Source: a virus. From it: a DNA stretch of 64,000 bases. The stretch spans positions 1-64,000 of IMG/VR virus record IMGVR_UViG_3300020052_000004; one strand, given 5' to 3'. The notes below the pieces were generated by a model. The model saw only the letters and a list, made by a program, of their open reading frames with translations. It ran no database searches and had not been told where the DNA came from. This document shows, in pieces, positions 1 through 64,000 of the stretch. The number at the start of each line of letters is the position of its first letter. Position 1 is the stretch's first letter. A program made the translations under genes and the position numbers.

Positions 1-27
1 AGAGTAGATATCTTCAAAGCTGGTTAA
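1..27 (+). CDS. 3' end of an upstream gene, probably an FG-GAP fibre paralogue
   Basis: Only the last eight codons and the TAA (25-27) are in the window; they read RVDIFKAG. The next gene's blades end in AYIF-type strands, and a remnant after that gene reads AYIFQAG-stop, so this is probably the tail of a related beta-propeller gene. The bases after the stop (AAAATAGAAA) also match those after the remnant at 1743-1775. Identity beyond this cannot be judged. Confidence 0.4.
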   Translation, partial: RVDIFKAG

Positions 28-44
28 AATAGAAAGAACATAAA

Positions 45-1742
45 ATGGCATTTCCAACATCACCATCTAACGACGATCTTCATACAGAGTTCGGGCGTAC
101 ATTTAAATATTCATCTGCATCCAATTCTTGGTCAGTTGCAACTCCGGATGCACCAGAAGATAATGCACTGACAACTCAAGGATATGTTGATGTGCAGAGT
201 CTTCCTTTGACAGATGTTGCAGCTGGTTCAAAGGCATTTGTTCAAGACGGTAACAAGTTGTTTATCTTTACTGGCAGTGGTTGGTTTGAGATCGCTACTA
301 TCAACACAGCACCTACTATTACCGCTGGTGCTGATGCAACTTATGCATTGAACTCTGATGGTACTCCAACTGTTATTACACTTCAGGCGACAGACCCTGA
401 AGGAACACCAATTATCTGGGGATATCAAGTTACCAGCGGATCGTTAGAAGATATTACAGTTACTAATGTGGATAATGTATTCACAATTACTCCTGGAACA
501 GCGCCAGCAACATTTGATCTGGCATTCACAGCATCAGACGGTGTTAATATTGATACTTCAGTGAGTTCGTTTACATTAACATTTGGATCAGATTGGACAT
601 TAACTACACAACAAGCCAAGATACAAGCGTCTGATAAAGAAGGAAATGATTACTTTGGCTACTCAGTATCAATAGATGGTGATACGGTAGCTGTTGGTGC
701 TTATCAGGAAGACTCCACTGGTACTAATGCTGGTGCTGTATATGTATTTACCAGATCTGGTACTACATGGACACAACAAGCAAAGTTAGCAGCAACTGAT
801 ATCGGAGGGATTCAAAATGTATGGGTTGGTTTCTCAGTAGCAATATCGGGCGATACATTAGTTGCTGGTGGCTATCGTGCTAACGACCGTGGCGCTGCAT
901 ATGTATTTACCAGATCTGGTACTACATGGACACAACAAGCTAAACTTATATCAACTGATATACAACAAGATGATTGGTTTGGTTACTCAGTAGCAATAGA
1001 TGGAGATACAATAGTTGCTAGTGCAATGGGTGAAGACACTGGTGCTACTAATACTGGCGCTGCATATATCTTCACCAGATCAGGCACTACATGGACACAA
1101 CAAGCAAAGATTCAGGCATCGGATCGATCAACAAGCGCTTACTTTGGTAGCTCAGCAGCAATAGACGGCGATACAGTAATTGTTGGTGCTTTCGGAAAAA
1201 ATGCAGAAACTGGCGCTGCATATATATTTGCCAGATCAGGCACTACATGGACACAACAAGCTAAGATTTTATCATCCGATATACAGGCAGAGGATAAGTT
1301 CGGTCACTCAGTAGCAATAGATGGCGATACGGTAATTGTTGGTGCTTGGGGTGAAGACACAGGTGCTAATGCTGCCGGCTCAGCATATGTATTTACCAGA
1401 TCAGGAACCACATGGACACAACAAGCTAAGATTCAGGCGTCTGATCCAGAAGCAGTCGATCTATTTGGGTACTCTGTTGCAATAGAGGCTGATACGGTAA
1501 TTGTTTCTGCGCCGGTTGAAGACCCTGCCGGTCTTACTAGTGCTGGCTCAGCATATATCTTTACCAGAGATGGCACTACATGGACACAGCAAATCAAGAT
1601 TCTAGCATCGGATAGAGCATCAAGTGATGAATTCGGTACATCAGTTGCAATATCTGGCGATACTGTAATTGTTGGTGCAAAATATGAAGACCCCGATGGC
1701 ACTGGTGATGCTGGTGCTGCTTATATCTTTGTCGGCGGCTAA
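45..1742 (+). CDS. FG-GAP seven-bladed propeller fibre/appendage protein
   Basis: A 565-residue structural protein. Residues about 1-90 look like a virion attachment region. About 95-185 form a cadherin/Ig-like domain (NTAPTI...ATDPEGTPIIWG). From about 190 to the end are seven repeats of about 50 residues with FGYSVAIDGDTVIVGA...GAAYIFTRSGTTWTQQAK. That is the integrin-alpha/FG-GAP blade pattern. The extra strand before the first blade (WTLTTQQAKIQASD) and the missing one after the last suggest closure into a seven-bladed ring. It sits just before gp13, where T4 keeps baseplate, short-fibre and whisker genes, so a host-recognition or appendage role is inferred. The repeats are also near-identical at DNA level, which favours recombination. 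No strong Shine-Dalgarno is seen. Confidence 0.75.
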   Translation: MAFPTSPSNDDLHTEFGRTFKYSSASNSWSVATPDAPEDNALTTQGYVDVQSLPLTDVAAGSKAFVQDGNKLFIFTGSGWFEIATINTAPTITAGADATYALNSDGTPTVITLQATDPEGTPIIWGYQVTSGSLEDITVTNVDNVFTITPGTAPATFDLAFTASDGVNIDTSVSSFTLTFGSDWTLTTQQAKIQASDKEGNDYFGYSVSIDGDTVAVGAYQEDSTGTNAGAVYVFTRSGTTWTQQAKLAATDIGGIQNVWVGFSVAISGDTLVAGGYRANDRGAAYVFTRSGTTWTQQAKLISTDIQQDDWFGYSVAIDGDTIVASAMGEDTGATNTGAAYIFTRSGTTWTQQAKIQASDRSTSAYFGSSAAIDGDTVIVGAFGKNAETGAAYIFARSGTTWTQQAKILSSDIQAEDKFGHSVAIDGDTVIVGAWGEDTGANAAGSAYVFTRSGTTWTQQAKIQASDPEAVDLFGYSVAIEADTVIVSAPVEDPAGLTSAGSAYIFTRDGTTWTQQIKILASDRASSDEFGTSVAISGDTVIVGAKYEDPDGTGDAGAAYIFVGG

Positions 1743-1775
1743 TCTGGTAAAGCATATATCTTCCAAGCTGGTTAA
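1743..1775 (+). pseudogene. Remnant of an FG-GAP C-terminus after the stop codon
   Basis: Directly after the TAA at 1740-1742 and in the same frame the sequence reads SGKAYIFQAG then TAA (1773-1775). This resembles the final strand of the propeller and the RVDIFKAG end of the upstream gene. It looks like the old 3' end of a fibre gene left after recombination. Read-through of the first stop would add the same ten residues, but nothing shows that this happens. Confidence 0.5.
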
Positions 1776-1785
1776 AATAGAAACG

Positions 1786-1793
1786 TATAAATA
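1786..1793 (+). promoter_or_regulatory. Late promoter TATAAATA ahead of the neck genes
   Basis: Exact match to the T4 late -10 box read by gp55-RNA polymerase. It lies 34 bases upstream of gp13 and probably drives the 13-14-fibre-15 cluster. Confidence 0.7.
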
Positions 1794-1819
1794 GAAGATA
1801 AGAACAATAGGGAATTCAA

Positions 1820-2560
1820 ATGGCAGTAACAACACGAGATGGATTAATCGATTATTGCTTAAGAGCGCTCGGCGAACCTGTAGTTGAAATCAACATTGAT
1901 GACGCTCAAGTGGAAGACCGCGTTGACGAAGCCATAGAACATTGGAGAATGTATCATTACGATGGCATTGAGAAAATGTATCTAAAGCATCAGGTAACTC
2001 AAGAAGATGTTGATGCTCGGTCTATTCCTATTCCTGATTATGTTTACGGCGTTACCAAGGTATTTCCAATTGCCGCTGGAACGGGCACGTCAAAGTCAAT
2101 ATTCGATTTACAATATCAACTTCGTTTGAATGATTTGTATGATTTAACCTCCGTTTCAGTTATATACTATAAACAGGTTATGGGCCATTTGGCGTTACTA
2201 GATCATACATTGAACGGTTCACAACTGTACCGATTTAATAGACACACTGGAAGATTGTATATCGACGAATCATGGGGAGACAATATTCCCGTCGATTCAT
2301 ACGTTCTAGTTGAGAGTTATAGAGCTCTTGATCCGGCGACTTATCCTGCAGTTTATGGTGATCCATGGTTAAAGCACTATACCACAGCGCTTATTAAGAA
2401 ACAGTGGGCAGTTAACATAAAGAAATTTAGTGGATTGCAACTTCCAGGCGGCGTTACGATGGATGGAGATAAACTCTATGCAGAAGCCATAGAAGAAATT
2501 AAAGAATTAGAAGATACGCTAATCTCAAAATCTGCTCCATTGGAATTTTTCTTGGGATAA
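1820..2560 (+). CDS. 13: Neck protein gp13-like
   Basis: A 246-residue protein recognised as the T4 gp13 family of head-completion (neck) proteins, which form the connector ring between portal and tail in mature heads. Support is family resemblance (N-terminal TTRDGLIDYCLRALGEPVVE, then a helical region with ID..EHW) and its position before gp14 and gp15. It is shorter than T4 gp13 (about 309 residues), as in marine T4-like phages. The ATG follows AATAGGGAATTCAA, a weak ribosome site. It is separated from gp14 by three bases, so the two neck genes are probably translated together. Confidence 0.85.
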   Translation: MAVTTRDGLIDYCLRALGEPVVEINIDDAQVEDRVDEAIEHWRMYHYDGIEKMYLKHQVTQEDVDARSIPIPDYVYGVTKVFPIAAGTGTSKSIFDLQYQLRLNDLYDLTSVSVIYYKQVMGHLALLDHTLNGSQLYRFNRHTGRLYIDESWGDNIPVDSYVLVESYRALDPATYPAVYGDPWLKHYTTALIKKQWAVNIKKFSGLQLPGGVTMDGDKLYAEAIEEIKELEDTLISKSAPLEFFLG

Positions 2561-2563
2561 GTA

Positions 2564-3301
2564 ATGCGTAGCGTATATTTTTCACATGGAACCAAAAGAG
2601 AACAGCTTTTATTAGAAGATCTAATTATTGAAGCTGTTAGAATTTGGGGACAAGACTTTTTCTATATACCAAGGACACTTGTCGGTAAAGACAATATTCT
2701 CGGTGAAGATCGTTTGTCTGAATTTAGACATGCGTATCCTGTAGAGATGTATTTAGAATCGAATACTGGCTTTGAAGGACAAGGTGCCTTTGTAAGTAAA
2801 TTCGGTTTAATGATGGAGCAGTCTGCAACACTGACTGTCCCTAAAAGAACATGGCAAAGATTTGTTGGACAGTATGGTCAGACAGTTTTGCCAGGTAGAC
2901 CGGCAGAAGGAGATTTATTATATTTCCCTCTAACTGACGGTCTATTTGAAATCAAGTTTGTAGAGCATCAGGATCCGTTTTATCAACTTGGAAAATTGTA
3001 TGTATACAGACTTGAAGTTGAACTCTTCCAGTATGCATCAGAGAAAATTGCAACTGGCATTGAGGAGATCGATGCGTTTGAATCTCTACAATCATTCGAT
3101 GTAGAGAAACAGACATTCATTGATGATCAAGATCGTGTTGCCGATAATAACTTGTACAGACAAGAAGCTGCAGATATTATCTTCGACACGACAAACCCAT
3201 TCGGTGATGTTATTGAAACTGCAAAAGTACGGTACTCTGAAACAGCAGACTCAACATCAATTTTAGTAGATTCGGATCTATTCACAGTGGACTTAGACTA
3301 A
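2564..3301 (+). CDS. 14: Neck protein gp14-like
   Basis: A 245-residue protein matching the T4 gp14 family, the second neck protein that closes the filled head and joins it to the tail. The N-terminal stretch with REQLLLEDLIIEAV and DFFYIPRTLVGKD is typical of this family in marine T4-like phages, and the length is close to T4 gp14 (256). It starts three bases after gp13 and ends one base before the next ATG, so it belongs to the same late operon. No membrane segment or enzyme motif is seen. Confidence 0.87.
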   Translation: MRSVYFSHGTKREQLLLEDLIIEAVRIWGQDFFYIPRTLVGKDNILGEDRLSEFRHAYPVEMYLESNTGFEGQGAFVSKFGLMMEQSATLTVPKRTWQRFVGQYGQTVLPGRPAEGDLLYFPLTDGLFEIKFVEHQDPFYQLGKLYVYRLEVELFQYASEKIATGIEEIDAFESLQSFDVEKQTFIDDQDRVADNNLYRQEAADIIFDTTNPFGDVIETAKVRYSETADSTSILVDSDLFTVDLD

Positions 3302-3302
3302 C

Positions 3303-4259
3303 ATGGCAAGACAAGTAATTGAAGTAGGCGCATCAGCAAACGACGGAAACGGCGATACACTCAGAGCCGCCTTTATTAAAACCAACGAAATGTTTGGCGA
3401 ATTATATTCGATCCAATTTAGTCGTTTATATACAGATCTAATTGGAGCGCCAGAACTATTTAGCGGATCATATAATGATCTTACTGATGTTCCGCAAACT
3501 TCATTTAATGATCTTAGTGACCGTCCTGTATTTTTTGACGGTGAATTTTCTTCACTAACCAATCTTCCAACCACTTTGGCTGGTTATGGTATTACTGATG
3601 CATTTAATGGCTCATATAATAGTCTCGATGATTTGCCAATATTATTCAGCGGATCATATAACGATTTGACAAATACTCCGGATATTCCGGTCCTCGATCA
3701 ACAGCTGTTAACTACCTCTGTTCCAGAATTTGCCGGAATTCAATTTGCAGATGGCATACAGTATCGTGCATATTTAGGCCAAGATTTTGGCAAATATGTG
3801 TTTACACAGATAACTGACGTAAGTGTTATCCTTGGCCAAGGAGCTTCAGGATCTTGGAGACCGTATACATATGAACAGGGTTTTGTATCTTCTGCGGCAA
3901 GTAATCCAACATTAGAACATATTCCTGCTCCAGATAGTACTGGAAAATTTAACGGATTTTACCAGAGCGGCGTATATGAAATTACTGCAGTATTTAGCGC
4001 AATAGGCAATAATGCTAGGTCTACGATGGCGGTTACTATTAAAGCTGGGGACGATGGAGCTACTGCAAATTTGGGCACAATCGGCACAGAATTTGATGTA
4101 GTAAATAGATCAACGGCAACACTAAGTACGATTGTTAGATTTACTAGTCCTGTGCTAGAATCAAACCAAATTTGGTTTACAGCTTCAGATACAGAAGTTG
4201 ATGCTGCCGCAGTGAGTTATATTTCTAATGTTAACGTGACTATTAAGAAAATTGTCTAA
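3303..4259 (+). CDS. Fibre-like structural protein inserted in the neck cluster
   Basis: A 318-residue virion protein of unknown role. The N-terminus (VGASANDGNGDTLRAAFIK) is the short adaptor seen at the start of many T4-like fibre and structural proteins. Residues about 45-130 carry repeats of the type GSYNDLTDxP, as in trimeric fibre shafts. The last 130 or so residues are beta-rich (YEITAVFSAIG... NVNVTIKKIV) and resemble a C1q/TNF-like tip. It lies between gp14 and gp15, which are adjacent in T4, so a neck whisker or collar fibre is plausible. It overlaps gp15 at TAATG. Confidence 0.6.
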   Translation: MARQVIEVGASANDGNGDTLRAAFIKTNEMFGELYSIQFSRLYTDLIGAPELFSGSYNDLTDVPQTSFNDLSDRPVFFDGEFSSLTNLPTTLAGYGITDAFNGSYNSLDDLPILFSGSYNDLTNTPDIPVLDQQLLTTSVPEFAGIQFADGIQYRAYLGQDFGKYVFTQITDVSVILGQGASGSWRPYTYEQGFVSSAASNPTLEHIPAPDSTGKFNGFYQSGVYEITAVFSAIGNNARSTMAVTIKAGDDGATANLGTIGTEFDVVNRSTATLSTIVRFTSPVLESNQIWFTASDTEVDAAAVSYISNVNVTIKKIV

Positions 4260-4987
4260 TGTTAAGTAACAATATATATTATCACCAGATCACGCGAAAG
4301 ATTATCGTAGCTTTTGGTGCTCTATTCAGTAATATTAAAATTATTCGATCTAACGAAGGGATTGAAGTGCAAGGTATGGAAGTACCTATTGCATACGCTC
4401 CTAAGGAAAAATGGATTATGCGTATCGACCAGGATCCGAATTTGGATTCATATGTCTATACATCTTTGCCGCGGCTTTCATTTGAAATGACCGGTTTAAC
4501 ATACGATTCAACTCGCAAGGTTAATCGTATGAATTATATTTCGTGTGGCGATGGTACTGATACAGTGCAAAGAATGTATTCTCCAGTTCCATATAATTTC
4601 GAAATTTCATTATATGTAATAAGTAAAACTCAAGAAGATGCGCTACAGATCGTAGAACAAATATTACCAACATTTTCACCAGAATATACATTATCATTAC
4701 AACCTATTACCGATAATGATTTGGTGGTCGATGTTCCAGTTATTCTAAATAATATTAGCTTACAAGATGATTATGAAGGTGATTTCCAGACTAGAAGATT
4801 CATTACATATACGTTAAACTTTACTCTTAAAGCATACATGTATGGACCAATTAAGGATGGTAAAGTTATTACTACTACTGTAGTTGATATGACTAATCCG
4901 GATACTGGTGCAGCTATAGGCAATTATTCTGCAACAGGTGATTCATCAACGGGTGATGTAACAAGTGATCTTTGGAATAACTTTTAA
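4259..4987 (+). CDS. 15: Tail sheath stabiliser/terminator gp15-like
   Basis: A 242-residue protein of the T4 gp15 family, which caps the tail sheath and tube and docks the tail to the neck (T4 gp15 is about 272 residues). Family features include the start NNIYYHQITRKIIVAFGALF, the central SLPRLSFEMTGL and the later NYISCGDG. Its ATG shares a base with the stop of the preceding fibre gene. The next gene is the large terminase; there is no room for a gp16 small terminase in between, a gap usual in marine T4-like genomes. Confidence 0.88.
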   Translation: MLSNNIYYHQITRKIIVAFGALFSNIKIIRSNEGIEVQGMEVPIAYAPKEKWIMRIDQDPNLDSYVYTSLPRLSFEMTGLTYDSTRKVNRMNYISCGDGTDTVQRMYSPVPYNFEISLYVISKTQEDALQIVEQILPTFSPEYTLSLQPITDNDLVVDVPVILNNISLQDDYEGDFQTRRFITYTLNFTLKAYMYGPIKDGKVITTTVVDMTNPDTGAAIGNYSATGDSSTGDVTSDLWNNF

Positions 4988-4993
4988 TTATTA

Positions 4994-5014
4994 GTATCTA
5001 GAGATACATTATAC
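4994..5014. repeat. GTATC hairpin element, copy 1 (before terminase)
   Basis: Contains GTATC-TAGA-GATAC followed by ATTATAC. The same 21-base pattern recurs at 15844-15864 and 49427-49447. On the minus strand it reads TGGTATAATGTATC, an extended -10 box with the palindrome at the expected start point. On the plus strand it lies just upstream of the gp17 ATG, where a ribosome site would be expected but is not obvious. Function unknown. Confidence 0.6.
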
Positions 5015-5017
5015 CAT

Positions 5018-6628
5018 ATGGACCTGAATAAATTAAAAGTTTACAACAGTAATTCGAATCTTAAGGGGGCAGGTCAAGCAATACCGTTCTCCCAGCATGA
5101 AATCGAAGAATATTTGAAGTGTTCGGAAGATCCCGTCTATTTTATTCAGACTTATTGTAAAATTGTAACATTGGACCACGGTTTACAACCGTTCAATCTG
5201 TACCCATGTCAGATTAACAAGGTCAAAGTCATCCATGAAAACCGAAAGGTTATTCTCATGGAAGGACGACAGCAGGGTAAAACTACCACTTCCGCTGCAT
5301 ACATTCTATGGTACACTTTATTCCAATCAAATAAGACCGTTGCTATTCTTGCGAACAAGAAAGCAGCAGCTATGGAAGTACTTGATAGATATCAGACAAT
5401 GTACGAAGGTCTTCCAAAATGGTTACAGCAGGGTGTTACTACATGGAACAAGGGTGATATTGAATTAGAAAACGGTTCTAAGGTATTCACCGCTGCAACA
5501 TCTACATCTGGTATTCGTGGTAAATCGGTTAACTTACTATACGTTGACGAAGCTGCAATTATTCCAAACAATGTTGCCGAATCATTCTTCACATCAGTAT
5601 ATCCTACAATCTCTGCTGGTGAGACTACTAAGATTCTATTAAGCTCAACTCCTCTTGGATATAATCACTTCTGGAAATTCTGGACCGATGCTGAACAGGA
5701 CAAGAACGGATTCGTTAACTTGTTTATTCCGTACTGGGAGATTCCAGGTAGAGATGAGAAGTGGGCAGAAGAACAGCGTAGACTTCTTGGTGAGATTAAG
5801 TTTAACCAAGAAGTGCTGTGTACATTCCTTGGTTCTAGTTTGACATTAGTTGCCGCGGACACTATTGCACAAATGGCACCGGCAGCTGCCGAGTTTTCTT
5901 CCAATGACGGATTGGATATATACGAAAAACCTAAAGAAGGTCATGTATACGCTATGGCGGTGGATCCTGCCAAGGGAGTCGGTGGAGACTTCTCGGCAAT
6001 TGTTGTCGTAGATATAACACAAGTTCCATATCGCACCGTTGCTAAGTACAGGAATAAAAATATTCTTCCTATGCTATTTCCTACCGTGATACATAAGTTG
6101 GGAACCGATTATAATCAAGCTTATGTTCTAATAGAATTGAATGCTGGTGAACAAGTTGCCGACATTCTTTATAACGATATGGAATATGAGAATTTAATGT
6201 TTGTTACGCGTGATACTAAAGGTCAGAGCGTTTCAGCAGGTTTTGGTGGAGGTAAAACCCAATTGGGTGTATATACCGACAAGAAAACAAAAAGAATGGG
6301 CTGTTTTAACCTGAAAAGTCTCTTAGAGGGTAAAAAACTGCTAGTGAATGACGCTGATCTTATATCTGAAATTTCTACTTTCATTGAATCTAAAGGATCG
6401 TATGCAGCCGATGAAGGCTACCATGATGACTTAGTAATGTGTTTAGTTCTGTTTGCTTGGGCTTCTAGTAGTAATTACTTTGAAGATTTAAGTAATATAA
6501 ATATAAGGCAAGCGATCTATGAGAATCATATGGCAGCAATTGAGAATCAGTTGACACCCTTTGGTTTTTATAATGATGGTCGAGAAACAGACGAAGAAGC
6601 TTCCATCCGACAGCTTCTTTCATCATAA
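5018..6628 (+). CDS. 17: Terminase large subunit gp17
   Basis: The 536-residue packaging motor and headful nuclease that pumps DNA through the portal. The N-terminal ATPase has Walker A GRQQGKTT (residues 83-90) and Walker B LLYVDEA (173-179). The C-terminal RNase H-like nuclease has AVDPAKGVGGDFSAI, the ELNAG segment and YHDDLVMCL near the end, which supply its acidic residues. T4 gp17 is 610 residues; this shorter form is normal in marine relatives. The ATG lies immediately after hairpin element copy 1, without a clear Shine-Dalgarno. Confidence 0.96.
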   Translation: MDLNKLKVYNSNSNLKGAGQAIPFSQHEIEEYLKCSEDPVYFIQTYCKIVTLDHGLQPFNLYPCQINKVKVIHENRKVILMEGRQQGKTTTSAAYILWYTLFQSNKTVAILANKKAAAMEVLDRYQTMYEGLPKWLQQGVTTWNKGDIELENGSKVFTAATSTSGIRGKSVNLLYVDEAAIIPNNVAESFFTSVYPTISAGETTKILLSSTPLGYNHFWKFWTDAEQDKNGFVNLFIPYWEIPGRDEKWAEEQRRLLGEIKFNQEVLCTFLGSSLTLVAADTIAQMAPAAAEFSSNDGLDIYEKPKEGHVYAMAVDPAKGVGGDFSAIVVVDITQVPYRTVAKYRNKNILPMLFPTVIHKLGTDYNQAYVLIELNAGEQVADILYNDMEYENLMFVTRDTKGQSVSAGFGGGKTQLGVYTDKKTKRMGCFNLKSLLEGKKLLVNDADLISEISTFIESKGSYAADEGYHDDLVMCLVLFAWASSSNYFEDLSNINIRQAIYENHMAAIENQLTPFGFYNDGRETDEEASIRQLLSS

Positions 6629-6640
6629 AAACAGTGAAAT

Positions 6641-6648
6641 TATAAATA
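6641..6648 (+). promoter_or_regulatory. Late promoter TATAAATA before gp18
   Basis: Exact T4-type late -10 box, 44 bases upstream of the sheath gene, which has a good AAGGAG ribosome site. Confidence 0.75.
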
Positions 6649-6691
6649 ATAAATCATCCGAGTTGGATTTTTAATAATAAGGAGTTGCAAC

Positions 6692-9004
6692 ATGCCTTTT
6701 CTAGTTAGCCCAGGCGTAGCAGTAGTCGAGAAAGACTTTAGTTCAATTGTACCAGCGGTCTCTTCATCTACCGGCGCTTTTGCTGGCCCATTTTCATGGG
6801 GACCAGTTAATTCACCATTGAGAATTTCTTCAGAAAACGAACTAGTTTCAAAACTAGGAAAGCCTACTGATGCGAATTATCAATCATTCTTTTCTGCAGG
6901 CAATTTCTTAGCCTACACGAATACATTATATGTTAACCGTACTGACGGTGATGGCCTGCTAAACGCTTCTAGCGTACAGTCTGGTCCTGTAGCTTCAGCG
7001 GATATTTCTATCACAGAGCAAGGTAGTGGTTACACTGCTGCTGAAACTCTAACTGCAACAGTAGAATTTGCTGAACCACTTATCGGCGGTTCAACAGCAG
7101 AAGGCACATTGATGTGGGAAGAGTACGATGCAATTAACGGCCTATGGCGCGTTAGCGGTATTCAACTAACTTCTGCCGGTGGTGGATACGTTAATCCACC
7201 AGCAATTACTATCAGTGATCCTGCTGCTGGTACTACTGCAACTGCTGCAGTATCAAGAATTGTAAAAACCGGCGTCAAGATCAAAAATATCGATGACTAC
7301 CAAAATAATTTTTCTGAAACGCATTTGCATAACGGAGAGTTTGCTGCTAAGTATCCAGGCACACGTGCTAACGGTGTTACAGTATACTTGATTGATGCAA
7401 ACAACTGGGCTTCAATGCCAGTTACAGTTCAGAAACAATTTACTGGCGCTCCAGGTACTTCTGATTACGCTGCTGTAAACGTTGGCGCTAATGCATTAGA
7501 CGAATTGCACATCTTGGTTGTTGACAATTCTAAGGGCTCTTTTACTGGCGTAAGCGGTGCAGTATTAGAGAAGTTTGAATATGTCTCTAAACTAAGTGAT
7601 GCTAAGAGATCTGATGGCACCAATATCTACTATAAAGATATTGTTAATAACCAGTCTAACTACTTGTGGGCACTAGCTACTCCAGCTGCTATTCAGGAAA
7701 AAGCTTTAGCTCTTGGTGTAACTTCCACTACAACAGATGATGCCGGCAATATTACTATTTCTGATAGTACTAAGTTTGCAGAGCTTTCAAGCTTCATGAA
7801 CGAGTTCAATGCATCTAATAGTGCTGTCGAATTCAAACTAAGTCTTTTTGGCGGTTCAAACGAAGGTGTGCACACTATTTCTGGCATTACCACAACTACA
7901 GCTAACGATGCTATCACTGCATACGTTATTACAGTTACTAGTGAAACTATTGCCGAAACTGCTGCAGTAGCTGTCACTAGCGTTGGAGATGCATATAATT
8001 GGGGAAGTTCTTCTGACATCATAGTTGATAGCGGATTCCAATTGGCCGTTTTAAATTCTACATTTACTGATGGTGTTGCTTTGGCTGGTGGTGCTGATGG
8101 TTCAGCTCCTACTGACGGTCAAGTTCAAGAAGCATATGCAGCTTTTGCTAACACAGACGATTACGAAATCTCTTTAGTTGTTGCTGGTAATGTTTCTACA
8201 ACGGTTGCAAACTATCTAATCACATCTTTGGCTGAAGTTCGTAAAGATTGTATCGTATTCATCTCTCCACGCAATGCTAGCGGTAATCATTGGATCACCT
8301 CTACTCAAGCCGGCGTAACCCCAGAAAATGCAGCGATTGCATACAAAAATGCGGTTAACGCTAGCTCTTCATACGGTGTTATTGATTCTGGCTGGAAGTA
8401 CCAGTATGATGCATACAATGACAAGTACCGTTGGGTTCCATTGAATGGTGATACTGCTGGCTTATGTGCTCGCGTTGACTTTACTGCCGATCCATGGTAT
8501 TCACCAGGTGGTTTCAACCGCGGTCAGATTAAGAACGTTGTTAAGTTGGGCTACAACCCTAACCAAACTCAACGTGATGCACTATACACAGAAGGTATTA
8601 ACCCAGTAGTTATCTTCCCAGGACAGGGAACTGTTCTATACGGAGATAAGACTATGTTAGCTAAACCTTCAGCATTCGATCGTATTAACGTACGTCGCTT
8701 GTTCATCGTATTGGAAAAATCCATTGCTACCGCTGCTAAGTACCAGTTGTTTGAATTTAACGATTCATTTACTCGTGCTCAGTTCCGCAACTTGGTTGAA
8801 CCGTTCCTACGTGATGTACAAGGTCGCCGTGGTGTTGTTGACTTCAAGGTTGTTTGTGATGAAACAAATAACACTGGCGAAGTTATCGATCGTAACGAAT
8901 TTGCTGCTGATATCTACATCAAGCCAAACCGTTCAATCAACTTCATCACTCTAAACTTTGTTGCGGCTCGCTCTTCAGTAAGCTTCAGCGAATTAGGCGC
9001 ATAA
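6692..9004 (+). CDS. 18: Tail sheath protein gp18
   Basis: A 770-residue contractile sheath subunit. The start MPFLVSPGVAVVEKDFS and the C-terminal domain (NFITLNFVAARSSVSFSELGA, preceded by FLRDVQGRRG) are characteristic. It is longer than T4 gp18 (659). Much of the excess is an insert at residues about 95-190 with two GSGYT/GGGYVNPP-type repeats, probably a surface-exposed domain. The start is set by AAGGAG seven bases upstream. A hairpin and a late promoter separate it from the tube gene, matching the high output needed of both. Confidence 0.95.
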   Translation: MPFLVSPGVAVVEKDFSSIVPAVSSSTGAFAGPFSWGPVNSPLRISSENELVSKLGKPTDANYQSFFSAGNFLAYTNTLYVNRTDGDGLLNASSVQSGPVASADISITEQGSGYTAAETLTATVEFAEPLIGGSTAEGTLMWEEYDAINGLWRVSGIQLTSAGGGYVNPPAITISDPAAGTTATAAVSRIVKTGVKIKNIDDYQNNFSETHLHNGEFAAKYPGTRANGVTVYLIDANNWASMPVTVQKQFTGAPGTSDYAAVNVGANALDELHILVVDNSKGSFTGVSGAVLEKFEYVSKLSDAKRSDGTNIYYKDIVNNQSNYLWALATPAAIQEKALALGVTSTTTDDAGNITISDSTKFAELSSFMNEFNASNSAVEFKLSLFGGSNEGVHTISGITTTTANDAITAYVITVTSETIAETAAVAVTSVGDAYNWGSSSDIIVDSGFQLAVLNSTFTDGVALAGGADGSAPTDGQVQEAYAAFANTDDYEISLVVAGNVSTTVANYLITSLAEVRKDCIVFISPRNASGNHWITSTQAGVTPENAAIAYKNAVNASSSYGVIDSGWKYQYDAYNDKYRWVPLNGDTAGLCARVDFTADPWYSPGGFNRGQIKNVVKLGYNPNQTQRDALYTEGINPVVIFPGQGTVLYGDKTMLAKPSAFDRINVRRLFIVLEKSIATAAKYQLFEFNDSFTRAQFRNLVEPFLRDVQGRRGVVDFKVVCDETNNTGEVIDRNEFAADIYIKPNRSINFITLNFVAARSSVSFSELGA

Positions 9005-9006
9005 TA

Positions 9007-9030
9007 TAAGCAGGGGGAGACCCCTGCTTA
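9007..9030 (+). terminator. Hairpin after gp18
   Basis: Perfect 10-bp stem TAAGCAGGGG/CCCCTGCTTA with a GAGA tetraloop, directly after the sheath stop codon. No T-run follows, so it may protect the mRNA 3' end or be a weak terminator. Confidence 0.6.
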
Positions 9031-9034
9031 CTTG

Positions 9035-9042
9035 TATAAATA
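9035..9042 (+). promoter_or_regulatory. Late promoter TATAAATA before gp19
   Basis: Exact late -10 box five bases after the gp18 hairpin and 31 bases upstream of the tube gene, which has an AAGGAG ribosome site. Confidence 0.75.
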
Positions 9043-9072
9043 CATATAACAGTTAAAACAAAGGAGTCTTAA

Positions 9073-9633
9073 ATGGCTAGAATCTCAGATTTTAAGGCAC
9101 AAATGGGCGGCGGTGGCGCTCGCGCTAACCAGTTTAGAGTGGAACTATCTTTCCCTTCTTACGTTGGTGTTAGTGCTTCTATCGGCCAATCGTCCCAATT
9201 CTTGTGTAAATCAGCATCATTGCCTGGTTCAACAATCGACAATATGCCGATTAATTACCGCGGTCGTGTTGTTAACATTGCTGGCGAGCGTACCTTTGCT
9301 CCATGGCAGGTTACCGTCTATAATGACACAGACTTTGGTATCCGTAACGCTCTAGAAAAGTGGGCCGATGGCGTTCAAAGCTTGACCGATACTACCGGTT
9401 TGACAAGCCCAGGTGCATATCAAGTAGATCTATTAGTTCACCAGTTAGATCGCAACGGTGCTACACTAAAGACCTATAAATTCGTTGATGCGTATCCAAC
9501 AGAAATTGGTCCAATCGCATTGGACTTTGATACAACTAATCAGATCGAAACATTTGATGTCAACTTCACATACAACTACTGGACAACTACTGAGTCCACT
9601 GGTTACGTTAATGTTAACATTGAAATCGGTTAA
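9073..9633 (+). CDS. 19: Tail tube protein gp19
   Basis: A 186-residue inner tube subunit, stacked as hexamers inside the sheath. Family features are ARISDFKAQMGGGGARANQF at the start, FLCKSASLPGST, the GERTFAPWQVTVYND strand and VDAYPTEIGPIALDFD. T4 gp19 is 163 residues. It has its own late promoter and ribosome site. A paralogue of the same fold is the gp3-like gene at 15300. Confidence 0.94.
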   Translation: MARISDFKAQMGGGGARANQFRVELSFPSYVGVSASIGQSSQFLCKSASLPGSTIDNMPINYRGRVVNIAGERTFAPWQVTVYNDTDFGIRNALEKWADGVQSLTDTTGLTSPGAYQVDLLVHQLDRNGATLKTYKFVDAYPTEIGPIALDFDTTNQIETFDVNFTYNYWTTTESTGYVNVNIEIG

Positions 9634-9661
9634 TTAGCAACTTAGATTGGTTTAAAATATA

Positions 9662-11224
9662 ATGAATATATTTGGATTTGAAATCCAGCGTAAAAAGACG
9701 GAAGTCCAACTTACACCTGTAGCGCCAGCACATGATGACGGCGCTACCGTTGTAACATCCGCTGGTGGTTATTATGGCCAGATGATTAATCTCGAAGCGA
9801 CGATTCGTTCAGAAAACGATATCATTCGTCGCTATCGGGAGATTTCGCAGTATCCGGATTGCGATTCGGCAATTGATGATATTGCCAACGAGGCGATTGT
9901 ATCTGAAGAAGATGATATCCCTGTTGAGATTGTTCTAGATGATCTTAAAGTGTCTTCTGGAATTAAAAAGAAGATCACTGAAGAATTCTATCAAGTCATG
10001 AGGCTTCTAAAGTTTGACCAAAAAGGTCATGATATGTTTAGAAGTTGGTATATTGATGGTAGAATGTATTATCACATCTTGATTGATGAGAATAATCCCA
10101 AGAATGGTATTGTAGAACTACGTTATATTGATCCGCGAAAGATTCGTAAAATCAAAAACGTTAAGAAACAAAAGAATGCGAATGGCGTGGAGATAGTTAA
10201 GTCTATTGACGAGTACTATATCTACAATGATAAAGGCATTCAAGAAGGTGATGTAAAGGGCGTTAAATTACCAATAGATTCAGTAATTTACGTTCCATCT
10301 GGAATCACAGATCAAAATACAGGTATGGCATTATCATACCTACACAAAGCTATTAAATTAGTCAATCAATTAAAAATGATGGAAGATGCATTAGTCATCT
10401 ATCGTATCAGTCGTGCGCCTGAGCGTCGTATTTTCTACGTTGACGTTGGAAACCTTCCTAAGATGAAGGCGGAACAATACGTCAACGACTTGATGAATAA
10501 GTTTAAGAACAAGGTTGTATATGATGCAACCACAGGTGAAGTACGAGATGATCGTAAACACTTATCAATGATGGAAGACTTCTGGATGCCACGTCGTGAA
10601 GGCGGCAAGGGTACAGAAATTACAACGTTGCCGGGTGGTCAGACGCTTGGACAAATCGAAGATATTGAATTCTTCCAGAATAAACTATTCCAGGCTTTAA
10701 ATGTTCCAGCCTCTCGTCTAAAGGGCGAACAAGGATTTAACTTAGGTCGTTCGTCAGAAATTACTCGTGACGAAATAAAGTTTACTAAATTCATTCAACG
10801 AATTCGTAAGAAGTTCTCTAATATATTTTTAGATGCGCTAAGAGTTCAATTGATTGCTAAAGGCATTATCAACCCAGAAGAATGGGATGATATGTCGCAA
10901 GATATCCGCTTTGACTTCCAAAAAGATAACTACTTTGCGGAAATTAAAGAGTCCGAGATTACGCAGTCTAGATTGAATATACTTCAGACCGTAGATCAAT
11001 TTGCCGGTAAGTACTACTCTCCAACATGGATCAAGAAAAATATCTTGAAACTAACTGATGAAGAAATTGAAGAGATGGATGAAGAGAACGAAGAGTATAA
11101 CAAACAGCAAATGGAACTGCAAAGGCAACAGCTCGAAATGCAACAAGGGCAACAGCAACAGCAGCCAGAATCAGATAATACAGATAATACACAATTAGGA
11201 GGTGAAGATGTCTACAACCCGTAA
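9662..11224 (+). CDS. 20: Portal protein gp20
   Basis: The 520-residue dodecameric portal through which DNA enters and leaves the head and on which the prohead is nucleated. Recognisable parts are ENDIIRRYREISQYPDCD near the N-terminus, IDPRKIRKIK, the wing/stem region with RISRAPERRIFYVDVGN, and GGQTLGQIEDIEFFQNKL. The C-terminus is a charged helix running into a glutamine-rich tail (QQMELQRQQ...QQQQQP). It overlaps the next, gp67-like, gene by 17 bases, whose ribosome site AGGAGG lies in the portal's last codons. Confidence 0.96.
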   Translation: MNIFGFEIQRKKTEVQLTPVAPAHDDGATVVTSAGGYYGQMINLEATIRSENDIIRRYREISQYPDCDSAIDDIANEAIVSEEDDIPVEIVLDDLKVSSGIKKKITEEFYQVMRLLKFDQKGHDMFRSWYIDGRMYYHILIDENNPKNGIVELRYIDPRKIRKIKNVKKQKNANGVEIVKSIDEYYIYNDKGIQEGDVKGVKLPIDSVIYVPSGITDQNTGMALSYLHKAIKLVNQLKMMEDALVIYRISRAPERRIFYVDVGNLPKMKAEQYVNDLMNKFKNKVVYDATTGEVRDDRKHLSMMEDFWMPRREGGKGTEITTLPGGQTLGQIEDIEFFQNKLFQALNVPASRLKGEQGFNLGRSSEITRDEIKFTKFIQRIRKKFSNIFLDALRVQLIAKGIINPEEWDDMSQDIRFDFQKDNYFAEIKESEITQSRLNILQTVDQFAGKYYSPTWIKKNILKLTDEEIEEMDEENEEYNKQQMELQRQQLEMQQGQQQQQPESDNTDNTQLGGEDVYNP

Positions 11225-11399
11225 TTTAGTTGATGCTTTAATTAGCGGAGATTCATTGTCAATCGAAACTACGTTTGATGCAGCAATGTCAGAACGTATT
11301 TCAGGCGGCCTAGATGCCATGAAGATGAGCATTGCTAATAGTATGTTCAATCCGGCACCCGAAGCTGTAGAGGCTATTGCCCCAGAAGAAACAGAATAA
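11208..11399 (+). CDS. 67: Prohead core protein gp67-like
   Basis: A 63-residue protein that fits T4 gp67 (80 residues) by position between portal and protease and by the pattern LVDALISGD...TTFDAAMSERI...MKMSIANSMF, followed by an acidic tail ending EETE. gp67 is a minor prohead core component. The start is taken as ATG 11208, since AGGAGG at 11197-11202 is correctly spaced for it; a GTG at 11202 overlaps that site. The stop overlaps the next ATG (TAATG). Confidence 0.65.
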   Translation: MSTTRNLVDALISGDSLSIETTFDAAMSERISGGLDAMKMSIANSMFNPAPEAVEAIAPEETE

Positions 11400-11908
11400 T
11401 GAAATTCATTAGTTCCATGAGAAAACCAAGTGATGACGTAGCATATAAAGGCCATGTCATCACTATATCCGAAAATAACGTATATGTCGATTCGGAACTA
11501 ATATTAGAAGACTGCATCAGCAATGGTGCAGGTAAATTGTATGCTAAGTCATACATTGATTCTATAGTCGTTTTAGAGACTGCCGAAGTTGTTACTACGG
11601 AGTCTATCGTAAATACTGCGATGCGACACCATGGAATCAAGCTGACGAATACATTAGTAGAGTCATATAAAGAGTTAATTCTTGCAGGAGAATTTACTCT
11701 AGATCCGGTTGTATTAGAACTTAAAGAAGGTAAATCTTCTATTTACGGTAAAACCGAATTTATCTTAAATGATAATTCTGTGGTCGCAATCAATGAATCT
11801 ACTATCAAAAAATTGCTATCTTTAAATGTAGATAAATATAAATTAGTAGATTTTATGAAACAGTCTAAAGACAACTTTGTTGCTGTAATACAAGAACTTG
11901 GAAGATAA
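11399..11908 (+). CDS. Unknown protein in the gp68 position
   Basis: A 169-residue protein I do not recognise with certainty. It occupies the place of T4 gp68 (prohead core, 141 residues) between gp67 and gp21. It starts MKFISSMRKPSDDVAYKGH, then has short beta-like segments and a helical C-terminal half (STIKKLLSLNVDKYKLVDFM). Late-operon context and tight coupling to its neighbours suggest a head or core assembly role. Sequence alone does not prove homology to gp68. Confidence 0.45.
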   Translation: MKFISSMRKPSDDVAYKGHVITISENNVYVDSELILEDCISNGAGKLYAKSYIDSIVVLETAEVVTTESIVNTAMRHHGIKLTNTLVESYKELILAGEFTLDPVVLELKEGKSSIYGKTEFILNDNSVVAINESTIKKLLSLNVDKYKLVDFMKQSKDNFVAVIQELGR

Positions 11909-11910
11909 CT

Positions 11911-12309
11911 ATGGCAAAACACATTTTAAAACTAACAGACAAGAAGGTTGCCGTTAAAGTAAACGGGACTGACGTAACTGAAACAATTACGTTGGCGTCC
12001 GATTGCAAATTAGCAGCTGAAACTATTGATCAAACACAATCAGTTAGCATTCTATCAATCACATGGATGGGAGCTGCGGGAGCATACGCCACAATCACGC
12101 GTGGCACTTCCGCAGTGCCGATTGCAATTGTTCAAGGCGAGTGCGCAACCACTATCAATTTTGCTGGATCTGAATTTTCTGAATCGGTTACTCCGACGGA
12201 AGATATCAAGATTGTCACTAGTGGCGATATGCAAGTATACTTATTGTTGAGAAAAGATGATGGTTACTCAACCGCCGATCCTCAGCAGTACACAACTATT
12301 CCATACTAA
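11911..12309 (+). CDS. Unknown beta-rich head-region protein
   Basis: A 132-residue protein without recognised motifs. It is rich in alternating hydrophobic and small residues (VAVKVNGTDVTETITL, GEFSESVTP-like strands), suggesting a beta-sandwich. It starts two bases after the previous stop and ends 12 bases before the protease gene, so it is made with the head-assembly proteins. A head decoration or minor capsid role is possible but not shown. Confidence 0.4.
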   Translation: MAKHILKLTDKKVAVKVNGTDVTETITLASDCKLAAETIDQTQSVSILSITWMGAAGAYATITRGTSAVPIAIVQGECATTINFAGSEFSESVTPTEDIKIVTSGDMQVYLLLRKDDGYSTADPQQYTTIPY

Positions 12310-12321
12310 TAGGAGTATTTC

Positions 12322-12975
12322 ATGAAACTTATTAGAGAAGTAGTTGAATCCGTAAATTTAATTACGGAAAACAAACTAGGACAAGAAAAAGAATACTTCA
12401 TCGAAGGTATTTTTCTTCAATCAGAATTAAAAAACCGTAATGGTCGTATGTACCCAGAGCCTACGATGGATAATGCGGTTAAGAGTTATGTGGAAAATTA
12501 CGTTAACCAAAAACGTGCTTATGGTGAATTAGGTCATCCTGATACACCAAGTATCAATCTAGATCGTGTGTCACACATTATCACAGATTTGAGAAAAGAA
12601 GGTACAAATTGGATTGGTAAAGCTAAAGTACTTGCAACTCCTATGGGACAGATTGCTCGTGGCTTACTAGATGGCGGTGCTAATCTTGGTGTATCTAGCA
12701 GAGCGCTCGGTTCGTTAAAAACCAACAGGGATGGAATACAAGTCGTACAAGACGATTTTGTCCTTTCTACTGCTGCTGATATTGTCGCTGATCCTTCAGC
12801 GCCTGATGCTTTCGTAAGAGGTATCATGGAAGGTCACGAATGGGTTTATGTCGATGGGAAATACGTGGAAAAGCAGATAGAACAAACTCGAAAGTTAATC
12901 AAAAGTACTTCAACAAAGCACTTGACTGAAGTATCAGCTGTTGCTTTTGAAAAATTCTTGAATTCTTTAAAGTAA
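12322..12975 (+). CDS. 21: Prohead protease gp21
   Basis: A 217-residue serine protease of the herpes-assemblin-like fold that matures the prohead by cutting core and capsid proteins after (L/I)xE. The histidine in GELGHPD (H72) and the serine in GVSSRALG (125/126) mark the active site. Length matches T4 gp21 (212). The N-terminus itself contains LITEN, a possible self-cleavage site. An AGGAG ribosome site precedes it. Its specificity makes the (L/I)xE leaders on proteins at 43-53 kb meaningful. Confidence 0.93.
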   Translation: MKLIREVVESVNLITENKLGQEKEYFIEGIFLQSELKNRNGRMYPEPTMDNAVKSYVENYVNQKRAYGELGHPDTPSINLDRVSHIITDLRKEGTNWIGKAKVLATPMGQIARGLLDGGANLGVSSRALGSLKTNRDGIQVVQDDFVLSTAADIVADPSAPDAFVRGIMEGHEWVYVDGKYVEKQIEQTRKLIKSTSTKHLTEVSAVAFEKFLNSLK

Positions 12976-12992
12976 TAAATAATATTAACACC

Positions 12993-13008
12993 ATTGGATA
13001 TATCCAAT
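12993..13008 (+). repeat. Perfect 16-base palindrome upstream of gp22
   Basis: ATTGGATA/TATCCAAT lies 16 bases before the scaffold start codon, just ahead of its AGGAG site. It could be an operator or an mRNA hairpin that tunes scaffold translation. A degenerate late-box (AATAAATA) precedes it. Confidence 0.45.
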
Positions 13009-13024
13009 CAATAGGAGATTACAC

Positions 13025-13936
13025 ATGTCAATTGATCAAAAAATCGCTCAGCTAATGGAAGAGTCTGAAAAGCTCCAGGCTGAAGAGTCACAAGAAGTTG
13101 TTGCTGAAGAGGCAACTGAAGAAGTAGTAGCTGAAGAAGCCGCTACGGAAGAGCAAGTTGAAGTTGTTGCTGAAGAAGCCCAAGAAGAAACCGCTGAGTT
13201 ATCAGTTGACGTTTCTGCTGACGTTGCTGCTTTAGTTAACGGCGAAGAACTTAGCGAAGAATTTAAAACCAAAGCTGCTACGATTTTCGAAGCTGCTGTG
13301 GTAACTCGTGTTAAGTCAGAAATGGCTAAACTCGAAGAACAGTTTGAAACTCAACTTGCTGAACAAGTTGAAGAAATCAAAGATGGGTTAGTTGAAAAAG
13401 TTGATGGATATCTCAACTACGTTGTTGAGCAGTGGATGACTGATAATGAAATCGCCCTTGAAAATGGCTTAAAGAATGAAATCCTAGAAAGCTTCGTAAG
13501 CGGCATGAAGGGTTTGTTCCAAGAGCACTATATCGAAGTACCTGAAGACAAGTTTGACATCTTAGGTGATATGCAGCAAGAGATTGTTGACATGAAATCT
13601 AAGCTAGACGAGCAACTATCTACTAACGTAGATTTGTCCGCCAAGTTGAACCAGATGGTACGAGTTTCTGCAATTGATGAAGTTTCTTCACAGTTAGCAG
13701 ATACAGACGCTGAAAAGTTCAAAGCTTTAGCCGAAGAGTTATCTTTTGAAGACTCTGAAACTTTTAAAACAAAGCTTGAAACTATCAAAGAAAACTATTT
13801 CGGCCAGAAGCAGCAAACTGCCAAAGTTGATACTGTCGTAACTGATGAACCAGTCGAGCAATTAGACGAGAGCGTAAAAGCTCAAATCGACCCTCGCATG
13901 GAAAGATACTTAACAGCGTTTAGGTCATCTAAGTAA
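13025..13936 (+). CDS. 22: Prohead scaffold core protein gp22
   Basis: A 303-residue, very acidic, mostly helical protein, typical of the main scaffold that shapes the prohead and is later digested by gp21. Residues about 10-65 are a Glu/Ala/Val-rich run (EEVVAEEATEEVV...). The middle (FVSGMKGLFQEHYIEVPEDK) and the end (IDPRMERYLTAF) match the T4 gp22 family. It lies immediately upstream of the major capsid gene as in all T4-like phages. Confidence 0.92.
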   Translation: MSIDQKIAQLMEESEKLQAEESQEVVAEEATEEVVAEEAATEEQVEVVAEEAQEETAELSVDVSADVAALVNGEELSEEFKTKAATIFEAAVVTRVKSEMAKLEEQFETQLAEQVEEIKDGLVEKVDGYLNYVVEQWMTDNEIALENGLKNEILESFVSGMKGLFQEHYIEVPEDKFDILGDMQQEIVDMKSKLDEQLSTNVDLSAKLNQMVRVSAIDEVSSQLADTDAEKFKALAEELSFEDSETFKTKLETIKENYFGQKQQTAKVDTVVTDEPVEQLDESVKAQIDPRMERYLTAFRSSK

Positions 13937-13966
13937 TCTATTAAATCTTTTAAAGGAAAATATAAA

Positions 13967-15211
13967 ATGGCAACACGTCCAGAATTATTGAAAAAGTGGT
14001 CCCCAATCCTAGAAGCGGAAGGCGTTTCTAAAATTGGTGACCAATACCGTCGTGAAGTTACCGCTCAACTCTTGGAAAACCAAGAGCGTGCGATGCATGA
14101 AGGTGCTCAAGCACTTTTCGAAACTTCTTCTATCGCTAACCAAGGTGGTGGTTCTATCGCTGGTGGACAAGCTAATGCAGCTGGTTCAGGCGTTGACGGC
14201 TACGATCCAGTTCTAATCAGCTTGGTTCGCCGCGCTGCTCCACAAATGATCGCTTATGACATTTGCGGTGTTCAGCCAATGACACAACCTACCGGTTTGA
14301 TCTTCGCAATGAAGAGCCGTTACGAAGACCAAGCAGGTGCTGAAGCATTGTTCAACGAAGCCGATACTGGTTTCGCTGGTACAGGTGCTCATCCAGCTGG
14401 TACTGGTATGTCTACTGCTTCTTCTGAAGACCTAGGCGAGAACGGTACGTTCGGTCAAATGGCTTTCTCAATCGAGCGTACATCAGTTGTTGCTAAGACA
14501 CGTGCATTGCGTGCTGAGTACACTGTTGAACTTGCTCAAGACTTGAAGGCTGTTCACGGTCTAGACGCCGAAGGCGAATTGAGCAACATTCTCTCAACAG
14601 AGATCACCCAAGAAATCAACCGTGAAGTTGTTCGTACAATGTACACAGCTGCTAAAGTTGGTGCACAAAACGGTACAGCCGTTGCTGGTACATTCAACCT
14701 AGACGTTGACTCTAGCGGCCGTTGGTCAGTTGAGAAGTTCAAGGGCTTGATGTTCCAAATCGAACGCGAAGCTAACTTGATCGCCAAAGAAACACGTCGT
14801 GGCCGTGGTAACTTCATCGTTACTTCTGCTGACGTAGCTTCTGCCTTGGCCATGGCCGGCGTGTTGGATTACACTCCTGCATTGTCTACTGGCTTGAACG
14901 TTGACGAGTCTTCAACAACCTTCGCTGGTGTGTTGAACGGCAAGTACAAAGTGTATGTTGACCCATACTTCAGCACAACTGCTGCTGACCAATTCTTCTT
15001 GGTTGGTTACAAGGGTACTTCTGCATTCGACGCTGGTATGTTCTACTGCCCGTACGTTCCATTGGAGAAAGTTCGTGCTATCGATCCAGCTACGTTCCAG
15101 CCAAAGATTGGCTTCAAGACTCGCTACGGTATGGTTGCAAACCCATTCACTAGCTTGTCAGCTGGCGCTAACGTTTACTACCGCAAGGTAACAGTTACTA
15201 ACTTGATGTAA
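13967..15211 (+). CDS. 23: Major capsid protein gp23
   Basis: A 414-residue HK97-fold capsid subunit. Diagnostic segments are LVRRAAPQMIAYDICGVQPM, MAFSIERTSVVAKTRALRAE, EYTVELAQDLKAVHGLDAE and IGFKTRYGMVANPF. Shorter than T4 gp23 (521), as in marine relatives. gp21 would remove the N-terminal region. The codons look strongly selected and C-ending compared with neighbours, fitting very high expression. AAAGGAAAA precedes the ATG and a strong terminator follows. Confidence 0.97.
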   Translation: MATRPELLKKWSPILEAEGVSKIGDQYRREVTAQLLENQERAMHEGAQALFETSSIANQGGGSIAGGQANAAGSGVDGYDPVLISLVRRAAPQMIAYDICGVQPMTQPTGLIFAMKSRYEDQAGAEALFNEADTGFAGTGAHPAGTGMSTASSEDLGENGTFGQMAFSIERTSVVAKTRALRAEYTVELAQDLKAVHGLDAEGELSNILSTEITQEINREVVRTMYTAAKVGAQNGTAVAGTFNLDVDSSGRWSVEKFKGLMFQIEREANLIAKETRRGRGNFIVTSADVASALAMAGVLDYTPALSTGLNVDESSTTFAGVLNGKYKVYVDPYFSTTAADQFFLVGYKGTSAFDAGMFYCPYVPLEKVRAIDPATFQPKIGFKTRYGMVANPFTSLSAGANVYYRKVTVTNLM

Positions 15212-15240
15212 TTGACGAAACCTACGTAGATAGGTATTTA

Positions 15241-15268
15241 AAGGGATCCTTCGGGATCCCTTTTTTTT
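15241..15268 (+). terminator. Strong Rho-independent terminator after gp23
   Basis: Stem AAGGGATCC/GGATCCCTT with a TTCG loop, then eight T. It ends the capsid transcript. Confidence 0.92.
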
Positions 15269-15270
15269 AT

Positions 15271-15278
15271 TATAAATA
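15271..15278 (+). promoter_or_regulatory. Late promoter TATAAATA before the gp3-like gene
   Basis: Exact late -10 box directly after the gp23 terminator, 22 bases upstream of the ATG at 15300. Confidence 0.75.
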
Positions 15279-15299
15279 GTGTATCATGAGGATAATCAT

Positions 15300-15833
15300 A
15301 TGACCATCAGAACTTTAGCCTGTCCATTACCAGCTGGAATAAACTCGTTGTCCCCAGCGGGATACATGTTCAACATTCAAAAATTGCCAGAGTTGACGTA
15401 CTTCTGTCAGCAGGTATCATTGCCATCTATTAATCTAGGAAATACTGAATTCATGAACCCATTGGTTCGAGTACCAGTACCTGGAGATACTTTAGACTTC
15501 GAACCATTACGGATAGAGTTCGTGGTTGATACGGGTATGCTTAACTATCAAGCTGTTTATAGTTGGTTGACTGGTATTGCTTACCCAGAAGATAATTTAC
15601 AGTTTACTTCTTTTAAAGCGCAACAGACGTTTCAAACTACTGATGTATCATCTATGGTGTCAGATGCCACTTTAGCCATATTAGATAATAATAACAATAA
15701 AAGTGCAACTGTTACATTCAAAGATTGTTATCCTTTAAACATAGAGTCATTGACTTTCTCATCTACTATTGATGATGTACAAGTCATGATTGGTGCTGCA
15801 ACTTTTGCATACACGATATATACATTTTCATAA
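15300..15833 (+). CDS. 3: gp3-like tail completion protein (tube fold)
   Basis: A 177-residue protein resembling a tail-tube fold: FNIQKLPELTYFCQQVSLPSINLG, PVPGDTLDFEPLRIEFVVD and FKDCYPLNIESLTFSSTIDD. T4 gp3, the tube terminator, has 176 residues, and marine T4-like phages keep gene 3 between 23 and uvsY as here. It could instead be a baseplate tube-like protein such as gp48 or gp54. ATG 15300 is preferred over GTG 15279 because GAGG lies at proper distance and the GTG sits almost on the promoter. Confidence 0.6.
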   Translation: MTIRTLACPLPAGINSLSPAGYMFNIQKLPELTYFCQQVSLPSINLGNTEFMNPLVRVPVPGDTLDFEPLRIEFVVDTGMLNYQAVYSWLTGIAYPEDNLQFTSFKAQQTFQTTDVSSMVSDATLAILDNNNNKSATVTFKDCYPLNIESLTFSSTIDDVQVMIGAATFAYTIYTFS

Positions 15834-15843
15834 TTAATTATTT

Positions 15844-15864
15844 GTATCCAGAGATACATTATAC
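15844..15864. repeat. GTATC hairpin element, copy 2
   Basis: GTATC-CAGA-GATAC then ATTATAC, the same element as at 4994 and 49427. A second perfect hairpin, GAGTAG/CTACTC, follows at 15868-15888. The region separates the late head/tail genes from the recombination genes. Confidence 0.6.
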
Positions 15865-15918
15865 TGTGAGTAGCCTATTAAACTACTCGAAGTGGATGAA
15901 TTAGAATATTCCTCCTTG

Positions 15919-15927
15919 TGATATAAT
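15919..15927 (+). promoter_or_regulatory. Extended -10 promoter for uvsY-uvsW
   Basis: TGATATAAT is a TGn-extended -10 box 30 bases upstream of the uvsY start. No good -35 is seen, which extended -10 promoters often lack. Confidence 0.5.
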
Positions 15928-15957
15928 ATGGTTATTCGTTATGGATAGTGGAAAATT

Positions 15958-16395
15958 ATGACTTTAGATGAACTAATTGATCAATGGGAAAAAGATAGTA
16001 CAGTCGACGGGGACAACCTCGATCGAGAGTCTATACGTACACCCAACATACATTCCAAATACCTTCGTATCATGATGACTTACAAGATGAAGTTGTCTGC
16101 ATTGAAGGTGGAATACAGTACCCTACGACAAACTAAATTTCGTTACTATCGTGGCGAGATGGGCAAAGTTGAGCTCGAACAATATGGATGGGAACAGTGG
16201 CAAGGTGTTAAGCCACTTAAGTCTGACATGAATGAGTTCCTTGATGGCGATGCCGACTTGAACAAAATTACGATTAAGTGTCAATACTTGGAAAATATGA
16301 TCCAAGGCGTAGAGTCTATGATGAATCAAATTAAAGCTCGTGATTGGCAGATCCGCAACTCCATTGAATGGAAGAAATTCATCACTGGCCAATGA
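15958..16395 (+). CDS. uvsY: Recombination mediator UvsY
   Basis: A 145-residue protein (T4 UvsY is 137) that loads the UvsX recombinase onto gp32-covered single-stranded DNA. Family features are the start TLDELIDQWEKDS, HSKYLRIMMTYKMKL in the middle and DWQIRNSIEWKKFI at the C-terminus. It overlaps uvsW by four bases (ATGA), the usual coupling. UvsX lies at 33.6 kb. Confidence 0.93.
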   Translation: MTLDELIDQWEKDSTVDGDNLDRESIRTPNIHSKYLRIMMTYKMKLSALKVEYSTLRQTKFRYYRGEMGKVELEQYGWEQWQGVKPLKSDMNEFLDGDADLNKITIKCQYLENMIQGVESMMNQIKARDWQIRNSIEWKKFITGQ

Positions 16396-17870
16396 TTACA
16401 ATTACTAAACTTAACGAATCAACTATCCGTGTTATTGGCGATGATAGCATTGAACAAGAGCTCAGAGACTTCTTTACGTTTGACGTTCCTGGTGCTCGTT
16501 ATACTCCAATGTATAAAGCCAAGATGTGGGATGGAAAGATTCGCATGTATGATATACACCGCAAGACATTGCAAAAAGGTCTGTATAACTACGTGGTTAA
16601 GTTTTGTGAAAAGAACGGCTATAAGTATGCGCACGATGGTGAGGTACTAACTAAGACCGATATTGGTTTACCTAAAGTGCAGGAATTCATACAGTGGTTG
16701 AATCCATGCTCTCGTGGTGTACCAATCACTCCGCGTGATTACCAGATAGAAGCTGTCCACCATGCTATTGAGAATGAAAGAGCTTTGTTACTCTCTCCGA
16801 CTGCATCAGGTAAGTCTCTCATCATTTACAGCACTATGCGCTATCATTTGGAACACGATAGAAAGTGTATCATCATAGTTCCAACAACCAGTCTTGTTGA
16901 ACAGATGTATGCAGATTTTGTAGATTACTCTACTGGAAACGGATGGAATGTAGAGAAACATTGCCAAAAACTTTATAGCGGATTTACTCGCGATGTAAGT
17001 TCTAACGTGTTGATTACCACATGGCAATCTGTCTATAAGCAACCAGCAGCGTGGTTTAAACAGTTTGATGTGTGTTTCGGTGATGAAGCCCACTTGTTTA
17101 AAGCAAAGTCATTGACTTCTGCCATGGATAAGATGAGCGAGACTAGATACCGCATCGGTACTACTGGAACTATTGATGCAAAGAACGCAAACAAGCTAGT
17201 TCTTGAAGGTGTATTTGGACCAGTTCACAAGGTTATTACAACCAAAGAGCTTATGGACAACAACCAGGTTGCAGCTCTAAAAATCAAGTGCTTGATGTTG
17301 AAGTATGATGACGAGTCACGTAAATTGCTCAAGGGTGCTAGCTATCAGAATGAGATGAACTTCATTGTGCAGCATGAAAAGCGTAATAAGTTTATACGTA
17401 ACCTCACTATAAATTGTGAAGGCAATACGTTGTTATTGTTTCAATACGTAGAAAAACACGGCAAGATCTTACATGACATGATTCGTGATAAGGTCGGTGA
17501 TACTCGTAAAATTTATTTTGTCTATGGCGGTACCGATGTTGAGGCAAGAGAGGAAGCTCGTAGGATCACGGAAAAGAATGATGATGTTATAATTATTGCA
17601 TCATACGGAGTATTCTCTACTGGTATTAACATTCCATCGATTGAGAACGTTATTTTTGCTTCACCATCGAAGTCTAAGATTCGTAACCTCCAGTCGATTG
17701 GTCGTGGTCTACGCCTGAAGAACGGAAAGACCCACTGTAACTTGTTTGATATCTCCGATGATCTTTCTTGGAAGTCTAAGAAAAACCACACATTAAACCA
17801 CCTAACTGAACGTCTTAAGATATATTCTGAAGAACAGTTTAAGTATAAACTTATGGAGATAGATCTTTGA
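16392..17870 (+). CDS. uvsW: DNA/RNA helicase UvsW
   Basis: A 492-residue superfamily 2 helicase that unwinds R-loops and drives branch migration, shifting the phage from origin- to recombination-dependent replication. An N-terminal DNA-binding part (ELRDFFTFDVPGARYTP, WDGKIRMYD) is followed by Walker A PTASGKS (about 135), DEAH (about 231), GTTGTID and motif VI QSIGRGLRLKNG. The ATGA overlap with uvsY fixes the start at 16392 rather than 16368. T4 UvsW has 503 residues. Confidence 0.95.
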   Translation: MITITKLNESTIRVIGDDSIEQELRDFFTFDVPGARYTPMYKAKMWDGKIRMYDIHRKTLQKGLYNYVVKFCEKNGYKYAHDGEVLTKTDIGLPKVQEFIQWLNPCSRGVPITPRDYQIEAVHHAIENERALLLSPTASGKSLIIYSTMRYHLEHDRKCIIIVPTTSLVEQMYADFVDYSTGNGWNVEKHCQKLYSGFTRDVSSNVLITTWQSVYKQPAAWFKQFDVCFGDEAHLFKAKSLTSAMDKMSETRYRIGTTGTIDAKNANKLVLEGVFGPVHKVITTKELMDNNQVAALKIKCLMLKYDDESRKLLKGASYQNEMNFIVQHEKRNKFIRNLTINCEGNTLLLFQYVEKHGKILHDMIRDKVGDTRKIYFVYGGTDVEAREEARRITEKNDDVIIIASYGVFSTGINIPSIENVIFASPSKSKIRNLQSIGRGLRLKNGKTHCNLFDISDDLSWKSKKNHTLNHLTERLKIYSEEQFKYKLMEIDL

Positions 17871-18259
17871 AAGTCGTAATAATTAAACTTATAAACGGAG
17901 AAACATTACTTGGTGAATATATCGATAAAGACCAAGTGTATATTTCCATCAATCGACCTCTTGAAGTTAAAATGACTCCTAGCGTTGTTGGCGGTCAACT
18001 CGTGGAGAACCCAGTAATTTCAATGTACAGTCAGTTTGCTAAAGAAGAAGTATTTGACTTCCGCGGAGACCATATACTCTACTGTGTAGAGGCTCTTTCC
18101 AAGATTGCAGATTTTTATATTAAGACCTCGGATGAAATGTATAACGTTGATATCAATGCTATCACTATAAAAGACTTTGAAGCTGGTTCTGAGGAAGAGA
18201 AAAAAGAAGGTATTGATATCGACGCAGTTCTTCAAAATTCAAAAAAGATCATGCATTAA
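17867..18259 (+). CDS. Sm-like beta-barrel protein A
   Basis: A 130-residue protein starting at a TTG that overlaps the uvsW stop (TTGA). The first 90 residues (VIIKLINGETLLGEYIDKDQ...ISINRPLEVKM) follow the Sm/LSm-like pattern known from small cyanophage proteins, and it is a paralogue of the gene at 30132. An acidic C-terminal tail follows. RNA binding is a reasonable guess from the fold, not shown here. Confidence 0.5.
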   Translation: MKVVIIKLINGETLLGEYIDKDQVYISINRPLEVKMTPSVVGGQLVENPVISMYSQFAKEEVFDFRGDHILYCVEALSKIADFYIKTSDEMYNVDINAITIKDFEAGSEEEKKEGIDIDAVLQNSKKIMH

Positions 18260-18274
18260 TATACAAATATAGTA

Positions 18275-18280
18275 TATAAT
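18275..18280 (+). promoter_or_regulatory. Promoter -10 box upstream of gp55
   Basis: TATAAT in an AT-rich tract 20 bases before the gp55 ATG, with AAAGGAA as ribosome site between. The -35 is not clear. Confidence 0.5.
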
Positions 18281-18299
18281 ATATGATAAAGGAACACAT

Positions 18300-18863
18300 A
18301 TGGCACATTACGTAAACAACGCGGAAATGCTTGCGGCTATTAAAGAATATAAGCTAGCACTCAAGACGGCTAAAGAAAATGATACAACACATCCAAGGAT
18401 ACCTGAGTACCTTGGTAAGTGTGTACTTATGATTGCAACAAAACTATCGCATAAACCAAATTTTATTAACTATTCGTATCGTGATGATATGATTAGCGAT
18501 GGTATTGAAAACTGTGTTATGTGTATTGATAGTTTCAATCCTGAAAAATCTTCTAATCCATTTGCATATTTTACTCAGGTAATCTATTACGCATTTTTGC
18601 GTCGTATCCAAAAAGAAAAGAAGCAATCTTACATCAAAGGCAAGATGATTCAGGAAATGCCATTTGATTCTTTCGAGACTCAAGATCACGACGAAGGCGA
18701 ATTCATTAATAACTATTTGTCATTCGTTCAGACTCATTCCAATTTTGATGATTCTTTCATTCGTAAGAAGGAAAAGAAAAAACCAGTTACTAAAGATGAT
18801 CAGTCTTTAGTAAAATTTATTGATGATGGAGAACCTGTAAATGACGATAGCAGTAATAACTGA
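18300..18863 (+). CDS. 55: Late sigma factor gp55
   Basis: A 187-residue sigma-like protein (T4 gp55 is 185) that directs host RNA polymerase to TATAAATA late promoters with help from the gp45 clamp. The central segment SYRDDMISDGIENCVMCIDS with FNPEKSSNPFAYFTQV corresponds to sigma region 2. The C-terminus is charged and should carry the clamp-binding tail. Its presence explains the seven late boxes found in the window. It overlaps gp47 by 23 bases. Confidence 0.94.
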   Translation: MAHYVNNAEMLAAIKEYKLALKTAKENDTTHPRIPEYLGKCVLMIATKLSHKPNFINYSYRDDMISDGIENCVMCIDSFNPEKSSNPFAYFTQVIYYAFLRRIQKEKKQSYIKGKMIQEMPFDSFETQDHDEGEFINNYLSFVQTHSNFDDSFIRKKEKKKPVTKDDQSLVKFIDDGEPVNDDSSNN

Positions 18864-19890
18864 TCAACACTTTGGTGCGCGTGGTGATAGTGGACAGTGT
18901 CTAGATTACTATCAGAAATTCTATGATAATGTTTTCTTCCCTTCCATAGTGGAGAAGGGTGTATCATCTGTATACATCCTAGGTGATACATTCGATCGTC
19001 GCAAGTATGTCAACTTCAATACTCTTGCTCGCGCGAAGAAAATGTTTTTTGACAAGCTTCAAGAAATGGATATGCCTGTAGTGATGATTGCAGGTAATCA
19101 TGACACATACTTTAAAAACACCAATGAGGTCAATTCACCAGATCTTCTTTTGGTTGAATATTCAAATATCACGATTATTGATAGTCCTACCACGATTATT
19201 GATGGCGTATATGTGTGTATGCTTCCATGGATCTGCGCTGATAACTATCAAGCAAGCTTAGAGGAAATCAAGAATACCAAAGCAGAAATCTGTATGGGCC
19301 ACCTTGAAATCGCAGGCTTTACGATGTACCGTGGACATGAGTCTCAGGATGGACTAGATACTTCAATCTTCAACAAGTTTGATACAGTATTTTCAGGCCA
19401 CTACCATCACAAATCTTCTAAAGGCAATATCCACTATTTGGGCAACCCGTATGAGCTAACATGGCAAGACTACAATGATCCACGTGGGTTTCATATTTTT
19501 GATTTGCAGACTCGTGAGTTAGAATTCATTCAAAATCCTTACACCATGTTTGAGCGTTACGAGTACGATGATACACAAGAAGTCATTAATGATTTTTCAC
19601 GATTCACTGACAAGTATGTTAAAATCATTGTTGTAAACAAGACTGATCTATATAAATTCGATCTTTTCATCAATGGACTGTATCAAAGTAATCCTCAAGA
19701 TGTTAAAATTGTAGAGGACTTCTCAGAGTTTACCGATGGAGAAGTCGATGAAAATATCAATTTAGAAGATACATCATCTGTATTGATGGATTATATTGAA
19801 TCACTTGAGACTGATAGCGACAAAGAAAAGATTAAGAAATTTATGAAGTCTTTGTATATGGAAGCATTGAATACAACAGAACATGATTAA
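18841..19890 (+). CDS. 47: Recombination nuclease subunit gp47 (Mre11-like)
   Basis: A 349-residue calcineurin-like phosphoesterase that works with gp46 to resect DNA ends for recombination-dependent replication and host DNA breakdown. Metal-binding motifs are in order: TDQH (7-10), GDTFDRR (48-54), GNHD (85-88), MGHLE and SGHYHH. Length agrees with T4 gp47 (339). Ribosome site GGAG lies in the 3' end of gp55. The stop overlaps the gp46 ATG. Confidence 0.95.
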   Translation: MTIAVITDQHFGARGDSGQCLDYYQKFYDNVFFPSIVEKGVSSVYILGDTFDRRKYVNFNTLARAKKMFFDKLQEMDMPVVMIAGNHDTYFKNTNEVNSPDLLLVEYSNITIIDSPTTIIDGVYVCMLPWICADNYQASLEEIKNTKAEICMGHLEIAGFTMYRGHESQDGLDTSIFNKFDTVFSGHYHHKSSKGNIHYLGNPYELTWQDYNDPRGFHIFDLQTRELEFIQNPYTMFERYEYDDTQEVINDFSRFTDKYVKIIVVNKTDLYKFDLFINGLYQSNPQDVKIVEDFSEFTDGEVDENINLEDTSSVLMDYIESLETDSDKEKIKKFMKSLYMEALNTTEHD

Positions 19891-21595
19891 CTTTAAGCAA
19901 ATATCTTGGAAGAATTTTCTATCAACAGGAAATTCTGCAAATACAATCCAATTAAACCGTTCTGCATCTACACTCATTGTAGGTAAGAACGGTGAAGGTA
20001 AGTCTACTGTATTGGATGCAATCACCTTTGCATTATTCGGCAAGCCTTTCCGTAATATTAACAAACCTCAACTAGTCAACTCTATCAATGGAAAGAATTG
20101 TCTGGTAGAGGTAGAGTTCGATATTGGAAGTGTTTCGTACAAGGTTATTCGTGGTATTAAGCCTGGTATCTTCGAGGTTTATTGTAACGGCCAATTGATG
20201 AATCAGGATGCCGCTGCAAAAGACTATCAAGATGTATTAGAGCGACAGATTCTAAAGCTTAGTTACAAAACATTCACCCAAGTTGTTATCTTAGGTTCTG
20301 CATCGTTTGTCCCATTCATGCAATTGCCTGCGGCACAACGACGTAGTGTAATTGAAGATATTTTGGACATCAGTGTGTTCTCCACCATGAACACCATTCT
20401 TAAAGAAAAGATTGCGAATACTAAAGACGAAATCCAAGCAGTGGATAATCGTATTACTATTTCTAAGAACGCAGTCAATGTTCAAAAACGCATGATCGAT
20501 ACCTTAGTCTCTTCTAAGAAAGATCAAGTATCTCAGATCGAAAAACAAATCTCTGATAACATTGCCGATATTGCAAAGGCTGAAACACAGTTTAAAGATA
20601 TCGATAAGAAAATTAAAGCCATTTCCGTCGATATTGAAGATAACGATGATCTAGATACTTGGATTGCTGCCGCGATTCGTGCAAAATCATCGTTCTCTTC
20701 TACAATGGAACGCAATGAGAAAACTTTAAAATTCTTTGCAAAAAATGAAACATGCCCATCATGTTCTCAAGGAATTCCTCATACCCACAAGGAATCCATC
20801 GTCTCTACTTTATCGACCGATCAGGAAGAGCTTGAAGCTCAAATTGCAACTATCGAAGATGCACATTCTAAGTTGATCGAACGACAGAAGAAAACTAACA
20901 AGCTTAATAAAGAAATCACAGTATTAAATTCACAAGCTCATGCTTTGACTATGTCTATTAGTAATCTTGTAAAGCAGAACGAGAAGCTTAAGAAAGATAT
21001 CCAAGACACCCAAGATGATACTGTGAATATTGATGTTGAGAAAGCAAAGCTCAGGGAGATTGCCGAGGAAGCAATGACCCTAGTAAATCGTAAGAACGAA
21101 CTACTTGACGCTAAACAGATACAAGATGTTGCAACCCTTTTGCTCAAAGACACTGGCGTAAAGACTGCAATCATACGTGAATATCTGCCAGTCATGAACA
21201 AGTTGATTAACGGTTACCTGAGTGCAATGGACTTCTATGTTCACTTTGAACTGGACGAATCATTCAATGAGGTTATCAAGTCTAGGTATCGTGATGAGTT
21301 TACCTATGCTTCATTCTCGGAGGGTGAAAAGATGCGTATCGATCTTGCCATCTTGTTCACATGGCGTCAGATCGCAAAGATGAAAAATTCTGTCAATACC
21401 AACCTGTTACTCCTGGATGAAATCTTTGATTCATCACTCGATGTTGCAGGTACCGACTACTTCCTCACTATCATGAACGCTCTACAGGACAAAACCAACG
21501 TGTTCGTCATTAGTCACAAGGGAGATCAACTGTTCGATAAGTTTCATAGTGTAATACGTGTAGAGAAGAAAAACGACTTTTCTGTAATACTTTAG
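19883..21595 (+). CDS. 46: Recombination nuclease subunit gp46 (Rad50-like)
   Basis: A 570-residue SMC/Rad50-type ATPase, partner of gp47. Walker A GKNGEGKST (about residue 34), a coiled coil interrupted by a zinc-hook CPSC (about 291), a second coiled coil, the signature FSEGEKMRIDLA (about 478) and Walker B LLLLDEIFDSSLD (about 510) are all present. Length matches T4 gp46 (560). Its start overlaps the end of gp47. Confidence 0.96.
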   Translation: MINFKQISWKNFLSTGNSANTIQLNRSASTLIVGKNGEGKSTVLDAITFALFGKPFRNINKPQLVNSINGKNCLVEVEFDIGSVSYKVIRGIKPGIFEVYCNGQLMNQDAAAKDYQDVLERQILKLSYKTFTQVVILGSASFVPFMQLPAAQRRSVIEDILDISVFSTMNTILKEKIANTKDEIQAVDNRITISKNAVNVQKRMIDTLVSSKKDQVSQIEKQISDNIADIAKAETQFKDIDKKIKAISVDIEDNDDLDTWIAAAIRAKSSFSSTMERNEKTLKFFAKNETCPSCSQGIPHTHKESIVSTLSTDQEELEAQIATIEDAHSKLIERQKKTNKLNKEITVLNSQAHALTMSISNLVKQNEKLKKDIQDTQDDTVNIDVEKAKLREIAEEAMTLVNRKNELLDAKQIQDVATLLLKDTGVKTAIIREYLPVMNKLINGYLSAMDFYVHFELDESFNEVIKSRYRDEFTYASFSEGEKMRIDLAILFTWRQIAKMKNSVNTNLLLLDEIFDSSLDVAGTDYFLTIMNALQDKTNVFVISHKGDQLFDKFHSVIRVEKKNDFSVIL

Positions 21596-21613
21596 TACTA
21601 ATTTCTGGCCAAA

Positions 21614-21663
21614 AGTAATACTCTGGTTCTATATGTACAATAATTGGTATTTTATTGTACAAT
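21614..21663 (+). promoter_or_regulatory. Promoter module A (before the CobT-like gene)
   Basis: Member of a six-copy module. Upstream AGTAATACT, then -35-like TGTACA (21634-21639), 18 bases and TACAAT (21658-21663). It is the least exact copy. The gene starts at 21685 behind a GGAG site. Confidence 0.6.
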
Positions 21664-21684
21664 ACACCTATACCGGAGATTATT

Positions 21685-23736
21685 ATGGAATCAAATGACA
21701 TCCTGGCTAAACTACTAGCCAACGAGAACATCAATGTTGTACGTGGACAGGTAACCACGGCAAGTTTTAACATTGGCACACGCACTCTAGTTCTTCCGCA
21801 ATGGAAAAACCTGGAGGCAGTGACTGAAGAGATGCTAATCTTGCATGAAGTCGGTCATGCTCTATTCACTACCGACGAGTATGCAGAATCTCAAAAAGAC
21901 CACCCTCGTTCATTTGGCCACTATTTGAACGTTGTAGAAGACGCACGAATTGAGCGTAAAATGAAAGACCGGTATCCCGGTGCCCGCAAAACCTTTATTG
22001 GTGGTTATGCGGACTTGGCAGCACGCGACTTCTTTGAAATTGCCGGCCGCGATTTAACTGCATATAATTTTATTGATCGAATTAATCTGTATTTTAAACT
22101 TGGCGCAAAATGTGGCGTTAAATTTTCAAAATCTGAAATTAATTTCATATATGATATTGAGAAAACGGATAGTATTAAAGATGCAATTGAATTAACTGAA
22201 CGCCTTTATGCATTCTGCAAGCAAAATGCAGAGGAAGAAATTGAAACGTCTAAAATTACACAGAATCTGGATGATGAAGATGATTCAGATGAAGACGATT
22301 TAGATGATCAATTAGAAGGCAATTACGACTATTCAGATGAAGAAGGCGAAGAAGAGGAATCTGAATCAGATATTAACTCTGGCGAAAATGATATCGAAAA
22401 GAAATTGCAATCTGAAACGATGCAATCATTAGATTCTAAATTGCAAGATAGTGCAGATGTTGATACAGAATTCAATTATTATGAACCTGCATTTCATCAA
22501 AACGATTTAGATGATGAGCTTATTGTTGAATATAAAACCGTATTACGTGAATTAACAGATTCAATAAGCGAAGATTCATTTCAATTTTATTCCAATAAAG
22601 CATCTCAATTGCGTCGTGATAATGCTTCTATCATTAATAATATGGTAAAAGAATTTGAAATGCGTAAGTCAGCTTCTAATTGGAAGCGTGCTCGCACAGC
22701 AAAAACAGGTCAAATTGATACAAAGAAGCTTTATGGTTATCAAATTAAAGACGAATTGTTTAAGCAATTAACTGTAATTAAAGATGGCAAAAAACACGGA
22801 ATGCTTTTCTTGCTGGATTGGTCTGGTTCAATGGGCGACTATATGAACGAAACTATTGGCCAGCTAATTAATCTTGCAATGTTTGCTCGCCGAATTAATA
22901 TTCCATTTCAAGTATTTGCATTTACTTCTGCATATCGGAGTACTTATTCGCACCTCGATAAGCCTGAATATGACGAATCCAAAAATATTAAAGGCTTAGG
23001 CAATGCTTATAATGTGTCATTATTAGAATTGTTTAGTGATCGTATGAACGAATCAGAATTTAATAAAATGGTCACATTTTTAATTTCACGCCCCTATTAT
23101 TACTCACGTAATTATGGTTTAGGTGGCACTCCTTTAAATGAAGCATTGTTGTATTTGACTGATTATATTGGAAAATTTATCCAACAACGATCTGTAGAAA
23201 AAATGGTATTAATTACATTAACAGATGGAGAAGGTGGCAGAATTGTTGGAGAACGCAGATTAGATGTGCGTCAATATAATGTTGAATCTAATAAGCATAT
23301 TAATGTGCGTAATTTTATAAAAGATCCTATTACAGGAAAACAATATACTATTACTGATGATAGTAATACACAAACTCGCGTATTATTAACAATTATTAAA
23401 GATCGATATAATGTTTCAAATATCGGATTTAATTTAGTCTCTAATCGTCGTCACGAATTATTTCGTTTGTCATACTATATTTTAAATAAGGATATTGATT
23501 TACATAAAATGCAATTAGATTTGCGAGCAAATAGATTTGTCGAAGTTTCAAACGGTGCATATGATCATTATTATGTAATTGATATTAAAGGATTGCGTGT
23601 AGAAAATAATATAGATCTGTCTGCAGTTAATAGTGATATGTCGGCAGCAAAAGCTTCTAGGGTATTTGCAAAGGCAATTGGAACCAATAAAACATCTCGA
23701 GTGGTGCTCAATCAGTTTGTCTCAGAAGTAGCATAA
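21685..23736 (+). CDS. CobT-like metallopeptidase/von Willebrand A protein
   Basis: A 683-residue protein. A zinc-peptidase motif HEVGH (54-58) with NVVEDARIE downstream lies near the N-terminus. A very acidic linker follows at about 195-235. A C-terminal vWA domain carries the MIDAS motif DWSGSM (about 378) and a later TDGEGG. This arrangement (acidic linker plus vWA) recalls CobT, the metal-chelatase partner of the AAA+ protein CobS, and such an ATPase lies just downstream. It may be a MoxR/vWA-type remodelling pair rather than a true cobalt chelatase. ATG 21685 is chosen for its GGAG site. From about 22050 on the codons are visibly more A/T-ending than in the first 120 codons. Confidence 0.7.
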   Translation: MESNDILAKLLANENINVVRGQVTTASFNIGTRTLVLPQWKNLEAVTEEMLILHEVGHALFTTDEYAESQKDHPRSFGHYLNVVEDARIERKMKDRYPGARKTFIGGYADLAARDFFEIAGRDLTAYNFIDRINLYFKLGAKCGVKFSKSEINFIYDIEKTDSIKDAIELTERLYAFCKQNAEEEIETSKITQNLDDEDDSDEDDLDDQLEGNYDYSDEEGEEEESESDINSGENDIEKKLQSETMQSLDSKLQDSADVDTEFNYYEPAFHQNDLDDELIVEYKTVLRELTDSISEDSFQFYSNKASQLRRDNASIINNMVKEFEMRKSASNWKRARTAKTGQIDTKKLYGYQIKDELFKQLTVIKDGKKHGMLFLLDWSGSMGDYMNETIGQLINLAMFARRINIPFQVFAFTSAYRSTYSHLDKPEYDESKNIKGLGNAYNVSLLELFSDRMNESEFNKMVTFLISRPYYYSRNYGLGGTPLNEALLYLTDYIGKFIQQRSVEKMVLITLTDGEGGRIVGERRLDVRQYNVESNKHINVRNFIKDPITGKQYTITDDSNTQTRVLLTIIKDRYNVSNIGFNLVSNRRHELFRLSYYILNKDIDLHKMQLDLRANRFVEVSNGAYDHYYVIDIKGLRVENNIDLSAVNSDMSAAKASRVFAKAIGTNKTSRVVLNQFVSEVA

Positions 23737-23738
23737 AA

Positions 23739-23785
23739 AGTAATACTTTTGACATATGTTCAATAATTGGATGTTTTGGTATAAT
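23739..23785 (+). promoter_or_regulatory. Promoter module B
   Basis: AGTAATACTTTT, then TGTTCA (23757-23762), 17 bases and extended -10 TGG-TATAAT (23780-23785). Followed by the leader AACCATAGACgaACAACGGAGA, shared with module C. Confidence 0.7.
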
Positions 23786-23813
23786 AAACCATAGACGAAC
23801 AACGGAGAACGTT

Positions 23814-23978
23814 ATGAAACTAAAAGAAGCCTTCATGGAATACCTGGAAAATGCCGTAGAAGCAATTGCTTCTGGCGAGGTAGACTCAGACGAGGTTGTA
23901 CAGGAACTGGTAGACTTGGGGATGCATATCTCCGTTGCCCGGGACATGGTTTATACAGCAATTGAAAGTAGTACCTAA
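23814..23978 (+). CDS. 54-residue helical protein of unknown function
   Basis: A small acidic protein beginning MKLKEAFMEYLENAVEAI and ending YTAIESST. It has its own promoter (module B) and a good CGGAG site, which argues it is real. It looks all-helical. It sits between the CobT-like and CobS-like genes, so a link to that pair is possible but unproven. Confidence 0.6.
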   Translation: MKLKEAFMEYLENAVEAIASGEVDSDEVVQELVDLGMHISVARDMVYTAIESST

Positions 23979-23990
23979 GTATTATAAAAT

Positions 23991-24044
23991 AGTATACTTT
24001 TTTGGTGTACTACTATGTACAAAAAATAGAAGATTTGGTATAAT
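23991..24044 (+). promoter_or_regulatory. Promoter module C
   Basis: AGTATACTTT, then TGTACA (24016-24021), 17 bases, TGG-TATAAT (24039-24044). Its leader AACCATAGACagACAACGGAGA is nearly identical to that of module B. Drives the mini-membrane gene and probably the CobS-like gene. Confidence 0.7.
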
Positions 24045-24072
24045 AAACCATAGACAGACAACGGAGAATATT

Positions 24073-24168
24073 ATGAAATTTATGACTGATCTTACACAAG
24101 CTACTTTGGTTGCCATCTTGATCGGTGCTCCATTTGCCTTCTATTTTGCCTTTATGATGCAACCTTAA
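24073..24168 (+). CDS. 31-residue single-pass membrane peptide
   Basis: MKFMTDLTQATLVAILIG... followed by a hydrophobic stretch (about residues 10-28) and ending MMQP. One membrane segment covers most of it. It is preceded by promoter module C and an ACGGAGA site and followed after 15 bases by the CobS-like gene. Function unknown; it could also act as a translated leader. Confidence 0.5.
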   Translation: MKFMTDLTQATLVAILIGAPFAFYFAFMMQP

Positions 24169-24183
24169 ACTGAGGATTATATT

Positions 24184-25353
24184 ATGAAACGTGTGACTGA
24201 CGAATTCAAGCAAGAATTCATTTCGGGCCTAAATGCAATGTTCCCTGACGTGGTTACATCAGGGCTCGTATCTAACGCTCAGATTACTGAGTATATGAAA
24301 AAGACTAAAGATAAAAAGTGGCCGACGTGGCTCACTCGTCCCGACGCTCGCGCAAGTCGTGGCGTGTATTTTATTACTGCGCAAAAGAAATCAAATGTTG
24401 TGCCTATGAATGTTCCAAAACCCGTGGCAGTAGTGCAATCTACTGACACTAAGCCGCTAGTTCCTGTAAAGGATCCAGCATTCGTACCTTTCGGTATTTA
24501 CAAAGATGTTGAAACTATCGTCAAGTCTCGACAGTTTTATCCTGTGTATATCTATGGACCTACTGGTAACGGTAAGTCTACTGCAGTAGAACAGGCTTGC
24601 GCAAAGCTCAAGACTCCGATGATTCGTGTTAACTTAAACATGATGACAGACGAAGATCAATTGATCGGCACTAAGACTCTTGTAGATGGTAACATCGAAA
24701 TTGTCGAAGGTCCAGTATTGATTGCGATGCGCGCAGGTATTCCGCTATTGCTCGATGAACTTGATGCGGGTTCTGCAAATACTTTGCTGTGTTTGCAGCC
24801 AATCCTTGAAGGTAAACCGTACTTTTTCAAGTTGAAGAATGAATTGATTATTCCTGCAGAAGGTTTCAACGTCTTTGCTACTGGTAATACCAAAGGCAAA
24901 GGTTCAGATGATGGCCGTTATATCGGTACAAACATTCTCAACGAAGCTTTCTTGGAACGCTTTGCGATTACTCTAACTCAAGATTATCCTTCAACTGGTG
25001 TTGAACGGAAAATCGTAGAAAATATCATGGGTCAATATGACTGTTACGATGAAGACTTTGCAACATCCCTTGTAAAATGGGCTGATGCAATCCGTCGAAC
25101 CTTCAATGATGGAGGTATCGATGAAAGTGTTACAACTCGCCGACTGATTCACATTGTACGCGCCTTTAGTATCTTTAAAAACAAGACTAAGGCAATTGAG
25201 TTGTGTACCAATCGATTTGATGAAGTAACACGACAGGCTTTCATTAACCTCTTTGAAAAGGTGAGTACTGATCCGGATTCTGATCTACTTGCTTCTAATG
25301 AAAGCGCAACTGTTATTATTAATGATGGAATTGATGATGGAGATACACTATGA
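24184..25353 (+). CDS. CobS/MoxR-like AAA+ ATPase
   Basis: A 389-residue AAA+ protein. Residues about 1-60 form an N-terminal helical region (TWLTRPDARASRG), followed by a linker. The ATPase has Walker A GPTGNGKST (about 124-132), Walker B LLLDELDAG (about 187-195), FATGNT as sensor 1 and FLERFAITL. This resembles cobalt chelatase subunit CobS and MoxR ATPases; CobS-like genes are known from marine T4-like phages. With the CobT-like gene upstream it probably forms an ATP-driven metal-insertion or protein-remodelling complex. The target is unknown. Confidence 0.75.
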   Translation: MKRVTDEFKQEFISGLNAMFPDVVTSGLVSNAQITEYMKKTKDKKWPTWLTRPDARASRGVYFITAQKKSNVVPMNVPKPVAVVQSTDTKPLVPVKDPAFVPFGIYKDVETIVKSRQFYPVYIYGPTGNGKSTAVEQACAKLKTPMIRVNLNMMTDEDQLIGTKTLVDGNIEIVEGPVLIAMRAGIPLLLDELDAGSANTLLCLQPILEGKPYFFKLKNELIIPAEGFNVFATGNTKGKGSDDGRYIGTNILNEAFLERFAITLTQDYPSTGVERKIVENIMGQYDCYDEDFATSLVKWADAIRRTFNDGGIDESVTTRRLIHIVRAFSIFKNKTKAIELCTNRFDEVTRQAFINLFEKVSTDPDSDLLASNESATVIINDGIDDGDTL

Positions 25354-25697
25354 AATATAAAGACATGACATTCACCTACTCTACACTGACACGTATCCAA
25401 CGTAAAGCTGTAGATGCATTTATTGCCCTAGATCCTTCTTTAGCAACTGCTAATAGTATTTCGCGCCAACGTTTGGAGGAATTGTTTCTACAAGCTCGTA
25501 AAACTGATCCTAAGCTTGGTTATCCTGCATTCGTGACCCGATGTGAACGAGTCGCCCGCGGAGTCTATCAATGGCCGAGTCCAGGTGCAGTTGTGAATCT
25601 TTCTGCGATTAAATCTCCTGAGGTTGCTAAGACGGTAGAACAGACTGAATTTGAAGAAACGTTTGCCAAAGAAATGGCAGATTGTGGTATAATTTAA
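25350..25697 (+). CDS. Unknown 115-residue protein
   Basis: Overlaps the CobS-like gene by four bases (ATGA), so it is made together with it. It contains FTYSTLTRIQRKAVDAFIALDPSLA and a later YPAFVTRCERVARGVYQWPSPG, which could be a small helical nucleic-acid- or protein-binding domain. I do not recognise a family. The last codons carry an extended -10 box. Confidence 0.5.
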   Translation: MKYKDMTFTYSTLTRIQRKAVDAFIALDPSLATANSISRQRLEELFLQARKTDPKLGYPAFVTRCERVARGVYQWPSPGAVVNLSAIKSPEVAKTVEQTEFEETFAKEMADCGII

Positions 25698-25753
25698 ACA
25701 TGGATTTCTTGCTGGGTGGTTTTGACCATCGGCCACTCAGCTTTTTTTATTAG
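25685..25753 (+). promoter_or_regulatory. Promoter, 17-codon leader ORF and terminator (attenuator-like)
   Basis: TGGTATAAT at 25685-25693 is an extended -10 box. A 17-codon ORF (25700-25753, starting MDFLLGGFDHRP) follows and runs through a terminator stem GCTGGGTGG/CCACTCAGC (25711-25719/25733-25741) with seven T. A transcript from this promoter would stop after about 45 bases unless the hairpin is overridden. The hairpin also terminates the CobS-like operon. Confidence 0.45.
25711..25748 (+). terminator. Rho-independent terminator
   Basis: Nine-pair stem with one G-T pair and a 13-base loop, followed by TTTTTTT. Confidence 0.8.
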
Positions 25754-25777
25754 ATGGTATTTTAAAATGGAGTTTTT

Positions 25778-26023
25778 ATGACTAAAATTGAACGCTTGAA
25801 TGCTTACTTGTCAACCGGTGCCACTGTTACTGCTAAACAGATTGGTAGCATGTTCGGTATCGCAAATCCTACTGCCGCAGTTCATGCCTTGCGCAGTCAA
25901 GGTGTTTGTGTTTATGGCAACAAAGTTACACTACATGATGGTACTCCCTCCACAAAATACCGTGTTGGTGCTCCAAGCAAGAAAATGATCCAAGCTGCAC
26001 ACTCAGTTGGCGCATTCAACTAA
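25778..26023 (+). CDS. Small winged helix-turn-helix protein
   Basis: An 81-residue protein: KIERLNAYLSTGATVTAKQIGSMFGIANPTAAVHALRSQG looks like a helix-turn-helix with the recognition helix at NPTAAVHALRSQG, followed by a wing (VCVYGNKVTLHDG). It is probably a transcription regulator. It sits alone between a terminator and the promoter hairpin at 26039, so it could control either. Ribosome site GGAG. Confidence 0.65.
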   Translation: MTKIERLNAYLSTGATVTAKQIGSMFGIANPTAAVHALRSQGVCVYGNKVTLHDGTPSTKYRVGAPSKKMIQAAHSVGAFN

Positions 26024-26038
26024 GCTTAGTGTATTTTA

Positions 26039-26078
26039 AATATAGGCTGATGTATAATATCATATGTCAGCCTATATT
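26039..26078 (+). promoter_or_regulatory. -10 box inside a perfect inverted repeat
   Basis: AATATAGGCTGA (26039-26050) and TCAGCCTATATT (26067-26078) form a perfect 12-bp repeat; TATAAT (26053-26058) lies in the loop. TTAGTTTG follows. It can act as operator, or as weak terminator for upstream RNA while starting a new one. Same layout as at 30424-30478. Confidence 0.6.
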
Positions 26079-26097
26079 AGTTTGGAGAAGTTATATA

Positions 26098-26427
26098 ATG
26101 AAAAAAAGAATTTTGACGAAGAGCAATGATGTTCCAACAGGTATGAAGTTCGATAACGATAAACTTCGTTACGATCTGATTCCTCCTCTTGCTCAAGCTG
26201 AAATGGTGAAAGTGCTCACATTTGGAGCAGCAAAATATAAACCAAACAATTGGCAACATGTAGATGAAGCACTAGATCGTTATTTTGCAGCATTCGAACG
26301 ACACGTGTGGGCGTGGAAGATGGGTGAAACCACTGATCCTGAATCTGGTATCCATCACTTGGCGCATGCCGCATGTTGTTTAGCTTTCCTATACGAGCAT
26401 GACGTCAAATATTCTAAAAAGGATTAA
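26098..26427 (+). CDS. dATP/dGTP diphosphohydrolase-like protein
   Basis: A 109-residue protein with the signature of a phage family annotated as dATP/dGTP diphosphohydrolase (DUF5664): GMKFDNDKLRYDLIPPLA, FGAAKYKPNNWQ, RYFAAFERHVWAWKMGE and SGIHHLAHAACCLAFL. Such enzymes cleave purine dNTPs to dNMP and pyrophosphate; some relatives serve phages with modified purines. Here a role in shaping the nucleotide pool is inferred. ATG 26098 is set by TTGGAG; the longer reading from 26029 would run through the promoter. Confidence 0.65.
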   Translation: MKKRILTKSNDVPTGMKFDNDKLRYDLIPPLAQAEMVKVLTFGAAKYKPNNWQHVDEALDRYFAAFERHVWAWKMGETTDPESGIHHLAHAACCLAFLYEHDVKYSKKD

Positions 26428-26429
26428 TT

Positions 26430-27089
26430 ATGAAATTAAGTAAAGACACACTAACACTAATCAAAAACTTTGCTTCTATCAACGGATCATTGATGCTGAA
26501 AGAAGGCAATAAGCTTTCTACTATCTCAGAAGCAAAAAACGTCATGGCTAATGGTAGTATTACCGAAACATTCCCACAAGACTTTGGCATCTATGATGTC
26601 AATGAATTCTTGGGCGTTATTAGTTTGTTTGATGATACACATCTTGATTTTAAAGACAAGTATGTAACCATTAGTGACGGTGGCACGTCAAAGATTAAAT
26701 ACTTTGCGGCAGGTGAAGGCGTTGTGCGTTCTGCTCCAGCTCAAATCAAGTTTCCAGAGGCCGATGTTTCATTCGATCTTTCGCAAGAACAGATTGCAAT
26801 GATTCTTCGTACTGCATCAGTACTTAAAGCTAGTGATGTTGCAATCAAGGGTGAAGATGGTGAGTTGAAAGTTCAAGTTAGCGATAAGAAGAATGATACA
26901 TCTAATGCTTATGAAGTTACAATCGGTTCTACTGATAAAGAGTTTACCGCAAACTTGAAAGTAGAGAACCTTAAAATGCTAACAGGAAATTACACCGTTG
27001 AGGTTTCTTCTAAGAAGATTTCCAAGTTCACTAATAAAGATATTGATCTCACATATTTTGTTGCTATTGAAGCCGACAGTAAATTCTAA
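26430..27089 (+). CDS. 45: Sliding clamp gp45
   Basis: A 219-residue processivity clamp (T4: 228) that tethers the polymerase and also activates late transcription through gp55. Family features: MKLSKDTLTLIKNFASINGSL at the start, FGIYDVNEFLGVISLF, and VEVSSKKISKFTN near the end. It begins two bases after the preceding gene. Its loader genes follow. Confidence 0.95.
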   Translation: MKLSKDTLTLIKNFASINGSLMLKEGNKLSTISEAKNVMANGSITETFPQDFGIYDVNEFLGVISLFDDTHLDFKDKYVTISDGGTSKIKYFAAGEGVVRSAPAQIKFPEADVSFDLSQEQIAMILRTASVLKASDVAIKGEDGELKVQVSDKKNDTSNAYEVTIGSTDKEFTANLKVENLKMLTGNYTVEVSSKKISKFTNKDIDLTYFVAIEADSKF

Positions 27090-27096
27090 TTTATTG

Positions 27097-27102
27097 TATA
27101 AT
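27097..27102 (+). promoter_or_regulatory. Promoter -10 box before the clamp loader
   Basis: TATAAT eight bases after the gp45 stop; ATGGAG just upstream of 27126 acts as ribosome site. Confidence 0.5.
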
Positions 27103-27125
27103 ATATTTTTGTTATGGAGTTTAAT

Positions 27126-28064
27126 ATGAGTGAGCAGTATTTATGGGTCGAGAAGTACCGTCCACAGAAAATTGATGAGTGTATTCTGCCCGAATCATTG
27201 AAAAAGACATTTAAGGAGTTCATCAATTCTGGTGAACTTCCTAACTTTTTGTTTTCCGGTACTGCTGGTACTGGTAAAACCACGGTTGCTAAAGCACTGT
27301 GCAATGAGGTTGGTGCAGAGTATCTATTCATCAACGGTTCAGAAGAATCAGGTATCGATGTTCTTCGAAACAAGATCAAGTCATTTGCATCGTCAGTATC
27401 GCTAACTAATGCCAAGAAAGTAGTTATCCTCGATGAGGCTGATTATTTGAATCCTAACTCCACTCAACCTGCATTGCGTGGTTTTATCGAGGAGTTTAGT
27501 AACAATTGTCGTTTCATTCTTACATGTAACTTCAAGGCACGAATCATTGAACCACTTCACTCTCGTTGTGCTGTAATCGATTTTAAAATCGAGAACAAAG
27601 ATAAGGCCAAGATCGCAGCAGGTTTTTACCGTCGAGTTGTCGACATCCTCTCAACCGAGAAGGTCGAATCAGATGGCAAAGTTGTTGCTGAAGTAATCAC
27701 AAAATACTTTCCAGATTATCGTCGCATCTTAAATGAGTTGCAACGATATTCTGTTTCCGGTAAAATTGATTCAGGCATCTTAGTAAACTTGGGTGAAGAG
27801 TCATACAAAGAACTGTTCAAAAACCTGTCCGATAAGAACTTTACCGAGGTTCGTAAGTGGATTGGCAAGAACAGTGATACTGATTCAACAGAGTTATTCC
27901 GTACACTCTATGACAGTGCAAAAAATTCAGTTGAGCCTTCTTCAATTCCTCAATTGGTTTTGATCCTTGCTGATTACCAGTATAAAGCAGCTTTTGTTGC
28001 TGATCAGGAAATCAACAATATGGCAGCACTAACTGAAATTATGGCTCAGGTGAAATTTAAATGA
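27126..28064 (+). CDS. 44: Clamp loader large subunit gp44
   Basis: A 312-residue RFC-type AAA+ ATPase that opens and loads gp45 with gp62. It shows LWVEKYRPQKIDECILP, Walker A GTAGTGKTT (about 45-53), Walker B ILDEADYL (about 101-108) and the arginine-finger LHSRC (about 143). The start at 27126 fits GGAG; an in-frame ATG at 27114 contains the ribosome site. The stop overlaps the next ATG. Confidence 0.96.
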   Translation: MSEQYLWVEKYRPQKIDECILPESLKKTFKEFINSGELPNFLFSGTAGTGKTTVAKALCNEVGAEYLFINGSEESGIDVLRNKIKSFASSVSLTNAKKVVILDEADYLNPNSTQPALRGFIEEFSNNCRFILTCNFKARIIEPLHSRCAVIDFKIENKDKAKIAAGFYRRVVDILSTEKVESDGKVVAEVITKYFPDYRRILNELQRYSVSGKIDSGILVNLGEESYKELFKNLSDKNFTEVRKWIGKNSDTDSTELFRTLYDSAKNSVEPSSIPQLVLILADYQYKAAFVADQEINNMAALTEIMAQVKFK

Positions 28065-28408
28065 CTGACTTAATACTGTTAACTATAATCTGTATTTTTG
28101 TTGCATTCTTTATCGGCATGCGTTATGAACGTGCACGTATCCTCCAAATTATCGAATCTAATTTGGAGGATGCTGAAGACGAAAATGAAGTGGCAGACCA
28201 AGTTCCTGAAGGTTATATGCGAATGCGTATCGAACTTCATGACGATATTATGTTTGCATATGGCGAAGATGGAATGTATCTTGCGCATAACAGTGATCCA
28301 GATCAGTTACTCATTAATTTGACAGAGCGTTTTAAAGACACAAAGTTTATTGCAGATCCGGAAAGTATTGATATTATGTTAAAGAGATCTAACTATGACA
28401 CCGTTTGA
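28061..28408 (+). CDS. Small membrane-anchored protein between gp44 and gp62
   Basis: A 115-residue protein with an N-terminal membrane segment (LILLTIICIFVAFFIGM, about 4-20), an acidic stretch (EDAEDENEVAD) and a soluble domain with EGYMRMRIELHDDIMFAYGEDG. It splits the two clamp-loader genes, which are adjacent in T4, and overlaps both. It might place replication components near the membrane. No family recognised. Confidence 0.55.
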   Translation: MTDLILLTIICIFVAFFIGMRYERARILQIIESNLEDAEDENEVADQVPEGYMRMRIELHDDIMFAYGEDGMYLAHNSDPDQLLINLTERFKDTKFIADPESIDIMLKRSNYDTV

Positions 28409-28775
28409 TTTTCTTAATAGTATTAATGATACCAAAGTCAATCTGATTGACAAGGATCCTCAGAACAAGAAAGACTACTCAGCTTTCATGGTTAACCGTG
28501 GAATGAGTTATTTCCCAGATACCATCTTGTATGCAAATGAGATGAATGTCAACAGGGATATTCCGGTCGAATGGCAGTATGACTTCTTTCTTGCCGCCAT
28601 TCCTAAACGTAAACGATTCTCTAAATGGGCTAAGAAAGACAAGACTCCGGATACGATTAAACTTATTATGAAAGAGTATAATTATTCAGAGGCTAAAGCT
28701 TTAGATGTTATAAATATATTGACTGACGAACAGCTAAAGGCTATAGTCAACAAGTATTCTACTGGCGGTAGATAA
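28395..28775 (+). CDS. 62: Clamp loader small subunit gp62
   Basis: A 126-residue protein, shorter than T4 gp62 (187) but matching the marine form: NKKDYSAFMVNRGMSYFPD, ILYANEMN, PVEWQYDFFLAAIPKRKRFSKWAK. It completes the gp44/gp62 loader. It lies immediately before regA, as in T4. Confidence 0.88.
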   Translation: MTPFDFLNSINDTKVNLIDKDPQNKKDYSAFMVNRGMSYFPDTILYANEMNVNRDIPVEWQYDFFLAAIPKRKRFSKWAKKDKTPDTIKLIMKEYNYSEAKALDVINILTDEQLKAIVNKYSTGGR

Positions 28776-28828
28776 TATCATTCGGCTTTTATTATTGCTG
28801 ATAATTATAACAAGAAAGTGAACGTATC

Positions 28829-29254
28829 ATGGAGTTGATCTATTATGACTGGGCACCCCAGCTTATGCTCGAGGTAACATTACCTGAGCCGGACAATTTT
28901 TTAAAGGTGAAAGAAACCCTCACCCGTATCGGTGTGGCTTCAAAGAAAGACAAGACGCTTTATCAGTCATGTCATATTCTTCATAAGCAGGGTAAGTATT
29001 TCATTGTGCATTTTAAAGAGCTATTTGCTCTAGATGGTAAGGAAGCTAATATCACACTAAACGATATTGGTAGACGTAATACTATCGCAAAGCTTTTGGA
29101 AGATTGGGATCTTCTGAAAATTGTTTCTTCTGACCTACAAGAAGAGCAAGCAACGTTGTCACAGATAAAAATTGTTTCATTCAATGATAAGAAAGAGTGG
29201 AATCTAGTGGCGAAATATAATATTGGCAAAAAGCCTACAAAAGGAGTGAACTAA
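28829..29254 (+). CDS. regA: Translational repressor RegA
   Basis: A 141-residue RNA-binding repressor of early phage mRNAs (T4 RegA is 122). DNFLKVKETLTRIGVASKKDKTLYQ, SCHILHKQGKYFIVHFKE and LLEDWDLL match T4 RegA closely. Relative to T4 it has about 12 extra N-terminal residues from ATG 28829; ATG 28865 would give the T4-like start but has no ribosome site. A 20-residue insert lies before the last strands. Confidence 0.94.
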   Translation: MELIYYDWAPQLMLEVTLPEPDNFLKVKETLTRIGVASKKDKTLYQSCHILHKQGKYFIVHFKELFALDGKEANITLNDIGRRNTIAKLLEDWDLLKIVSSDLQEEQATLSQIKIVSFNDKKEWNLVAKYNIGKKPTKGVN

Positions 29255-29257
29255 ATC

Positions 29258-29458
29258 ATGTTTGAATTCAAACTTTCTCTAACCGAAACTAACTTGGTAC
29301 TTGCCGCACTTGGTAAGCAGTCTTTTGACCAGGTTGCTGCCCTGATTGGTAACATTCGTGGTCAAGCAGAACCTCAGCTTCCACGCGTACAGCAAGAGAT
29401 GGAAGCGGCTAAAGCTGCTGCAGAAAAAGCTGATGCCGAGGGCAAAGAAGCCGCATAA
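29258..29458 (+). CDS. Small conserved-looking protein after regA
   Basis: A 66-residue protein. FEFKLSLTETNLVLAALGKQSFDQVAALIGNI is followed by a Glu/Ala/Lys-rich helix, probably a coiled coil. Similar small proteins follow regA or clamp genes in marine T4-like phages. Function unknown. It begins three bases after regA with AAAGGAG in the end of regA. Confidence 0.6.
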   Translation: MFEFKLSLTETNLVLAALGKQSFDQVAALIGNIRGQAEPQLPRVQQEMEAAKAAAEKADAEGKEAA

Positions 29459-29462
29459 TTTA

Positions 29463-29470
29463 TATAAATA
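29463..29470 (+). promoter_or_regulatory. Late promoter TATAAATA before the structured leader and hsp20
   Basis: Exact late -10 box five bases after the preceding stop codon. Transcripts would begin near 29477, right at the first hairpin of the following RNA. Confidence 0.65.
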
Positions 29471-29476
29471 GATTAT

Positions 29477-29616
29477 ATCCCACTACCTTGGGATCGTTTG
29501 ATGCTACGATAAAAGGCGTCCGATCTTGTTCGTATAAACAACGTGTAATTACACTGACAGCACGAAAGTCTGTCCCTGTATAAAGTAAGCAGGACTACTA
29601 TGCCTTCGGGGTAGTA
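29477..29616 (+). ncRNA. Candidate structured RNA / 5' leader of hsp20
   Basis: A non-coding 140-base stretch with successive helices: ATCCCA/TGGGAT (29477-29482/29489-29494), ATCGT/ACGAT (29493-29497/29506-29510), TTGTT/AACAA (29526-29530/29537-29541), palindrome GTGTAATTACAC (29543-29554), GACAG/CTGTC (29556-29560/29570-29574), CCTG/CAGG (29575-29578/29590-29593) and a CC-TTCG-GG-capped hairpin (29596-29616). GTCC-CTG (29572-29578) can also pair with CAGGAC (29590-29595), excluding the GACAG helix. No known RNA family or tRNA recognised. Confidence 0.5.
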
Positions 29617-29649
29617 ATTTCATTTAACTCGCTTAATAAGGAGAAAACT

Positions 29650-30117
29650 ATGACACGATTCACTGGAATCAATTCAGATCCATTTAAAGATTTTGATAAA
29701 CTATGGGTTGGTTTCGATGACCAATTTGGTAGGATGTCAAAACTTCATAATGATCTATCAAAAACTTCCCAAAACTATCCACCATACAATATCAAGAAAA
29801 CGTCTGAAACTACTTACGTAGTTGAGATTGCTGTGGCCGGATTCCGACAAGAAGATATCAGTATTGAAACTGCTGATGGAACCTTGACTGTAACGGGAAA
29901 TGTGGGCGATAAACAAGAAGAGACTTTCCTTTTCAAAGGAATTTCTAATCGAGCTTTCACTCGTTCATTTGTTCTAGCCGAACATATTGAAGTAAAAGAT
30001 GCTGAGATGCTTAATGGTATGCTTAGTATTTCACTTGAGTATATTGTGCCTGATCACAAAAAACCAAGGAAGATTGAAATTAAAACCTCAGATCAACCAC
30101 AGTTGTTGACTGAATAA
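29650..30117 (+). CDS. hsp20: Small heat-shock protein Hsp20
   Basis: A 155-residue alpha-crystallin-type chaperone. The core domain shows YPPYNIKKTSETTYVVEIAVAGF, DISIETADGTLTVTG, then FKGISNRAFTRSFVLAEHI and NGMLSISLEYIVP; KIEIK ends it. Hsp20 genes are common in marine T4-like phages and may support virion protein folding. It has a strong AAGGAG site and a long structured leader behind a late promoter. Confidence 0.92.
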   Translation: MTRFTGINSDPFKDFDKLWVGFDDQFGRMSKLHNDLSKTSQNYPPYNIKKTSETTYVVEIAVAGFRQEDISIETADGTLTVTGNVGDKQEETFLFKGISNRAFTRSFVLAEHIEVKDAEMLNGMLSISLEYIVPDHKKPRKIEIKTSDQPQLLTE

Positions 30118-30131
30118 ACCATGGAGTTGTT

Positions 30132-30422
30132 ATGACTATTAAATGTTTGAAATTGATCACCGGTGAAACAATCATCGGTGAAGTAGAAGAATCTAGTGAC
30201 ATTGTTTCTGTCGAAACACCTGCAGCAATCATATTGCAACAGACCGAGGATGGTAGAGTAAGTGCTAGTTTTGCTGCCTTTACTCCATATGCAAAGTTTG
30301 TCAAATTTAAAACGTCGGCAATTATTGCTGAAGTTATGATTGATGACCGTATGGCAGATGAATATCGTAGAATCTTCGGATCTGGATTAGTTGTAGCAAC
30401 GGCAAATCAACTTCCAAAGTAA
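30132..30422 (+). CDS. Sm-like beta-barrel protein B
   Basis: A 96-residue protein with IKCLKLITGETIIGEVEESSD...VSVETPAAIILQ, paralogous to the protein at 17867 (both share a K-L-I-x-GET-x-x-GE core). Sm-like folds usually bind RNA as rings. It lies between Hsp20 and DNA polymerase with ATGGAG as ribosome site. The function is inferred from the fold only. Confidence 0.5.
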   Translation: MTIKCLKLITGETIIGEVEESSDIVSVETPAAIILQQTEDGRVSASFAAFTPYAKFVKFKTSAIIAEVMIDDRMADEYRRIFGSGLVVATANQLPK

Positions 30423-30423
30423 T

Positions 30424-30478
30424 TTTACTTTAATTCACGGACAGGATATAATATATGTATCCTGTCCGTTTTAGTTTG
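30424..30478 (+). promoter_or_regulatory. Combined terminator/promoter before gp43
   Basis: TTTACT (30424-30429), 17 bases, TATAAT (30447-30452). The -10 overlaps a perfect 12-bp repeat ACGGACAGGATA/TATCCTGTCCGT (30437-30448/30458-30469) followed by TTTTAGTTT. RNA from upstream would form the hairpin and stop; RNA started here lacks the left arm and continues into the polymerase gene. Confidence 0.65.
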
Positions 30479-30484
30479 TGAGAT

Positions 30485-33013
30485 ATGAAATTTTATACTA
30501 ATGTGAATCGTTATGGCAATAATATCCTTCTACGTGGTTATGTAGATGGTAAACGTGTCAATCGTAAAGTTAAGTTTAGTCCGACGCTGTACACCAGGGC
30601 AAAAGGGCAAACTCAGTTCAAAACTTTAGATAACGTATTTGTCGAACCTAAAAAACTTGACACTATGCGTGATGCAAAAGACTTCATGGAACGTTACTCT
30701 GACGTAAGCAACTTTGAAGTATATGGTAATACAAACTACATTGCTCAGTTTGTGGCCGAAGAATACCCAGGACAAATCCAATTCGATCGATCTAAAATCC
30801 GAATCCATGATATCGATATCGAGGTAGCATCCGACGATGGTTTTCCAGAACCAGATCAAGCTAATCATCCAGTAACTGCAATTACAATCTACGATAGTAT
30901 TACTAATGTGTATTTTGTGTGGGCCATGGGTGATTACGACGTTGATGCTCGCGACGATAAGATTAAAGATTGTAATATCCGCTATACTAAGTGCGTGGAT
31001 GAACAGCACTTGCTTAAATGCTTTATTAAGTTTTGGTCTGATGAGTTTACTTCTCCGGATGTTGTAACTGGTTGGAACATTCGTGCATTCGATATTCCAT
31101 ATCTGGTTAACCGTATTAATCGATTGTTTGGCGAGGATGCAATTAAGTCACTATCTCCATGGGGTTCTGTCCAAGAGAAGATGGTAACTATGCGGAAGGG
31201 TCAAGTTCAAATCTATGAGATCACTGGTATTGCTCAGGTTGATTACATGGATCTGTTCATGAAGTTTGGCTATTCATTCGGTCCTCAAGAATCGTACTCG
31301 TTAAATCACATTGCAAACACCGTACTCGGTGAAGAGAAACTATCATATGAAGAGTATGGAGATCTACACACTCTCTACAAAGAGAATCATCAAAAGTTTA
31401 TCGATTACAACATTCGTGACGTTAACTTGGTTGAGCGAATAGAAGATAAGATCGGTTTGATGACTTTATGTTTTACTATGGCTTATAAAGCTGGCGTAAA
31501 CTATAATGACACATTCGGAACTACTGGTATATGGGATACGCTGATCTATCGTTATCTTCTTGAACAGAACATTATCGTTCCTCCTAACAAGGATAGTTTC
31601 AAGACCGATTACGAGGGTGGTTATGTAAAAGAACCTCAATGTGGTGTACACGACTGGGTTGCTTCGTTTGACGTCAACTCTCTGTATCCTAATATTATTG
31701 TCCAATGGAACATGTCACCAGAGACTATTCTCAAAGGTGATATTGAACCAAACATGAATGTTGATAGGTGTTTAAATGAATTTAAGAATCCGCACGCTGA
31801 CAAATCTATGGCTGCTTCGGGTCAGTATTTCGATAATTCTCGTCAGGGTTTCATGCCGAAGATTATTGAGGCTATGTACGATGAGCGAGTACAAATCAAG
31901 AAGAAGATGCTTGATTCAAAAAAAGAACTTGAAAAGGTCGACAAGACTAACAAGACTGAAGTATACCGTATCGAACGTGATATCGCGACATTTGAAAACC
32001 AACAAATGACCGTTAAGATTCTTCTTAACTCTCTTTATGGTGCGTTAGGTAATCGTTACTTCCGTTACTTTACGATGGAAATTGCAGAAGGTATTACACT
32101 AACTGGTCAATACATCATCAAGTGGGCAGAGAAGAACGTGAATGCGTATCTCAACACCGTCATGAAAACTAACAACGACTATGTGATTGCAATCGATACT
32201 GATTCTGTCTATGTTTGTCTAGGTGCACTGGTTGATCAAGTTATGCCTGGTAAGTCAAAAGATAAAGTTGTCGACTTCCTTGATAAGGTATGTGCCAAGA
32301 TTGAAACCGATGTACTCGATGTTGCATTCAAGGAGCTGATGGAAAACACCGGTGCGTTTAAGCAACGTATCTCCATGAAGCGTGAAAGTATTGCCGATCG
32401 TGGTATTTGGTCTGCCAAGAAGCGATACATTCTGAACGTATGGGACAATGAAGGTGTTCGTTACACAAAGCCTAAGCTAAAGATCATGGGTATTGAAGCT
32501 ATTAAGTCTTCTACCCCAGCCCCATGTCGTGAAGCTTTTAAGGATCTATTTAATATCTTGATTTCAGGTACTGAGCAACAGACTCAAGAGTTTATCGCAG
32601 ACTTCCGTAAGAAGTTTAACTCATTGCCTGTTGAAGAGAAGTCTTTCCCTCGTGGCGTTAGTGCGGTTCAGAAGTATGTAGATAAGAAGACTAAGTCTTA
32701 CATCAAAGGTACTCCTATAAATTCACGTGCTGCTATCTTACATAACTACTTGTTGGATCGTCATGGATTGAAAAACATTGCTCCTATTCGTGCGGGTGAA
32801 AAGATCAAGTATGTGTATCTGAATCCACGCAATCCACTTCGTGAAGATGTTATCGGCTTCCAAAATATTCTTCCAAAAGAATTTGATATGCATCGCTATA
32901 TCGATAACGCAAAACAATTTGACAAAGCATTCCTCGGGCCCGCTAAAATCATCTTAGACTCAATCGGATGGAAGGCTGAAGAGGAATCATCACTAGAGGA
33001 CTTTTTTGGATGA
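30485..33013 (+). CDS. 43: Replicative DNA polymerase gp43
   Basis: An 842-residue family B polymerase with proofreading exonuclease (T4: 898). Exo I DIDIEVA (about 110), Exo II TGWNIRAFDIPYL, Exo III YNIRDVNL; palm motifs FDVNSLYPNI (about 395), LNSLYGALGN (about 513) and DTDSVY (about 570). The C-terminus ends LEDFFG, a typical clamp-binding peptide. It starts behind a promoter/terminator hairpin and overlaps the next gene by four bases. Confidence 0.97.
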   Translation: MKFYTNVNRYGNNILLRGYVDGKRVNRKVKFSPTLYTRAKGQTQFKTLDNVFVEPKKLDTMRDAKDFMERYSDVSNFEVYGNTNYIAQFVAEEYPGQIQFDRSKIRIHDIDIEVASDDGFPEPDQANHPVTAITIYDSITNVYFVWAMGDYDVDARDDKIKDCNIRYTKCVDEQHLLKCFIKFWSDEFTSPDVVTGWNIRAFDIPYLVNRINRLFGEDAIKSLSPWGSVQEKMVTMRKGQVQIYEITGIAQVDYMDLFMKFGYSFGPQESYSLNHIANTVLGEEKLSYEEYGDLHTLYKENHQKFIDYNIRDVNLVERIEDKIGLMTLCFTMAYKAGVNYNDTFGTTGIWDTLIYRYLLEQNIIVPPNKDSFKTDYEGGYVKEPQCGVHDWVASFDVNSLYPNIIVQWNMSPETILKGDIEPNMNVDRCLNEFKNPHADKSMAASGQYFDNSRQGFMPKIIEAMYDERVQIKKKMLDSKKELEKVDKTNKTEVYRIERDIATFENQQMTVKILLNSLYGALGNRYFRYFTMEIAEGITLTGQYIIKWAEKNVNAYLNTVMKTNNDYVIAIDTDSVYVCLGALVDQVMPGKSKDKVVDFLDKVCAKIETDVLDVAFKELMENTGAFKQRISMKRESIADRGIWSAKKRYILNVWDNEGVRYTKPKLKIMGIEAIKSSTPAPCREAFKDLFNILISGTEQQTQEFIADFRKKFNSLPVEEKSFPRGVSAVQKYVDKKTKSYIKGTPINSRAAILHNYLLDRHGLKNIAPIRAGEKIKYVYLNPRNPLREDVIGFQNILPKEFDMHRYIDNAKQFDKAFLGPAKIILDSIGWKAEEESSLEDFFG

Positions 33014-33600
33014 ACCAATTATTAGATTATATAAAAGTTTATGATGATGTTCTGGATGAAAATATTTGCCAGAATCTGATTGACACATTTGAAACATTCA
33101 ACCCACAAAAATCTCCATTCTATCGACAATCAAAAAATTCATGGGATCTAGACTATCGTCAGTTTTATGAATTTGATATTGCACGAGTAGTTGAATTTAA
33201 TCATTTCATAAATCCGGTATATAATGTTGCTAAGAATATATTTGCACGATACAATCGTGAATGCGGTAGATTCTTTCCGGAAAAGATGGGTTTCGAAGAT
33301 CTGCGAATAAAACGATATGATGCGAATGGAATTGATCAATTTGGTTGGCATGCGGATGTTGGCAATTACGCATCAGCTCGCAGATTCTTAGTTATGTTCT
33401 TTTACTTAAATGATGTAGAGGAAGGAGGCGAGACCGAATTTCAATTTTCTGGTGATTACTCGAAGGTCCCGGACTTTACAGTAAAACCTAAACGTGGTAG
33501 AATAGTAGTATTCCCCCCAATGTGGATGTTCCCTCATCGTGGTTGTATGCCTATAAGCGGATCAAAATACATCCTTTCGACCTATGCTCATTATCAATAG
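33010..33600 (+). CDS. 2-oxoglutarate/Fe(II) oxygenase (prolyl-4-hydroxylase-like)
   Basis: A 196-residue double-stranded beta-helix oxygenase. The iron ligands are H114 and D116 (WHAD) and H176 (PHRG); K186 in SKYIL should bind 2-oxoglutarate. Such genes are frequent in marine T4-like phages, but their substrates are unknown; protein hydroxylation is the usual guess. It is coupled to gp43 by an ATGA overlap and followed by uvsX. A second member lies at 55543. Confidence 0.85.
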   Translation: MNQLLDYIKVYDDVLDENICQNLIDTFETFNPQKSPFYRQSKNSWDLDYRQFYEFDIARVVEFNHFINPVYNVAKNIFARYNRECGRFFPEKMGFEDLRIKRYDANGIDQFGWHADVGNYASARRFLVMFFYLNDVEEGGETEFQFSGDYSKVPDFTVKPKRGRIVVFPPMWMFPHRGCMPISGSKYILSTYAHYQ

Positions 33601-33608
33601 GAGTTTCT

Positions 33609-34688
33609 ATGAGTATCCTTGACAAAATTAAAAAGAACAGTACGATTAAAGAATCTGCTGTGTTGGCTCAATCAAAGTTCTTTCAAAAGAAAGATATGAT
33701 TCCAACTTCTATTCCAATCATCAACGTCGCATTGAGTGGACGTCTTGATGGTGGACTAACTCCTGGTCTTACAATGTGGGCAGGTCCTTCTAAACACTTT
33801 AAGACTGCATTCTCCCTGCTGATGGCTAAGTCATATCTTGACAAGTATCCTGATGCTGCATTGTTATTCTATGATTCAGAGTTTGGCACTCCTCAATCAT
33901 ACTTTGATGCATTCGGTATCGATACTGATCGTGTATTGCATACTCCTATCATGGACGTTGAACAACTAAAGTTTGATATCATGCAGCAGCTTACCAATAT
34001 TACACGCGGTGATCATGTTATTATTGTTGTGGATTCTATTGGTAACTTGGCTTCTAAGAAAGAAGTTGAAGATGCTATGGATGGTAAGTCTGTTGCAGAT
34101 ATGAGTCGCGCAAAGCAAATGAAGTCATTGTTCCGTATGGTTACTCCCCACTTGACGATGAAAGATATCCCAATGGTTGTTGTTAACCATACATACAAAA
34201 CCATGGAACTATACTCTAAAGACGTTGTGGGTGGTGGTACAGGTTCGTACTACTCAGCAGATAACATCTTCATCTTGGGACGTCAGCAAGAAAAAGAAGG
34301 TACTGAAATCGTTGGTTATAACTTCATTATTAACGTAGAAAAATCTCGATATGTTAAAGAAAAATCTAAAATCCCTGTGTCAGTATCTTACAATGGTGGC
34401 ATTAGCACTTGGTCTGGGTTGCTTGATATTGCTATCGAATCAGGACACGTTGTCAAACCTAGCAATGGTTGGTATTCAAAAGTAGATATTGAAAGTGGTG
34501 AAATTGAAGAAAAGAAGTACCGTCTCAAGGAAATCGATAATCGTGATTTCTGGATGCCTATCGTTACTTCAAAGTCATTTAATGATTTCGTGAACAAGAA
34601 GTATCAAGTTTCATTTGGCGATATCATCAAGGATGAAGACATTACAAAGGATTTAGAAAACTATGATGACGCAACTGAAGCCGCATAA
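33609..34688 (+). CDS. uvsX: RecA-like recombinase UvsX
   Basis: A 359-residue strand-exchange protein. The P-loop has the phage-specific form GPSKHFKTA (about 59-67) and HVIIVVDSIGN is Walker B. RYVKEKSKIPVSVSYNGGI also fits UvsX. T4 UvsX has 391 residues. ATG 33609, with AGGAG upstream, is chosen over 33522, which would overlap the oxygenase gene. The acidic C-terminus (DEDITKDLENYDDATEAA) is typical. Confidence 0.95.
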   Translation: MSILDKIKKNSTIKESAVLAQSKFFQKKDMIPTSIPIINVALSGRLDGGLTPGLTMWAGPSKHFKTAFSLLMAKSYLDKYPDAALLFYDSEFGTPQSYFDAFGIDTDRVLHTPIMDVEQLKFDIMQQLTNITRGDHVIIVVDSIGNLASKKEVEDAMDGKSVADMSRAKQMKSLFRMVTPHLTMKDIPMVVVNHTYKTMELYSKDVVGGGTGSYYSADNIFILGRQQEKEGTEIVGYNFIINVEKSRYVKEKSKIPVSVSYNGGISTWSGLLDIAIESGHVVKPSNGWYSKVDIESGEIEEKKYRLKEIDNRDFWMPIVTSKSFNDFVNKKYQVSFGDIIKDEDITKDLENYDDATEAA

Positions 34689-35007
34689 AGTTTTAGGTCG
34701 AATGATAGATGGCGTAGATACCCATGCGCTATCTCTCGAAGAAGGAGACTTTGCAGATATTATCTTTCTGTATAAGAATGTCTCCTTCGACGAGGATAAA
34801 GAAAACGACAAGCTAAAGCTTAGATTCGAATACGAAGTTATCGAAGTTCCAGAATATCGCCATGGATACGATAAGATCGAATTCGAAGCTGAATTAGGGG
34901 ATTTTTTGGTACAATTGTTATTCTACGGATTAGAAAAAGACCACTTAGGATTTATTGATGACAACGAGCGTTCAACAGACCATCTTATCAAACCTCATTC
35001 ACAATGA
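34663..35007 (+). CDS. Unknown protein between uvsX and gp41
   Basis: A 114-residue acidic protein that overlaps uvsX by 26 bases and gp41 by 53 bases. It has VLGRMIDGVDTHALSLEEGDFADIIFLYKNVSF and YGLEKDHLGFIDDNERSTD. Small genes in this position occur in marine T4-like phages; I know no function. The long overlaps suggest translational coupling of recombinase, this protein and helicase. Confidence 0.6.
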   Translation: MMTQLKPHKVLGRMIDGVDTHALSLEEGDFADIIFLYKNVSFDEDKENDKLKLRFEYEVIEVPEYRHGYDKIEFEAELGDFLVQLLFYGLEKDHLGFIDDNERSTDHLIKPHSQ

Positions 35008-36352
35008 GGAATTTTGCAGAAAAGTTTCTCCTTTCCTGAAGTCTGAGTACTTCACGGATCATTTTGAGAATGTTGTATTCAACACATTGCAGGACTTTTT
35101 TGCAAAGTACAATAAGCCTGCAAGCATGGATATCTTAAAGATCCAGATTCGTGATATTGAAAAACTAAACGGAGATCAAGTCGATAGTATCGATACATAC
35201 ATCGACAATCTAAACTTTCGTACTGATAACATGGAATGGTTAGTTGAGACCAGTGAAAAGTTCTGTAAAGATCGTGCAGTATACAACGCGATTCTAGATT
35301 CAATTAGTATCATCGATGGCAAAGATACTAAGACTAGTAAGGATGCAATTCCTTCTATCTTGTCCGATGCATTGGCGGTATCATTCGACTCTGCTATCGG
35401 CCACGATTACATTGAAGACTTTGAATCTCGATATGATTTTTATACTCGTGTAGAAGAGAAGGTTGCATTTGATATTGATCTATTGAATAAGATTACTAAG
35501 GGTGGTTTATCTCGCAAAACACTTAATGTAATTCTTGCTGGCACTGGCGTTGGTAAGTCATTGGCTATGTGTCATATGGCTGCATCAACTCTAATGCAAG
35601 GATTGAATGTATTGTATATTACAATGGAAATGGCAGAAGAACGTATCGCAGAACGTATTGATGCAAACCTTATGAATATGACCATGGAAGAAATGGCAAC
35701 GGTTGATAAGGACATCTACGAGACTCGATTCGAACGTGTCGCCAAGAAGACCCGCGGTAAACTAATCATCAAGGAATATCCAACTGCATCTGCACACACT
35801 GGTCACTTCCAAGCTTTGATCGAAGAGTTGAAGATGAAACGTAACTTTCTCCCCGATATGATTATCATTGATTACTTGAACATCTGTACTTCTTCTCGAA
35901 TCAAGCAAGGTGCTAACGTTAACTCTTACACATATATTAAATCGATTGCTGAAGAAATCCGTGGTATGGCTGTTAAGTATAATGTTCCTATTTTATCAGC
36001 AACACAAACTACTCGAGGCGGCTATGACAACACGGATGTGGGACTTACTGATACTTCTGAATCTTTCGGATTGCCTGCTACTGTCGATTTTATGTTTGCT
36101 CTTATTTCAACGGAGGAGCTCGAAAACCTGGGTCAACTTATGGTTAAGCAGCTTAAAAATCGTTACAATGATCCTTCTTATTACAAGCGCTTTGTTATCG
36201 GCGTGGATCGTTCTCGGATGAAATTATTCGATGTCGAAGATTCTGCACAAAAGAATATCTCAGATTCTGGACAAGTAAACGATACACCAATCTTCGACAA
36301 GTCAGATTTTGGACAAAGAATGAAGTCAGTAGGCGAGGGATTTAAATATTAA
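34955..36352 (+). CDS. 41: Replicative helicase gp41 (DnaB-type)
   Basis: A 465-residue hexameric 5'-3' helicase. The N-terminal domain has QQTILSNLIHNEEF. The RecA-like domain shows Walker A AGTGVGKSLAM (about 194-204), Walker B DMIIIDYLN and the SATQTTRGGYDNTDVGLTDTS segment. T4 gp41 is 475 residues. Two adjacent ATGs (34955, 34958) could start it. The primase gp61 is not next to it; see 36997. Confidence 0.95.
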   Translation: MMTTSVQQTILSNLIHNEEFCRKVSPFLKSEYFTDHFENVVFNTLQDFFAKYNKPASMDILKIQIRDIEKLNGDQVDSIDTYIDNLNFRTDNMEWLVETSEKFCKDRAVYNAILDSISIIDGKDTKTSKDAIPSILSDALAVSFDSAIGHDYIEDFESRYDFYTRVEEKVAFDIDLLNKITKGGLSRKTLNVILAGTGVGKSLAMCHMAASTLMQGLNVLYITMEMAEERIAERIDANLMNMTMEEMATVDKDIYETRFERVAKKTRGKLIIKEYPTASAHTGHFQALIEELKMKRNFLPDMIIIDYLNICTSSRIKQGANVNSYTYIKSIAEEIRGMAVKYNVPILSATQTTRGGYDNTDVGLTDTSESFGLPATVDFMFALISTEELENLGQLMVKQLKNRYNDPSYYKRFVIGVDRSRMKLFDVEDSAQKNISDSGQVNDTPIFDKSDFGQRMKSVGEGFKY

Positions 36353-36355
36353 ATG

Positions 36356-36364
36356 TGGTATAAT
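36356..36364 (+). promoter_or_regulatory. Extended -10 promoter after gp41
   Basis: TGGTATAAT four bases after the gp41 stop; AAAGGAG follows and the next ATG is at 36384. Confidence 0.6.
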
Positions 36365-36383
36365 ATATCTAAAGGAGATTGAT

Positions 36384-36581
36384 ATGGGACCAGTGAGTGG
36401 ATATTTCTCAGAACCAGGTACGTTAAACAGGACTAGCGAAGTCTTCGATAACATGGATGGTTCATATGTTGTTATGATGTATGAAGGAACTGATCTTCGC
36501 GAAGAGCGAATCATTGAAGGACATACATTGGATTATGCAGAAGACTGCGCAGAAAATTGGGTATTAGGAGTTATTAAATGA
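36384..36581 (+). CDS. Unknown 65-residue acidic protein
   Basis: Starts GPVSGYFSEPGTLNRTSEVF and has NMDGSYVVMMYEGTDLREERII, probably a small beta/alpha fold. It has its own promoter and AAAGGAG site, and overlaps the MazG-like gene by four bases. Not recognised. Confidence 0.55.
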   Translation: MGPVSGYFSEPGTLNRTSEVFDNMDGSYVVMMYEGTDLREERIIEGHTLDYAEDCAENWVLGVIK

Positions 36582-37000
36582 GTGTGAATTTGATTGAAGA
36601 TATGGCGCATATGCACGACCACTATGGAGTACATACTGCAATTGAGAAGTTAACTGCAGAACAGTTAAAAACGTTCCTTAAATTTCGTATTGACTTTTTG
36701 CAAGAAGAGTTGGATGAGATGAATAAGGCTTATAATGAGGGCGGTGAAAGTGCAGCTGATGATACAGTTGATGCTTTGATTGATTTGGCTGTGGTTGCAT
36801 TGGGTACACTTGATGCATTCCGAGTGAATGGTTATGAAGCATGGAACCGTGTTTATAAAGCAAATATGTCCAAAGTTGTTGGTATTAAAGAAAGTCGTCC
36901 TAATCCTCTAGGACTTCCAGACTTGATCAAGCCAGAAGGTTGGACTGCTCCGACTCATGTAGATAATGTTGGTTTATTGGAACAGGTATTTACAAAATGA
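36578..37000 (+). CDS. MazG-like nucleotide pyrophosphohydrolase
   Basis: A 140-residue all-alpha NTP pyrophosphatase. The metal-binding pattern is FLQEELDEM (ExxE, about 46-50) with DDTVDALIDLAVVALGTLDAF (ExxD-type second part, about 71-82), then NGYEAWNRVYKANMSKV, typical of phage MazG-like proteins. It would hydrolyse a (d)NTP to the monophosphate. Since the downstream operon encodes dCMP hydroxymethylase, it might supply dCMP from dCTP as T4 gp56 does; that is inference. Coupled by ATGA on both sides. Confidence 0.7.
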   Translation: MSVNLIEDMAHMHDHYGVHTAIEKLTAEQLKTFLKFRIDFLQEELDEMNKAYNEGGESAADDTVDALIDLAVVALGTLDAFRVNGYEAWNRVYKANMSKVVGIKESRPNPLGLPDLIKPEGWTAPTHVDNVGLLEQVFTK

Positions 37001-37968
37001 TTGGTTTCACGGTTTTCAAATCTATCTTTGATAACAAGACTGACGTAAGTGTCGACTTTGATAGCTTCGATAAGTTTGAAACTGCTTTATACCACTTGGC
37101 AACTAAGCCAGGTTATAAAGCACGGAAAGGCGAGTATACCCCGAAAGGGGTTACTCCTTCTCCGCTGATATCTCCTGCAGTTTACAAAGAAGGAACCACC
37201 CGCGCCAACGCTAATGTAATTAAGTGGGCAGGTTGGGCCGCGGTAGATGTCGACCAAGCAGTGTTTGAGGGAAATCTAAAAGACGAGTTGCAGAAACGTT
37301 ATGGTAACTGGCGTTATGTTTGTTATTCTACCGCCAGTAGTACGAATGAGCATCCTAAGTTTAGACTCGTCTTCCCTCTCTCCAGAGATATTCAGTCGAA
37401 TGAAATCCGTCACTTCTGGTTTGCACTCAATACAGAACTTGAGTCAATTGGAGATCTACAAACAAAAGATCTTAGTAGAATGTATTATGTTCCTGCTAAG
37501 TATCCTAATGCCAATAATTTCATTTTTAGTAATCCTGGCACTAATATTGAAGTAGATAGTCTTTTAGCAAAGCACGAGTATACGGAACGTACTGGAGATT
37601 CTTTCATGGATCGTCTACCAGAGTCTATGCAGAAAGAAGTGGTTGCATATCGCCAGAATAAACTTCGCGAGAGTTCACGAAGTTTCCATTGGACTTCATA
37701 CTCAGATTGCCCATTCATTAATCATCGTTTGATCGGTGATTATAAGGCAATTGCACGTACCGATGGTTCTGGTAGATACTCTATGATTTACAAGATCATG
37801 ACGTCGATTGCATGTAATGCGGTTCGTCAAGGTTATGCAATCACAGAGTCTGAAATCTCCCAATTGATCCTCCAGTTAGATCGTGAGACCAGTAATATAT
37901 ACCAAAAACGACCATTGACCACAGAAGCTTCCAGAGCCATAGAATACGCATACAAAACTGCAATGTAA
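36997..37968 (+). CDS. Putative archaeo-eukaryotic-type (PrimPol) primase
   Basis: A 323-residue protein. Residues about 70-175 have KWAGWAAVDVDQ (DxD, about 85-87), CYSTASSTNEHPKFRLVFPL (a Ser/His-Arg motif, about 110-128) and DLSRMYYVPAKYPN, the layout of AEP/PrimPol catalytic domains. The C-terminal third is helical (YSMIYKIMTSIACNAVRQGYA), like a PriCT-type domain. It is unlike T4 gp61, a DnaG-type primase, and no gp61 is seen in the window. Position after gp41 and MazG suggests a primase role. Moderately sure of fold, less of function. Confidence 0.55.
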   Translation: MIGFTVFKSIFDNKTDVSVDFDSFDKFETALYHLATKPGYKARKGEYTPKGVTPSPLISPAVYKEGTTRANANVIKWAGWAAVDVDQAVFEGNLKDELQKRYGNWRYVCYSTASSTNEHPKFRLVFPLSRDIQSNEIRHFWFALNTELESIGDLQTKDLSRMYYVPAKYPNANNFIFSNPGTNIEVDSLLAKHEYTERTGDSFMDRLPESMQKEVVAYRQNKLRESSRSFHWTSYSDCPFINHRLIGDYKAIARTDGSGRYSMIYKIMTSIACNAVRQGYAITESEISQLILQLDRETSNIYQKRPLTTEASRAIEYAYKTAM

Positions 37969-38012
37969 TACTTTAGTACTATATGTACAACAATTCGAAC
38001 TTATAGTATAAT
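37966..38012 (+). promoter_or_regulatory. Promoter module D
   Basis: TAATACTTTAGTACTATA, TGTACA (37984-37989), 17 bases, TATAAT (38007-38012). The next ATG (38019) falls at the expected transcription start. Confidence 0.75.
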
Positions 38013-38018
38013 ATACCT

Positions 38019-38282
38019 ATGATTGACCAAAACAAAGCTGAACAAATCCTCCAAGCACTATTCGACCATGAAGTTATGAGTGAACACGATTTAGAAAATT
38101 TATCGTTTCTATTATCGTCTTCAGAAGAAACTTTATTAGATTGGTATAGCAAAGTGGATGAAGAAGACTTACGCTATGCTAGCACTATTTTGAATATTGC
38201 CCATAACTTCTTTAGCGACAATGCCGTGGCGATCGATACTACACAAGCAAATCAGATTTTGAAAAAGTATATGTATGATTGA
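38019..38282 (+). CDS. Unknown 87-residue protein, possibly leaderless
   Basis: An acidic helical protein (QNKAEQILQALFDHEVMSEHD ... QANQILKKYMYD). Its ATG is seven bases after the -10 box of module D, so its mRNA may lack a 5' leader; no ribosome site is possible in that layout. It overlaps the next gene by eight bases and heads the operon that leads to the dCMP hydroxymethylase. Function unknown. Confidence 0.55.
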   Translation: MIDQNKAEQILQALFDHEVMSEHDLENLSFLLSSSEETLLDWYSKVDEEDLRYASTILNIAHNFFSDNAVAIDTTQANQILKKYMYD

Positions 38283-38829
38283 AATTGCGCAAAAGCTAAA
38301 AGACTCCGGAACAGTACGGATCCCCAAAGAAGAGATAGAAGACGATATAGCCTCAATGGCTGTGGCGATCTTTAGTCGTGGTGCAGATTCTAGAACGCAA
38401 GAAGAAGTCTTCCGAGACTGTAAACGTATTGCGATCGAGTTTGCTTTAGTAAAAGTTCTAGGCGGTGAACGTAACCCCAAAGAGTTTAACTTTAGAGACA
38501 AAGACTCGTATATTTGGGACGTTAAGGTTGACGGTAAGAAGTTTGAAGTAAAGCGACATAAAACCGGCGCTAAATACTTTACCTACTCTGGCAAGAAAAT
38601 CGGCACATACATCAAAAACTGTATGGACATTGATTATCTAGTCACGGCTTATATGGATGAATCGGATGATAACTATATTATCGACTTTGCCATGATTGTG
38701 GATTCGAAGAAGTTTGAATTCTATTTTCAGAAAAGTCAGTATAATAGTTCATACTATTACGATCATCGTATAGCGACCAAAACCGGCGATTGTGTAGCCT
38801 TTGGTCTAAGAGATGCAACAATTTATTAA
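38275..38829 (+). CDS. PD-(D/E)XK nuclease-like protein
   Basis: A 184-residue protein with the nuclease-type pattern WDVKVDGKKFEVKRHK: D82 and E91-V-K93 sit on the expected strands, and a helix with E45 or E55 precedes them. This suggests a metal-dependent endonuclease. In an operon for modified cytosine it might attack unmodified (host) DNA, but no target is visible. Overlaps the preceding gene. Alternative: an inactive relative with a binding role. Confidence 0.5.
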   Translation: MIEIAQKLKDSGTVRIPKEEIEDDIASMAVAIFSRGADSRTQEEVFRDCKRIAIEFALVKVLGGERNPKEFNFRDKDSYIWDVKVDGKKFEVKRHKTGAKYFTYSGKKIGTYIKNCMDIDYLVTAYMDESDDNYIIDFAMIVDSKKFEFYFQKSQYNSSYYYDHRIATKTGDCVAFGLRDATIY

Positions 38830-38838
38830 GAGGTGAAC

Positions 38839-39195
38839 ATGACACAATATACACGAGCATCAGCAAATATTCTTCTTGAGGCAGCAGAACTTCAAGAACG
38901 TAAAGGATTAGATTATAATAATCCCAATTCCTCAGTACAACAAGCAGACTATTATCCGCGTGGAGTGTGGTCTGTTATGGATATTATTAACGCTAAATAT
39001 CTTCGCATGGTATCTGTTCTAGAGACTATGGAACAAGGCGGGAAAGCTAACTTTGAATCTATTGAAGATTCTGCATTAGATTTGATTAATTATGCATCGT
39101 TCCTTGCAGCATATATGCGTGGGCAGATTCCAGGTCAAGATGTGTCAAAGAAAGATATATTTGGCCGCAAAGTGATTAAAGGAGAAAATAAATGA
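38839..39195 (+). CDS. Nucleotide-modification-associated (DUF1599/Nmad1-like) protein
   Basis: A 118-residue helical protein with RKGLDYNNPNSSVQQADYYP, GVWSVMDIINAKYLRMVSVL and ESIEDSALDLINYASFLAAYM. This follows the DUF1599 family pattern (K..RM..., E..ED...DLINY), found in phages near thymidylate-synthase-family genes. Here it is coupled by ATGA to the hydroxymethylase. It may bind or hydrolyse a nucleotide. ATG 38839 is chosen because AGAGGTG is its ribosome site. Confidence 0.55.
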   Translation: MTQYTRASANILLEAAELQERKGLDYNNPNSSVQQADYYPRGVWSVMDIINAKYLRMVSVLETMEQGGKANFESIEDSALDLINYASFLAAYMRGQIPGQDVSKKDIFGRKVIKGENK

Positions 39196-39869
39196 TTCGA
39201 GTAGAAGATATACGTACAGAATTTAATAATGCATTACTTGCAGAACAATTTACAGTAGATCGTAATACAGGAGTTCGAACGATTGAGTTGTTGAATGCAA
39301 CCTTTATTGCAGATGAAGATAAAATTTTTGGTACAGTCAATCAAGAATACGTAGAAAAAGAACTGAGCTGGTATCGTTCAATGTCTCTCAATGTTAATGA
39401 CATTGAAGGCGGACCACCTGCCGTATGGGCGCAAGTTGCAGATCCAGACGGATTTATTAATTCTAACTATGGATGGTGTATTTACTCTGAAGAGAATGGT
39501 TATCAGTTTAAACATGTGTTAGAAGAATTAGCACGTGATCCCAATTCTCGACGTGCTAATATGATCTATACTCGTCCTTCAATGCATACTGATTATAATA
39601 AGAACGGTATGTCCGATTTCATGTGCACAAATAACGTACAATATGTTCTTCGGAATGGCCAACTGCATGCGATGGTGTATATGCGCAGTAACGATGCAAT
39701 TTACGGTTATAAGAATGACTACGCATGGCAAAAGTTTGTACAAGCCCAATTGTTAATCGGACTTAATGCACGAACTTCGTCATCATATGGTTTAGGCCGT
39801 ATTATGTGGAATGCTGGTTCTCTGCACATATATGATCGCCACTGGCACTTGATTAAAAAAGAAGCATGA
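39192..39869 (+). CDS. 42: dCMP hydroxymethylase, T4 gp42-type
   Basis: A 225-residue thymidylate-synthase-fold enzyme making 5-hydroxymethyl-dCMP. Similarity to T4 gp42 (246 residues) is strong over INSNYGWCIYSEENGY, DPNSRRANMIYTRPSM, GMSDFMCTNNVQY and MRSNDAIYGYKNDYAWQKF. The catalytic cysteine is C145 (T4 C148). D176 (T4 D179) replaces the asparagine that gives thymidylate synthases their dUMP preference, so cytosine is the expected base. The C-terminal extension of T4 is missing. It is coupled by ATGA on both sides. The phage probably carries a modified cytosine. Confidence 0.93.
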   Translation: MIRVEDIRTEFNNALLAEQFTVDRNTGVRTIELLNATFIADEDKIFGTVNQEYVEKELSWYRSMSLNVNDIEGGPPAVWAQVADPDGFINSNYGWCIYSEENGYQFKHVLEELARDPNSRRANMIYTRPSMHTDYNKNGMSDFMCTNNVQYVLRNGQLHAMVYMRSNDAIYGYKNDYAWQKFVQAQLLIGLNARTSSSYGLGRIMWNAGSLHIYDRHWHLIKKEA

Positions 39870-40321
39870 ATTCGAAACGACAAACAAATAAATGGAATAA
39901 CAGATATATTTCATTAGCCAAGGAAATTTCTGCTTGGAGTAAAGATCCAAGCAGAAAGATTGGTGCAGTTGCAATTGGAGAAAAGGGACAAGTTTTGTCT
40001 CAGGGATATAACGGATTTCCCCGTGGAATATTTGATTATGAATCTCGGTACTCGAACAGAGAGACTAAATATCAATACGTAGTTCACGCTGAAATGAATT
40101 GCATTTATAATGCAACTTATAACGGAGTATCTTTGGCAGACTCTTCTCTTTTTGTGTGGGGATTGCCTGCATGTTCTGAGTGTGCTAAAGGGATCATTCA
40201 AGTAGGTATTAAGAAAGTTTACTGGTCTACTGATGAAGTGATTCCTGATATATGGGAAAAATCGTTAAAGCTTTCTGAAAATATGTTTAAAGAATCAGGC
40301 GTAGATATTATTAAGTTATGA
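39866..40321 (+). CDS. cd: dCMP deaminase
   Basis: A 151-residue zinc cytidine-deaminase-fold enzyme converting dCMP to dUMP. Zinc and proton-transfer residues lie in VVHAEMNCIYNA (HAE) and LPACSECAKGII (CxxC). DPSRKIGAVAI and QGYNGFPRGI are also typical. It feeds ThyX (54870) with dUMP while competing with gp42 for dCMP, so placing both in one operon balances thymine and hydroxymethylcytosine. Overlaps neighbours by four bases. Confidence 0.93.
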   Translation: MNSKRQTNKWNNRYISLAKEISAWSKDPSRKIGAVAIGEKGQVLSQGYNGFPRGIFDYESRYSNRETKYQYVVHAEMNCIYNATYNGVSLADSSLFVWGLPACSECAKGIIQVGIKKVYWSTDEVIPDIWEKSLKLSENMFKESGVDIIKL

Positions 40322-41469
40322 ACATTGAACCAACCAAACATTATGAAGAGTATCTGCGATACTTTGAGTTAGCCACTAAACAACAAGAACTTTGTAACTT
40401 TGGTTGGTTACCTCATAGTGAGTCGAACATGGGTGATAGCCTAATGGAAAACGTTGAGCTATACGATGTGGTAGAACGTAAGTACGCAGGATTCTCTCAG
40501 ATCATCAACGATTGCTTTTACGGTTGGACTGAAGAACACCCATACTGGAAAAAGATGGAAAGTGGCAATGCCACCATCCAACGTCAAATTGTTGCTAAAG
40601 ACTGGACTGGAAAACATTCAGACTTTAAATTGGCGGAATGGCTCTATCTATTCATTTTACATCGTGTAACTGGTTCTGCAATTAACTACGCAACTAAACC
40701 ATCAGGCTATCATAATACTATTATTTTCCATCTTCATGAATGTCGGACCATTGAAGATATGACGAGGATCGTGAGGATCTATCACAAGCCTTTCTATACT
40801 TCGGTTGGATACCAGTTTCCGGCATTCCCTAAACCACCAGAAGGTGGTGATTACAAACGAGGCGGTGATTACTACCTCTGTGAATATGCTCCACGACTTG
40901 CACGTGAAATGGCTGAATGGTTGGAAAAAGGTGGTAAGCGAGATCTACGTGAACTAGGTGGGTTTATGCTCGATTGGAATAAGAAGAATGGTTTGCGCCA
41001 ATACTTCTTTCAGTACGCAGCAACAGTTGCAGATATTGCCGATTGGTTCCCTCAGTATGTAAATCGCGACTCTATGTTCTACTACGGAACCAATGCTCGT
41101 GAATGTATTTCTTATTTGGCAACTCCAACCAAGAAGATGAATCAGGACCAATTCCTTGATGAGGTCATGCAACAAATCTACTTGGATACAGGATCGTTTC
41201 CATATAATGCAGAAGACGTGTGTTGTGATTACATCCGATGGGTAGAGAACTATATTCGACCTGGAGCAGCGTATAACCATTTGGACTTTGATAAGGTGTG
41301 GTCTTCATGCAAGATTAAAGATCATCCATTTGGTAGACAAGAGGCTATGTTACAATTAGGATTGGTAGATACATTCAATGGTATCACTAAACACCCATCC
41401 GATGATTATATTATTAAGAAGGCCGGTTTAACGGTAGAAGAATACAAAGCAAAATGTCAAAGCCTGTAA
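40318..41469 (+). CDS. Possible DNA base hypermodification protein (aGPT-Pplase-like)
   Basis: A 383-residue helical protein. Segments such as WLYLFILHRVTGSAINY, YHKPFYTSVGYQFPAFPKP, GGDYYLCEYAPRLA, FFQYAATVADIADWFPQYV and RDSMFYYGTNARECI recall the family annotated as alpha-glutamyl/putrescinyl-thymine pyrophosphorylase (putative base hypermodification). Those proteins act on a hydroxymethylated base in phage DNA. Here the partner is a hydroxymethylcytosine synthase. It is coupled by ATGA to dCMP deaminase and by overlap to the next gene. The family match is from memory and tentative. Confidence 0.45.
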   Translation: MNIEPTKHYEEYLRYFELATKQQELCNFGWLPHSESNMGDSLMENVELYDVVERKYAGFSQIINDCFYGWTEEHPYWKKMESGNATIQRQIVAKDWTGKHSDFKLAEWLYLFILHRVTGSAINYATKPSGYHNTIIFHLHECRTIEDMTRIVRIYHKPFYTSVGYQFPAFPKPPEGGDYKRGGDYYLCEYAPRLAREMAEWLEKGGKRDLRELGGFMLDWNKKNGLRQYFFQYAATVADIADWFPQYVNRDSMFYYGTNARECISYLATPTKKMNQDQFLDEVMQQIYLDTGSFPYNAEDVCCDYIRWVENYIRPGAAYNHLDFDKVWSSCKIKDHPFGRQEAMLQLGLVDTFNGITKHPSDDYIIKKAGLTVEEYKAKCQSL

Positions 41470-42449
41470 TTACAAATCCTATTAGCAATATTCCCAAGCT
41501 TGCAAACTCCCACGTACGGGGATGGTCACAGGTGTGGGCGGAACAGCTTAACGCTGAAGTGGATCATAAGTGTTCCACCAACATACTTAACGGATCGTTA
41601 GTGTACATCGAGCATGGTGTAAACTTTGGTGGAACACTTAATCTATTTGGCGGTGCGGGCCAAGATATTTTTGAGAAAATCGATCGTGTTATGCAATGTA
41701 AGAATGTTGTATCACTAGATTTCGACATGCCCAATTGGGGTGAACAACTGCGTAAACGTATCGGAAATGCAACTACATATGATGGAATCACTGAAAAGTG
41801 GTGTGATATGCTATCTAGTTGGTGTACATCAAACGTACCATCTCTAAAGCAAGAAAATATCGATTGGCTCAATGACATTTCGGTGGGTGACAGTCATACT
41901 CCTGCTTTTTCTCAGGCAAATGATGTGGTGTTACGTACTAACGGCAAAACATTGTTTGGTACATTAAAGAACGGTCTTAAGAATGAATTCCGTGGAATGA
42001 CACCTAAAGGACAGATCACATTTAGTCTTGGTTCCATTGATATCCGTCATCACTTGCTTCGTCATGACGATAATCTAGATAATATGATATCAGAGTATGT
42101 TGCACAAGGCCAGGAACTTGAGCGTGAATATGGGGTGGATGTATATTACGGAGCACCAGTGCCTGTCGAATATGAGGATAGGAAGCTTCCTAAGTCTGGA
42201 TATTTCAAAGGTACTCCATTTTTTGGATCACGTGATGATCGGATCCGACTTACGCTTAGGTTTATTGAACTACTAAATACACATAGTGGAAACAAGGTTA
42301 TAATGCCCCCAGAGGAGTGGTACCATATGGATGGTGAGAAGTATGCCAAGATGCATATGGAAGCCAGTTCTAGTGTTCATATATCGCCAGAGTATTATAG
42401 GCGATATAATTGGGGCAAACAAGACTCCCTCGAGGGGTTTTTCAATTAA
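41454..42449 (+). CDS. SGNH-hydrolase-like protein of the modification operon
   Basis: A 331-residue protein. SVGDSHTPAFS (about 141-151) fits block I (GDS) of SGNH/GDSL hydrolases, FSLGSIDIRHHLL (about 190-202) block III, and SSSVHISPEYY (about 311) the C-terminal histidine. These enzymes handle acyl or ester groups. It is the last gene of the operon, ends before a terminator, and overlaps the preceding gene by 16 bases, so a role in adding or removing a group on the modified base or its precursor is possible. Confidence 0.45.
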   Translation: MSKPVITNPISNIPKLANSHVRGWSQVWAEQLNAEVDHKCSTNILNGSLVYIEHGVNFGGTLNLFGGAGQDIFEKIDRVMQCKNVVSLDFDMPNWGEQLRKRIGNATTYDGITEKWCDMLSSWCTSNVPSLKQENIDWLNDISVGDSHTPAFSQANDVVLRTNGKTLFGTLKNGLKNEFRGMTPKGQITFSLGSIDIRHHLLRHDDNLDNMISEYVAQGQELEREYGVDVYYGAPVPVEYEDRKLPKSGYFKGTPFFGSRDDRIRLTLRFIELLNTHSGNKVIMPPEEWYHMDGEKYAKMHMEASSSVHISPEYYRRYNWGKQDSLEGFFN

Positions 42450-42453
42450 ACTC

Positions 42454-42477
42454 AGGGACCACTAGGTCCCTTTTTTT
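42454..42477 (+). terminator. Rho-independent terminator of the modification operon
   Basis: AGGGACC/GGTCCCT with an ACTA loop, followed by a T7 run. Confidence 0.88.
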
Positions 42478-42484
42478 ATAAATA
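42477..42484 (+). promoter_or_regulatory. Late promoter TATAAATA before the nuclease pair
   Basis: Exact late -10 box that begins at the last T of the terminator tract, 27 bases before the ATG at 42511. Confidence 0.7.
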
Positions 42485-42510
42485 GAATATAGTTATTATC
42501 GGAGTAATAT

Positions 42511-43254
42511 ATGGCCGCTCAACAAGGCTTCCAATACGAAATAAATGCAAGTAATATGCTTAAACCAATGGGCTTCGTGCCTAAATCGTTTAAGCCTGCA
42601 GGCGCTGGTCATGACCAGCCTGACTTAATGCTCTTGCATAAAAAGAAAGAAGCCGGGTGTGAGCTTAAGATTACTGCTGCATCAGCAGGTTCATTGGTCA
42701 TAAAATACGATTCTAAAGATAAGAGAAACCCTTGGAAGTTCGGTGATATTAAAGCCGACGAGGATGAGAAAAGGTTCATTGCTGATCTTGCTAAAGAGGT
42801 TAAGTTGTTTGACCTTATCAAAAAGCAATGGAAAGAAAAACCGTATAAAAGAGATAAAGACGTTGAATGGAATGCAACTGCTGGTAAGATGACTCCTAAA
42901 CAAAGATATGAAAGAGATCGTGATACCTTTGCCGATATCCGTGGTGAAATTCCTGCAACGAAAATAGAGCAGTATTATAATCGTAAAGATACACACTATG
43001 TCAATGTTGGCACGCATGGTTTCTATTTAATGGGAAAGGCAAACCCTCTGAAATTAAAAGGTGTTCCTACATTCGGTGCTTCTGCAAAGGCTACGTATAG
43101 AGCCCGTGTTCAATACAAGGGCTCTGGAAATTATCAGTTTACGTTTGAAATGCAATTTAGTATGAAATCTAAATCTCCATACAACATTGCTCCAGTTGAT
43201 GGAAAGAGCGTTACTATTTTAAAAGATAAATTAAACCTGGGATGTTTTGTATAA
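42511..43254 (+). CDS. PD-(D/E)XK nuclease-like late protein
   Basis: A 247-residue basic protein. GHDQPDLML (P37-D38) and CELKIT (E51-L-K53) form a clear PD...ExK motif, as in restriction- and resolvase-type nucleases. The rest has many lysines and a beta-rich C-terminus. It is expressed late and directly precedes another nuclease-like gene with a capsid-targeting leader. Its role could be in DNA packaging, DNA ejection or host DNA attack; I cannot choose. Confidence 0.55.
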   Translation: MAAQQGFQYEINASNMLKPMGFVPKSFKPAGAGHDQPDLMLLHKKKEAGCELKITAASAGSLVIKYDSKDKRNPWKFGDIKADEDEKRFIADLAKEVKLFDLIKKQWKEKPYKRDKDVEWNATAGKMTPKQRYERDRDTFADIRGEIPATKIEQYYNRKDTHYVNVGTHGFYLMGKANPLKLKGVPTFGASAKATYRARVQYKGSGNYQFTFEMQFSMKSKSPYNIAPVDGKSVTILKDKLNLGCFV

Positions 43255-44205
43255 ATGAAAAACTTTATAGACTTTTTAACTGAAGCCTCTGGTAGTTCTT
43301 CTAATGAACACTTTGGCGTTGCATATGAAACTGCAACAGCGATGCATTTGCATCATATGACTGGTTCTAAGACTAACAACGATCCAGAACATAAAAAACG
43401 AATGCAAGAGATTGGATCGAAGGGTAAAGCTGCTTTTGACAAGCTTCCTGATCATCTAAAGAGTCGTGCTTTGCAATCAGCTAAAGCATCCGCCGAGTCT
43501 TATATTGAAAGTCTTAAAAAGAATCACAAGATTAATCCTGCTGATATTCATGAAGTTCATCATACTTCAAAGGGAATCGATCATTTGATTAATGCTAAAG
43601 CTGATCGTATTCAAAACCCGCATGACGTTGTTGTTAAGACTAAAGATGGAAAACTACATGGAGCGTCTTTAAAGGCAACGCAAGGTACTCTAAGTAATAA
43701 CGGTATCGGTACTTTCGACAGTCAGAATAAAGGTCATATTAAAACTGAGGTTGGCTCTATATGGGCAAAAGGTAAAAAGAAAGCCGGCTTAGAAGGCAAG
43801 AGCGGAGCAGAAATTAAAGCCGTACGTAATGATCCTAAAGTAAAAGCTGCAAATAAAGAAACACAGGCAGAGGCTGCAGCACACCATAGTAAACAGTTCA
43901 ACAAGGCTTCTATTGAAGATCAACGTAAGCATCTACGTTATATTATGAAATCTGAAAAACCTGCAGTACCATATGACTACGTCAATGGAGAAAAGAACAA
44001 GTCAGTTCCTAGCCATCAACTTGATCACGCTCAAGCTATTGAGAAGTCTAAGAAGTTTGAAATGCGTCATACCGCCGGAAGTAATCTAGTTAAGATCCAC
44101 GACGACGAAGGTAGACACGTGGCAACAGTTGAACACAGACCGACTCATGGTGCATTCTCTGGAGTACAAGTTAATACTAAAATTGGTACTATGAAGGCAA
44201 GTTAA
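43255..44205 (+). CDS. Nuclease-like protein with capsid-targeting leader
   Basis: A 316-residue protein starting MKNFIDFLTEASG; LTE-A is a fitting gp21 cleavage site, so it is probably packaged in the head and ejected with DNA. NPHDVVVKTKDGKLHGASLK contains D124 and S-L-K140, a known variant of the PD-(D/E)XK core. The C-terminal half is rich in His, Lys and Asn. It starts immediately after the stop of the upstream nuclease-like gene (TAAATG). Confidence 0.5.
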   Translation: MKNFIDFLTEASGSSSNEHFGVAYETATAMHLHHMTGSKTNNDPEHKKRMQEIGSKGKAAFDKLPDHLKSRALQSAKASAESYIESLKKNHKINPADIHEVHHTSKGIDHLINAKADRIQNPHDVVVKTKDGKLHGASLKATQGTLSNNGIGTFDSQNKGHIKTEVGSIWAKGKKKAGLEGKSGAEIKAVRNDPKVKAANKETQAEAAAHHSKQFNKASIEDQRKHLRYIMKSEKPAVPYDYVNGEKNKSVPSHQLDHAQAIEKSKKFEMRHTAGSNLVKIHDDEGRHVATVEHRPTHGAFSGVQVNTKIGTMKAS

Positions 44206-44249
44206 TACTTTAGTATTATATGTACAACAAATCGAAGATATGGTATAAT
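44203..44249 (+). promoter_or_regulatory. Promoter module E
   Basis: TAATACTTTAGTATTATA, TGTACA (44221-44226), 17 bases, TGG-TATAAT (44244-44249). The ATG at 44258 is eight bases downstream. Confidence 0.75.
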
Positions 44250-44257
44250 ATTAATAT

Positions 44258-45490
44258 ATGTTAAAGCTTAAAGAATTCATCGCCGAAGAAAAGAACACCC
44301 ACATGGAACACGTTGAGGATATGATCTTCAATGAAGGAGTTGAGGGTGCACGTAAATCTATTTTATTCTTACGCGATCTTCGCGACATGTTAGCCGGCAG
44401 TTCTACATCTAAAGTTACTGCAACGGTAAAATGGGATGGTGCTCCGGCCGTTTTTGCTGGCGTAGATCCAAGAGATGGTAAATTCTTTGTTGCAAAGAAA
44501 GGCGTATTCAATAAATCGCCTAAGGTATATAAGACTGCGGCAGAAATTGATGCAGATACTTCGGGAGATCTTGCGGCAAAATTAAAGATCGCATTGATAG
44601 AATTCTCAAAGTTGGGCGTAAAAGAAGGTGTGTTCCAAGGTGATTTGATGTTCACCAAGAACGATCTTAAGAAAGAAAATATCGATGGACAGGATTATAT
44701 AACCTTCCATCCAAATACTATTGTCTATGCTGTTCCGTATAATAGTGAACTAGGCAAGAAGATTAGAGGTTCAAAGATCGGTGTTGTTTGGCATACGACG
44801 TATTCCGGAAAAACATTCGAGACTATGAAAGCAAGTTTTGGTAAAACTATAGTTGACAAGTTAAACGAGGTCCAATCCGTTTGGATGGACGATGCTAATT
44901 ATAGAGATTATTCTGGCACAGCGACGTTCACGAAAGCTGAGACAGATAGAGTCACTGCAGTTTTATCGAGTGCCGGGAAGTTATTTGGGTCAATCAGCGC
45001 GCAAACCCTAAACGCAATCTCACGAGATGCAGATCTATTAGCTGCTGTGAAGACCTACAATAACTCCAAAGTTCGTAATGCAGAAAAAATCACAAACACA
45101 AAAGCACACGTAGAAGGTCTATACCATTATATCTATGACAGGTATCAGGGTATGATTGACCGTAGAAAGACAGAAGCTGGAAAAAATAAACAAGAAGACG
45201 CTCGCAAGAAAGTTCTTCAGTTCTTTGCCCATCACGACAAGAATCAGATTGTAGCCATATTCGATTTGATGAATCTGATTGTTGAAGCCAAACAGATGAT
45301 TATCGATAAGATGAATAAAGCTGGTCACATAAATACTTTCTTAAGGACTGCAAACGGTTTTAAAGTAACTGGAGTCGAAGGATTCGTTGCAATAGACCAC
45401 CTATCTGGCGGTGCAGTTAAAATTGTAGATCGTATGGAATTTAGTAAAGCTAACTTTTCAGCTGATATTATCAAGGGATGGCAGAGATGA
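44258..45490 (+). CDS. Nucleotidyltransferase (DNA/RNA ligase-like, KxDG) protein
   Basis: A 410-residue protein. TVKWDGAPAVFAG (K58-W-D60-G61) matches motif I of the covalent nucleotidyltransferases; VFQGDLMF (about 125-132) and GGAVKIVDR near the end could be motifs III and V. A long helical insert lies between. The leader MLKLKEFIAEEKN contains IAE-E, a possible gp21 site, so it may be a virion protein. ATG 44258 lies at the expected start point of module E, implying a leaderless mRNA. T4-type gp30 ligase is not seen in the window. Confidence 0.5.
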   Translation: MLKLKEFIAEEKNTHMEHVEDMIFNEGVEGARKSILFLRDLRDMLAGSSTSKVTATVKWDGAPAVFAGVDPRDGKFFVAKKGVFNKSPKVYKTAAEIDADTSGDLAAKLKIALIEFSKLGVKEGVFQGDLMFTKNDLKKENIDGQDYITFHPNTIVYAVPYNSELGKKIRGSKIGVVWHTTYSGKTFETMKASFGKTIVDKLNEVQSVWMDDANYRDYSGTATFTKAETDRVTAVLSSAGKLFGSISAQTLNAISRDADLLAAVKTYNNSKVRNAEKITNTKAHVEGLYHYIYDRYQGMIDRRKTEAGKNKQEDARKKVLQFFAHHDKNQIVAIFDLMNLIVEAKQMIIDKMNKAGHINTFLRTANGFKVTGVEGFVAIDHLSGGAVKIVDRMEFSKANFSADIIKGWQR

Positions 45491-45747
45491 TTAGGTATGA
45501 TCAATTTAAACAAAGGCTATCTGAAGCAAAGAATCCCGATGATAAGATTGTTGCTCAATTAGAAACTTTAAGTAAAAATATTTCAAAATATGCGCACCGT
45601 TGGAATGATAATCCAAGTTCGCGTATGTATAAGTGGGTCGATACATATAACGACTTAAAAGAAAAACACAGACACGGCGCTTGGGTCACGTATTGTAAAA
45701 AACATGGATTTTCCTTAGGTCATGACGCTTACGATAACTTAGCATAG
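45487..45747 (+). CDS. Small protein with (L/I)xE leader
   Basis: An 86-residue protein starting MIRYDQFKQRLSEAKN, with LSE-A as possible gp21 site, then a helical and aromatic region (ISKYAHRWNDNPSSRMYKW). The start at 45487 is chosen for its ATGA overlap with the preceding gene; 45478 is also possible. It may be an internal head protein. Function otherwise unknown. Confidence 0.55.
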   Translation: MIRYDQFKQRLSEAKNPDDKIVAQLETLSKNISKYAHRWNDNPSSRMYKWVDTYNDLKEKHRHGAWVTYCKKHGFSLGHDAYDNLA

Positions 45748-45756
45748 GATATTACG

Positions 45757-46194
45757 ATGATTACATTTAAAGAATATTTACAAGAAGAAAAAAATGGCCT
45801 ATGGGCCAATATCCATGCTAAACGCAAACGTATTAAAGCTGGTTCCAATGAAAAGATGCGTAAGCCAGGATCTAAAGGAGCTCCGACCGATGCCGATTTT
45901 AAATCAGCAAACGAGGAATCAGAAATTGGTGAAGCGGCTATCGATGCTAAAGGGCATAAGTCTTCTACCGGTGGATTGACACAAAAAGGCGTTGATGCTT
46001 TTCGTAGAGAGAACCCAGGCAGTAAACTACAAACTGCAGTAACTACGAAACCATCTAAAATGGATCCTGATAGTAAGGATGCTAAACGTAGAAAATCTTT
46101 CTGTGCCCGTATGAGCGGCGTTGAAGGTCCTATGAAGGACGAGAACGGTAAACCAACACGTAAAGCACTTGCTCTTAAGAAGTGGAATTGTTAA
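45757..46194 (+). CDS. Basic DUF6321-type protein with (L/I)xE leader
   Basis: A 145-residue very basic protein. The leader MITFKEYLQEEKNGLW contains LQE-E. The conserved-looking end KRRKSFCARMSGVEGPMKDE ... RKALALKKWNC is that of a family widespread in T4-like cyanophages (DUF6321). The basic charge and leader suggest a DNA-associated head protein. Function unknown. The stop overlaps the next ATG (TAATG). Confidence 0.65.
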   Translation: MITFKEYLQEEKNGLWANIHAKRKRIKAGSNEKMRKPGSKGAPTDADFKSANEESEIGEAAIDAKGHKSSTGGLTQKGVDAFRRENPGSKLQTAVTTKPSKMDPDSKDAKRRKSFCARMSGVEGPMKDENGKPTRKALALKKWNC

Positions 46195-47732
46195 TGAGCG
46201 AATTAAATGACTTCTTGAAACTGATTTCTGAAGCTAAGGCCCAAGATCCTAAGCATCAGAAAATTAAAGAGATTAAGGAAACTGTTAGAGAAGACGTTAA
46301 TGACTTCTTTGCACAGTTGGCTTCTGCGTCTCCAAAACACTTTGAAATTGAAAAAGAAGAAATCGATGAGCTAGTTGAAAAAATCGAAGCTATAGAGCAG
46401 ATCGAACAAGATATTATCCAGGAAGAAATTCCAGAAATTAAAAGTGAAGCTGATAAACAGGCAGAAGTACTTAGCTTGCTTAAAAAGCAGCCTGATGCTG
46501 TACCATTCTCACAGCCCAATCCAGAACCCACATCTAAAGATATTAAAGCTATCACCGATAAAATTAAGTTCATGGAACAATGGCTAGGAAAAATAACTGC
46601 CACTGGTCCAGGTTCAGGCGAAGTTAACTTTAGATATTTGGATGACGTTGAGCGTTCAACGATGACATCTGGTAATGATAATTGGGTGCTCGAATACGAT
46701 GCTGCTTCAAAGAAAGTACAATTCACCAAAGATATTGGTCCAATAGATTCTGTTCAATTTGATGTTACTCATGAAGATGATAATACACATGGTGAGGGAA
46801 CTCTCACCTGGAATAATTTTGATCGCACATTAAATTTGCATCATAAAAACAGTGTTAGGCAACAAATTGGTCAAGAACAATATTACCCGCCAGTTAAAAA
46901 CATAACAGGTTCAACCATTACGAATGGTACGTTGGTTATGTTTGCTGGTGCAGAATCTGATAATAATGCAAGACTTCTAATTACTCCTATGATTGCCAAT
47001 GGCACGTACCCAAGTCTTTATGTTATGGGTATAACGACAGAAGACATAGTAAATGGAGAGACTGGGTTTGTAACAGCATTTGGTTACGTCAATGATGTTG
47101 ACACTTCCATGTGGGAAGAAGGGGATATTCTTTATGCAAATCCTTTAGTTCCAGGTGGTTTAACAAATATAAAGCCAACAGCGCCAAATAATGTTATCCC
47201 TGTTGCAGCGGTTGTGCATAAAGATGCCGTTATTGGTCGAATCATAGTTCGTCCTACTGTCGAACAGGAGATGCAGTATGCTAGATTCTCTTCAGAGATC
47301 GACCAACATCCATTAACCGTCGATACTGCTTATCCAATTACATTTGGGGTTACTGACATCTCTCGTGGATTCCATGCCGATGGAGAAACTATTCCTGATT
47401 ATTCAAAGATTTATACAGAAGAATCAGGTTTCTTTAAGTTTGATGTAACTATTTCTTTGACTTCGACTAACGCGGCTGCTAAGGCATTCTATGTATGGAT
47501 GAGAAAGAACGGAGTTGACATTCCTCGTTCAGCAAAGCGTCAGTCTATAACAGGCAACGGAGTATATCAGCTTTTGGCTTATACGCTTTCAGTTAGTCTT
47601 GCAAAGGATGATTACATTCAAATCATGTATGCAGCTTCTGATACTGCTATTATAATTGATGCACCTGACGTAACAGCATTCAGTCCTGCTATTCCTTCAG
47701 CAACGATAACTTGTACACAGATAGCACTATGA
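46194..47732 (+). CDS. Virion structural protein: leader, coiled coil and C1q-like tip
   Basis: A 512-residue protein. The leader SELNDFLKLISEAKAQD includes ISE-A. Residues about 20-130 are acidic coiled coil. The middle has short domains (FRYLDDVERSTM; NITGSTITNGTLVMFAGA) often seen in T4-like fibre proteins. The last 130 residues (GFFKFDVTISLTSTN ... QLLAYTLSVSLAKDDYIQIMY) look like a C1q/TNF-type trimeric tip. It could be a head fibre or appendage. If the leader is cleaved the protein is made on the prohead. Confidence 0.6.
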   Translation: MSELNDFLKLISEAKAQDPKHQKIKEIKETVREDVNDFFAQLASASPKHFEIEKEEIDELVEKIEAIEQIEQDIIQEEIPEIKSEADKQAEVLSLLKKQPDAVPFSQPNPEPTSKDIKAITDKIKFMEQWLGKITATGPGSGEVNFRYLDDVERSTMTSGNDNWVLEYDAASKKVQFTKDIGPIDSVQFDVTHEDDNTHGEGTLTWNNFDRTLNLHHKNSVRQQIGQEQYYPPVKNITGSTITNGTLVMFAGAESDNNARLLITPMIANGTYPSLYVMGITTEDIVNGETGFVTAFGYVNDVDTSMWEEGDILYANPLVPGGLTNIKPTAPNNVIPVAAVVHKDAVIGRIIVRPTVEQEMQYARFSSEIDQHPLTVDTAYPITFGVTDISRGFHADGETIPDYSKIYTEESGFFKFDVTISLTSTNAAAKAFYVWMRKNGVDIPRSAKRQSITGNGVYQLLAYTLSVSLAKDDYIQIMYAASDTAIIIDAPDVTAFSPAIPSATITCTQIAL

Positions 47733-47744
47733 ATATTTAAGTCA

Positions 47745-47752
47745 TATAAATA
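47745..47752 (+). promoter_or_regulatory. Late promoter TATAAATA before the nucleotidyltransferase gene
   Basis: Exact late -10 box 31 bases before the ATG at 47783. Confidence 0.7.
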
Positions 47753-47782
47753 ATACATATTACTTATTATAGATGGATAAAA

Positions 47783-49426
47783 ATGAAAAGATATAAGCAA
47801 CTCATAAAAGAATTGCCGTCAAAAAAGGTTGTGTTCGCATTCGGCAGGTTTCAGCCTCCGACGAATGGTCACGCACTTTTAGTCAATGCGGTAACTAAGT
47901 TGGCATCTGCTCAGAAGGCAGATCATGTCATTTACACATCCCGTACTCAAGACAAAAAATCAAATCCACTTCCAGCTAACCGCAAGGTATATTATCTTAA
48001 GCGGATGTTTCCCCATGCCAAATTCATGGCGGCAACCGATAACATGCGCACATTCATGGAAGTGGCTGCCGAGTTATCTAAGAAGTATAAGCATCTCGTA
48101 ATGATTGCTGGCTCGGATAGAGTTGCTGAATATAAGAAACTATTAGATAAGTATAACGGAACCACATTCAACTTTGAAACTATCGAAGTTGTTTCTGCCG
48201 GAGAGCGTGATCCAGACTCGGATACTGCATCGGGAATGTCTGGTACTAAGATGCGTGAAGCTGCCAAGAAAGGTAACTTTGCCGCGTTTAAGAAAGGTCT
48301 GCCACATGGTATTACTGAGTTAGATGCTAAACGTCTAATGAATGAAATCCGTGAAGGTATGGGTATCGATGCTATTAAAGAATCTATCCAGTTCGAAAGA
48401 GATACAATTAGAGAATCATACCATTCTGGCAATATCTTCAACGTAGGAGATAAGGTACTATTTGAGGAGCAGGTATGCGAGATCGTGAAACGTGGATCTA
48501 ACCATGTTTTAATCCAATTGCAGGATGGGTCATTGGAAAGTAAATGGCTAAATCAAGTACAAGTATTTGAAGATGTGGCACAAGAAGTCACCGAGGAAAT
48601 AAACGAAATGAAATATACCGCATCTGACAAAATTAAAGTCGCAAGAGTAATTGCAATGTCTCTCGGCTTAGAAGAACCTACTAGTAATAATCCGGAACTT
48701 CTTGTCAATACTGCATTACGTAGAATCAAGAATAAGACATTTTCTGCCCGCGGAAAAGAAATCGTTGCCAACATGCTAGATGTTGCAAAAGAAGCCGGAA
48801 TCAAATATGATGAGAAGCTTGCCGTGGCATTTAAGCAATCTGAGGTAGATGAAGAAGTTGTTGGAAAGTCATTGCACTGCGGTGATAATTCAGTGCGCGT
48901 CTTGAAAATTAAGCATCATCTTGGAGAAGAAGCAGATGATGATGAAGAAGAGGAAGAAATGTCCGACGATGATTTGGATAAAGTAGCCGATTCAATGAAT
49001 GACGATCATATGCTTCACGGATATGACGACGAAGAATTAGATATCATCGATGACGAAACTGGCGAGAAGGTCGACGAACTCAAAGAAGAAACTTTGAATG
49101 AAGTATTAAGCCGTCAAGAAAGAATCAAGTCTAAGATCAGGTTTGCTCGTACCAAGAGTAAGCGTGAACGTAGATTGCGAATCGCATTAAAAACTAGATC
49201 GTCTGTTAAGAAGGTAAATACTAGAGCTAGACGATTAGCAGTTAAAGCTTTAAAGATGCGAATTGCTAAAAGACCTTTAAACAAATTGTCTGTCGGTGAA
49301 AAAGAAAGACTAGAAAAAATAGTACAAAAGCGTAAATCTGTTATCAATAGATTAGCTATGCGTATGGTACCTAAAGTACGCAAGTATGAAAACGATCGTT
49401 TGGTTCATAGTACTTATACTAAATAA
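47783..49426 (+). CDS. HxGH-type nucleotidyltransferase with basic tail
   Basis: A 547-residue protein. Residues 15-165 are a cytidylyltransferase/NMNAT-type domain: FGRFQPPTNGH (TNGH at 27-30) and SGTKMR (153-158). A small beta domain (GDKVLFEEQVCEIVKRGSN) follows, then a helical region, a very acidic stretch (about 390-435) and a highly basic C-terminus (about 440-547) that looks DNA- or head-binding. The leader MKRYKQLIKELP has IKE-L. It may transfer a nucleotide onto a cofactor such as NMN or FMN, or onto a protein; the substrate is unknown. Made late. Confidence 0.65.
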   Translation: MKRYKQLIKELPSKKVVFAFGRFQPPTNGHALLVNAVTKLASAQKADHVIYTSRTQDKKSNPLPANRKVYYLKRMFPHAKFMAATDNMRTFMEVAAELSKKYKHLVMIAGSDRVAEYKKLLDKYNGTTFNFETIEVVSAGERDPDSDTASGMSGTKMREAAKKGNFAAFKKGLPHGITELDAKRLMNEIREGMGIDAIKESIQFERDTIRESYHSGNIFNVGDKVLFEEQVCEIVKRGSNHVLIQLQDGSLESKWLNQVQVFEDVAQEVTEEINEMKYTASDKIKVARVIAMSLGLEEPTSNNPELLVNTALRRIKNKTFSARGKEIVANMLDVAKEAGIKYDEKLAVAFKQSEVDEEVVGKSLHCGDNSVRVLKIKHHLGEEADDDEEEEEMSDDDLDKVADSMNDDHMLHGYDDEELDIIDDETGEKVDELKEETLNEVLSRQERIKSKIRFARTKSKRERRLRIALKTRSSVKKVNTRARRLAVKALKMRIAKRPLNKLSVGEKERLEKIVQKRKSVINRLAMRMVPKVRKYENDRLVHSTYTK

Positions 49427-49447
49427 GTATCCAGAGATACATTATAC
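49427..49447. repeat. GTATC hairpin element, copy 3
   Basis: GTATC-CAGA-GATAC then ATTATAC, identical in core to the copies at 4994 and 15844. The minus strand reads TGGTATAATGTATC. It lies between the nucleotidyltransferase and Dps genes. Confidence 0.6.
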
Positions 49448-49483
49448 CAAACATACAGAATTAAACTTCGATCGGATTAAAAT

Positions 49484-49939
49484 ATGGACGAATTAACAAA
49501 ATCACTTAACAAATGTCTGGCAAATACGTTCATAATGTATTTCAAAACACATTCATACCATTGGAATGTGGAAGGTATTCACTTTAGTCAGTATCATAAA
49601 TTCTTCGGTGATCTATACGAAGAAGTCCATGGTGCCGTAGACACTATTGCAGAAAAGATTCGTATCGAAGGTCCATATGCTCCAATTAGTCTGAGCGAAT
49701 TGTATAATAATGCTACACTAGAAGAAGACAAAGAAAAGCCACAGACGTGTTACGCCATGGTTGTTAGCACATATGCTGCAAATGCATCTGTTATTGGTTG
49801 TTTACAAGAAGCGTTTGATATGGCTAATCAAATGAACAAACAAGGACTTGCTGATTTCTTGGCAGGTCGTTTAGATATCCATAAGAAGCACGAATGGATG
49901 CTTCGTGTTTCAATGAAGTTAAATGAAGGGGAAATGTAA
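49484..49939 (+). CDS. dps: Dps-like ferritin
   Basis: A 151-residue four-helix ferritin-fold protein with the Dps signature: HSYHWNVEGIHF, QYHKFFGDLYEEVHGAVDTIAEKI, whose His, Asp and Glu residues form the inter-subunit ferroxidase site. Dps proteins store iron, remove peroxide and some coat DNA. Position among virion genes raises the chance of a role on packaged or intracellular phage DNA. There is no capsid leader, and the ribosome site is weak. Confidence 0.85.
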   Translation: MDELTKSLNKCLANTFIMYFKTHSYHWNVEGIHFSQYHKFFGDLYEEVHGAVDTIAEKIRIEGPYAPISLSELYNNATLEEDKEKPQTCYAMVVSTYAANASVIGCLQEAFDMANQMNKQGLADFLAGRLDIHKKHEWMLRVSMKLNEGEM

Positions 49940-49940
49940 A

Positions 49941-50792
49941 ATGAATTTTAAACAATTTTCAGAACAGAAGTTAAAAGGCAATCAACATAAGCTTGATAAA
50001 AACGGCAATGGTAAACTAGATGCTGATGATTTTAAAAAATTACAAGCTGAAGAAAATGATGAAAACGCCAACGATGTAGTTGATACTTCAGATTTTAAAT
50101 TAGATAAAAACGGTAAAAAATATAAAGCCGGCAAGATCGTTTTTAAGCACGGCGAGGACGACGGCAAGAATAATATGTCTGAAGCTGCAGAAGAAATGTC
50201 TGACGCGGAAATGAAAAAACGTGAAGACTATGTCAAAGGCATGAAAAAGAATTATAAATCATTCGTTGACAAATATGGCAAAGATCGTGCAAAAAATATC
50301 ATGTATGCTACTGCTACCAAGATGGCTATGAAAGAAGATCAGGTAGAAGAAGGCTGGGATGACATGCAAAAGATGGTTAAGAAGAATGCTGAAAAGCAAA
50401 AGACTTCTACCATGACTAAGCATGATATTAAGAAAACAGACACTGGTACCGTTTATACTAAACAACGTGATCCAGATGGCATGAGCAAAGAGTTCAAGAG
50501 AGATAACTCCGAAGTTAAGCGCGGGCGTGGCCGTCCTAAAAAGAACCAATTTGCTGAAGCACTAGAATTTTTAATGGACCTTACAGAAGAGCAATTCGAC
50601 CAGGTAGTTGAAGAAGGACTCGATTCTTTCGTTGAATCATATATCGACGAAGGCAAGGGTTATGCTCCAGGTTGGATGATCAACGCCGATCCTGAGCTCA
50701 AGAAAAAATTAGATGCCAAAAAAGCTAAACAGAAAGCTATGAAAGCATCTATGGGTAATCCTAACGCTGGTAAACCAGCAAGCAATAAATAA
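49941..50792 (+). CDS. EF-hand and AT-hook containing virion-associated protein
   Basis: A 283-residue charged protein starting MNFKQFSEQKLKG. KLDKNGNGKLDADDF is a complete EF-hand loop (about 18-30). A middle segment VDKYGKDRAKNIMYATATKMA recurs in T4-like marine phage proteins. EVKRGRGRPKKN (about 193-204) is an AT-hook for the minor groove of AT-rich DNA. Lysine-rich ends. It probably binds DNA, perhaps calcium-dependently, and follows Dps by one base. The short start at 49941 is preferred over 49923, which overlaps Dps. Confidence 0.6.
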   Translation: MNFKQFSEQKLKGNQHKLDKNGNGKLDADDFKKLQAEENDENANDVVDTSDFKLDKNGKKYKAGKIVFKHGEDDGKNNMSEAAEEMSDAEMKKREDYVKGMKKNYKSFVDKYGKDRAKNIMYATATKMAMKEDQVEEGWDDMQKMVKKNAEKQKTSTMTKHDIKKTDTGTVYTKQRDPDGMSKEFKRDNSEVKRGRGRPKKNQFAEALEFLMDLTEEQFDQVVEEGLDSFVESYIDEGKGYAPGWMINADPELKKKLDAKKAKQKAMKASMGNPNAGKPASNK

Positions 50793-50820
50793 GTATAACA
50801 TTCCAAATAAGGAGAATAAA

Positions 50821-51402
50821 ATGGCACTATGGACAAATAAAGACGAGGAAGCTGGTAAGCCAAAGTACTTGTCAGACGCCGATAAGGCAAATACATACGG
50901 CGCTGATGCCGCCGAGACTGCCGCCACGCCCGGTGTGACTGCAGGTTGGGTTCTAAAAACTGAAGGTACCGGCGGTCGTGCTGGTCGTGTTACATATGAA
51001 ACAATGGTCGCAATGGGTTCAATGAGTACTGATGGTGATTCAGTACTTACTACACAGACACGCACTATTACTATTAGCGGTCAACCGGCTAATGTATCTG
51101 CCGTTCTAGGCGATGAAGAGACAGTTGCATTCTCAGTAACAGCATCAGTTTCACCTGCAAGTTCTTCAACATTAGTATACGCATGGGAATTCTCTGAAAA
51201 CGGTGGTTCTACATGGGATGATGCACAACCAGAATGGGCAACAGGATTTAATACTGCTGAAATCACCATCGCTAATGCTGATGTCGATCTAGGCGGCGGC
51301 GCTGGCGATCTAAATGGATATCAGTTCCGTTGTGTAGTTTCTACTGACGGCGCCTCTGATGTAACTTCTGATGCTGCTACACTAACTGTAGCTACACCTT
51401 AA
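50821..51402 (+). CDS. Ig-like capsid decoration protein (Hoc-like)
   Basis: A 193-residue protein. The N-terminal part (ALWTNKDEEAGKPKYLSD ... GGRAGRVTYETMVAMGSM) is a module seen in marine phage structural proteins. The C-terminal part (ITISGQPANVSAVLGDEETVAFSVTAS ... GYQFRCVVSTDG) is an immunoglobulin-like domain. It probably decorates the capsid surface. AAGGAG precedes the ATG. Confidence 0.65.
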   Translation: MALWTNKDEEAGKPKYLSDADKANTYGADAAETAATPGVTAGWVLKTEGTGGRAGRVTYETMVAMGSMSTDGDSVLTTQTRTITISGQPANVSAVLGDEETVAFSVTASVSPASSSTLVYAWEFSENGGSTWDDAQPEWATGFNTAEITIANADVDLGGGAGDLNGYQFRCVVSTDGASDVTSDAATLTVATP

Positions 51403-51432
51403 TTAAATGCGGGTTAACTACCCGCGTATATT

Positions 51433-51789
51433 ATGAATTTTAAATTGACTGATGACAACTTCATCCTGTATGCTATGAAGCACTATGATAATACACAGTG
51501 CCATAGTGTACAGGAATTTGAAGAAGATTTACGAAGGTTTCTCTATTTGAAGAAACTTTTCAGGCGGTATTCGGAGGGCGAACTTAGAGAGCGATTGATT
51601 CTAAACCATCTAATAGTATTGTATAATATTTTTGGAGAGTGTTTAAATGAAATGCTGCTATTCAAAGTCGACAAAGAACACTGGCCGGCATTAAAGACTT
51701 TCATGGTATACTTAGGTAGACTAGAAGAGTCGGAACTAACAGACGTCACTTTAGATCAGAACATAGTAAGTATATTAAGGAAAATTTAA
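51433..51789 (+). CDS. Unknown 118-residue helical protein
   Basis: NFKLTDDNFILYAMKHYDNTQCHSVQEFEEDL followed by amphipathic helices (KLFRRYSEGELRERLILNH, IVLYNIFGECLNEMLLFKV). Similar proteins are common in marine T4-like virion regions, but the function is unknown to me. Its stop overlaps the next ATG. Confidence 0.6.
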   Translation: MNFKLTDDNFILYAMKHYDNTQCHSVQEFEEDLRRFLYLKKLFRRYSEGELRERLILNHLIVLYNIFGECLNEMLLFKVDKEHWPALKTFMVYLGRLEESELTDVTLDQNIVSILRKI

Positions 51790-52334
51790 TGAATTCCACA
51801 ACTGACAATTTAATTGCATTCAGGGTCTTATATATGTTGGTCACTCCATTTGAGAAGACTGATGCGTATAAGTTCGGAATCATCGACAAAGATGGTAATG
51901 CGTTAAAGAAGGTTAAAGATTTAGATGACTCTGAAGAAAGAGATTCGTATACTGCGTTACATAGATTAGTTTTTAATCTTAAAAAATTATTAGGTAAAGT
52001 TCCAGGTGGAAAAACTAAGTTTGCTTCTGTAATGGCAGCATATTGGTTGATTAAAGAAAATCTAAATGTACGTACATCAATTAAAGAACATGAGTTGATT
52101 GAAACTATTCATGCAATAGAATCTAAAAACTTATGCATGGTTGAAGAAGAATTGGATTTTGCTGATTTAATAAAAAATATTGACCCACTTGAAGAAGATG
52201 CTGTAGCAGCTATCGCTAATGTGGTTGGTGATGGCACTGCTACATCTGTTGATTATCCAGCAATAAAACCTAAGAAAAAGAAAACCCTAAAATTATTCCG
52301 CAGACAGAAGGATGGAGAATATGAAAAAGTTTAA
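51789..52334 (+). CDS. Unknown virion-region protein
   Basis: A 181-residue protein with FRVLYMLVTPFEKTDAYKFGI, ALHRLVFNLKKLLGKVPGGK and FASVMAAYWLIKENL, typical of a family always found in this part of marine T4-like genomes. The C-terminus is basic (KPKKKKTLKLFRRQK). It overlaps both neighbours. A head or core function is likely from context only. Confidence 0.6.
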   Translation: MNSTTDNLIAFRVLYMLVTPFEKTDAYKFGIIDKDGNALKKVKDLDDSEERDSYTALHRLVFNLKKLLGKVPGGKTKFASVMAAYWLIKENLNVRTSIKEHELIETIHAIESKNLCMVEEELDFADLIKNIDPLEEDAVAAIANVVGDGTATSVDYPAIKPKKKKTLKLFRRQKDGEYEKV

Positions 52335-53532
52335 TCAATTTATGACAGAAGCTATTGCCGAATCGGATGCTGCGTGGGCTGCCGCTGAAGCAAAGCGCAA
52401 GGAGCAAGAAGCCAAAAAAGCTTTAACTAAAAAGGATGCTAGCACTGTCGACAAGATTCGTGCTATGATGGCTAAAGAGAAAATGAAGGAAGAAGTCGAG
52501 ATTGAAGAAGCAAATACTCCTTCTGATGCTGATTTACATAAGACGCTTGGCCCTACCAAGAATATGCAGCAAGGAGTTGATGCTTTAAAGAAAAAGCATG
52601 GAATGTCTGATGATGAGGCTAAAAAACATGTTCGTAGATTGATGGGTATGAAAGAAGAAGCTGATCAGATTGACGAGTTAAGCAAAGGTACATTGCGTTC
52701 TTACATAGATAAGAAGTCGGATGATCATGAGTCCAATAGACAGGGTGTGATTGATGCACGTGATGCTCTACGCCAGCACAACAGGAACAGACCTTCCCTT
52801 GATGCACCTCTTAAACATCAATTTGACCATGACGCTAAGAAACGTGAACTAGAGAAAGATGTCAATGCTGCATCAAGAACTGCTACACGTTCAAATGTAA
52901 ACATTCTTAAAGCAAAGAAACGTTTGAATAAAGAAGAAGTTACAATGAATGAAGCAAAAGACAAACAAGAGTATGGCTACGAAGGTGCCATGGCTATGAC
53001 TCAATTAAAGACATTAACCCGTCATGGTGAACATATGATGGGTATGATGAAAGAAGATACAGATCTTCCGGAATGGGTTCAGTCAAAGATTACTCTAGCA
53101 ACTGACTATGTTCAAACCGCTCATGATTATTTAATGAGCGAAATGAATGAAGAGCTGTCAAAATCAGCAGAACAAATTGATGAATTGAGCAAGTCTACAT
53201 TAGGTTCATACGTTAGAAAAGCATCCGGCAATGCGGCATCTGCTACTCGTGCTGCTGGCGTAGAAGCTGGTGCACGAGGACCAAACCGGTTTGCTAATAT
53301 GGACTCTAAAGAAAAACGTGCTGAAAAGAGACTAAGTGGTGTATCTAAAGCAGTTGATCGTTTGGCTAAAGAAGATATGCATACTGATAAGAAGGAAGAT
53401 CCTCCTTTTGATGGTCCATATTCTAAAAAGAAAGTTGCTACTCCAGGTAAACAGGGTTATGGCATGTCAGCAGCTCGTCATCTAGCACGTCAAGCTTTAC
53501 AAAAAGTTGCAGACAAACAAAAGAATAAGTAA
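52321..53532 (+). CDS. Internal head/scaffold-like protein with capsid-targeting leader
   Basis: A 403-residue, highly charged, helical protein. The leader MKKFNQFMTEAIAE ends in MTE-A, close to a T4 capsid-targeting peptide. It contains two copies of a motif (DQIDELSKGTLRSYI at about 117, EQIDELSKSTLGSYV at about 287), further ExxE-rich segments and LPEWVQSKITLATDYVQTAHD. Ends basic. It is probably packaged with or around the DNA. Start 52321 is chosen over 52312 because GGAGAATATG supplies its ribosome site. Confidence 0.6.
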   Translation: MKKFNQFMTEAIAESDAAWAAAEAKRKEQEAKKALTKKDASTVDKIRAMMAKEKMKEEVEIEEANTPSDADLHKTLGPTKNMQQGVDALKKKHGMSDDEAKKHVRRLMGMKEEADQIDELSKGTLRSYIDKKSDDHESNRQGVIDARDALRQHNRNRPSLDAPLKHQFDHDAKKRELEKDVNAASRTATRSNVNILKAKKRLNKEEVTMNEAKDKQEYGYEGAMAMTQLKTLTRHGEHMMGMMKEDTDLPEWVQSKITLATDYVQTAHDYLMSEMNEELSKSAEQIDELSKSTLGSYVRKASGNAASATRAAGVEAGARGPNRFANMDSKEKRAEKRLSGVSKAVDRLAKEDMHTDKKEDPPFDGPYSKKKVATPGKQGYGMSAARHLARQALQKVADKQKNK

Positions 53533-54002
53533 TGGGAATCACTGCAGCTATCCGTGCTATCGCTATTCTTGTAATAGTCGTTATCATAGCGGCGGCAGGT
53601 TGGTATGTAACATCTCTCAAGGCCGATCTTGCGGTTAGCCTTGAGAATACCAAGAAAATGACCGATGCCGTTCAGGCACAACAAGAGTTAATCACGCAAA
53701 TACGTATAGAGCAAGAAGCTATTAGTAAGATTAATAGTGAACTAACCGGCGTGATTAAAGCACAACAAGAAGATATGAATTCCTTACGTGATAGGTTCAA
53801 CACCTCTGCGGATGGAAGCAAGCGTGATTTTGGAAAACTAGCTGCAGAAAAACCTGCACTGGTAGAAAAATCTATTAATACTGGAACCAAGAATGCTTTA
53901 CGATGTATAGAGTTAGCATCTGGTTCACCTTTGACTGAAGGCGAGAAAAATGGCACTGAGACTAATAAGGAATGTCCTTCTTTACTCACTAGTAGTAACT
54001 AG
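53532..54002 (+). CDS. Inner-membrane spanin (Rz-like)
   Basis: A 156-residue protein with one N-terminal membrane segment (IAILVIVVIIAAAGWYV, about 9-25) followed by a long coiled coil to about 110, the layout of an i-spanin. Its 3' end overlaps by 53 bases, in another frame, a gene for a lipoprotein, the classic Rz/Rz1 arrangement. Together they would fuse inner and outer membrane in the last step of lysis. Starts by TAATG overlap. Confidence 0.7.
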   Translation: MGITAAIRAIAILVIVVIIAAAGWYVTSLKADLAVSLENTKKMTDAVQAQQELITQIRIEQEAISKINSELTGVIKAQQEDMNSLRDRFNTSADGSKRDFGKLAAEKPALVEKSINTGTKNALRCIELASGSPLTEGEKNGTETNKECPSLLTSSN

Positions 54003-54345
54003 CAGCGGTTGTGCATTCTTGCCATCTTTTGGTAAAGAAAATATTAAACCGGTAGAGATACAAACTAAGGCAGTCGATAAGACTCCTCTCAACATTGATA
54101 ATCCTTTACCTATAAATACTAATACAATCAAGTGGTTGATTGTAACACCTGACAATGTAAATGAAGCTTTTGCTAATTTAGAAGGCAATAAAGTATTATT
54201 CGCTATAACGGATGACGGTTATCAGGATCTATCGATGTTGATGGCAGAAATTAGAAATTTCATTAACGCTCAACGCGTTATAATAATCAAGTATAAAGAA
54301 TACTACGAGCCTAAAGCGGGGATTCAAGATGGCGTTGGAAACTGA
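53950..54345 (+). CDS. Outer-membrane spanin lipoprotein (Rz1-like)
   Basis: A 131-residue protein with a lipoprotein signal: basic MALRLIRN, hydrophobic VLLYSLVV, then TSSGC with the acylated cysteine at about 21. The mature part contains NPLPINTNTIKWLIVTP. It is nested partly in the i-spanin gene. Longer than lambda Rz1, and the lipobox (SSGC) lacks the usual leucine, so acylation should be confirmed. A TATAAATA inside it (54111-54118) may drive the next gene. Confidence 0.65.
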   Translation: MALRLIRNVLLYSLVVTSSGCAFLPSFGKENIKPVEIQTKAVDKTPLNIDNPLPINTNTIKWLIVTPDNVNEAFANLEGNKVLFAITDDGYQDLSMLMAEIRNFINAQRVIIIKYKEYYEPKAGIQDGVGN

Positions 54346-54763
54346 ACTAGAAGTACTTAAGAGTGTGGTTGGAAAACTAGACTCCTCTTTAGAAAAGATA
54401 TCTGAAGTATCCAATAGTATTGGGAAACTCCTAGCAGTCCATGACGAACGCCTAAATTCTTTAGAAAAGGTCAGTGACAAACGCGATCGTGAAATCGATG
54501 AATTACACTCACGTATCACCACGCAAACACGAGAAATCCTGGAAAAATTGGAATCCATGGAAAAGCGTATCGAAGAACGTATGAAGCACGCTGCAGTGGT
54601 ATCAACACAACAACATAATGATATCAAAAATGAAATCCAAGGTGATATGAAAGAAATGGAAGATCGAATTCGTACACTAGAAAAATGGAAATGGTATATA
54701 ATGGGTGCTGGAGCAGCCATTGGTTATGCCCTATCCAATCTGATACCCTTAATAAAACCTTAA
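54329..54763 (+). CDS. Coiled-coil protein with C-terminal membrane anchor (holin-like?)
   Basis: A 144-residue protein: long coiled coil (about 1-118) and one C-terminal membrane segment (WYIMGAGAAIGYALSNLIPLI). Similar proteins in T4-like marine phages lie in lysis or structural clusters. Its overlap with the o-spanin gene suggests a lysis role such as holin, but topology alone does not prove this. A terminator follows. Confidence 0.55.
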   Translation: MALETELEVLKSVVGKLDSSLEKISEVSNSIGKLLAVHDERLNSLEKVSDKRDREIDELHSRITTQTREILEKLESMEKRIEERMKHAAVVSTQQHNDIKNEIQGDMKEMEDRIRTLEKWKWYIMGAGAAIGYALSNLIPLIKP

Positions 54764-54789
54764 AAGTTTATTAAAGAAATATATTTTTG

Positions 54790-54813
54790 AATGGGCTTGA
54801 AAAAGCCCATTTT
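54790..54813 (+). terminator. Rho-independent terminator closing the late region
   Basis: Perfect nine-bp stem AATGGGCTT/AAGCCCATT with a GAAA tetraloop; the T-run (TTTT) is short. Confidence 0.8.
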
Positions 54814-54869
54814 CGTCACCAGTTGTCTATATATAGTAGACCACTTGAATACATTTATGGAGAAGCGCA

Positions 54870-55541
54870 GTGCAAGTACGTCTTATTTCTTATACAAAAC
54901 CCTCACGTGAACTTATTGAAGAGGGATTATACGATGTTCAGGAACTAGTGGCATATTGTGCCCGTGTTTCTAACCCAGCAAATCAGTTTAACACTGAAAC
55001 CTCAGAAAAATTAATCGGATATCTAATCAAACATGCTCATTGGTCACCTCTTGAGATGGCAAATGCATGTATTGAAATTGATACGACACGTGACATTGCT
55101 CACCAGATCGTAAGACATCGCTCTTTCTCGTTTCAAGAATTCTCACAGCGTTATGCTAATGTGGGAGAACTTGGTGATATGTTTACATTTCGTGAAGCTC
55201 GTTTACAAGATGCTAAGAATCGCCAAAATTCCGTAGAGACCGAAGACTCAGAATTGAAGCGTGAATGGATGATTCAGCAGAGAAAAGTTATTGAAGCCGC
55301 AGAGAGTGCTTATAAATGGGCAATCGATAACGGTGTTGCAAAAGAACAGGCTCGTGCAGTTCTACCAGAAGGTCTAACGAAAACACGAGTATATATGAAT
55401 GGTACTATTCGCAGCTGGATTCACTATATTCAGTTACGTGCAGCAAATGGTACACAAAAAGAACATATGGAAATTGCTAAGGCCTGTGCTAAGGTAATTG
55501 CCGATATTTTCCCGTTAACCAATACTCTTCTAGAAGAATAA
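54870..55541 (+). CDS. thyX: Flavin-dependent thymidylate synthase ThyX
   Basis: A 223-residue enzyme making dTMP from dUMP with FAD and methylene-folate. The ThyX motif RHRSFSFQEFSQRY (82-95) is complete, and RAVLPEGLTKTRVYMNG and SWIHYIQLRAANGTQKE fit the family. It starts at GTG with TGGAG upstream. It receives dUMP from the dCMP deaminase at 39866 and works with the NrdA/NrdB genes next door. Confidence 0.95.
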   Translation: MQVRLISYTKPSRELIEEGLYDVQELVAYCARVSNPANQFNTETSEKLIGYLIKHAHWSPLEMANACIEIDTTRDIAHQIVRHRSFSFQEFSQRYANVGELGDMFTFREARLQDAKNRQNSVETEDSELKREWMIQQRKVIEAAESAYKWAIDNGVAKEQARAVLPEGLTKTRVYMNGTIRSWIHYIQLRAANGTQKEHMEIAKACAKVIADIFPLTNTLLEE

Positions 55542-55542
55542 T

Positions 55543-56103
55543 ATGGCACAACCTAAGTATAATAATACTGCAGACGACTTCGTTGGCATATATGATAATG
55601 CACTAGACGAAGCGGTTATAGAGCATTATGAAAAGATGTTTGCTGAATATGAAAATAGTCAAGGTTGGTATAGACCAGAAGATAGACATATTAAAGATGA
55701 TTTGTCTATCAGCCTAGATCGAAGTCAAGCTGAAGTATTCTTAAATAATTTTTGGCCTAAGTGGGATGATTATGCAAACCAGTATTCTACATTAAAAGAT
55801 TTTGGTCCGCCTATTGTACATGGAGTTAAAATTCAGCGCACTAGACCGGGAGAAGGGTATCATATTTGGCATACTGAGCAAGGTTCTATCGACTCTGGTA
55901 ATAGATTCGGAGTCTTTCTTTGGTATATGAATGATGTTGAACAGGGCGGAGAGACTGAATTCTTATACTTAAAAAAGAGAATTCATGCTATTCGCAATAG
56001 ATTGGTTATTTGGCCGGCGGGTTATACGCACACGCATAGGGGCAATCCACCACTTAGCAATGATAAGTATATAATCACCGGTTGGGTTGAATTTTCAAGA
56101 TAA
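55543..56103 (+). CDS. 2-oxoglutarate/Fe(II) oxygenase with HxE
   Basis: A 186-residue oxygenase, paralogue of the gene at 33010 (VKIQRTRPGEGYHIWH, FLWYMNDVEQGGETEF, THTHRGN, DKYIITGW). Iron ligands would be H110, E112 and H165, with K175 for 2-oxoglutarate. E112 replaces the usual aspartate, which can still bind iron but is rarer. It sits between thyX and nrdA; its substrate is unknown. Confidence 0.8.
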   Translation: MAQPKYNNTADDFVGIYDNALDEAVIEHYEKMFAEYENSQGWYRPEDRHIKDDLSISLDRSQAEVFLNNFWPKWDDYANQYSTLKDFGPPIVHGVKIQRTRPGEGYHIWHTEQGSIDSGNRFGVFLWYMNDVEQGGETEFLYLKKRIHAIRNRLVIWPAGYTHTHRGNPPLSNDKYIITGWVEFSR

Positions 56104-56117
56104 TAATGGAGAAAAGC

Positions 56118-57917
56118 ATGACGAATATTGTTCATGGAATTAAAGTAGATTACAGTAGAGATAGTCTGTTCGATAGTTTGGGTATTACTCGCCTTAAAGA
56201 GTCATATATGAAAGAGGACGAAACTTCTCCTCAGGAAAGGTTTGCCTATGTTAGTTCGAAGTTTGGTAGCAATCCTGAGCATGCTCAGCGGTTGTATGAT
56301 TATGCTAGCAAGCATTGGCTTAGCTATTCTACTCCTATTCTATCTTTCGGCCGTAGTAAGCGTGGCTTACCTATCTCATGTTTTCTCAATTACATCGAAG
56401 ATACCGCCGAGGGCTTAGTAGAAAACTTGTCGGAAACGAACTGGCTTAGTATGCTAGGAGGCGGTGTTGGTGTAGGATTTGGCATTCGTTCTGCTGATGA
56501 TAAATCCACTGGAGTCATGCCACACCTTAAGATGTATGATGCATCATCTTTGGCATATCGTCAAGGCCGCACTCGTCGTGGATCTTACGCTGCATATCTA
56601 GATATCGATCATCCAGACATTATCAACTTCTTGGAAATGCGTAAGCCAACAGGTGATCAGAACATGCGTTGTTTGAATATGCACCATGGTATTAATATTC
56701 CAGATCGATTCATGGAAATTATTGAACGAGCCATGTTGGATGATAATGTGGATGACTCATGGGACTTAGTAGATCCAGCTTCCAATGAAGTTCGTGAAAC
56801 AGTATCGGCAAAAGAACTATGGCAGCGTATCCTGGAAATGCGTATGCAGACAGGTGAACCGTATATCCACTTCATCGATGCAAGTAACCGTGCAATGCCG
56901 CAATGGTTAAAGGATCGAGGCCTACGCATTAATCAATCAAACTTGTGTTCTGAAATTATCCTACCAACCAATGAGAAACGTACAGCTGTATGTTGCCTAT
57001 CTTCATTGAACTTGGAACACTATGATGATTGGAAAAAGAACAAGATGTTCCTAAAAGACGTGGCAGAAATGCTCGATAACGTATTGCAGTACTTCATTGA
57101 TAATGCCCCTAAGCAAATTAAACGTGCAAAGTACTCTGCTATGCGTGAGCGTTCTATTGGTATCGGTGCATTAGGTTGGCATGCACTATTGCAAAAACAG
57201 AATCTACCATGGGAAAACCCAATGGCGGTTGGATTGAACAAGAAAATATTTTCACATGTGAGGAAGCACTTAGATGAGGCTAATAAATTATTGGGGATGG
57301 AGAGAGGTGAAGCTCCAGATGCAGAGGGTACTGGTAATCGTTTTAGTCATCTCATGGCTATTGCTCCCAATGCTTCTTCTTCCATTATCATGGGCAATAC
57401 TAGCCCTTCTATTGAACCTTATCGCGCCAATGCTTATCGCCAAGACACTCTATCGGGTTCTTCGCTAAATAAGAATCGCCATCTAGATAAGATCATTCAA
57501 AAGGAAGCAGAAAATCATCCAGATGCTTGGGCTCAAGAACAGTGGTCTTCTATCATTGCTCATGATGGTTCAGTTCAGCATTTAGCATGGATGAACGATT
57601 GGGATAAAGATGTATATAAGACTGGTATGGAAATCAATCAGCAGTGGGTTATTCAACATGCAGCAGATCGCCAAGAATATATCGATCAAGCACAATCTTT
57701 GAATGTGTTCTTTAGACCTGACTCACATATTAAGTATATCCATGCAGTCCACTTCCAAGCTTGGAAGCAAGGTTTGAAGACTATGTACTATTGTCGTTCT
57801 GATAAAATTGCAAAAGCTGATAGAGTTTCGAAACGTATTGAGCGAGAAGTCATTAATGAACTTGACTTGTCTGCATTAACCGGTGATGGTGATGTATGTA
57901 TCGCTTGCGAAGGTTAA
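56118..57917 (+). CDS. nrdA: Ribonucleotide reductase large subunit NrdA
   Basis: A 599-residue class Ia alpha subunit converting NDPs to dNDPs. Seen: SCFLNYIEDT, GGGVGVGFGIRS, RRGSYAAYLDIDHPDI, the active-site NLCSEI, NTSPSIEP and a C-terminal cysteine pair CIAC for re-reduction. It lacks an N-terminal ATP-cone, so activity feedback by dATP is probably absent, as is typical of marine T4-like phages. ATG 56118 has GGAG; 56106 contains that site. Confidence 0.95.
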   Translation: MTNIVHGIKVDYSRDSLFDSLGITRLKESYMKEDETSPQERFAYVSSKFGSNPEHAQRLYDYASKHWLSYSTPILSFGRSKRGLPISCFLNYIEDTAEGLVENLSETNWLSMLGGGVGVGFGIRSADDKSTGVMPHLKMYDASSLAYRQGRTRRGSYAAYLDIDHPDIINFLEMRKPTGDQNMRCLNMHHGINIPDRFMEIIERAMLDDNVDDSWDLVDPASNEVRETVSAKELWQRILEMRMQTGEPYIHFIDASNRAMPQWLKDRGLRINQSNLCSEIILPTNEKRTAVCCLSSLNLEHYDDWKKNKMFLKDVAEMLDNVLQYFIDNAPKQIKRAKYSAMRERSIGIGALGWHALLQKQNLPWENPMAVGLNKKIFSHVRKHLDEANKLLGMERGEAPDAEGTGNRFSHLMAIAPNASSSIIMGNTSPSIEPYRANAYRQDTLSGSSLNKNRHLDKIIQKEAENHPDAWAQEQWSSIIAHDGSVQHLAWMNDWDKDVYKTGMEINQQWVIQHAADRQEYIDQAQSLNVFFRPDSHIKYIHAVHFQAWKQGLKTMYYCRSDKIAKADRVSKRIEREVINELDLSALTGDGDVCIACEG

Positions 57918-58072
57918 GGAAATTCTGGAGACTTTGGGCAAGAGCGATTGGTGAGAAATCAGGAAAGAACGTACAAGAAGCTGATACCATCGCTCTAATT
58001 AGAACATTAATAATATTATGCTATGTTGTAACAAATATGTTCATCATGGCTGGTGTTATCAGACATTGGTAA
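57896..58072 (+). CDS. 58-residue membrane protein overlapping nrdA
   Basis: Starts at ATG 57896 inside the last codons of nrdA in another frame: MYRLRRLRKFWRLWARAIGE, then KSGKNVQEADTIALIRT and a membrane segment (LIILCYVVTNMFIMAGVI), ending RHW. The Arg/Trp-rich N-terminus and single helix match a small protein I associate with this place in marine T4-like genomes. It fills the gap between nrdA and the aldolase gene and overlaps the latter. Function unknown. Confidence 0.65.
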   Translation: MYRLRRLRKFWRLWARAIGEKSGKNVQEADTIALIRTLIILCYVVTNMFIMAGVIRHW

Positions 58073-58730
58073 AAATATGTTAGAAACTATATGTGACACA
58101 ATGATGGAAGCGTACAAGCGCAATTGGATTACTAGTAGGGATGGAAACGTCTCTATCCGCCATCACGATCGAAATCATTTTTATATTACACCAAGCGGTG
58201 TACGTAAACAAACACTACAGCCAGATCAATTTAAAAAGATCGATATTATCGCTGGTATCAATAGTGGAGTAGGTAGTGCGTCGTTATTATATTGTTGGCA
58301 AGAAGCCGAATATACTGATATTAGCAAGAACTTAAAACCTAGTGGAGAGATTCCTCTTCATTTTGGTTTACAGAAAGAATTACCACAAGGTTTGGATGTT
58401 CGTGTAGTGATGCACTTTCATCCTACCTATTGTGTTGCAGCTATGCATGCTGGAATCGATTTATCGAATGTCTGCAAGGACTTTCCAGAGTTGAATAGAT
58501 ATACAAGAGTTGCAAAGAATGTACCAGATGTTCCACCTATTAGTCAAGAGTTGGCAGATAACTGTTTCGAAAACCTCGGACTTAATAGGAACGGAAATAT
58601 TGAATATGATATAATTGGTATTAAAGGACACGGCGTCGTTGCCATTGATTCTTCGCCATGGCGTGCTTATGAGCACATAGAGAGATTAGAGCATATTTGT
58701 AAAATCGTATTAGCATCAGGAAAACTATAA
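58053..58730 (+). CDS. Class II aldolase/adducin-family protein
   Basis: A 225-residue protein with SRDGNVSIRHHDRNHFYITPSG near the start, KPSGEIPLHF, the zinc-binding HFHPTY and IKGHGVVAID, as in fuculose-phosphate aldolases. These enzymes cut or epimerise phosphorylated sugars; the phage substrate is unknown. The start may be GTG 58053 or ATG 58077, neither with a strong ribosome site. It ends by sharing a base with the thioredoxin ATG. Confidence 0.8.
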   Translation: MLSDIGKNMLETICDTMMEAYKRNWITSRDGNVSIRHHDRNHFYITPSGVRKQTLQPDQFKKIDIIAGINSGVGSASLLYCWQEAEYTDISKNLKPSGEIPLHFGLQKELPQGLDVRVVMHFHPTYCVAAMHAGIDLSNVCKDFPELNRYTRVAKNVPDVPPISQELADNCFENLGLNRNGNIEYDIIGIKGHGVVAIDSSPWRAYEHIERLEHICKIVLASGKL

Positions 58731-58990
58731 TGAAACTATTAAAATTCGAAGCATCATGGTGTCAACCATGTAAGCAATTGGGAGAAACTTTAAAGACGAT
58801 GAACTTGCCATGGCCGGTTGAAGCAATCGATATCGATGAAGAAGAAAACCGTAATGAAGTTGTGAACCGTGGTGTTCGCAGTGTTCCTACTTTGATTCTG
58901 TTGGATAACAATAACAAAGTAATACGTCGCATTACTGGTAACGGTATGACTCGTTCACAACTACTAGAAGCTTTTGGCTTGAAAGAATAA
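58730..58990 (+). CDS. Thioredoxin/glutaredoxin-like electron donor
   Basis: An 86-residue thioredoxin-fold protein with active site WCQPC (10-14) and cis-proline SVPTLILL. Short, like phage thioredoxins. It lies between NrdA and NrdB and most likely reduces the NrdA cysteines. Overlaps the aldolase stop (TAATG). Confidence 0.9.
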   Translation: MKLLKFEASWCQPCKQLGETLKTMNLPWPVEAIDIDEEENRNEVVNRGVRSVPTLILLDNNNKVIRRITGNGMTRSQLLEAFGLKE

Positions 58991-58991
58991 T

Positions 58992-59978
58992 ATGGTAAAA
59001 TCTAAAACTAGACTCACGGACGAGCGTAATTACTTCAAACCATTTGCCTATCCTTGGGCATACGATGCGTGGTTGAAGCATGAACAAGCACATTGGTTAC
59101 ATACAGAAGTTCCAATGATGGAAGATTCCAAAGATTGGAAAAAGAAACTAACTGCTGAAGAGAAGTTGTTCCTTACAAATATCTTTAGATTCTTCACGCA
59201 GGGAGATATCGATGTTGCTGGTGGTTATGTTAAAAACTATCTGCCGTACTTCCCACAGCCTGAAGTTCGTATGATGTTATCAGGTTTTGCCGCCCGTGAA
59301 GCACTACACATTGCTGCTTACTCTCACTTGATTGAAACCTTGGGAATGCCTGAGTCAACATATCAAGAATTCTTGGAATACCAAGAAATGAAAGACAAGC
59401 ACGATTACGTGTTAGAGTTATCATCCAACAACGGTACGATTCAATCTACCGCTGAACATATTGCGGTATTCTCTGCCTTTACTGAAGGTATGCAATTATT
59501 CTCATCATTCATTATGTTATTGAACTTTCCTCGCCATGGTGTGATGAAGGGTATGGGTCAGATTGTCACGTGGTCTATTGTTGATGAGACTATGCACGCA
59601 GAGTCAATGATCCAATTGTTTAAGACTTATGTTAAAGAAAATCCAGAGATTTGGAATGACCAACTCAAAGGTCGTATTTATTCCATTGCAGAAAAGATGG
59701 TTGAACTAGAAGATAAGTTCATCGATTTATCATTCGCAAGTAGTGATATGCGAGAGTTGAGTGCACACGATGTTAAGGAATATATCCGTTATATTGCTGA
59801 CCGCCGTTTGATCTCCATGGGTATGAAAGGTATCTTCAAACGTAAGAAGAATCCATTGCCATGGGTTGAAGAAATGATTAACGCGCCAGTTCATGGCAAC
59901 TTCTTTGAGAACCGTGTTACTGACTACGCAAAGGGAGCTTTGTCTGGTACATGGAATGATGTTTGGGGGAAAGCCTAA
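58992..59978 (+). CDS. nrdB: Ribonucleotide reductase small subunit NrdB
   Basis: A 328-residue class Ia beta subunit. Di-iron ligands are D72, E103 and H106 (EALH), E165 (FTEG), E199 and H202 (ETMH); radical tyrosine Y110 is at the proper spacing (ExxHxxxY). The C-terminus (TDYAKGALSGTWNDVW) would dock onto NrdA. One base separates it from thioredoxin. Confidence 0.95.
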   Translation: MVKSKTRLTDERNYFKPFAYPWAYDAWLKHEQAHWLHTEVPMMEDSKDWKKKLTAEEKLFLTNIFRFFTQGDIDVAGGYVKNYLPYFPQPEVRMMLSGFAAREALHIAAYSHLIETLGMPESTYQEFLEYQEMKDKHDYVLELSSNNGTIQSTAEHIAVFSAFTEGMQLFSSFIMLLNFPRHGVMKGMGQIVTWSIVDETMHAESMIQLFKTYVKENPEIWNDQLKGRIYSIAEKMVELEDKFIDLSFASSDMRELSAHDVKEYIRYIADRRLISMGMKGIFKRKKNPLPWVEEMINAPVHGNFFENRVTDYAKGALSGTWNDVWGKA

Positions 59979-60142
59979 TGATACGACATTTTGATTGTGA
60001 TTCATGTGGAGCCCACGGCAAAATCACTTTTAAAGAGCAAAGCGGTATTGCAACCAGTGAGGTTGCGTACTGCCCGTTTTGTGGTGGAGACATTTATGAA
60101 GATGAACGTTATGACCAAGATGAGTCGGACTCAGAGGATTAA
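59978..60142 (+). CDS. 54-residue zinc-ribbon protein
   Basis: Starts at the TAATG overlap with nrdB: MIRHFDCDSCGAHGKITF, then VAYCPFCGGDIYE and an acidic tail. Two CxxC pairs form a zinc ribbon. It may help RNA polymerase or another complex; no closer assignment. A longer reading in another frame over this stretch has no such features. Confidence 0.75.
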   Translation: MIRHFDCDSCGAHGKITFKEQSGIATSEVAYCPFCGGDIYEDERYDQDESDSED

Positions 60143-60227
60143 GTTGATCATACATCGCCTCAATACTATTAGGGGGTTGATGAAACTCTTTGAATAAATA
60201 CTATATCTAAACAAAAATGGGTATAGT

Positions 60228-60626
60228 ATGTGGTTATATAAAGATGTAGAATTTGATGAAGGCTTGATTGAAAAAAATATCGGATTCGTTTATCTTATAG
60301 TCAATAAGACAACCAATCGGCGTTACATTGGAAAGAAGCTTTTTTGGTTTAGCAAGACTCGTCAAGTTAAAGGAAAAAAGAAGAAAGAAAAGGTACCGTC
60401 TGATTGGAAGACCTATTGGTCATCTTCGGATGATGTCAAGAAAGATGTTGCAGAACTTGGGGAAAATAATTTTACACGTGAAATATTGCATCTTTGTATC
60501 AATAAAGGTACGATGACTTACCTAGAAGCTAAACTTCAATTTCATTATGAAGTATTAGAAAAACCAGCTGAATGGTATAACGGCCAAATTCAGTGCAGAA
60601 TTCATAGGACTCACGTAAAGTTATGA
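60228..60626 (+). CDS. GIY-YIG nuclease-like protein
   Basis: A 132-residue protein with GFVYLIVNKTTNRRYIGKK (GIY-YIG motif as FVY...YIG, about 18-37), KVPSDWKTYWSSSDDV and FTREILHLC, then TYLEAKLQFHYEVL with the catalytic glutamate. Relatives occur in many T4-like phages, annotated as putative or homing-type endonucleases. Here it is intergenic and not inside an intron. GTATAGT precedes the ATG; no strong ribosome site. Its last codons overlap the next gene. Confidence 0.7.
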   Translation: MWLYKDVEFDEGLIEKNIGFVYLIVNKTTNRRYIGKKLFWFSKTRQVKGKKKKEKVPSDWKTYWSSSDDVKKDVAELGENNFTREILHLCINKGTMTYLEAKLQFHYEVLEKPAEWYNGQIQCRIHRTHVKL

Positions 60627-61549
60627 CAACTCTACTTTTCTTGTCGGCTGTATCGTTATCAACGATTGCTGCATATTACGCCATCATGGGGTTGATGGCA
60701 ATCTTTTCTGGTGCTGCAATGTCCATAGCAATTATGGGCGGCGCATTGGAATTATCGAAGCTTGTTGTCGCTTCTTGGTTATACAGAAACTGGAAAGAGA
60801 CTTCAATTTTATTAAAAACTTATTTTGTCACAGCCATTATCGTATTGATGTGTTTGACCAGTATGGGAATCTTTGGATATCTTTCAAAGGCTCATAGTGA
60901 TCAGGGAATGATTACTGGTGATGTTCTGTCTAAGATAGAACTGATTGACGGAAAAATTAAGTATCAAAGGGAGATTATTAATGACGCTCGTGCAACGCTT
61001 GATCAACTGGATCAACAAATTGAAAAATACACCGAGCTCGGTGCCGTTACAAAAGGAGTTAAAGCAAGAGACTCCCAAAGAGATGAACGAGCCGCAGCCT
61101 ACAAAACCATCGAGGAAGCGCAAGCCAAAGTCAGTGAGTACACCAACCAGCGAATCCCCCTTGCCCAAGAAGCGCGCAAGGTCGAAGCGGAAATCGGACC
61201 AATCAGGTACATCGCAGCCTTAATTTACGGCGAACAGACTGATCCTAGCTTCTTAGAAAAGGCTGTACGTATTGTCACACTGATGATCGTAGGAGTATTT
61301 GATCCATTAGCTGTACTGATGTTCATAGGATACAATCAGACGGTAATGCGGTCTAAAGAAAAAGAACAGTCTATTCCTGAAGTAGTTCAAACTACAACGG
61401 AACCGGAACCAGAGTCTATAGAACCAACTCTAGAGACTATTCTGGAACCGGTGTTAGTAGAAGAAAAAAAAACTAAAGATGCCGGCACTCGGTTAAAAAT
61501 GAGTGAACGTATCCGATGTGGTGAAAACTTCAAAATCGAAAAATTATAA
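60623..61549 (+). CDS. Multi-pass membrane protein with coiled coil
   Basis: A 308-residue protein: three hydrophobic segments in the first 90 residues (including GAAMSIAIMGGALELSKLVV), a long coiled coil (about 105-195), a further membrane segment around 215-240 (IVTLMIVGVFDPLAVLMFIGY) and an acidic, proline-rich tail. Similar proteins are common in marine T4-like phages; function unknown. Bases about 61030-61250 are unusually C-rich compared with the rest. Confidence 0.7.
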   Translation: MTTLLFLSAVSLSTIAAYYAIMGLMAIFSGAAMSIAIMGGALELSKLVVASWLYRNWKETSILLKTYFVTAIIVLMCLTSMGIFGYLSKAHSDQGMITGDVLSKIELIDGKIKYQREIINDARATLDQLDQQIEKYTELGAVTKGVKARDSQRDERAAAYKTIEEAQAKVSEYTNQRIPLAQEARKVEAEIGPIRYIAALIYGEQTDPSFLEKAVRIVTLMIVGVFDPLAVLMFIGYNQTVMRSKEKEQSIPEVVQTTTEPEPESIEPTLETILEPVLVEEKKTKDAGTRLKMSERIRCGENFKIEKL

Positions 61550-61596
61550 TTCTTTACTATGATACAATGATATCATGTTTGTTAATGAGGTGTGAT

Positions 61597-61824
61597 ATGG
61601 AAGGAGTACGACAAGTGCCTGCACTGTTTAAAGCAAAAGTAGCTACTACCGATGAAGCTACTATATCGGTCCAGATTGGATATCGATTTGGATATATTGT
61701 ATACTCGGATTTGGGATCCCTCAATCAACGTACATGTAGAATCTATCCCACTGAAGCTGTCGCAAAAGCTTCAAATGGAGATCAGAAGATTGTTAAAGTG
61801 AAAGTTGAGGTTATTAATGATTGA
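61597..61824 (+). CDS. Unknown 75-residue protein
   Basis: Starts MEGVRQVPALFKAKVATTD and continues with beta-like segments (ISVQIGYRFGYIVYSDLG). ATG 61597 follows GAGG; the longer reading from 61567 overlaps a likely promoter (GATACAAT at 61562). It overlaps the next gene by eight bases. Not recognised. Confidence 0.5.
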   Translation: MEGVRQVPALFKAKVATTDEATISVQIGYRFGYIVYSDLGSLNQRTCRIYPTEAVAKASNGDQKIVKVKVEVIND

Positions 61825-62131
61825 TATTACTGAAAACGATAATATATTTGAAAATCGTCAAGAATTCTTAAAAACCCAAGAATTCCGAGATTGGCTAAAT
61901 GGATTACTAATGGAAGAAACACCTACATTAGTTACATTTACCAAAAAAGATGGTTCTACTCGTGTAATGAAATGTACTAAAAATCTATCTAAGATTCCTG
62001 TTACTATGCATCCTTCCGGCGAAAAGGAAATTAAAGAAGGAAGTGCATTTCGTGTATTTGATTTGGAAAACAACGGTTGGCGTTCATTCAACGCCGAATC
62101 TGTAAAAACTATTGAATTTAATATTGGATAA
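61817..62131 (+). CDS. WYL_2/DUF2693-like SH3-barrel protein
   Basis: A 104-residue protein. TLVTFTKKDGSTRVMKCTKNL and FRVFDLENNGWRSFNAESV fit the DUF2693 (WYL_2) family of small beta-barrels common in T4-like phages and thought to bind nucleic acid or ligand. ATG 61817 overlaps the stop of the preceding gene. Confidence 0.65.
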   Translation: MIDITENDNIFENRQEFLKTQEFRDWLNGLLMEETPTLVTFTKKDGSTRVMKCTKNLSKIPVTMHPSGEKEIKEGSAFRVFDLENNGWRSFNAESVKTIEFNIG

Positions 62132-62134
62132 TAT

Positions 62135-62395
62135 ATGATTAGCTCACCCGCAGACCGCAAAAAAATTAAAGATGCCATGGAAGAAATCTCCAACTCGATG
62201 ACTCGTGTTGATGCAGAAAAAGACTTCCAAAAAGAAGCAATTGCTGAATTAAATGATCAGTTTAAAATCTCTAAGAAAATCCTTTCTAAGATGGCACGTA
62301 CATACCACAAACAGAATTTCCAGAATGAGCAACAGTCTCATGAGGAATTTGAGACCCTCTATACTGAGGTGGTGGAACTTAAATCCGGGGAATAA
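62135..62395 (+). CDS. DsbA-like DNA-binding protein
   Basis: An 86-residue helical protein: KKIKDAMEEISNSMTRVDAEKD, FKISKKILSKMARTYHKQNF and EEFETLYTEVVEL. T4 DsbA (89 residues) has the same helix pattern with LALYHKDN and EEVVELYD, and binds double-stranded DNA near late promoters. The relation is plausible but distant. Confidence 0.5.
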   Translation: MISSPADRKKIKDAMEEISNSMTRVDAEKDFQKEAIAELNDQFKISKKILSKMARTYHKQNFQNEQQSHEEFETLYTEVVELKSGE

Positions 62396-62467
62396 AGTAA
62401 TACTTTAGTACTATATGTACGAATATTCCCGATTAGTGTATAATAGGTACCATACTGAGTACCTATT
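62396..62467 (+). promoter_or_regulatory. Promoter module F with start-point hairpin
   Basis: AGTAATACTTTAGTAC, TGTACG (62416-62421), 17 bases, TATAAT (62439-62444). The -10 overlaps the left arm of a perfect repeat AATAGGTAC/GTACCTATT (62442-62450/62459-62467), followed by TTTTCATTT. Confidence 0.7.
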
Positions 62468-62484
62468 TTCATTTGGAGAACCAT

Positions 62485-63597
62485 ATGGCGTTGACTAAAA
62501 AAGAAGTTGCATTGAAGAACAAGCGCGAGAAACTTAAAGCCTTGGGCAATGGATACGGATCAGATGAACCTATTATTAACAAGGATGCTTACGTTGAATC
62601 GCTGATGAGTGCCTTGAATTTCTACAACGCATCAAATGACAACAAAGAAAAACGCCGTTGGTTTATGGAGTATGTCGGCAAGAAGGAAGCTGCAAAGTTT
62701 TCCAATGTTGCCAGCGATCTAGAATTCCGATCTGCCGGTACTATTGCACGTTTGAAAATGCGTGATCAGTACTTGGCGGATCGTGAACTCGACTATCTAG
62801 AGTCTGAAGTCAAGCGATTGAGCTCATTTATCCCCAAACGAGCAGTTGTTGTTGTGGATACGGCACCGGCAAAACCTGTAGTGACTATTCAAGATCGAAT
62901 GGCGGAAGCCGCTAGTTCGCACATTGCTGAATTCAATGCAATGATCGATGATTTCATTACATCTGATGAACAACCAAACTTCAGTGGATATCTAGAAGCT
63001 AACAACGTTAGTGCTCCTGTTGCAAAACTTATTCCAGCAGCCTTTGTTAACTTTTGGAATGAACTTCAAGATCTTATTGAAGGAACCGATAAGCAACTAG
63101 TTGAAGGTTACTCCAATATTAAAAAGGTCAAGATCAAAAAGATCTGTAAACTAATTGAAGAGATTGAAGGTGCATGCGCTCAACGTGCTGTGGCTGCCAA
63201 ATCAGCACGTAAACCACGTGCTCGTAAGGAGAAACCACCATCAGTCTTGGCTGCAAAAGTTAAGTTCATGAAGCAATTCGATGAATTATCTATCGTATCT
63301 GAGCGTCCAGAGAAAATCGTAGGTGCAAAAGAAGTATTAGTGTATAATACAAAGTATAAGAAAGCTATGGTGTACCGTGCTTTCGGTGATGGAGCATTAA
63401 GTGTGAAAGGTACCAGTATCGTTAACTATGATGTTGCGTCTTCTGGTTCTAAAACAATGCGCAAGCCGGAGCAAATCAAAGACTTTGCCGCCATGACCAA
63501 GCGAACACTTGCATCAGCATTTAAGAGTCTAACGACTAAAGAAGCTGCAGTGAATGGTCGCTTGAATGAAGAATGTATTATTGTAAAGGTATTTTAA
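62485..63597 (+). CDS. Unknown 370-residue protein
   Basis: A mostly helical protein: ALTKKEVALKNKREKLKALGN, RRWFMEYVGKKEAAKF, a central acidic part, a basic linker (KSARKPRARKEK, about 242) and a C-terminal beta-containing domain (VLVYNTKYKKAMVYRAFGDGALSVKG). Counterparts exist in marine T4-like phages next to rnh, function unknown; the layout suggests nucleic-acid binding. ATG 62485 has TTGGAGAA; ATG 62473 contains it. Confidence 0.65.
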   Translation: MALTKKEVALKNKREKLKALGNGYGSDEPIINKDAYVESLMSALNFYNASNDNKEKRRWFMEYVGKKEAAKFSNVASDLEFRSAGTIARLKMRDQYLADRELDYLESEVKRLSSFIPKRAVVVVDTAPAKPVVTIQDRMAEAASSHIAEFNAMIDDFITSDEQPNFSGYLEANNVSAPVAKLIPAAFVNFWNELQDLIEGTDKQLVEGYSNIKKVKIKKICKLIEEIEGACAQRAVAAKSARKPRARKEKPPSVLAAKVKFMKQFDELSIVSERPEKIVGAKEVLVYNTKYKKAMVYRAFGDGALSVKGTSIVNYDVASSGSKTMRKPEQIKDFAAMTKRTLASAFKSLTTKEAAVNGRLNEECIIVKVF

Positions 63598-63598
63598 C

Positions 63599-64000
63599 GT
63601 GATTTTAATTGACTTCAACCAAGTGTGTCTTGCATCTATCATGACGATGCAAAGTGAACTGAAAACTGACGATGCCGCCAAGAAAAAAGATCTAATTCGT
63701 CATATTGCTCTATCATCCATCAAGTCATACAAGAAAAAGTATGCCAAGGATTACGGACAAATCGTAATCGCATCTGACGGACGTGGATACTGGCGCAAAG
63801 ATTTCTTTCCCAATTATAAAGCTAGTCGTAAAAAGAATCGTGACAAGTCTGATTTAGATTGGAAATTTATCTTCGACACTTTGGGCGAGATTCGTGATGA
63901 CTTACGACAGCACTTTCCATATAAGGTAGTATGCCTAGACAAGTGTGAAGCCGATGATGTAATTGCAGTATTAGCTCTTCAAACTCAGGAGTTCGGTCAG
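63599..64000 (+). CDS. rnh: RNase H / 5'-3' exonuclease (N-terminal part)
   Basis: Starts at GTG 63599 and runs off the window after 134 codons. ILIDFNQVCLASIM, SDGRGYWRKDFFPNYKASRKK and DKCEADDVIAVLA are the metal- and DNA-binding motifs of the FEN/T4 RNase H family, which removes Okazaki primers. The GTG is one base after the preceding stop. Confidence 0.9.
   Translation, partial: MILIDFNQVCLASIMTMQSELKTDDAAKKKDLIRHIALSSIKSYKKKYAKDYGQIVIASDGRGYWRKDFFPNYKASRKKNRDKSDLDWKFIFDTLGEIRDDLRQHFPYKVVCLDKCEADDVIAVLALQTQEFGQ

Follow-up and report, generated by a model that had tools for sequence, protein, structure and literature searches.

Phages M6, ViI and phiW-14 hypermodify thymidine through a pathway whose parts are a 5-hmdU DNA kinase, an amino acid:DNA transferase, a PLP enzyme and a radical SAM protein; the gene set of M6 includes gp52. 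To our knowledge, amino-acid-derived base hypermodification is known on thymine only, and gp42-type phages modify cytosine with sugars or a carbamoyl group. In T4, gp56 is a dCTPase/dUTPase. Phage contigs with modified cytosine have been experimentally associated, by MetaGPA, with a set of genes for gp42, MazG (PRA-PH) and dCMP deaminase, are marked by an Asp at the pyrimidine-selecting position, and have yielded an O-carbamoyltransferase shown to act on 5hmC (PMC8670742).

Here we analyse a single run of genes (36578-42449) in an uncultured T4-like virus of bacteria. The window of 64,000 nt comprises positions 1 to 64,000 of a 136.5-kb virus record. The ORF coordinates of the initial annotation were all correct, and the genes considered here are as follows.

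36578..37000, + strand: MazG-like (PRA-PH) nucleotide pyrophosphohydrolase (PF01503, 1.6e-5; phrog_671, 6e-19)
38275..38829, + strand: DenB-like nuclease, T4 endonuclease IV family (phrog_1360, 7.5e-9)
38833..39195, + strand: Nmad1/DUF1599-like, MazG-superfamily-like small protein (PF07659, E 0.021, which does not reach the Pfam cut-off; phrog_18404 ‘hydrolase’, 4.5e-16)
39192..39869, + strand: gp42, predicted dCMP hydroxymethylase (PF00303, E 6e-15; phrog_160, 1e-48)
39866..40321, + strand: dCMP deaminase (PF00383, 1.1e-16; phrog_174, 1e-39)
40318..41469, + strand: P6, helical protein, candidate DNA-base transferase (predicted fold and profile comparison)
41454..42449, + strand: P7, BGT-like N-terminal domain and SGNH-fold C-terminal domain (predicted fold and profile comparison)
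69728-70699, same record, outside the window: PLP enzyme, M6 gp52 family (phrog_7093, 3.4e-55)

Genes for a probable modified-cytosine pool

The four-base overlaps that had been described between neighbouring genes are present at Nmad1-like/gp42, gp42/dCMP deaminase and deaminase/P6 (4 bp each); P6 and P7 overlap by 16 bp, and the DenB-like and Nmad1-like genes are separated by 3 bp. The upstream gene previously called nuclease-like belongs with DenB, and the deaminase assignment is supported by both of its profiles. The Nmad1-like call is a weak match in Pfam, accompanied by a PHROG match of about 4e-16. Homologues of the DenB-like gene adjoin gp42 in some relatives, and those of the Nmad1-like gene do so in many.

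The product of 39192..39869 reads as a true T4 gp42-type dCMP hydroxymethylase, as originally proposed. It is 55% identical to T4 gp42 and homologous over its full length to solved structures of T4 deoxycytidylate hydroxymethylase (E about 1e-79; 9e-80 to 1b49), and its nucleophile C145 and dCMP-selecting D176 align with T4 Cys148 and Asp179. This gene is the sole member of the thymidylate-synthase family in the whole record, in which we saw no dUMP-type hydroxymethylase that could supply hmU.

We found no homologue of T4 gp56 in this record. Across a panel of nine cassette genomes, all six with gp42 carry the MazG-like gene and lack gp56, and all three without detectable gp42 carry gp56, directly after the cassette, and lack the MazG-like gene. 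This perfect alternation strengthens the earlier suggestion that the MazG-like enzyme replaces gp56; we regard the enzyme as a candidate remover of dCTP/dCDP, a role that we propose from gene content.

Like the systems of T4 (hmC and glucosyl-hmC) and RB69 (arabinosyl-hmC), the virus has gp42, dCMP deaminase, a DenB-like nuclease and a putative dCTP-removing function; it differs from them in having a MazG-like gene for gp56 and no homologue of an alpha- or beta-glucosyltransferase or of RB69 ORF003c. The reported lack of a glucosyltransferase extends to the entire 136.5-kb record, from which PF09198 is absent (T4 control, E 1e-99), in which T4 alpha-GT and RB69 ORF003c have no tblastn match, and in which T4 beta-GT has chance matches only (E at least 0.46). 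The neighbourhood of gp42, PRA-PH and dCMP deaminase followed by a second-stage gene also recalls the 5-carbamoyloxymethylcytosine system (PMC8670742), but the second-stage genes here are P6, P7 and the PLP enzyme, and no cassette protein matches a carbamoyltransferase family.

Predicted folds and families of P6 and P7

Both P6 and P7 are real genes, judged from their sequences, because each has full-length homologues in many contigs and dN is low relative to saturated synonymous sites (saturation in five of six pairs, with dN 0.12-0.31; dN/dS 0.15 in the sixth). Neither could be assigned a function from families in Pfam, PHROGs or NCBIfam, and structure prediction, which had been recommended for both, placed P6 with a transferase/HMUDK-helical fold and P7 with an SGNH fold.

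The AlphaFold2 model of P6 is confident (pLDDT 93.6), and bears out the description of the protein as aGPT-Pplase-like: the predicted fold lies in or near the superfamily of aGPT-Pplase, amino acid:DNA transferase and HMUDK-helical proteins. In a Foldseek search of BFVD, the named, non-paralogous matches with a probability of at least 0.96 were superfamily proteins only, including A0A6J5LCY1 (‘amino acid:DNA transferase domain’; E 1.2e-4, probability 1.00), C9DG43 of phiW-14 (‘5-hmdU DNA kinase helical domain’; 0.97) and ‘Pplase1’ (0.97); TM-scores of the distant matches are low (0.35-0.43). Nothing other than amino acid:DNA transferases and the helical domains of 5-hmdU DNA kinases resembles the model at comparable confidence.

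In profile comparison, P6 and HMUDK_hel score 22.9 over 154 columns, close to the 25.7 over 108 columns of the known pair of AADT and HMUDK_hel, and unrelated pairs mostly score below 21 over short stretches. P6 also matches Px, a partner gene that adjoins it in relatives (hhalign E 3e-4). BLAST among P6, Px, the M6 AADT and HMUDK_hel is not significant, and profiles and folds alone connect them. Neither Pfam profile, ADDT or HMUDK_hel, is matched by any of 71 P6 homologues, and we therefore describe P6 as a distant relative and do not file it as an ADDT. Single-sequence searches with P6 found no match in Pfam, PHROGs or NCBIfam, and profile and fold searches of the PDB linked it significantly to none of the solved structures. 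The phage 25 protein p227nc was tested as a relative of P6 or Px and rejected.

P7 appears to be a protein of two parts. Its AlphaFold2 model is likewise confident (pLDDT 93.6), and the top Foldseek matches in the PDB are all SGNH/GDSL proteins (best E 1.7e-4, probability 1.00), in agreement with the initial annotation as regards the C-terminal half; searches with P7 against PDB sequences gave no useful match. The motifs run G145-D-S147-H ... G193-S-I-D196-I-R-H-H ... H309, in which the block I stretch G145-D-S147-H, with the GDS serine, is invariant in 77 homologues and the block V H309 is nearly so. I195 occupies the position of the block III Asn (GxND) and S306 that of the block V Asp (DxxH); because these two canonical residues are missing, ‘SGNH hydrolase’ is too specific a name. 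The N-terminal half has a weak similarity to the corresponding region of T4 beta-glucosyltransferase (hhalign to T4 BGT 1-77, E 1.7e-4). Profiles of BGT are matched by 9 of the 77 homologues and of Lipase_GDSL by 4. The BGT-like part ends before the UDP-sugar-binding half, in place of which stands the SGNH domain. A sub-threshold BGT signal in one relative (G003), considered as a separate glucosyltransferase, was P7 itself.

Linkage to an M6-type PLP enzyme

The initial annotation overlooked Px, the neighbour of P6 in relatives that is lacking here, and a PLP enzyme gene 27 kb from the cassette. The product of the latter shares its PHROG family with gp52 of phage M6 (E 5.6e-11 over 218 columns in a profile-profile comparison); the active-site K65 is invariant through M6, and K65 and the phosphate loop S195-x-G197 are common to M6 gp52. 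The enzyme occurs in all nine cassette genomes and in M6, and is absent from T4, 44RR2.8t and phage 25. The PLP gene is followed, 0.3 kb further on, by one for a serine hydroxymethyltransferase.

In related uncultured phages, P6 and P7 recur together, mostly with gp42 and the PLP enzyme. Loci anchored on P7 contain P6 (32/32), gp42 (28/32) and the PLP enzyme (27/32), and those anchored on P6 contain P7 (25/26), the PLP enzyme (24/26) and gp42 (22/26). Three of the cassette genomes are near full length yet have no detectable gp42, which shows that the link between cassette and gp42 is not strict.

The P7 family (phrog_13881) is also conserved in well-known Aeromonas phages, in which 44RR2.8t ORF233c (31% identity) and phage 25 ORF225c (23%) are homologues. 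Both phages are T4-like and have gp42, but lack P6 and the PLP enzyme. The 44RR2.8t homologue is fused to a domain that weakly matches HMUDK_hel (E 0.0036 in one comparison and 2.7e-4 in another) and lies beside a sugar-type SSF symporter (by annotation); that of phage 25 adjoins a UDP-galactopyranose mutase gene (PF03275, 5e-54), which fits sugar chemistry.

This genome has two things in common with the M6/ViI/phiW-14 pathways: a transferase-superfamily fold (P6, joined in relatives by Px) and a gp52-family PLP enzyme. In contrast to those pathways, the starting base here would be hmC made by gp42 rather than hmU, and P7 is an additional component. The 5-hmdU DNA kinase family PF18748 is absent from the record and from every relative searched (M6 control, 1e-19), suggesting that the M6-type activation step is missing or different; we found no P-loop DNA kinase by motif or by family, and no match to an M6-type radical-SAM protein in the record.

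A proposed two-stage pathway and its alternatives

We propose, with a probability of about 0.5, a two-stage system in which cytosine is replaced by hmC, which is then hypermodified by a pathway like that for thymine, probably with an amino acid. In a T4-like first stage, the MazG-like enzyme and dCMP deaminase would manage the dCTP/dCMP pool, gp42 would convert dCMP into 5-hydroxymethyl-dCMP for incorporation into phage DNA in place of cytosine, and the DenB-like nuclease would destroy unmodified DNA. In a second stage that is not T4-like, P7 and P6 would derivatise the 5-hydroxymethyl group of cytosine in DNA after replication, and the PLP enzyme would then process the derivative. By analogy with M6, P6 may attach an amino acid, most simply glycine or serine, and the PLP enzyme may decarboxylate or rearrange it. 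P7, which would take the place of the 5-hmdU DNA kinase of M6, might recognise hydroxymethylcytosine with its BGT-like domain and, through its SGNH domain, either activate that base or trim the product. We infer every chemical step of this second stage from genes, homologies, predicted folds, co-occurrence and the absence of a known glucosyltransferase or kinase. Counting against the two-stage reading are the missing 5-hmdU DNA kinase, the lack of any P6 homologue that matches the two Pfam profiles, the cassette genomes with no detectable gp42, the mutase gene beside the P7 homologue of phage 25, the absence of Px from this genome and the distance of the PLP gene from the cassette. Its most specific form, a kinase-free, amino-acid-derived hypermodified cytosine for which P7, as a BGT-like acceptor domain fused to an SGNH catalytic domain, activates hmC by a novel route, the amino acid is attached by P6 (helped in relatives by Px) and the PLP enzyme completes the side chain, is a tentative proposal that we hold at rather less than even odds.

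The resemblance of P7 to BGT raises a different possibility, that P7 has diverged from a transferase of glycosyl or other groups, keeping a BGT-like acceptor domain beside a new catalytic half, that hmC receives a sugar or acyl groups are added to or removed from its sugar, and that P6 and the PLP enzyme are secondary or unrelated. Acyl groups of sugars are common substrates of SGNH proteins, nucleotide-sugar genes separate gp42 from the deaminase gene in some relatives, and P7 homologues lie beside the mutase gene of phage 25 and the symporter gene of 44RR2.8t. However, P7 lacks the UDP-sugar-binding half, no nucleotide-sugar gene was seen in the cassette of this genome, and the tight linkage of P7 to P6 and an M6-type PLP enzyme would be left unexplained; we consider a sugar unlikely.

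More doubtful is that the virion contains hmC only, with P6 and P7 acting outside DNA modification, for example in nucleotide metabolism or host takeover. No homologue of either protein has a tested function, and P6 significantly matches no solved structure, but its predicted fold specifically matches DNA-base hypermodification proteins, and both genes constantly accompany gp42 and the M6-type PLP enzyme. Least probable, in our estimate, is that the second-stage genes act on thymine or hydroxymethyluracil and the gp42 product stays plain hmC. All characterised ADDT, HMUDK and M6-type PLP enzymes do, as far as is known, act on 5-hmdU (PMC6449724 in part), and three cassette genomes have no detectable gp42. 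Against this, the only thymidylate-synthase-family gene of the record is of the dCMP type, most loci have gp42 next to the cassette, and the genomes without it have a gp56-type gene right behind the cassette.

Implications

As far as we could find, amino-acid-type decoration of cytosine has not been described before. We found no P6 homologue among 50,697 named phage records, and the uncultured state of these phages is probably why such chemistry has escaped notice. Coupling gp42 to machinery of the thymine type, the proposed two-stage pathway would yield a new class of DNA base and activate hydroxymethylcytosine in a new, kinase-free way, and it suggests a role for P7, a conserved protein of well-known Aeromonas phages. 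DNA modified in this way would probably resist many restriction and Cas nucleases.

Genes for probable cytosine modification

The 136,533-base IMG/VR virus record that contains the window has a T4-like gene order around the cassette, with relatives of gp43, uvsX, gp41 and gp42. All of the genes listed in the initial annotation were found. The four-base overlaps that it described hold for the overlapping genes other than P6 and P7, which share 16 bases; the DenB-like and Nmad1-like genes do not overlap and lie 3 bases apart. The principal features are:

36578: MazG-like gene, a member of the PRA-PH family
39192-39869: gp42-type dCMP hydroxymethylase, preceded by the Nmad1-like and DenB-like genes and followed by dCMP deaminase
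40318-41469: P6
41454-42449: P7
42511-44205: two ORFs after P7, of 247 aa (phrog_26930) and 316 aa (no family), not beside P7 in most relatives
69728-70699 of the record, outside the window: fold-type-II PLP enzyme

Homology to T4 and the presence of both C145 and D176 confirm the proposed hydroxymethylase, which matches T4 crystal-structure sequences at E about 1e-79 and is 55% identical to T4 gp42 (up to 59% to other T4-like gp42 proteins). T4 DenB targets cytosine-containing DNA, so the DenB-like gene fits the replacement of cytosine in virion DNA. Six of nine cassette-bearing genomes have MazG-like and gp42 genes without gp56, and three have a gp56-like gene without MazG-like or detected gp42 genes. 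Such an alternation would be predicted if MazG stood in for gp56, which makes it a candidate substitute by occurrence. The thymidylate-synthase family, PRA-PH and dCMP deaminase trio of this phage has also been associated with phage contigs whose modified cytosine is experimentally supported (PMC8670742).

The P7 and P6 proteins

The AlphaFold2 model of P7 (pLDDT 93.6) has SGNH/GDSL hydrolases as its top PDB matches, as the SGNH-like label had anticipated. Conserved features include the serine motif G145-D-S147-H, H309 and R198-H-H/R203, the last an invariant patch. Two canonical SGNH residues, the Asn of block III and the Asp of block V, are missing from P7, so its reaction may differ from ordinary ester hydrolysis. 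The first quarter of P7 resembles the start of T4 beta-glucosyltransferase (BGT): PF09198 matched 9 of 77 family members (best 0.0024), and BGT residues 1-77 aligned with the profile of P7 (E 1.7e-4) more significantly than the control pairs did. GT-B enzymes generally bind the acceptor through the N-terminal domain, which suggests that P7 may retain a hydroxymethylcytosine (hmC)-binding domain, with an SGNH domain now in place of the one for the sugar donor.

None of 71 P6 homologues matched an annotated family. The AlphaFold2 model of P6 built on them (pLDDT 93.6) had no significant PDB match; in BFVD, Foldseek returned two proteins named 'amino acid:DNA transferase domain-containing' (one 68% identical, one distant, E 1.2e-4), the phiW-14 5-hmdU DNA kinase helical domain protein and a 'Pplase1' protein (both probability 0.97), and, unnamed, two uncultured-phage proteins and one further protein (0.96). 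In profile–profile comparisons, P6, its usual neighbour in relatives (Px) and the kinase helical domain (HMUDK_hel) were about as far apart as the known pair AADT–HMUDK_hel, with scores weakly exceeding most unrelated pairs. The suggested resemblance to the aGPT-Pplase family thus stands as a distant superfamily relation. P6 did not match Pfam ADDT and is therefore not classed as one.

A PLP enzyme and its co-occurrence with the cassette

The PLP enzyme, overlooked in the initial annotation, matches phrog_7093 (3.4e-55), the family of gp52 of phage M6 (2.2e-159), and the M6 gp52 family in profile–profile comparison (E 5.6e-11); its lysine and phosphate-binding loop are conserved. M6 also encodes ADDT, HMUDK and HMUDK_hel proteins (gp51, gp54 and gp55). 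The 69728-72156 stretch continues beyond the PLP gene with a cytochrome c-like ORF, then serine hydroxymethyltransferase (glyA, 71011-72156), which could supply methylene-THF for gp42 as well as serine/glycine. Relatives of the enzyme in Erythrobacter and Microcystis phages (KY006853.1, PV416405.1 and PP438422.1) are found under the gene annotations 'DNA modification methylase' or 'DNA methyltransferase'.

Counting similar contigs separately, loci anchored on P7 with enough flank contained P6 in 32/32, gp42 in 28/32 and the PLP enzyme in 27/32, and P6-anchored loci contained P7 in 25/26, the PLP enzyme in 24/26 and gp42 in 22/26. P6 and the PLP enzyme occur in all nine near-full cassette genomes, and neither occurs in T4, 44RR2.8t or phage 25. 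Px (profile similarity to P6, E 3e-4) was not found in the window genome, the record of which may be incomplete. Cassettes of many relatives include a small UDG-superfamily protein, absent from the window genome; in L017 (5607-6020; PF03167 1.8e-6) and equivalents it lies between dCMP deaminase and P6. One relative has a C5-cytosine DNA methylase directly after P7 (L025:10129-11325; PF00145 5e-18). A second phage group (L229, L233 and L259) carries P7-P6-Px-PLP without detectable gp42; there the cassette is immediately followed by a T4-gp56-like gene, and L229 and L259 also have a LOG-family gene.

Proposed pathway and alternatives

The chief competing explanation is that P7 carries out sugar chemistry. 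In Aeromonas phage 25 (L003:6773-8954), the P7 homologue is immediately preceded by a UDP-galactopyranose mutase (PF03275 5e-54), which favours this reading, and by a 358-aa protein of no assigned family that looks GT-B-like; galactofuranose chemistry is possible at this locus. Some cassette relatives also have genes of nucleotide-sugar type, both downstream and in the intervals that separate gp42 from adjacent genes (L034:1702-3646 and 10949-12350; L037:3253-5244): phosphomannomutase-like, UDP-glucose dehydrogenase family, DAHP/KDO8P synthase family and CMP-KDO synthetase-like.

What derivatisation with an amino-acid-derived group chiefly lacks here is a kinase: 5-hmdU DNA kinase was found in none of the nine cassette genomes, T4, 44RR2.8t or phage 25, with M6 as positive control. 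In Aeromonas phage 44RR2.8t, which has gp42, ORF233c (L002:8998-11385) fuses a P7 homologue to a C-terminal part that weakly matches HMUDK_hel, suggesting that P7 takes an activating role; the ORF adjoins an SSF-type symporter gene.

The literature searched already describes hmC bearing sugars or a carbamoyl group, and thymine with amino-acid-derived modifications. The gp42/P6/P7/PLP combination was not found there; most subscription papers lay outside that search, and an earlier description is possible.

We propose that gp42 would make hmdCMP, that hmC would then be incorporated into DNA and derivatised there by P7 and P6, and that the PLP enzyme would process an amino-acid side chain. The virion DNA very probably contains hmC, and we put the probability that the cassette derivatises it further at about 0.65; that the added group is derived from an amino acid has an even or slightly less than even chance.
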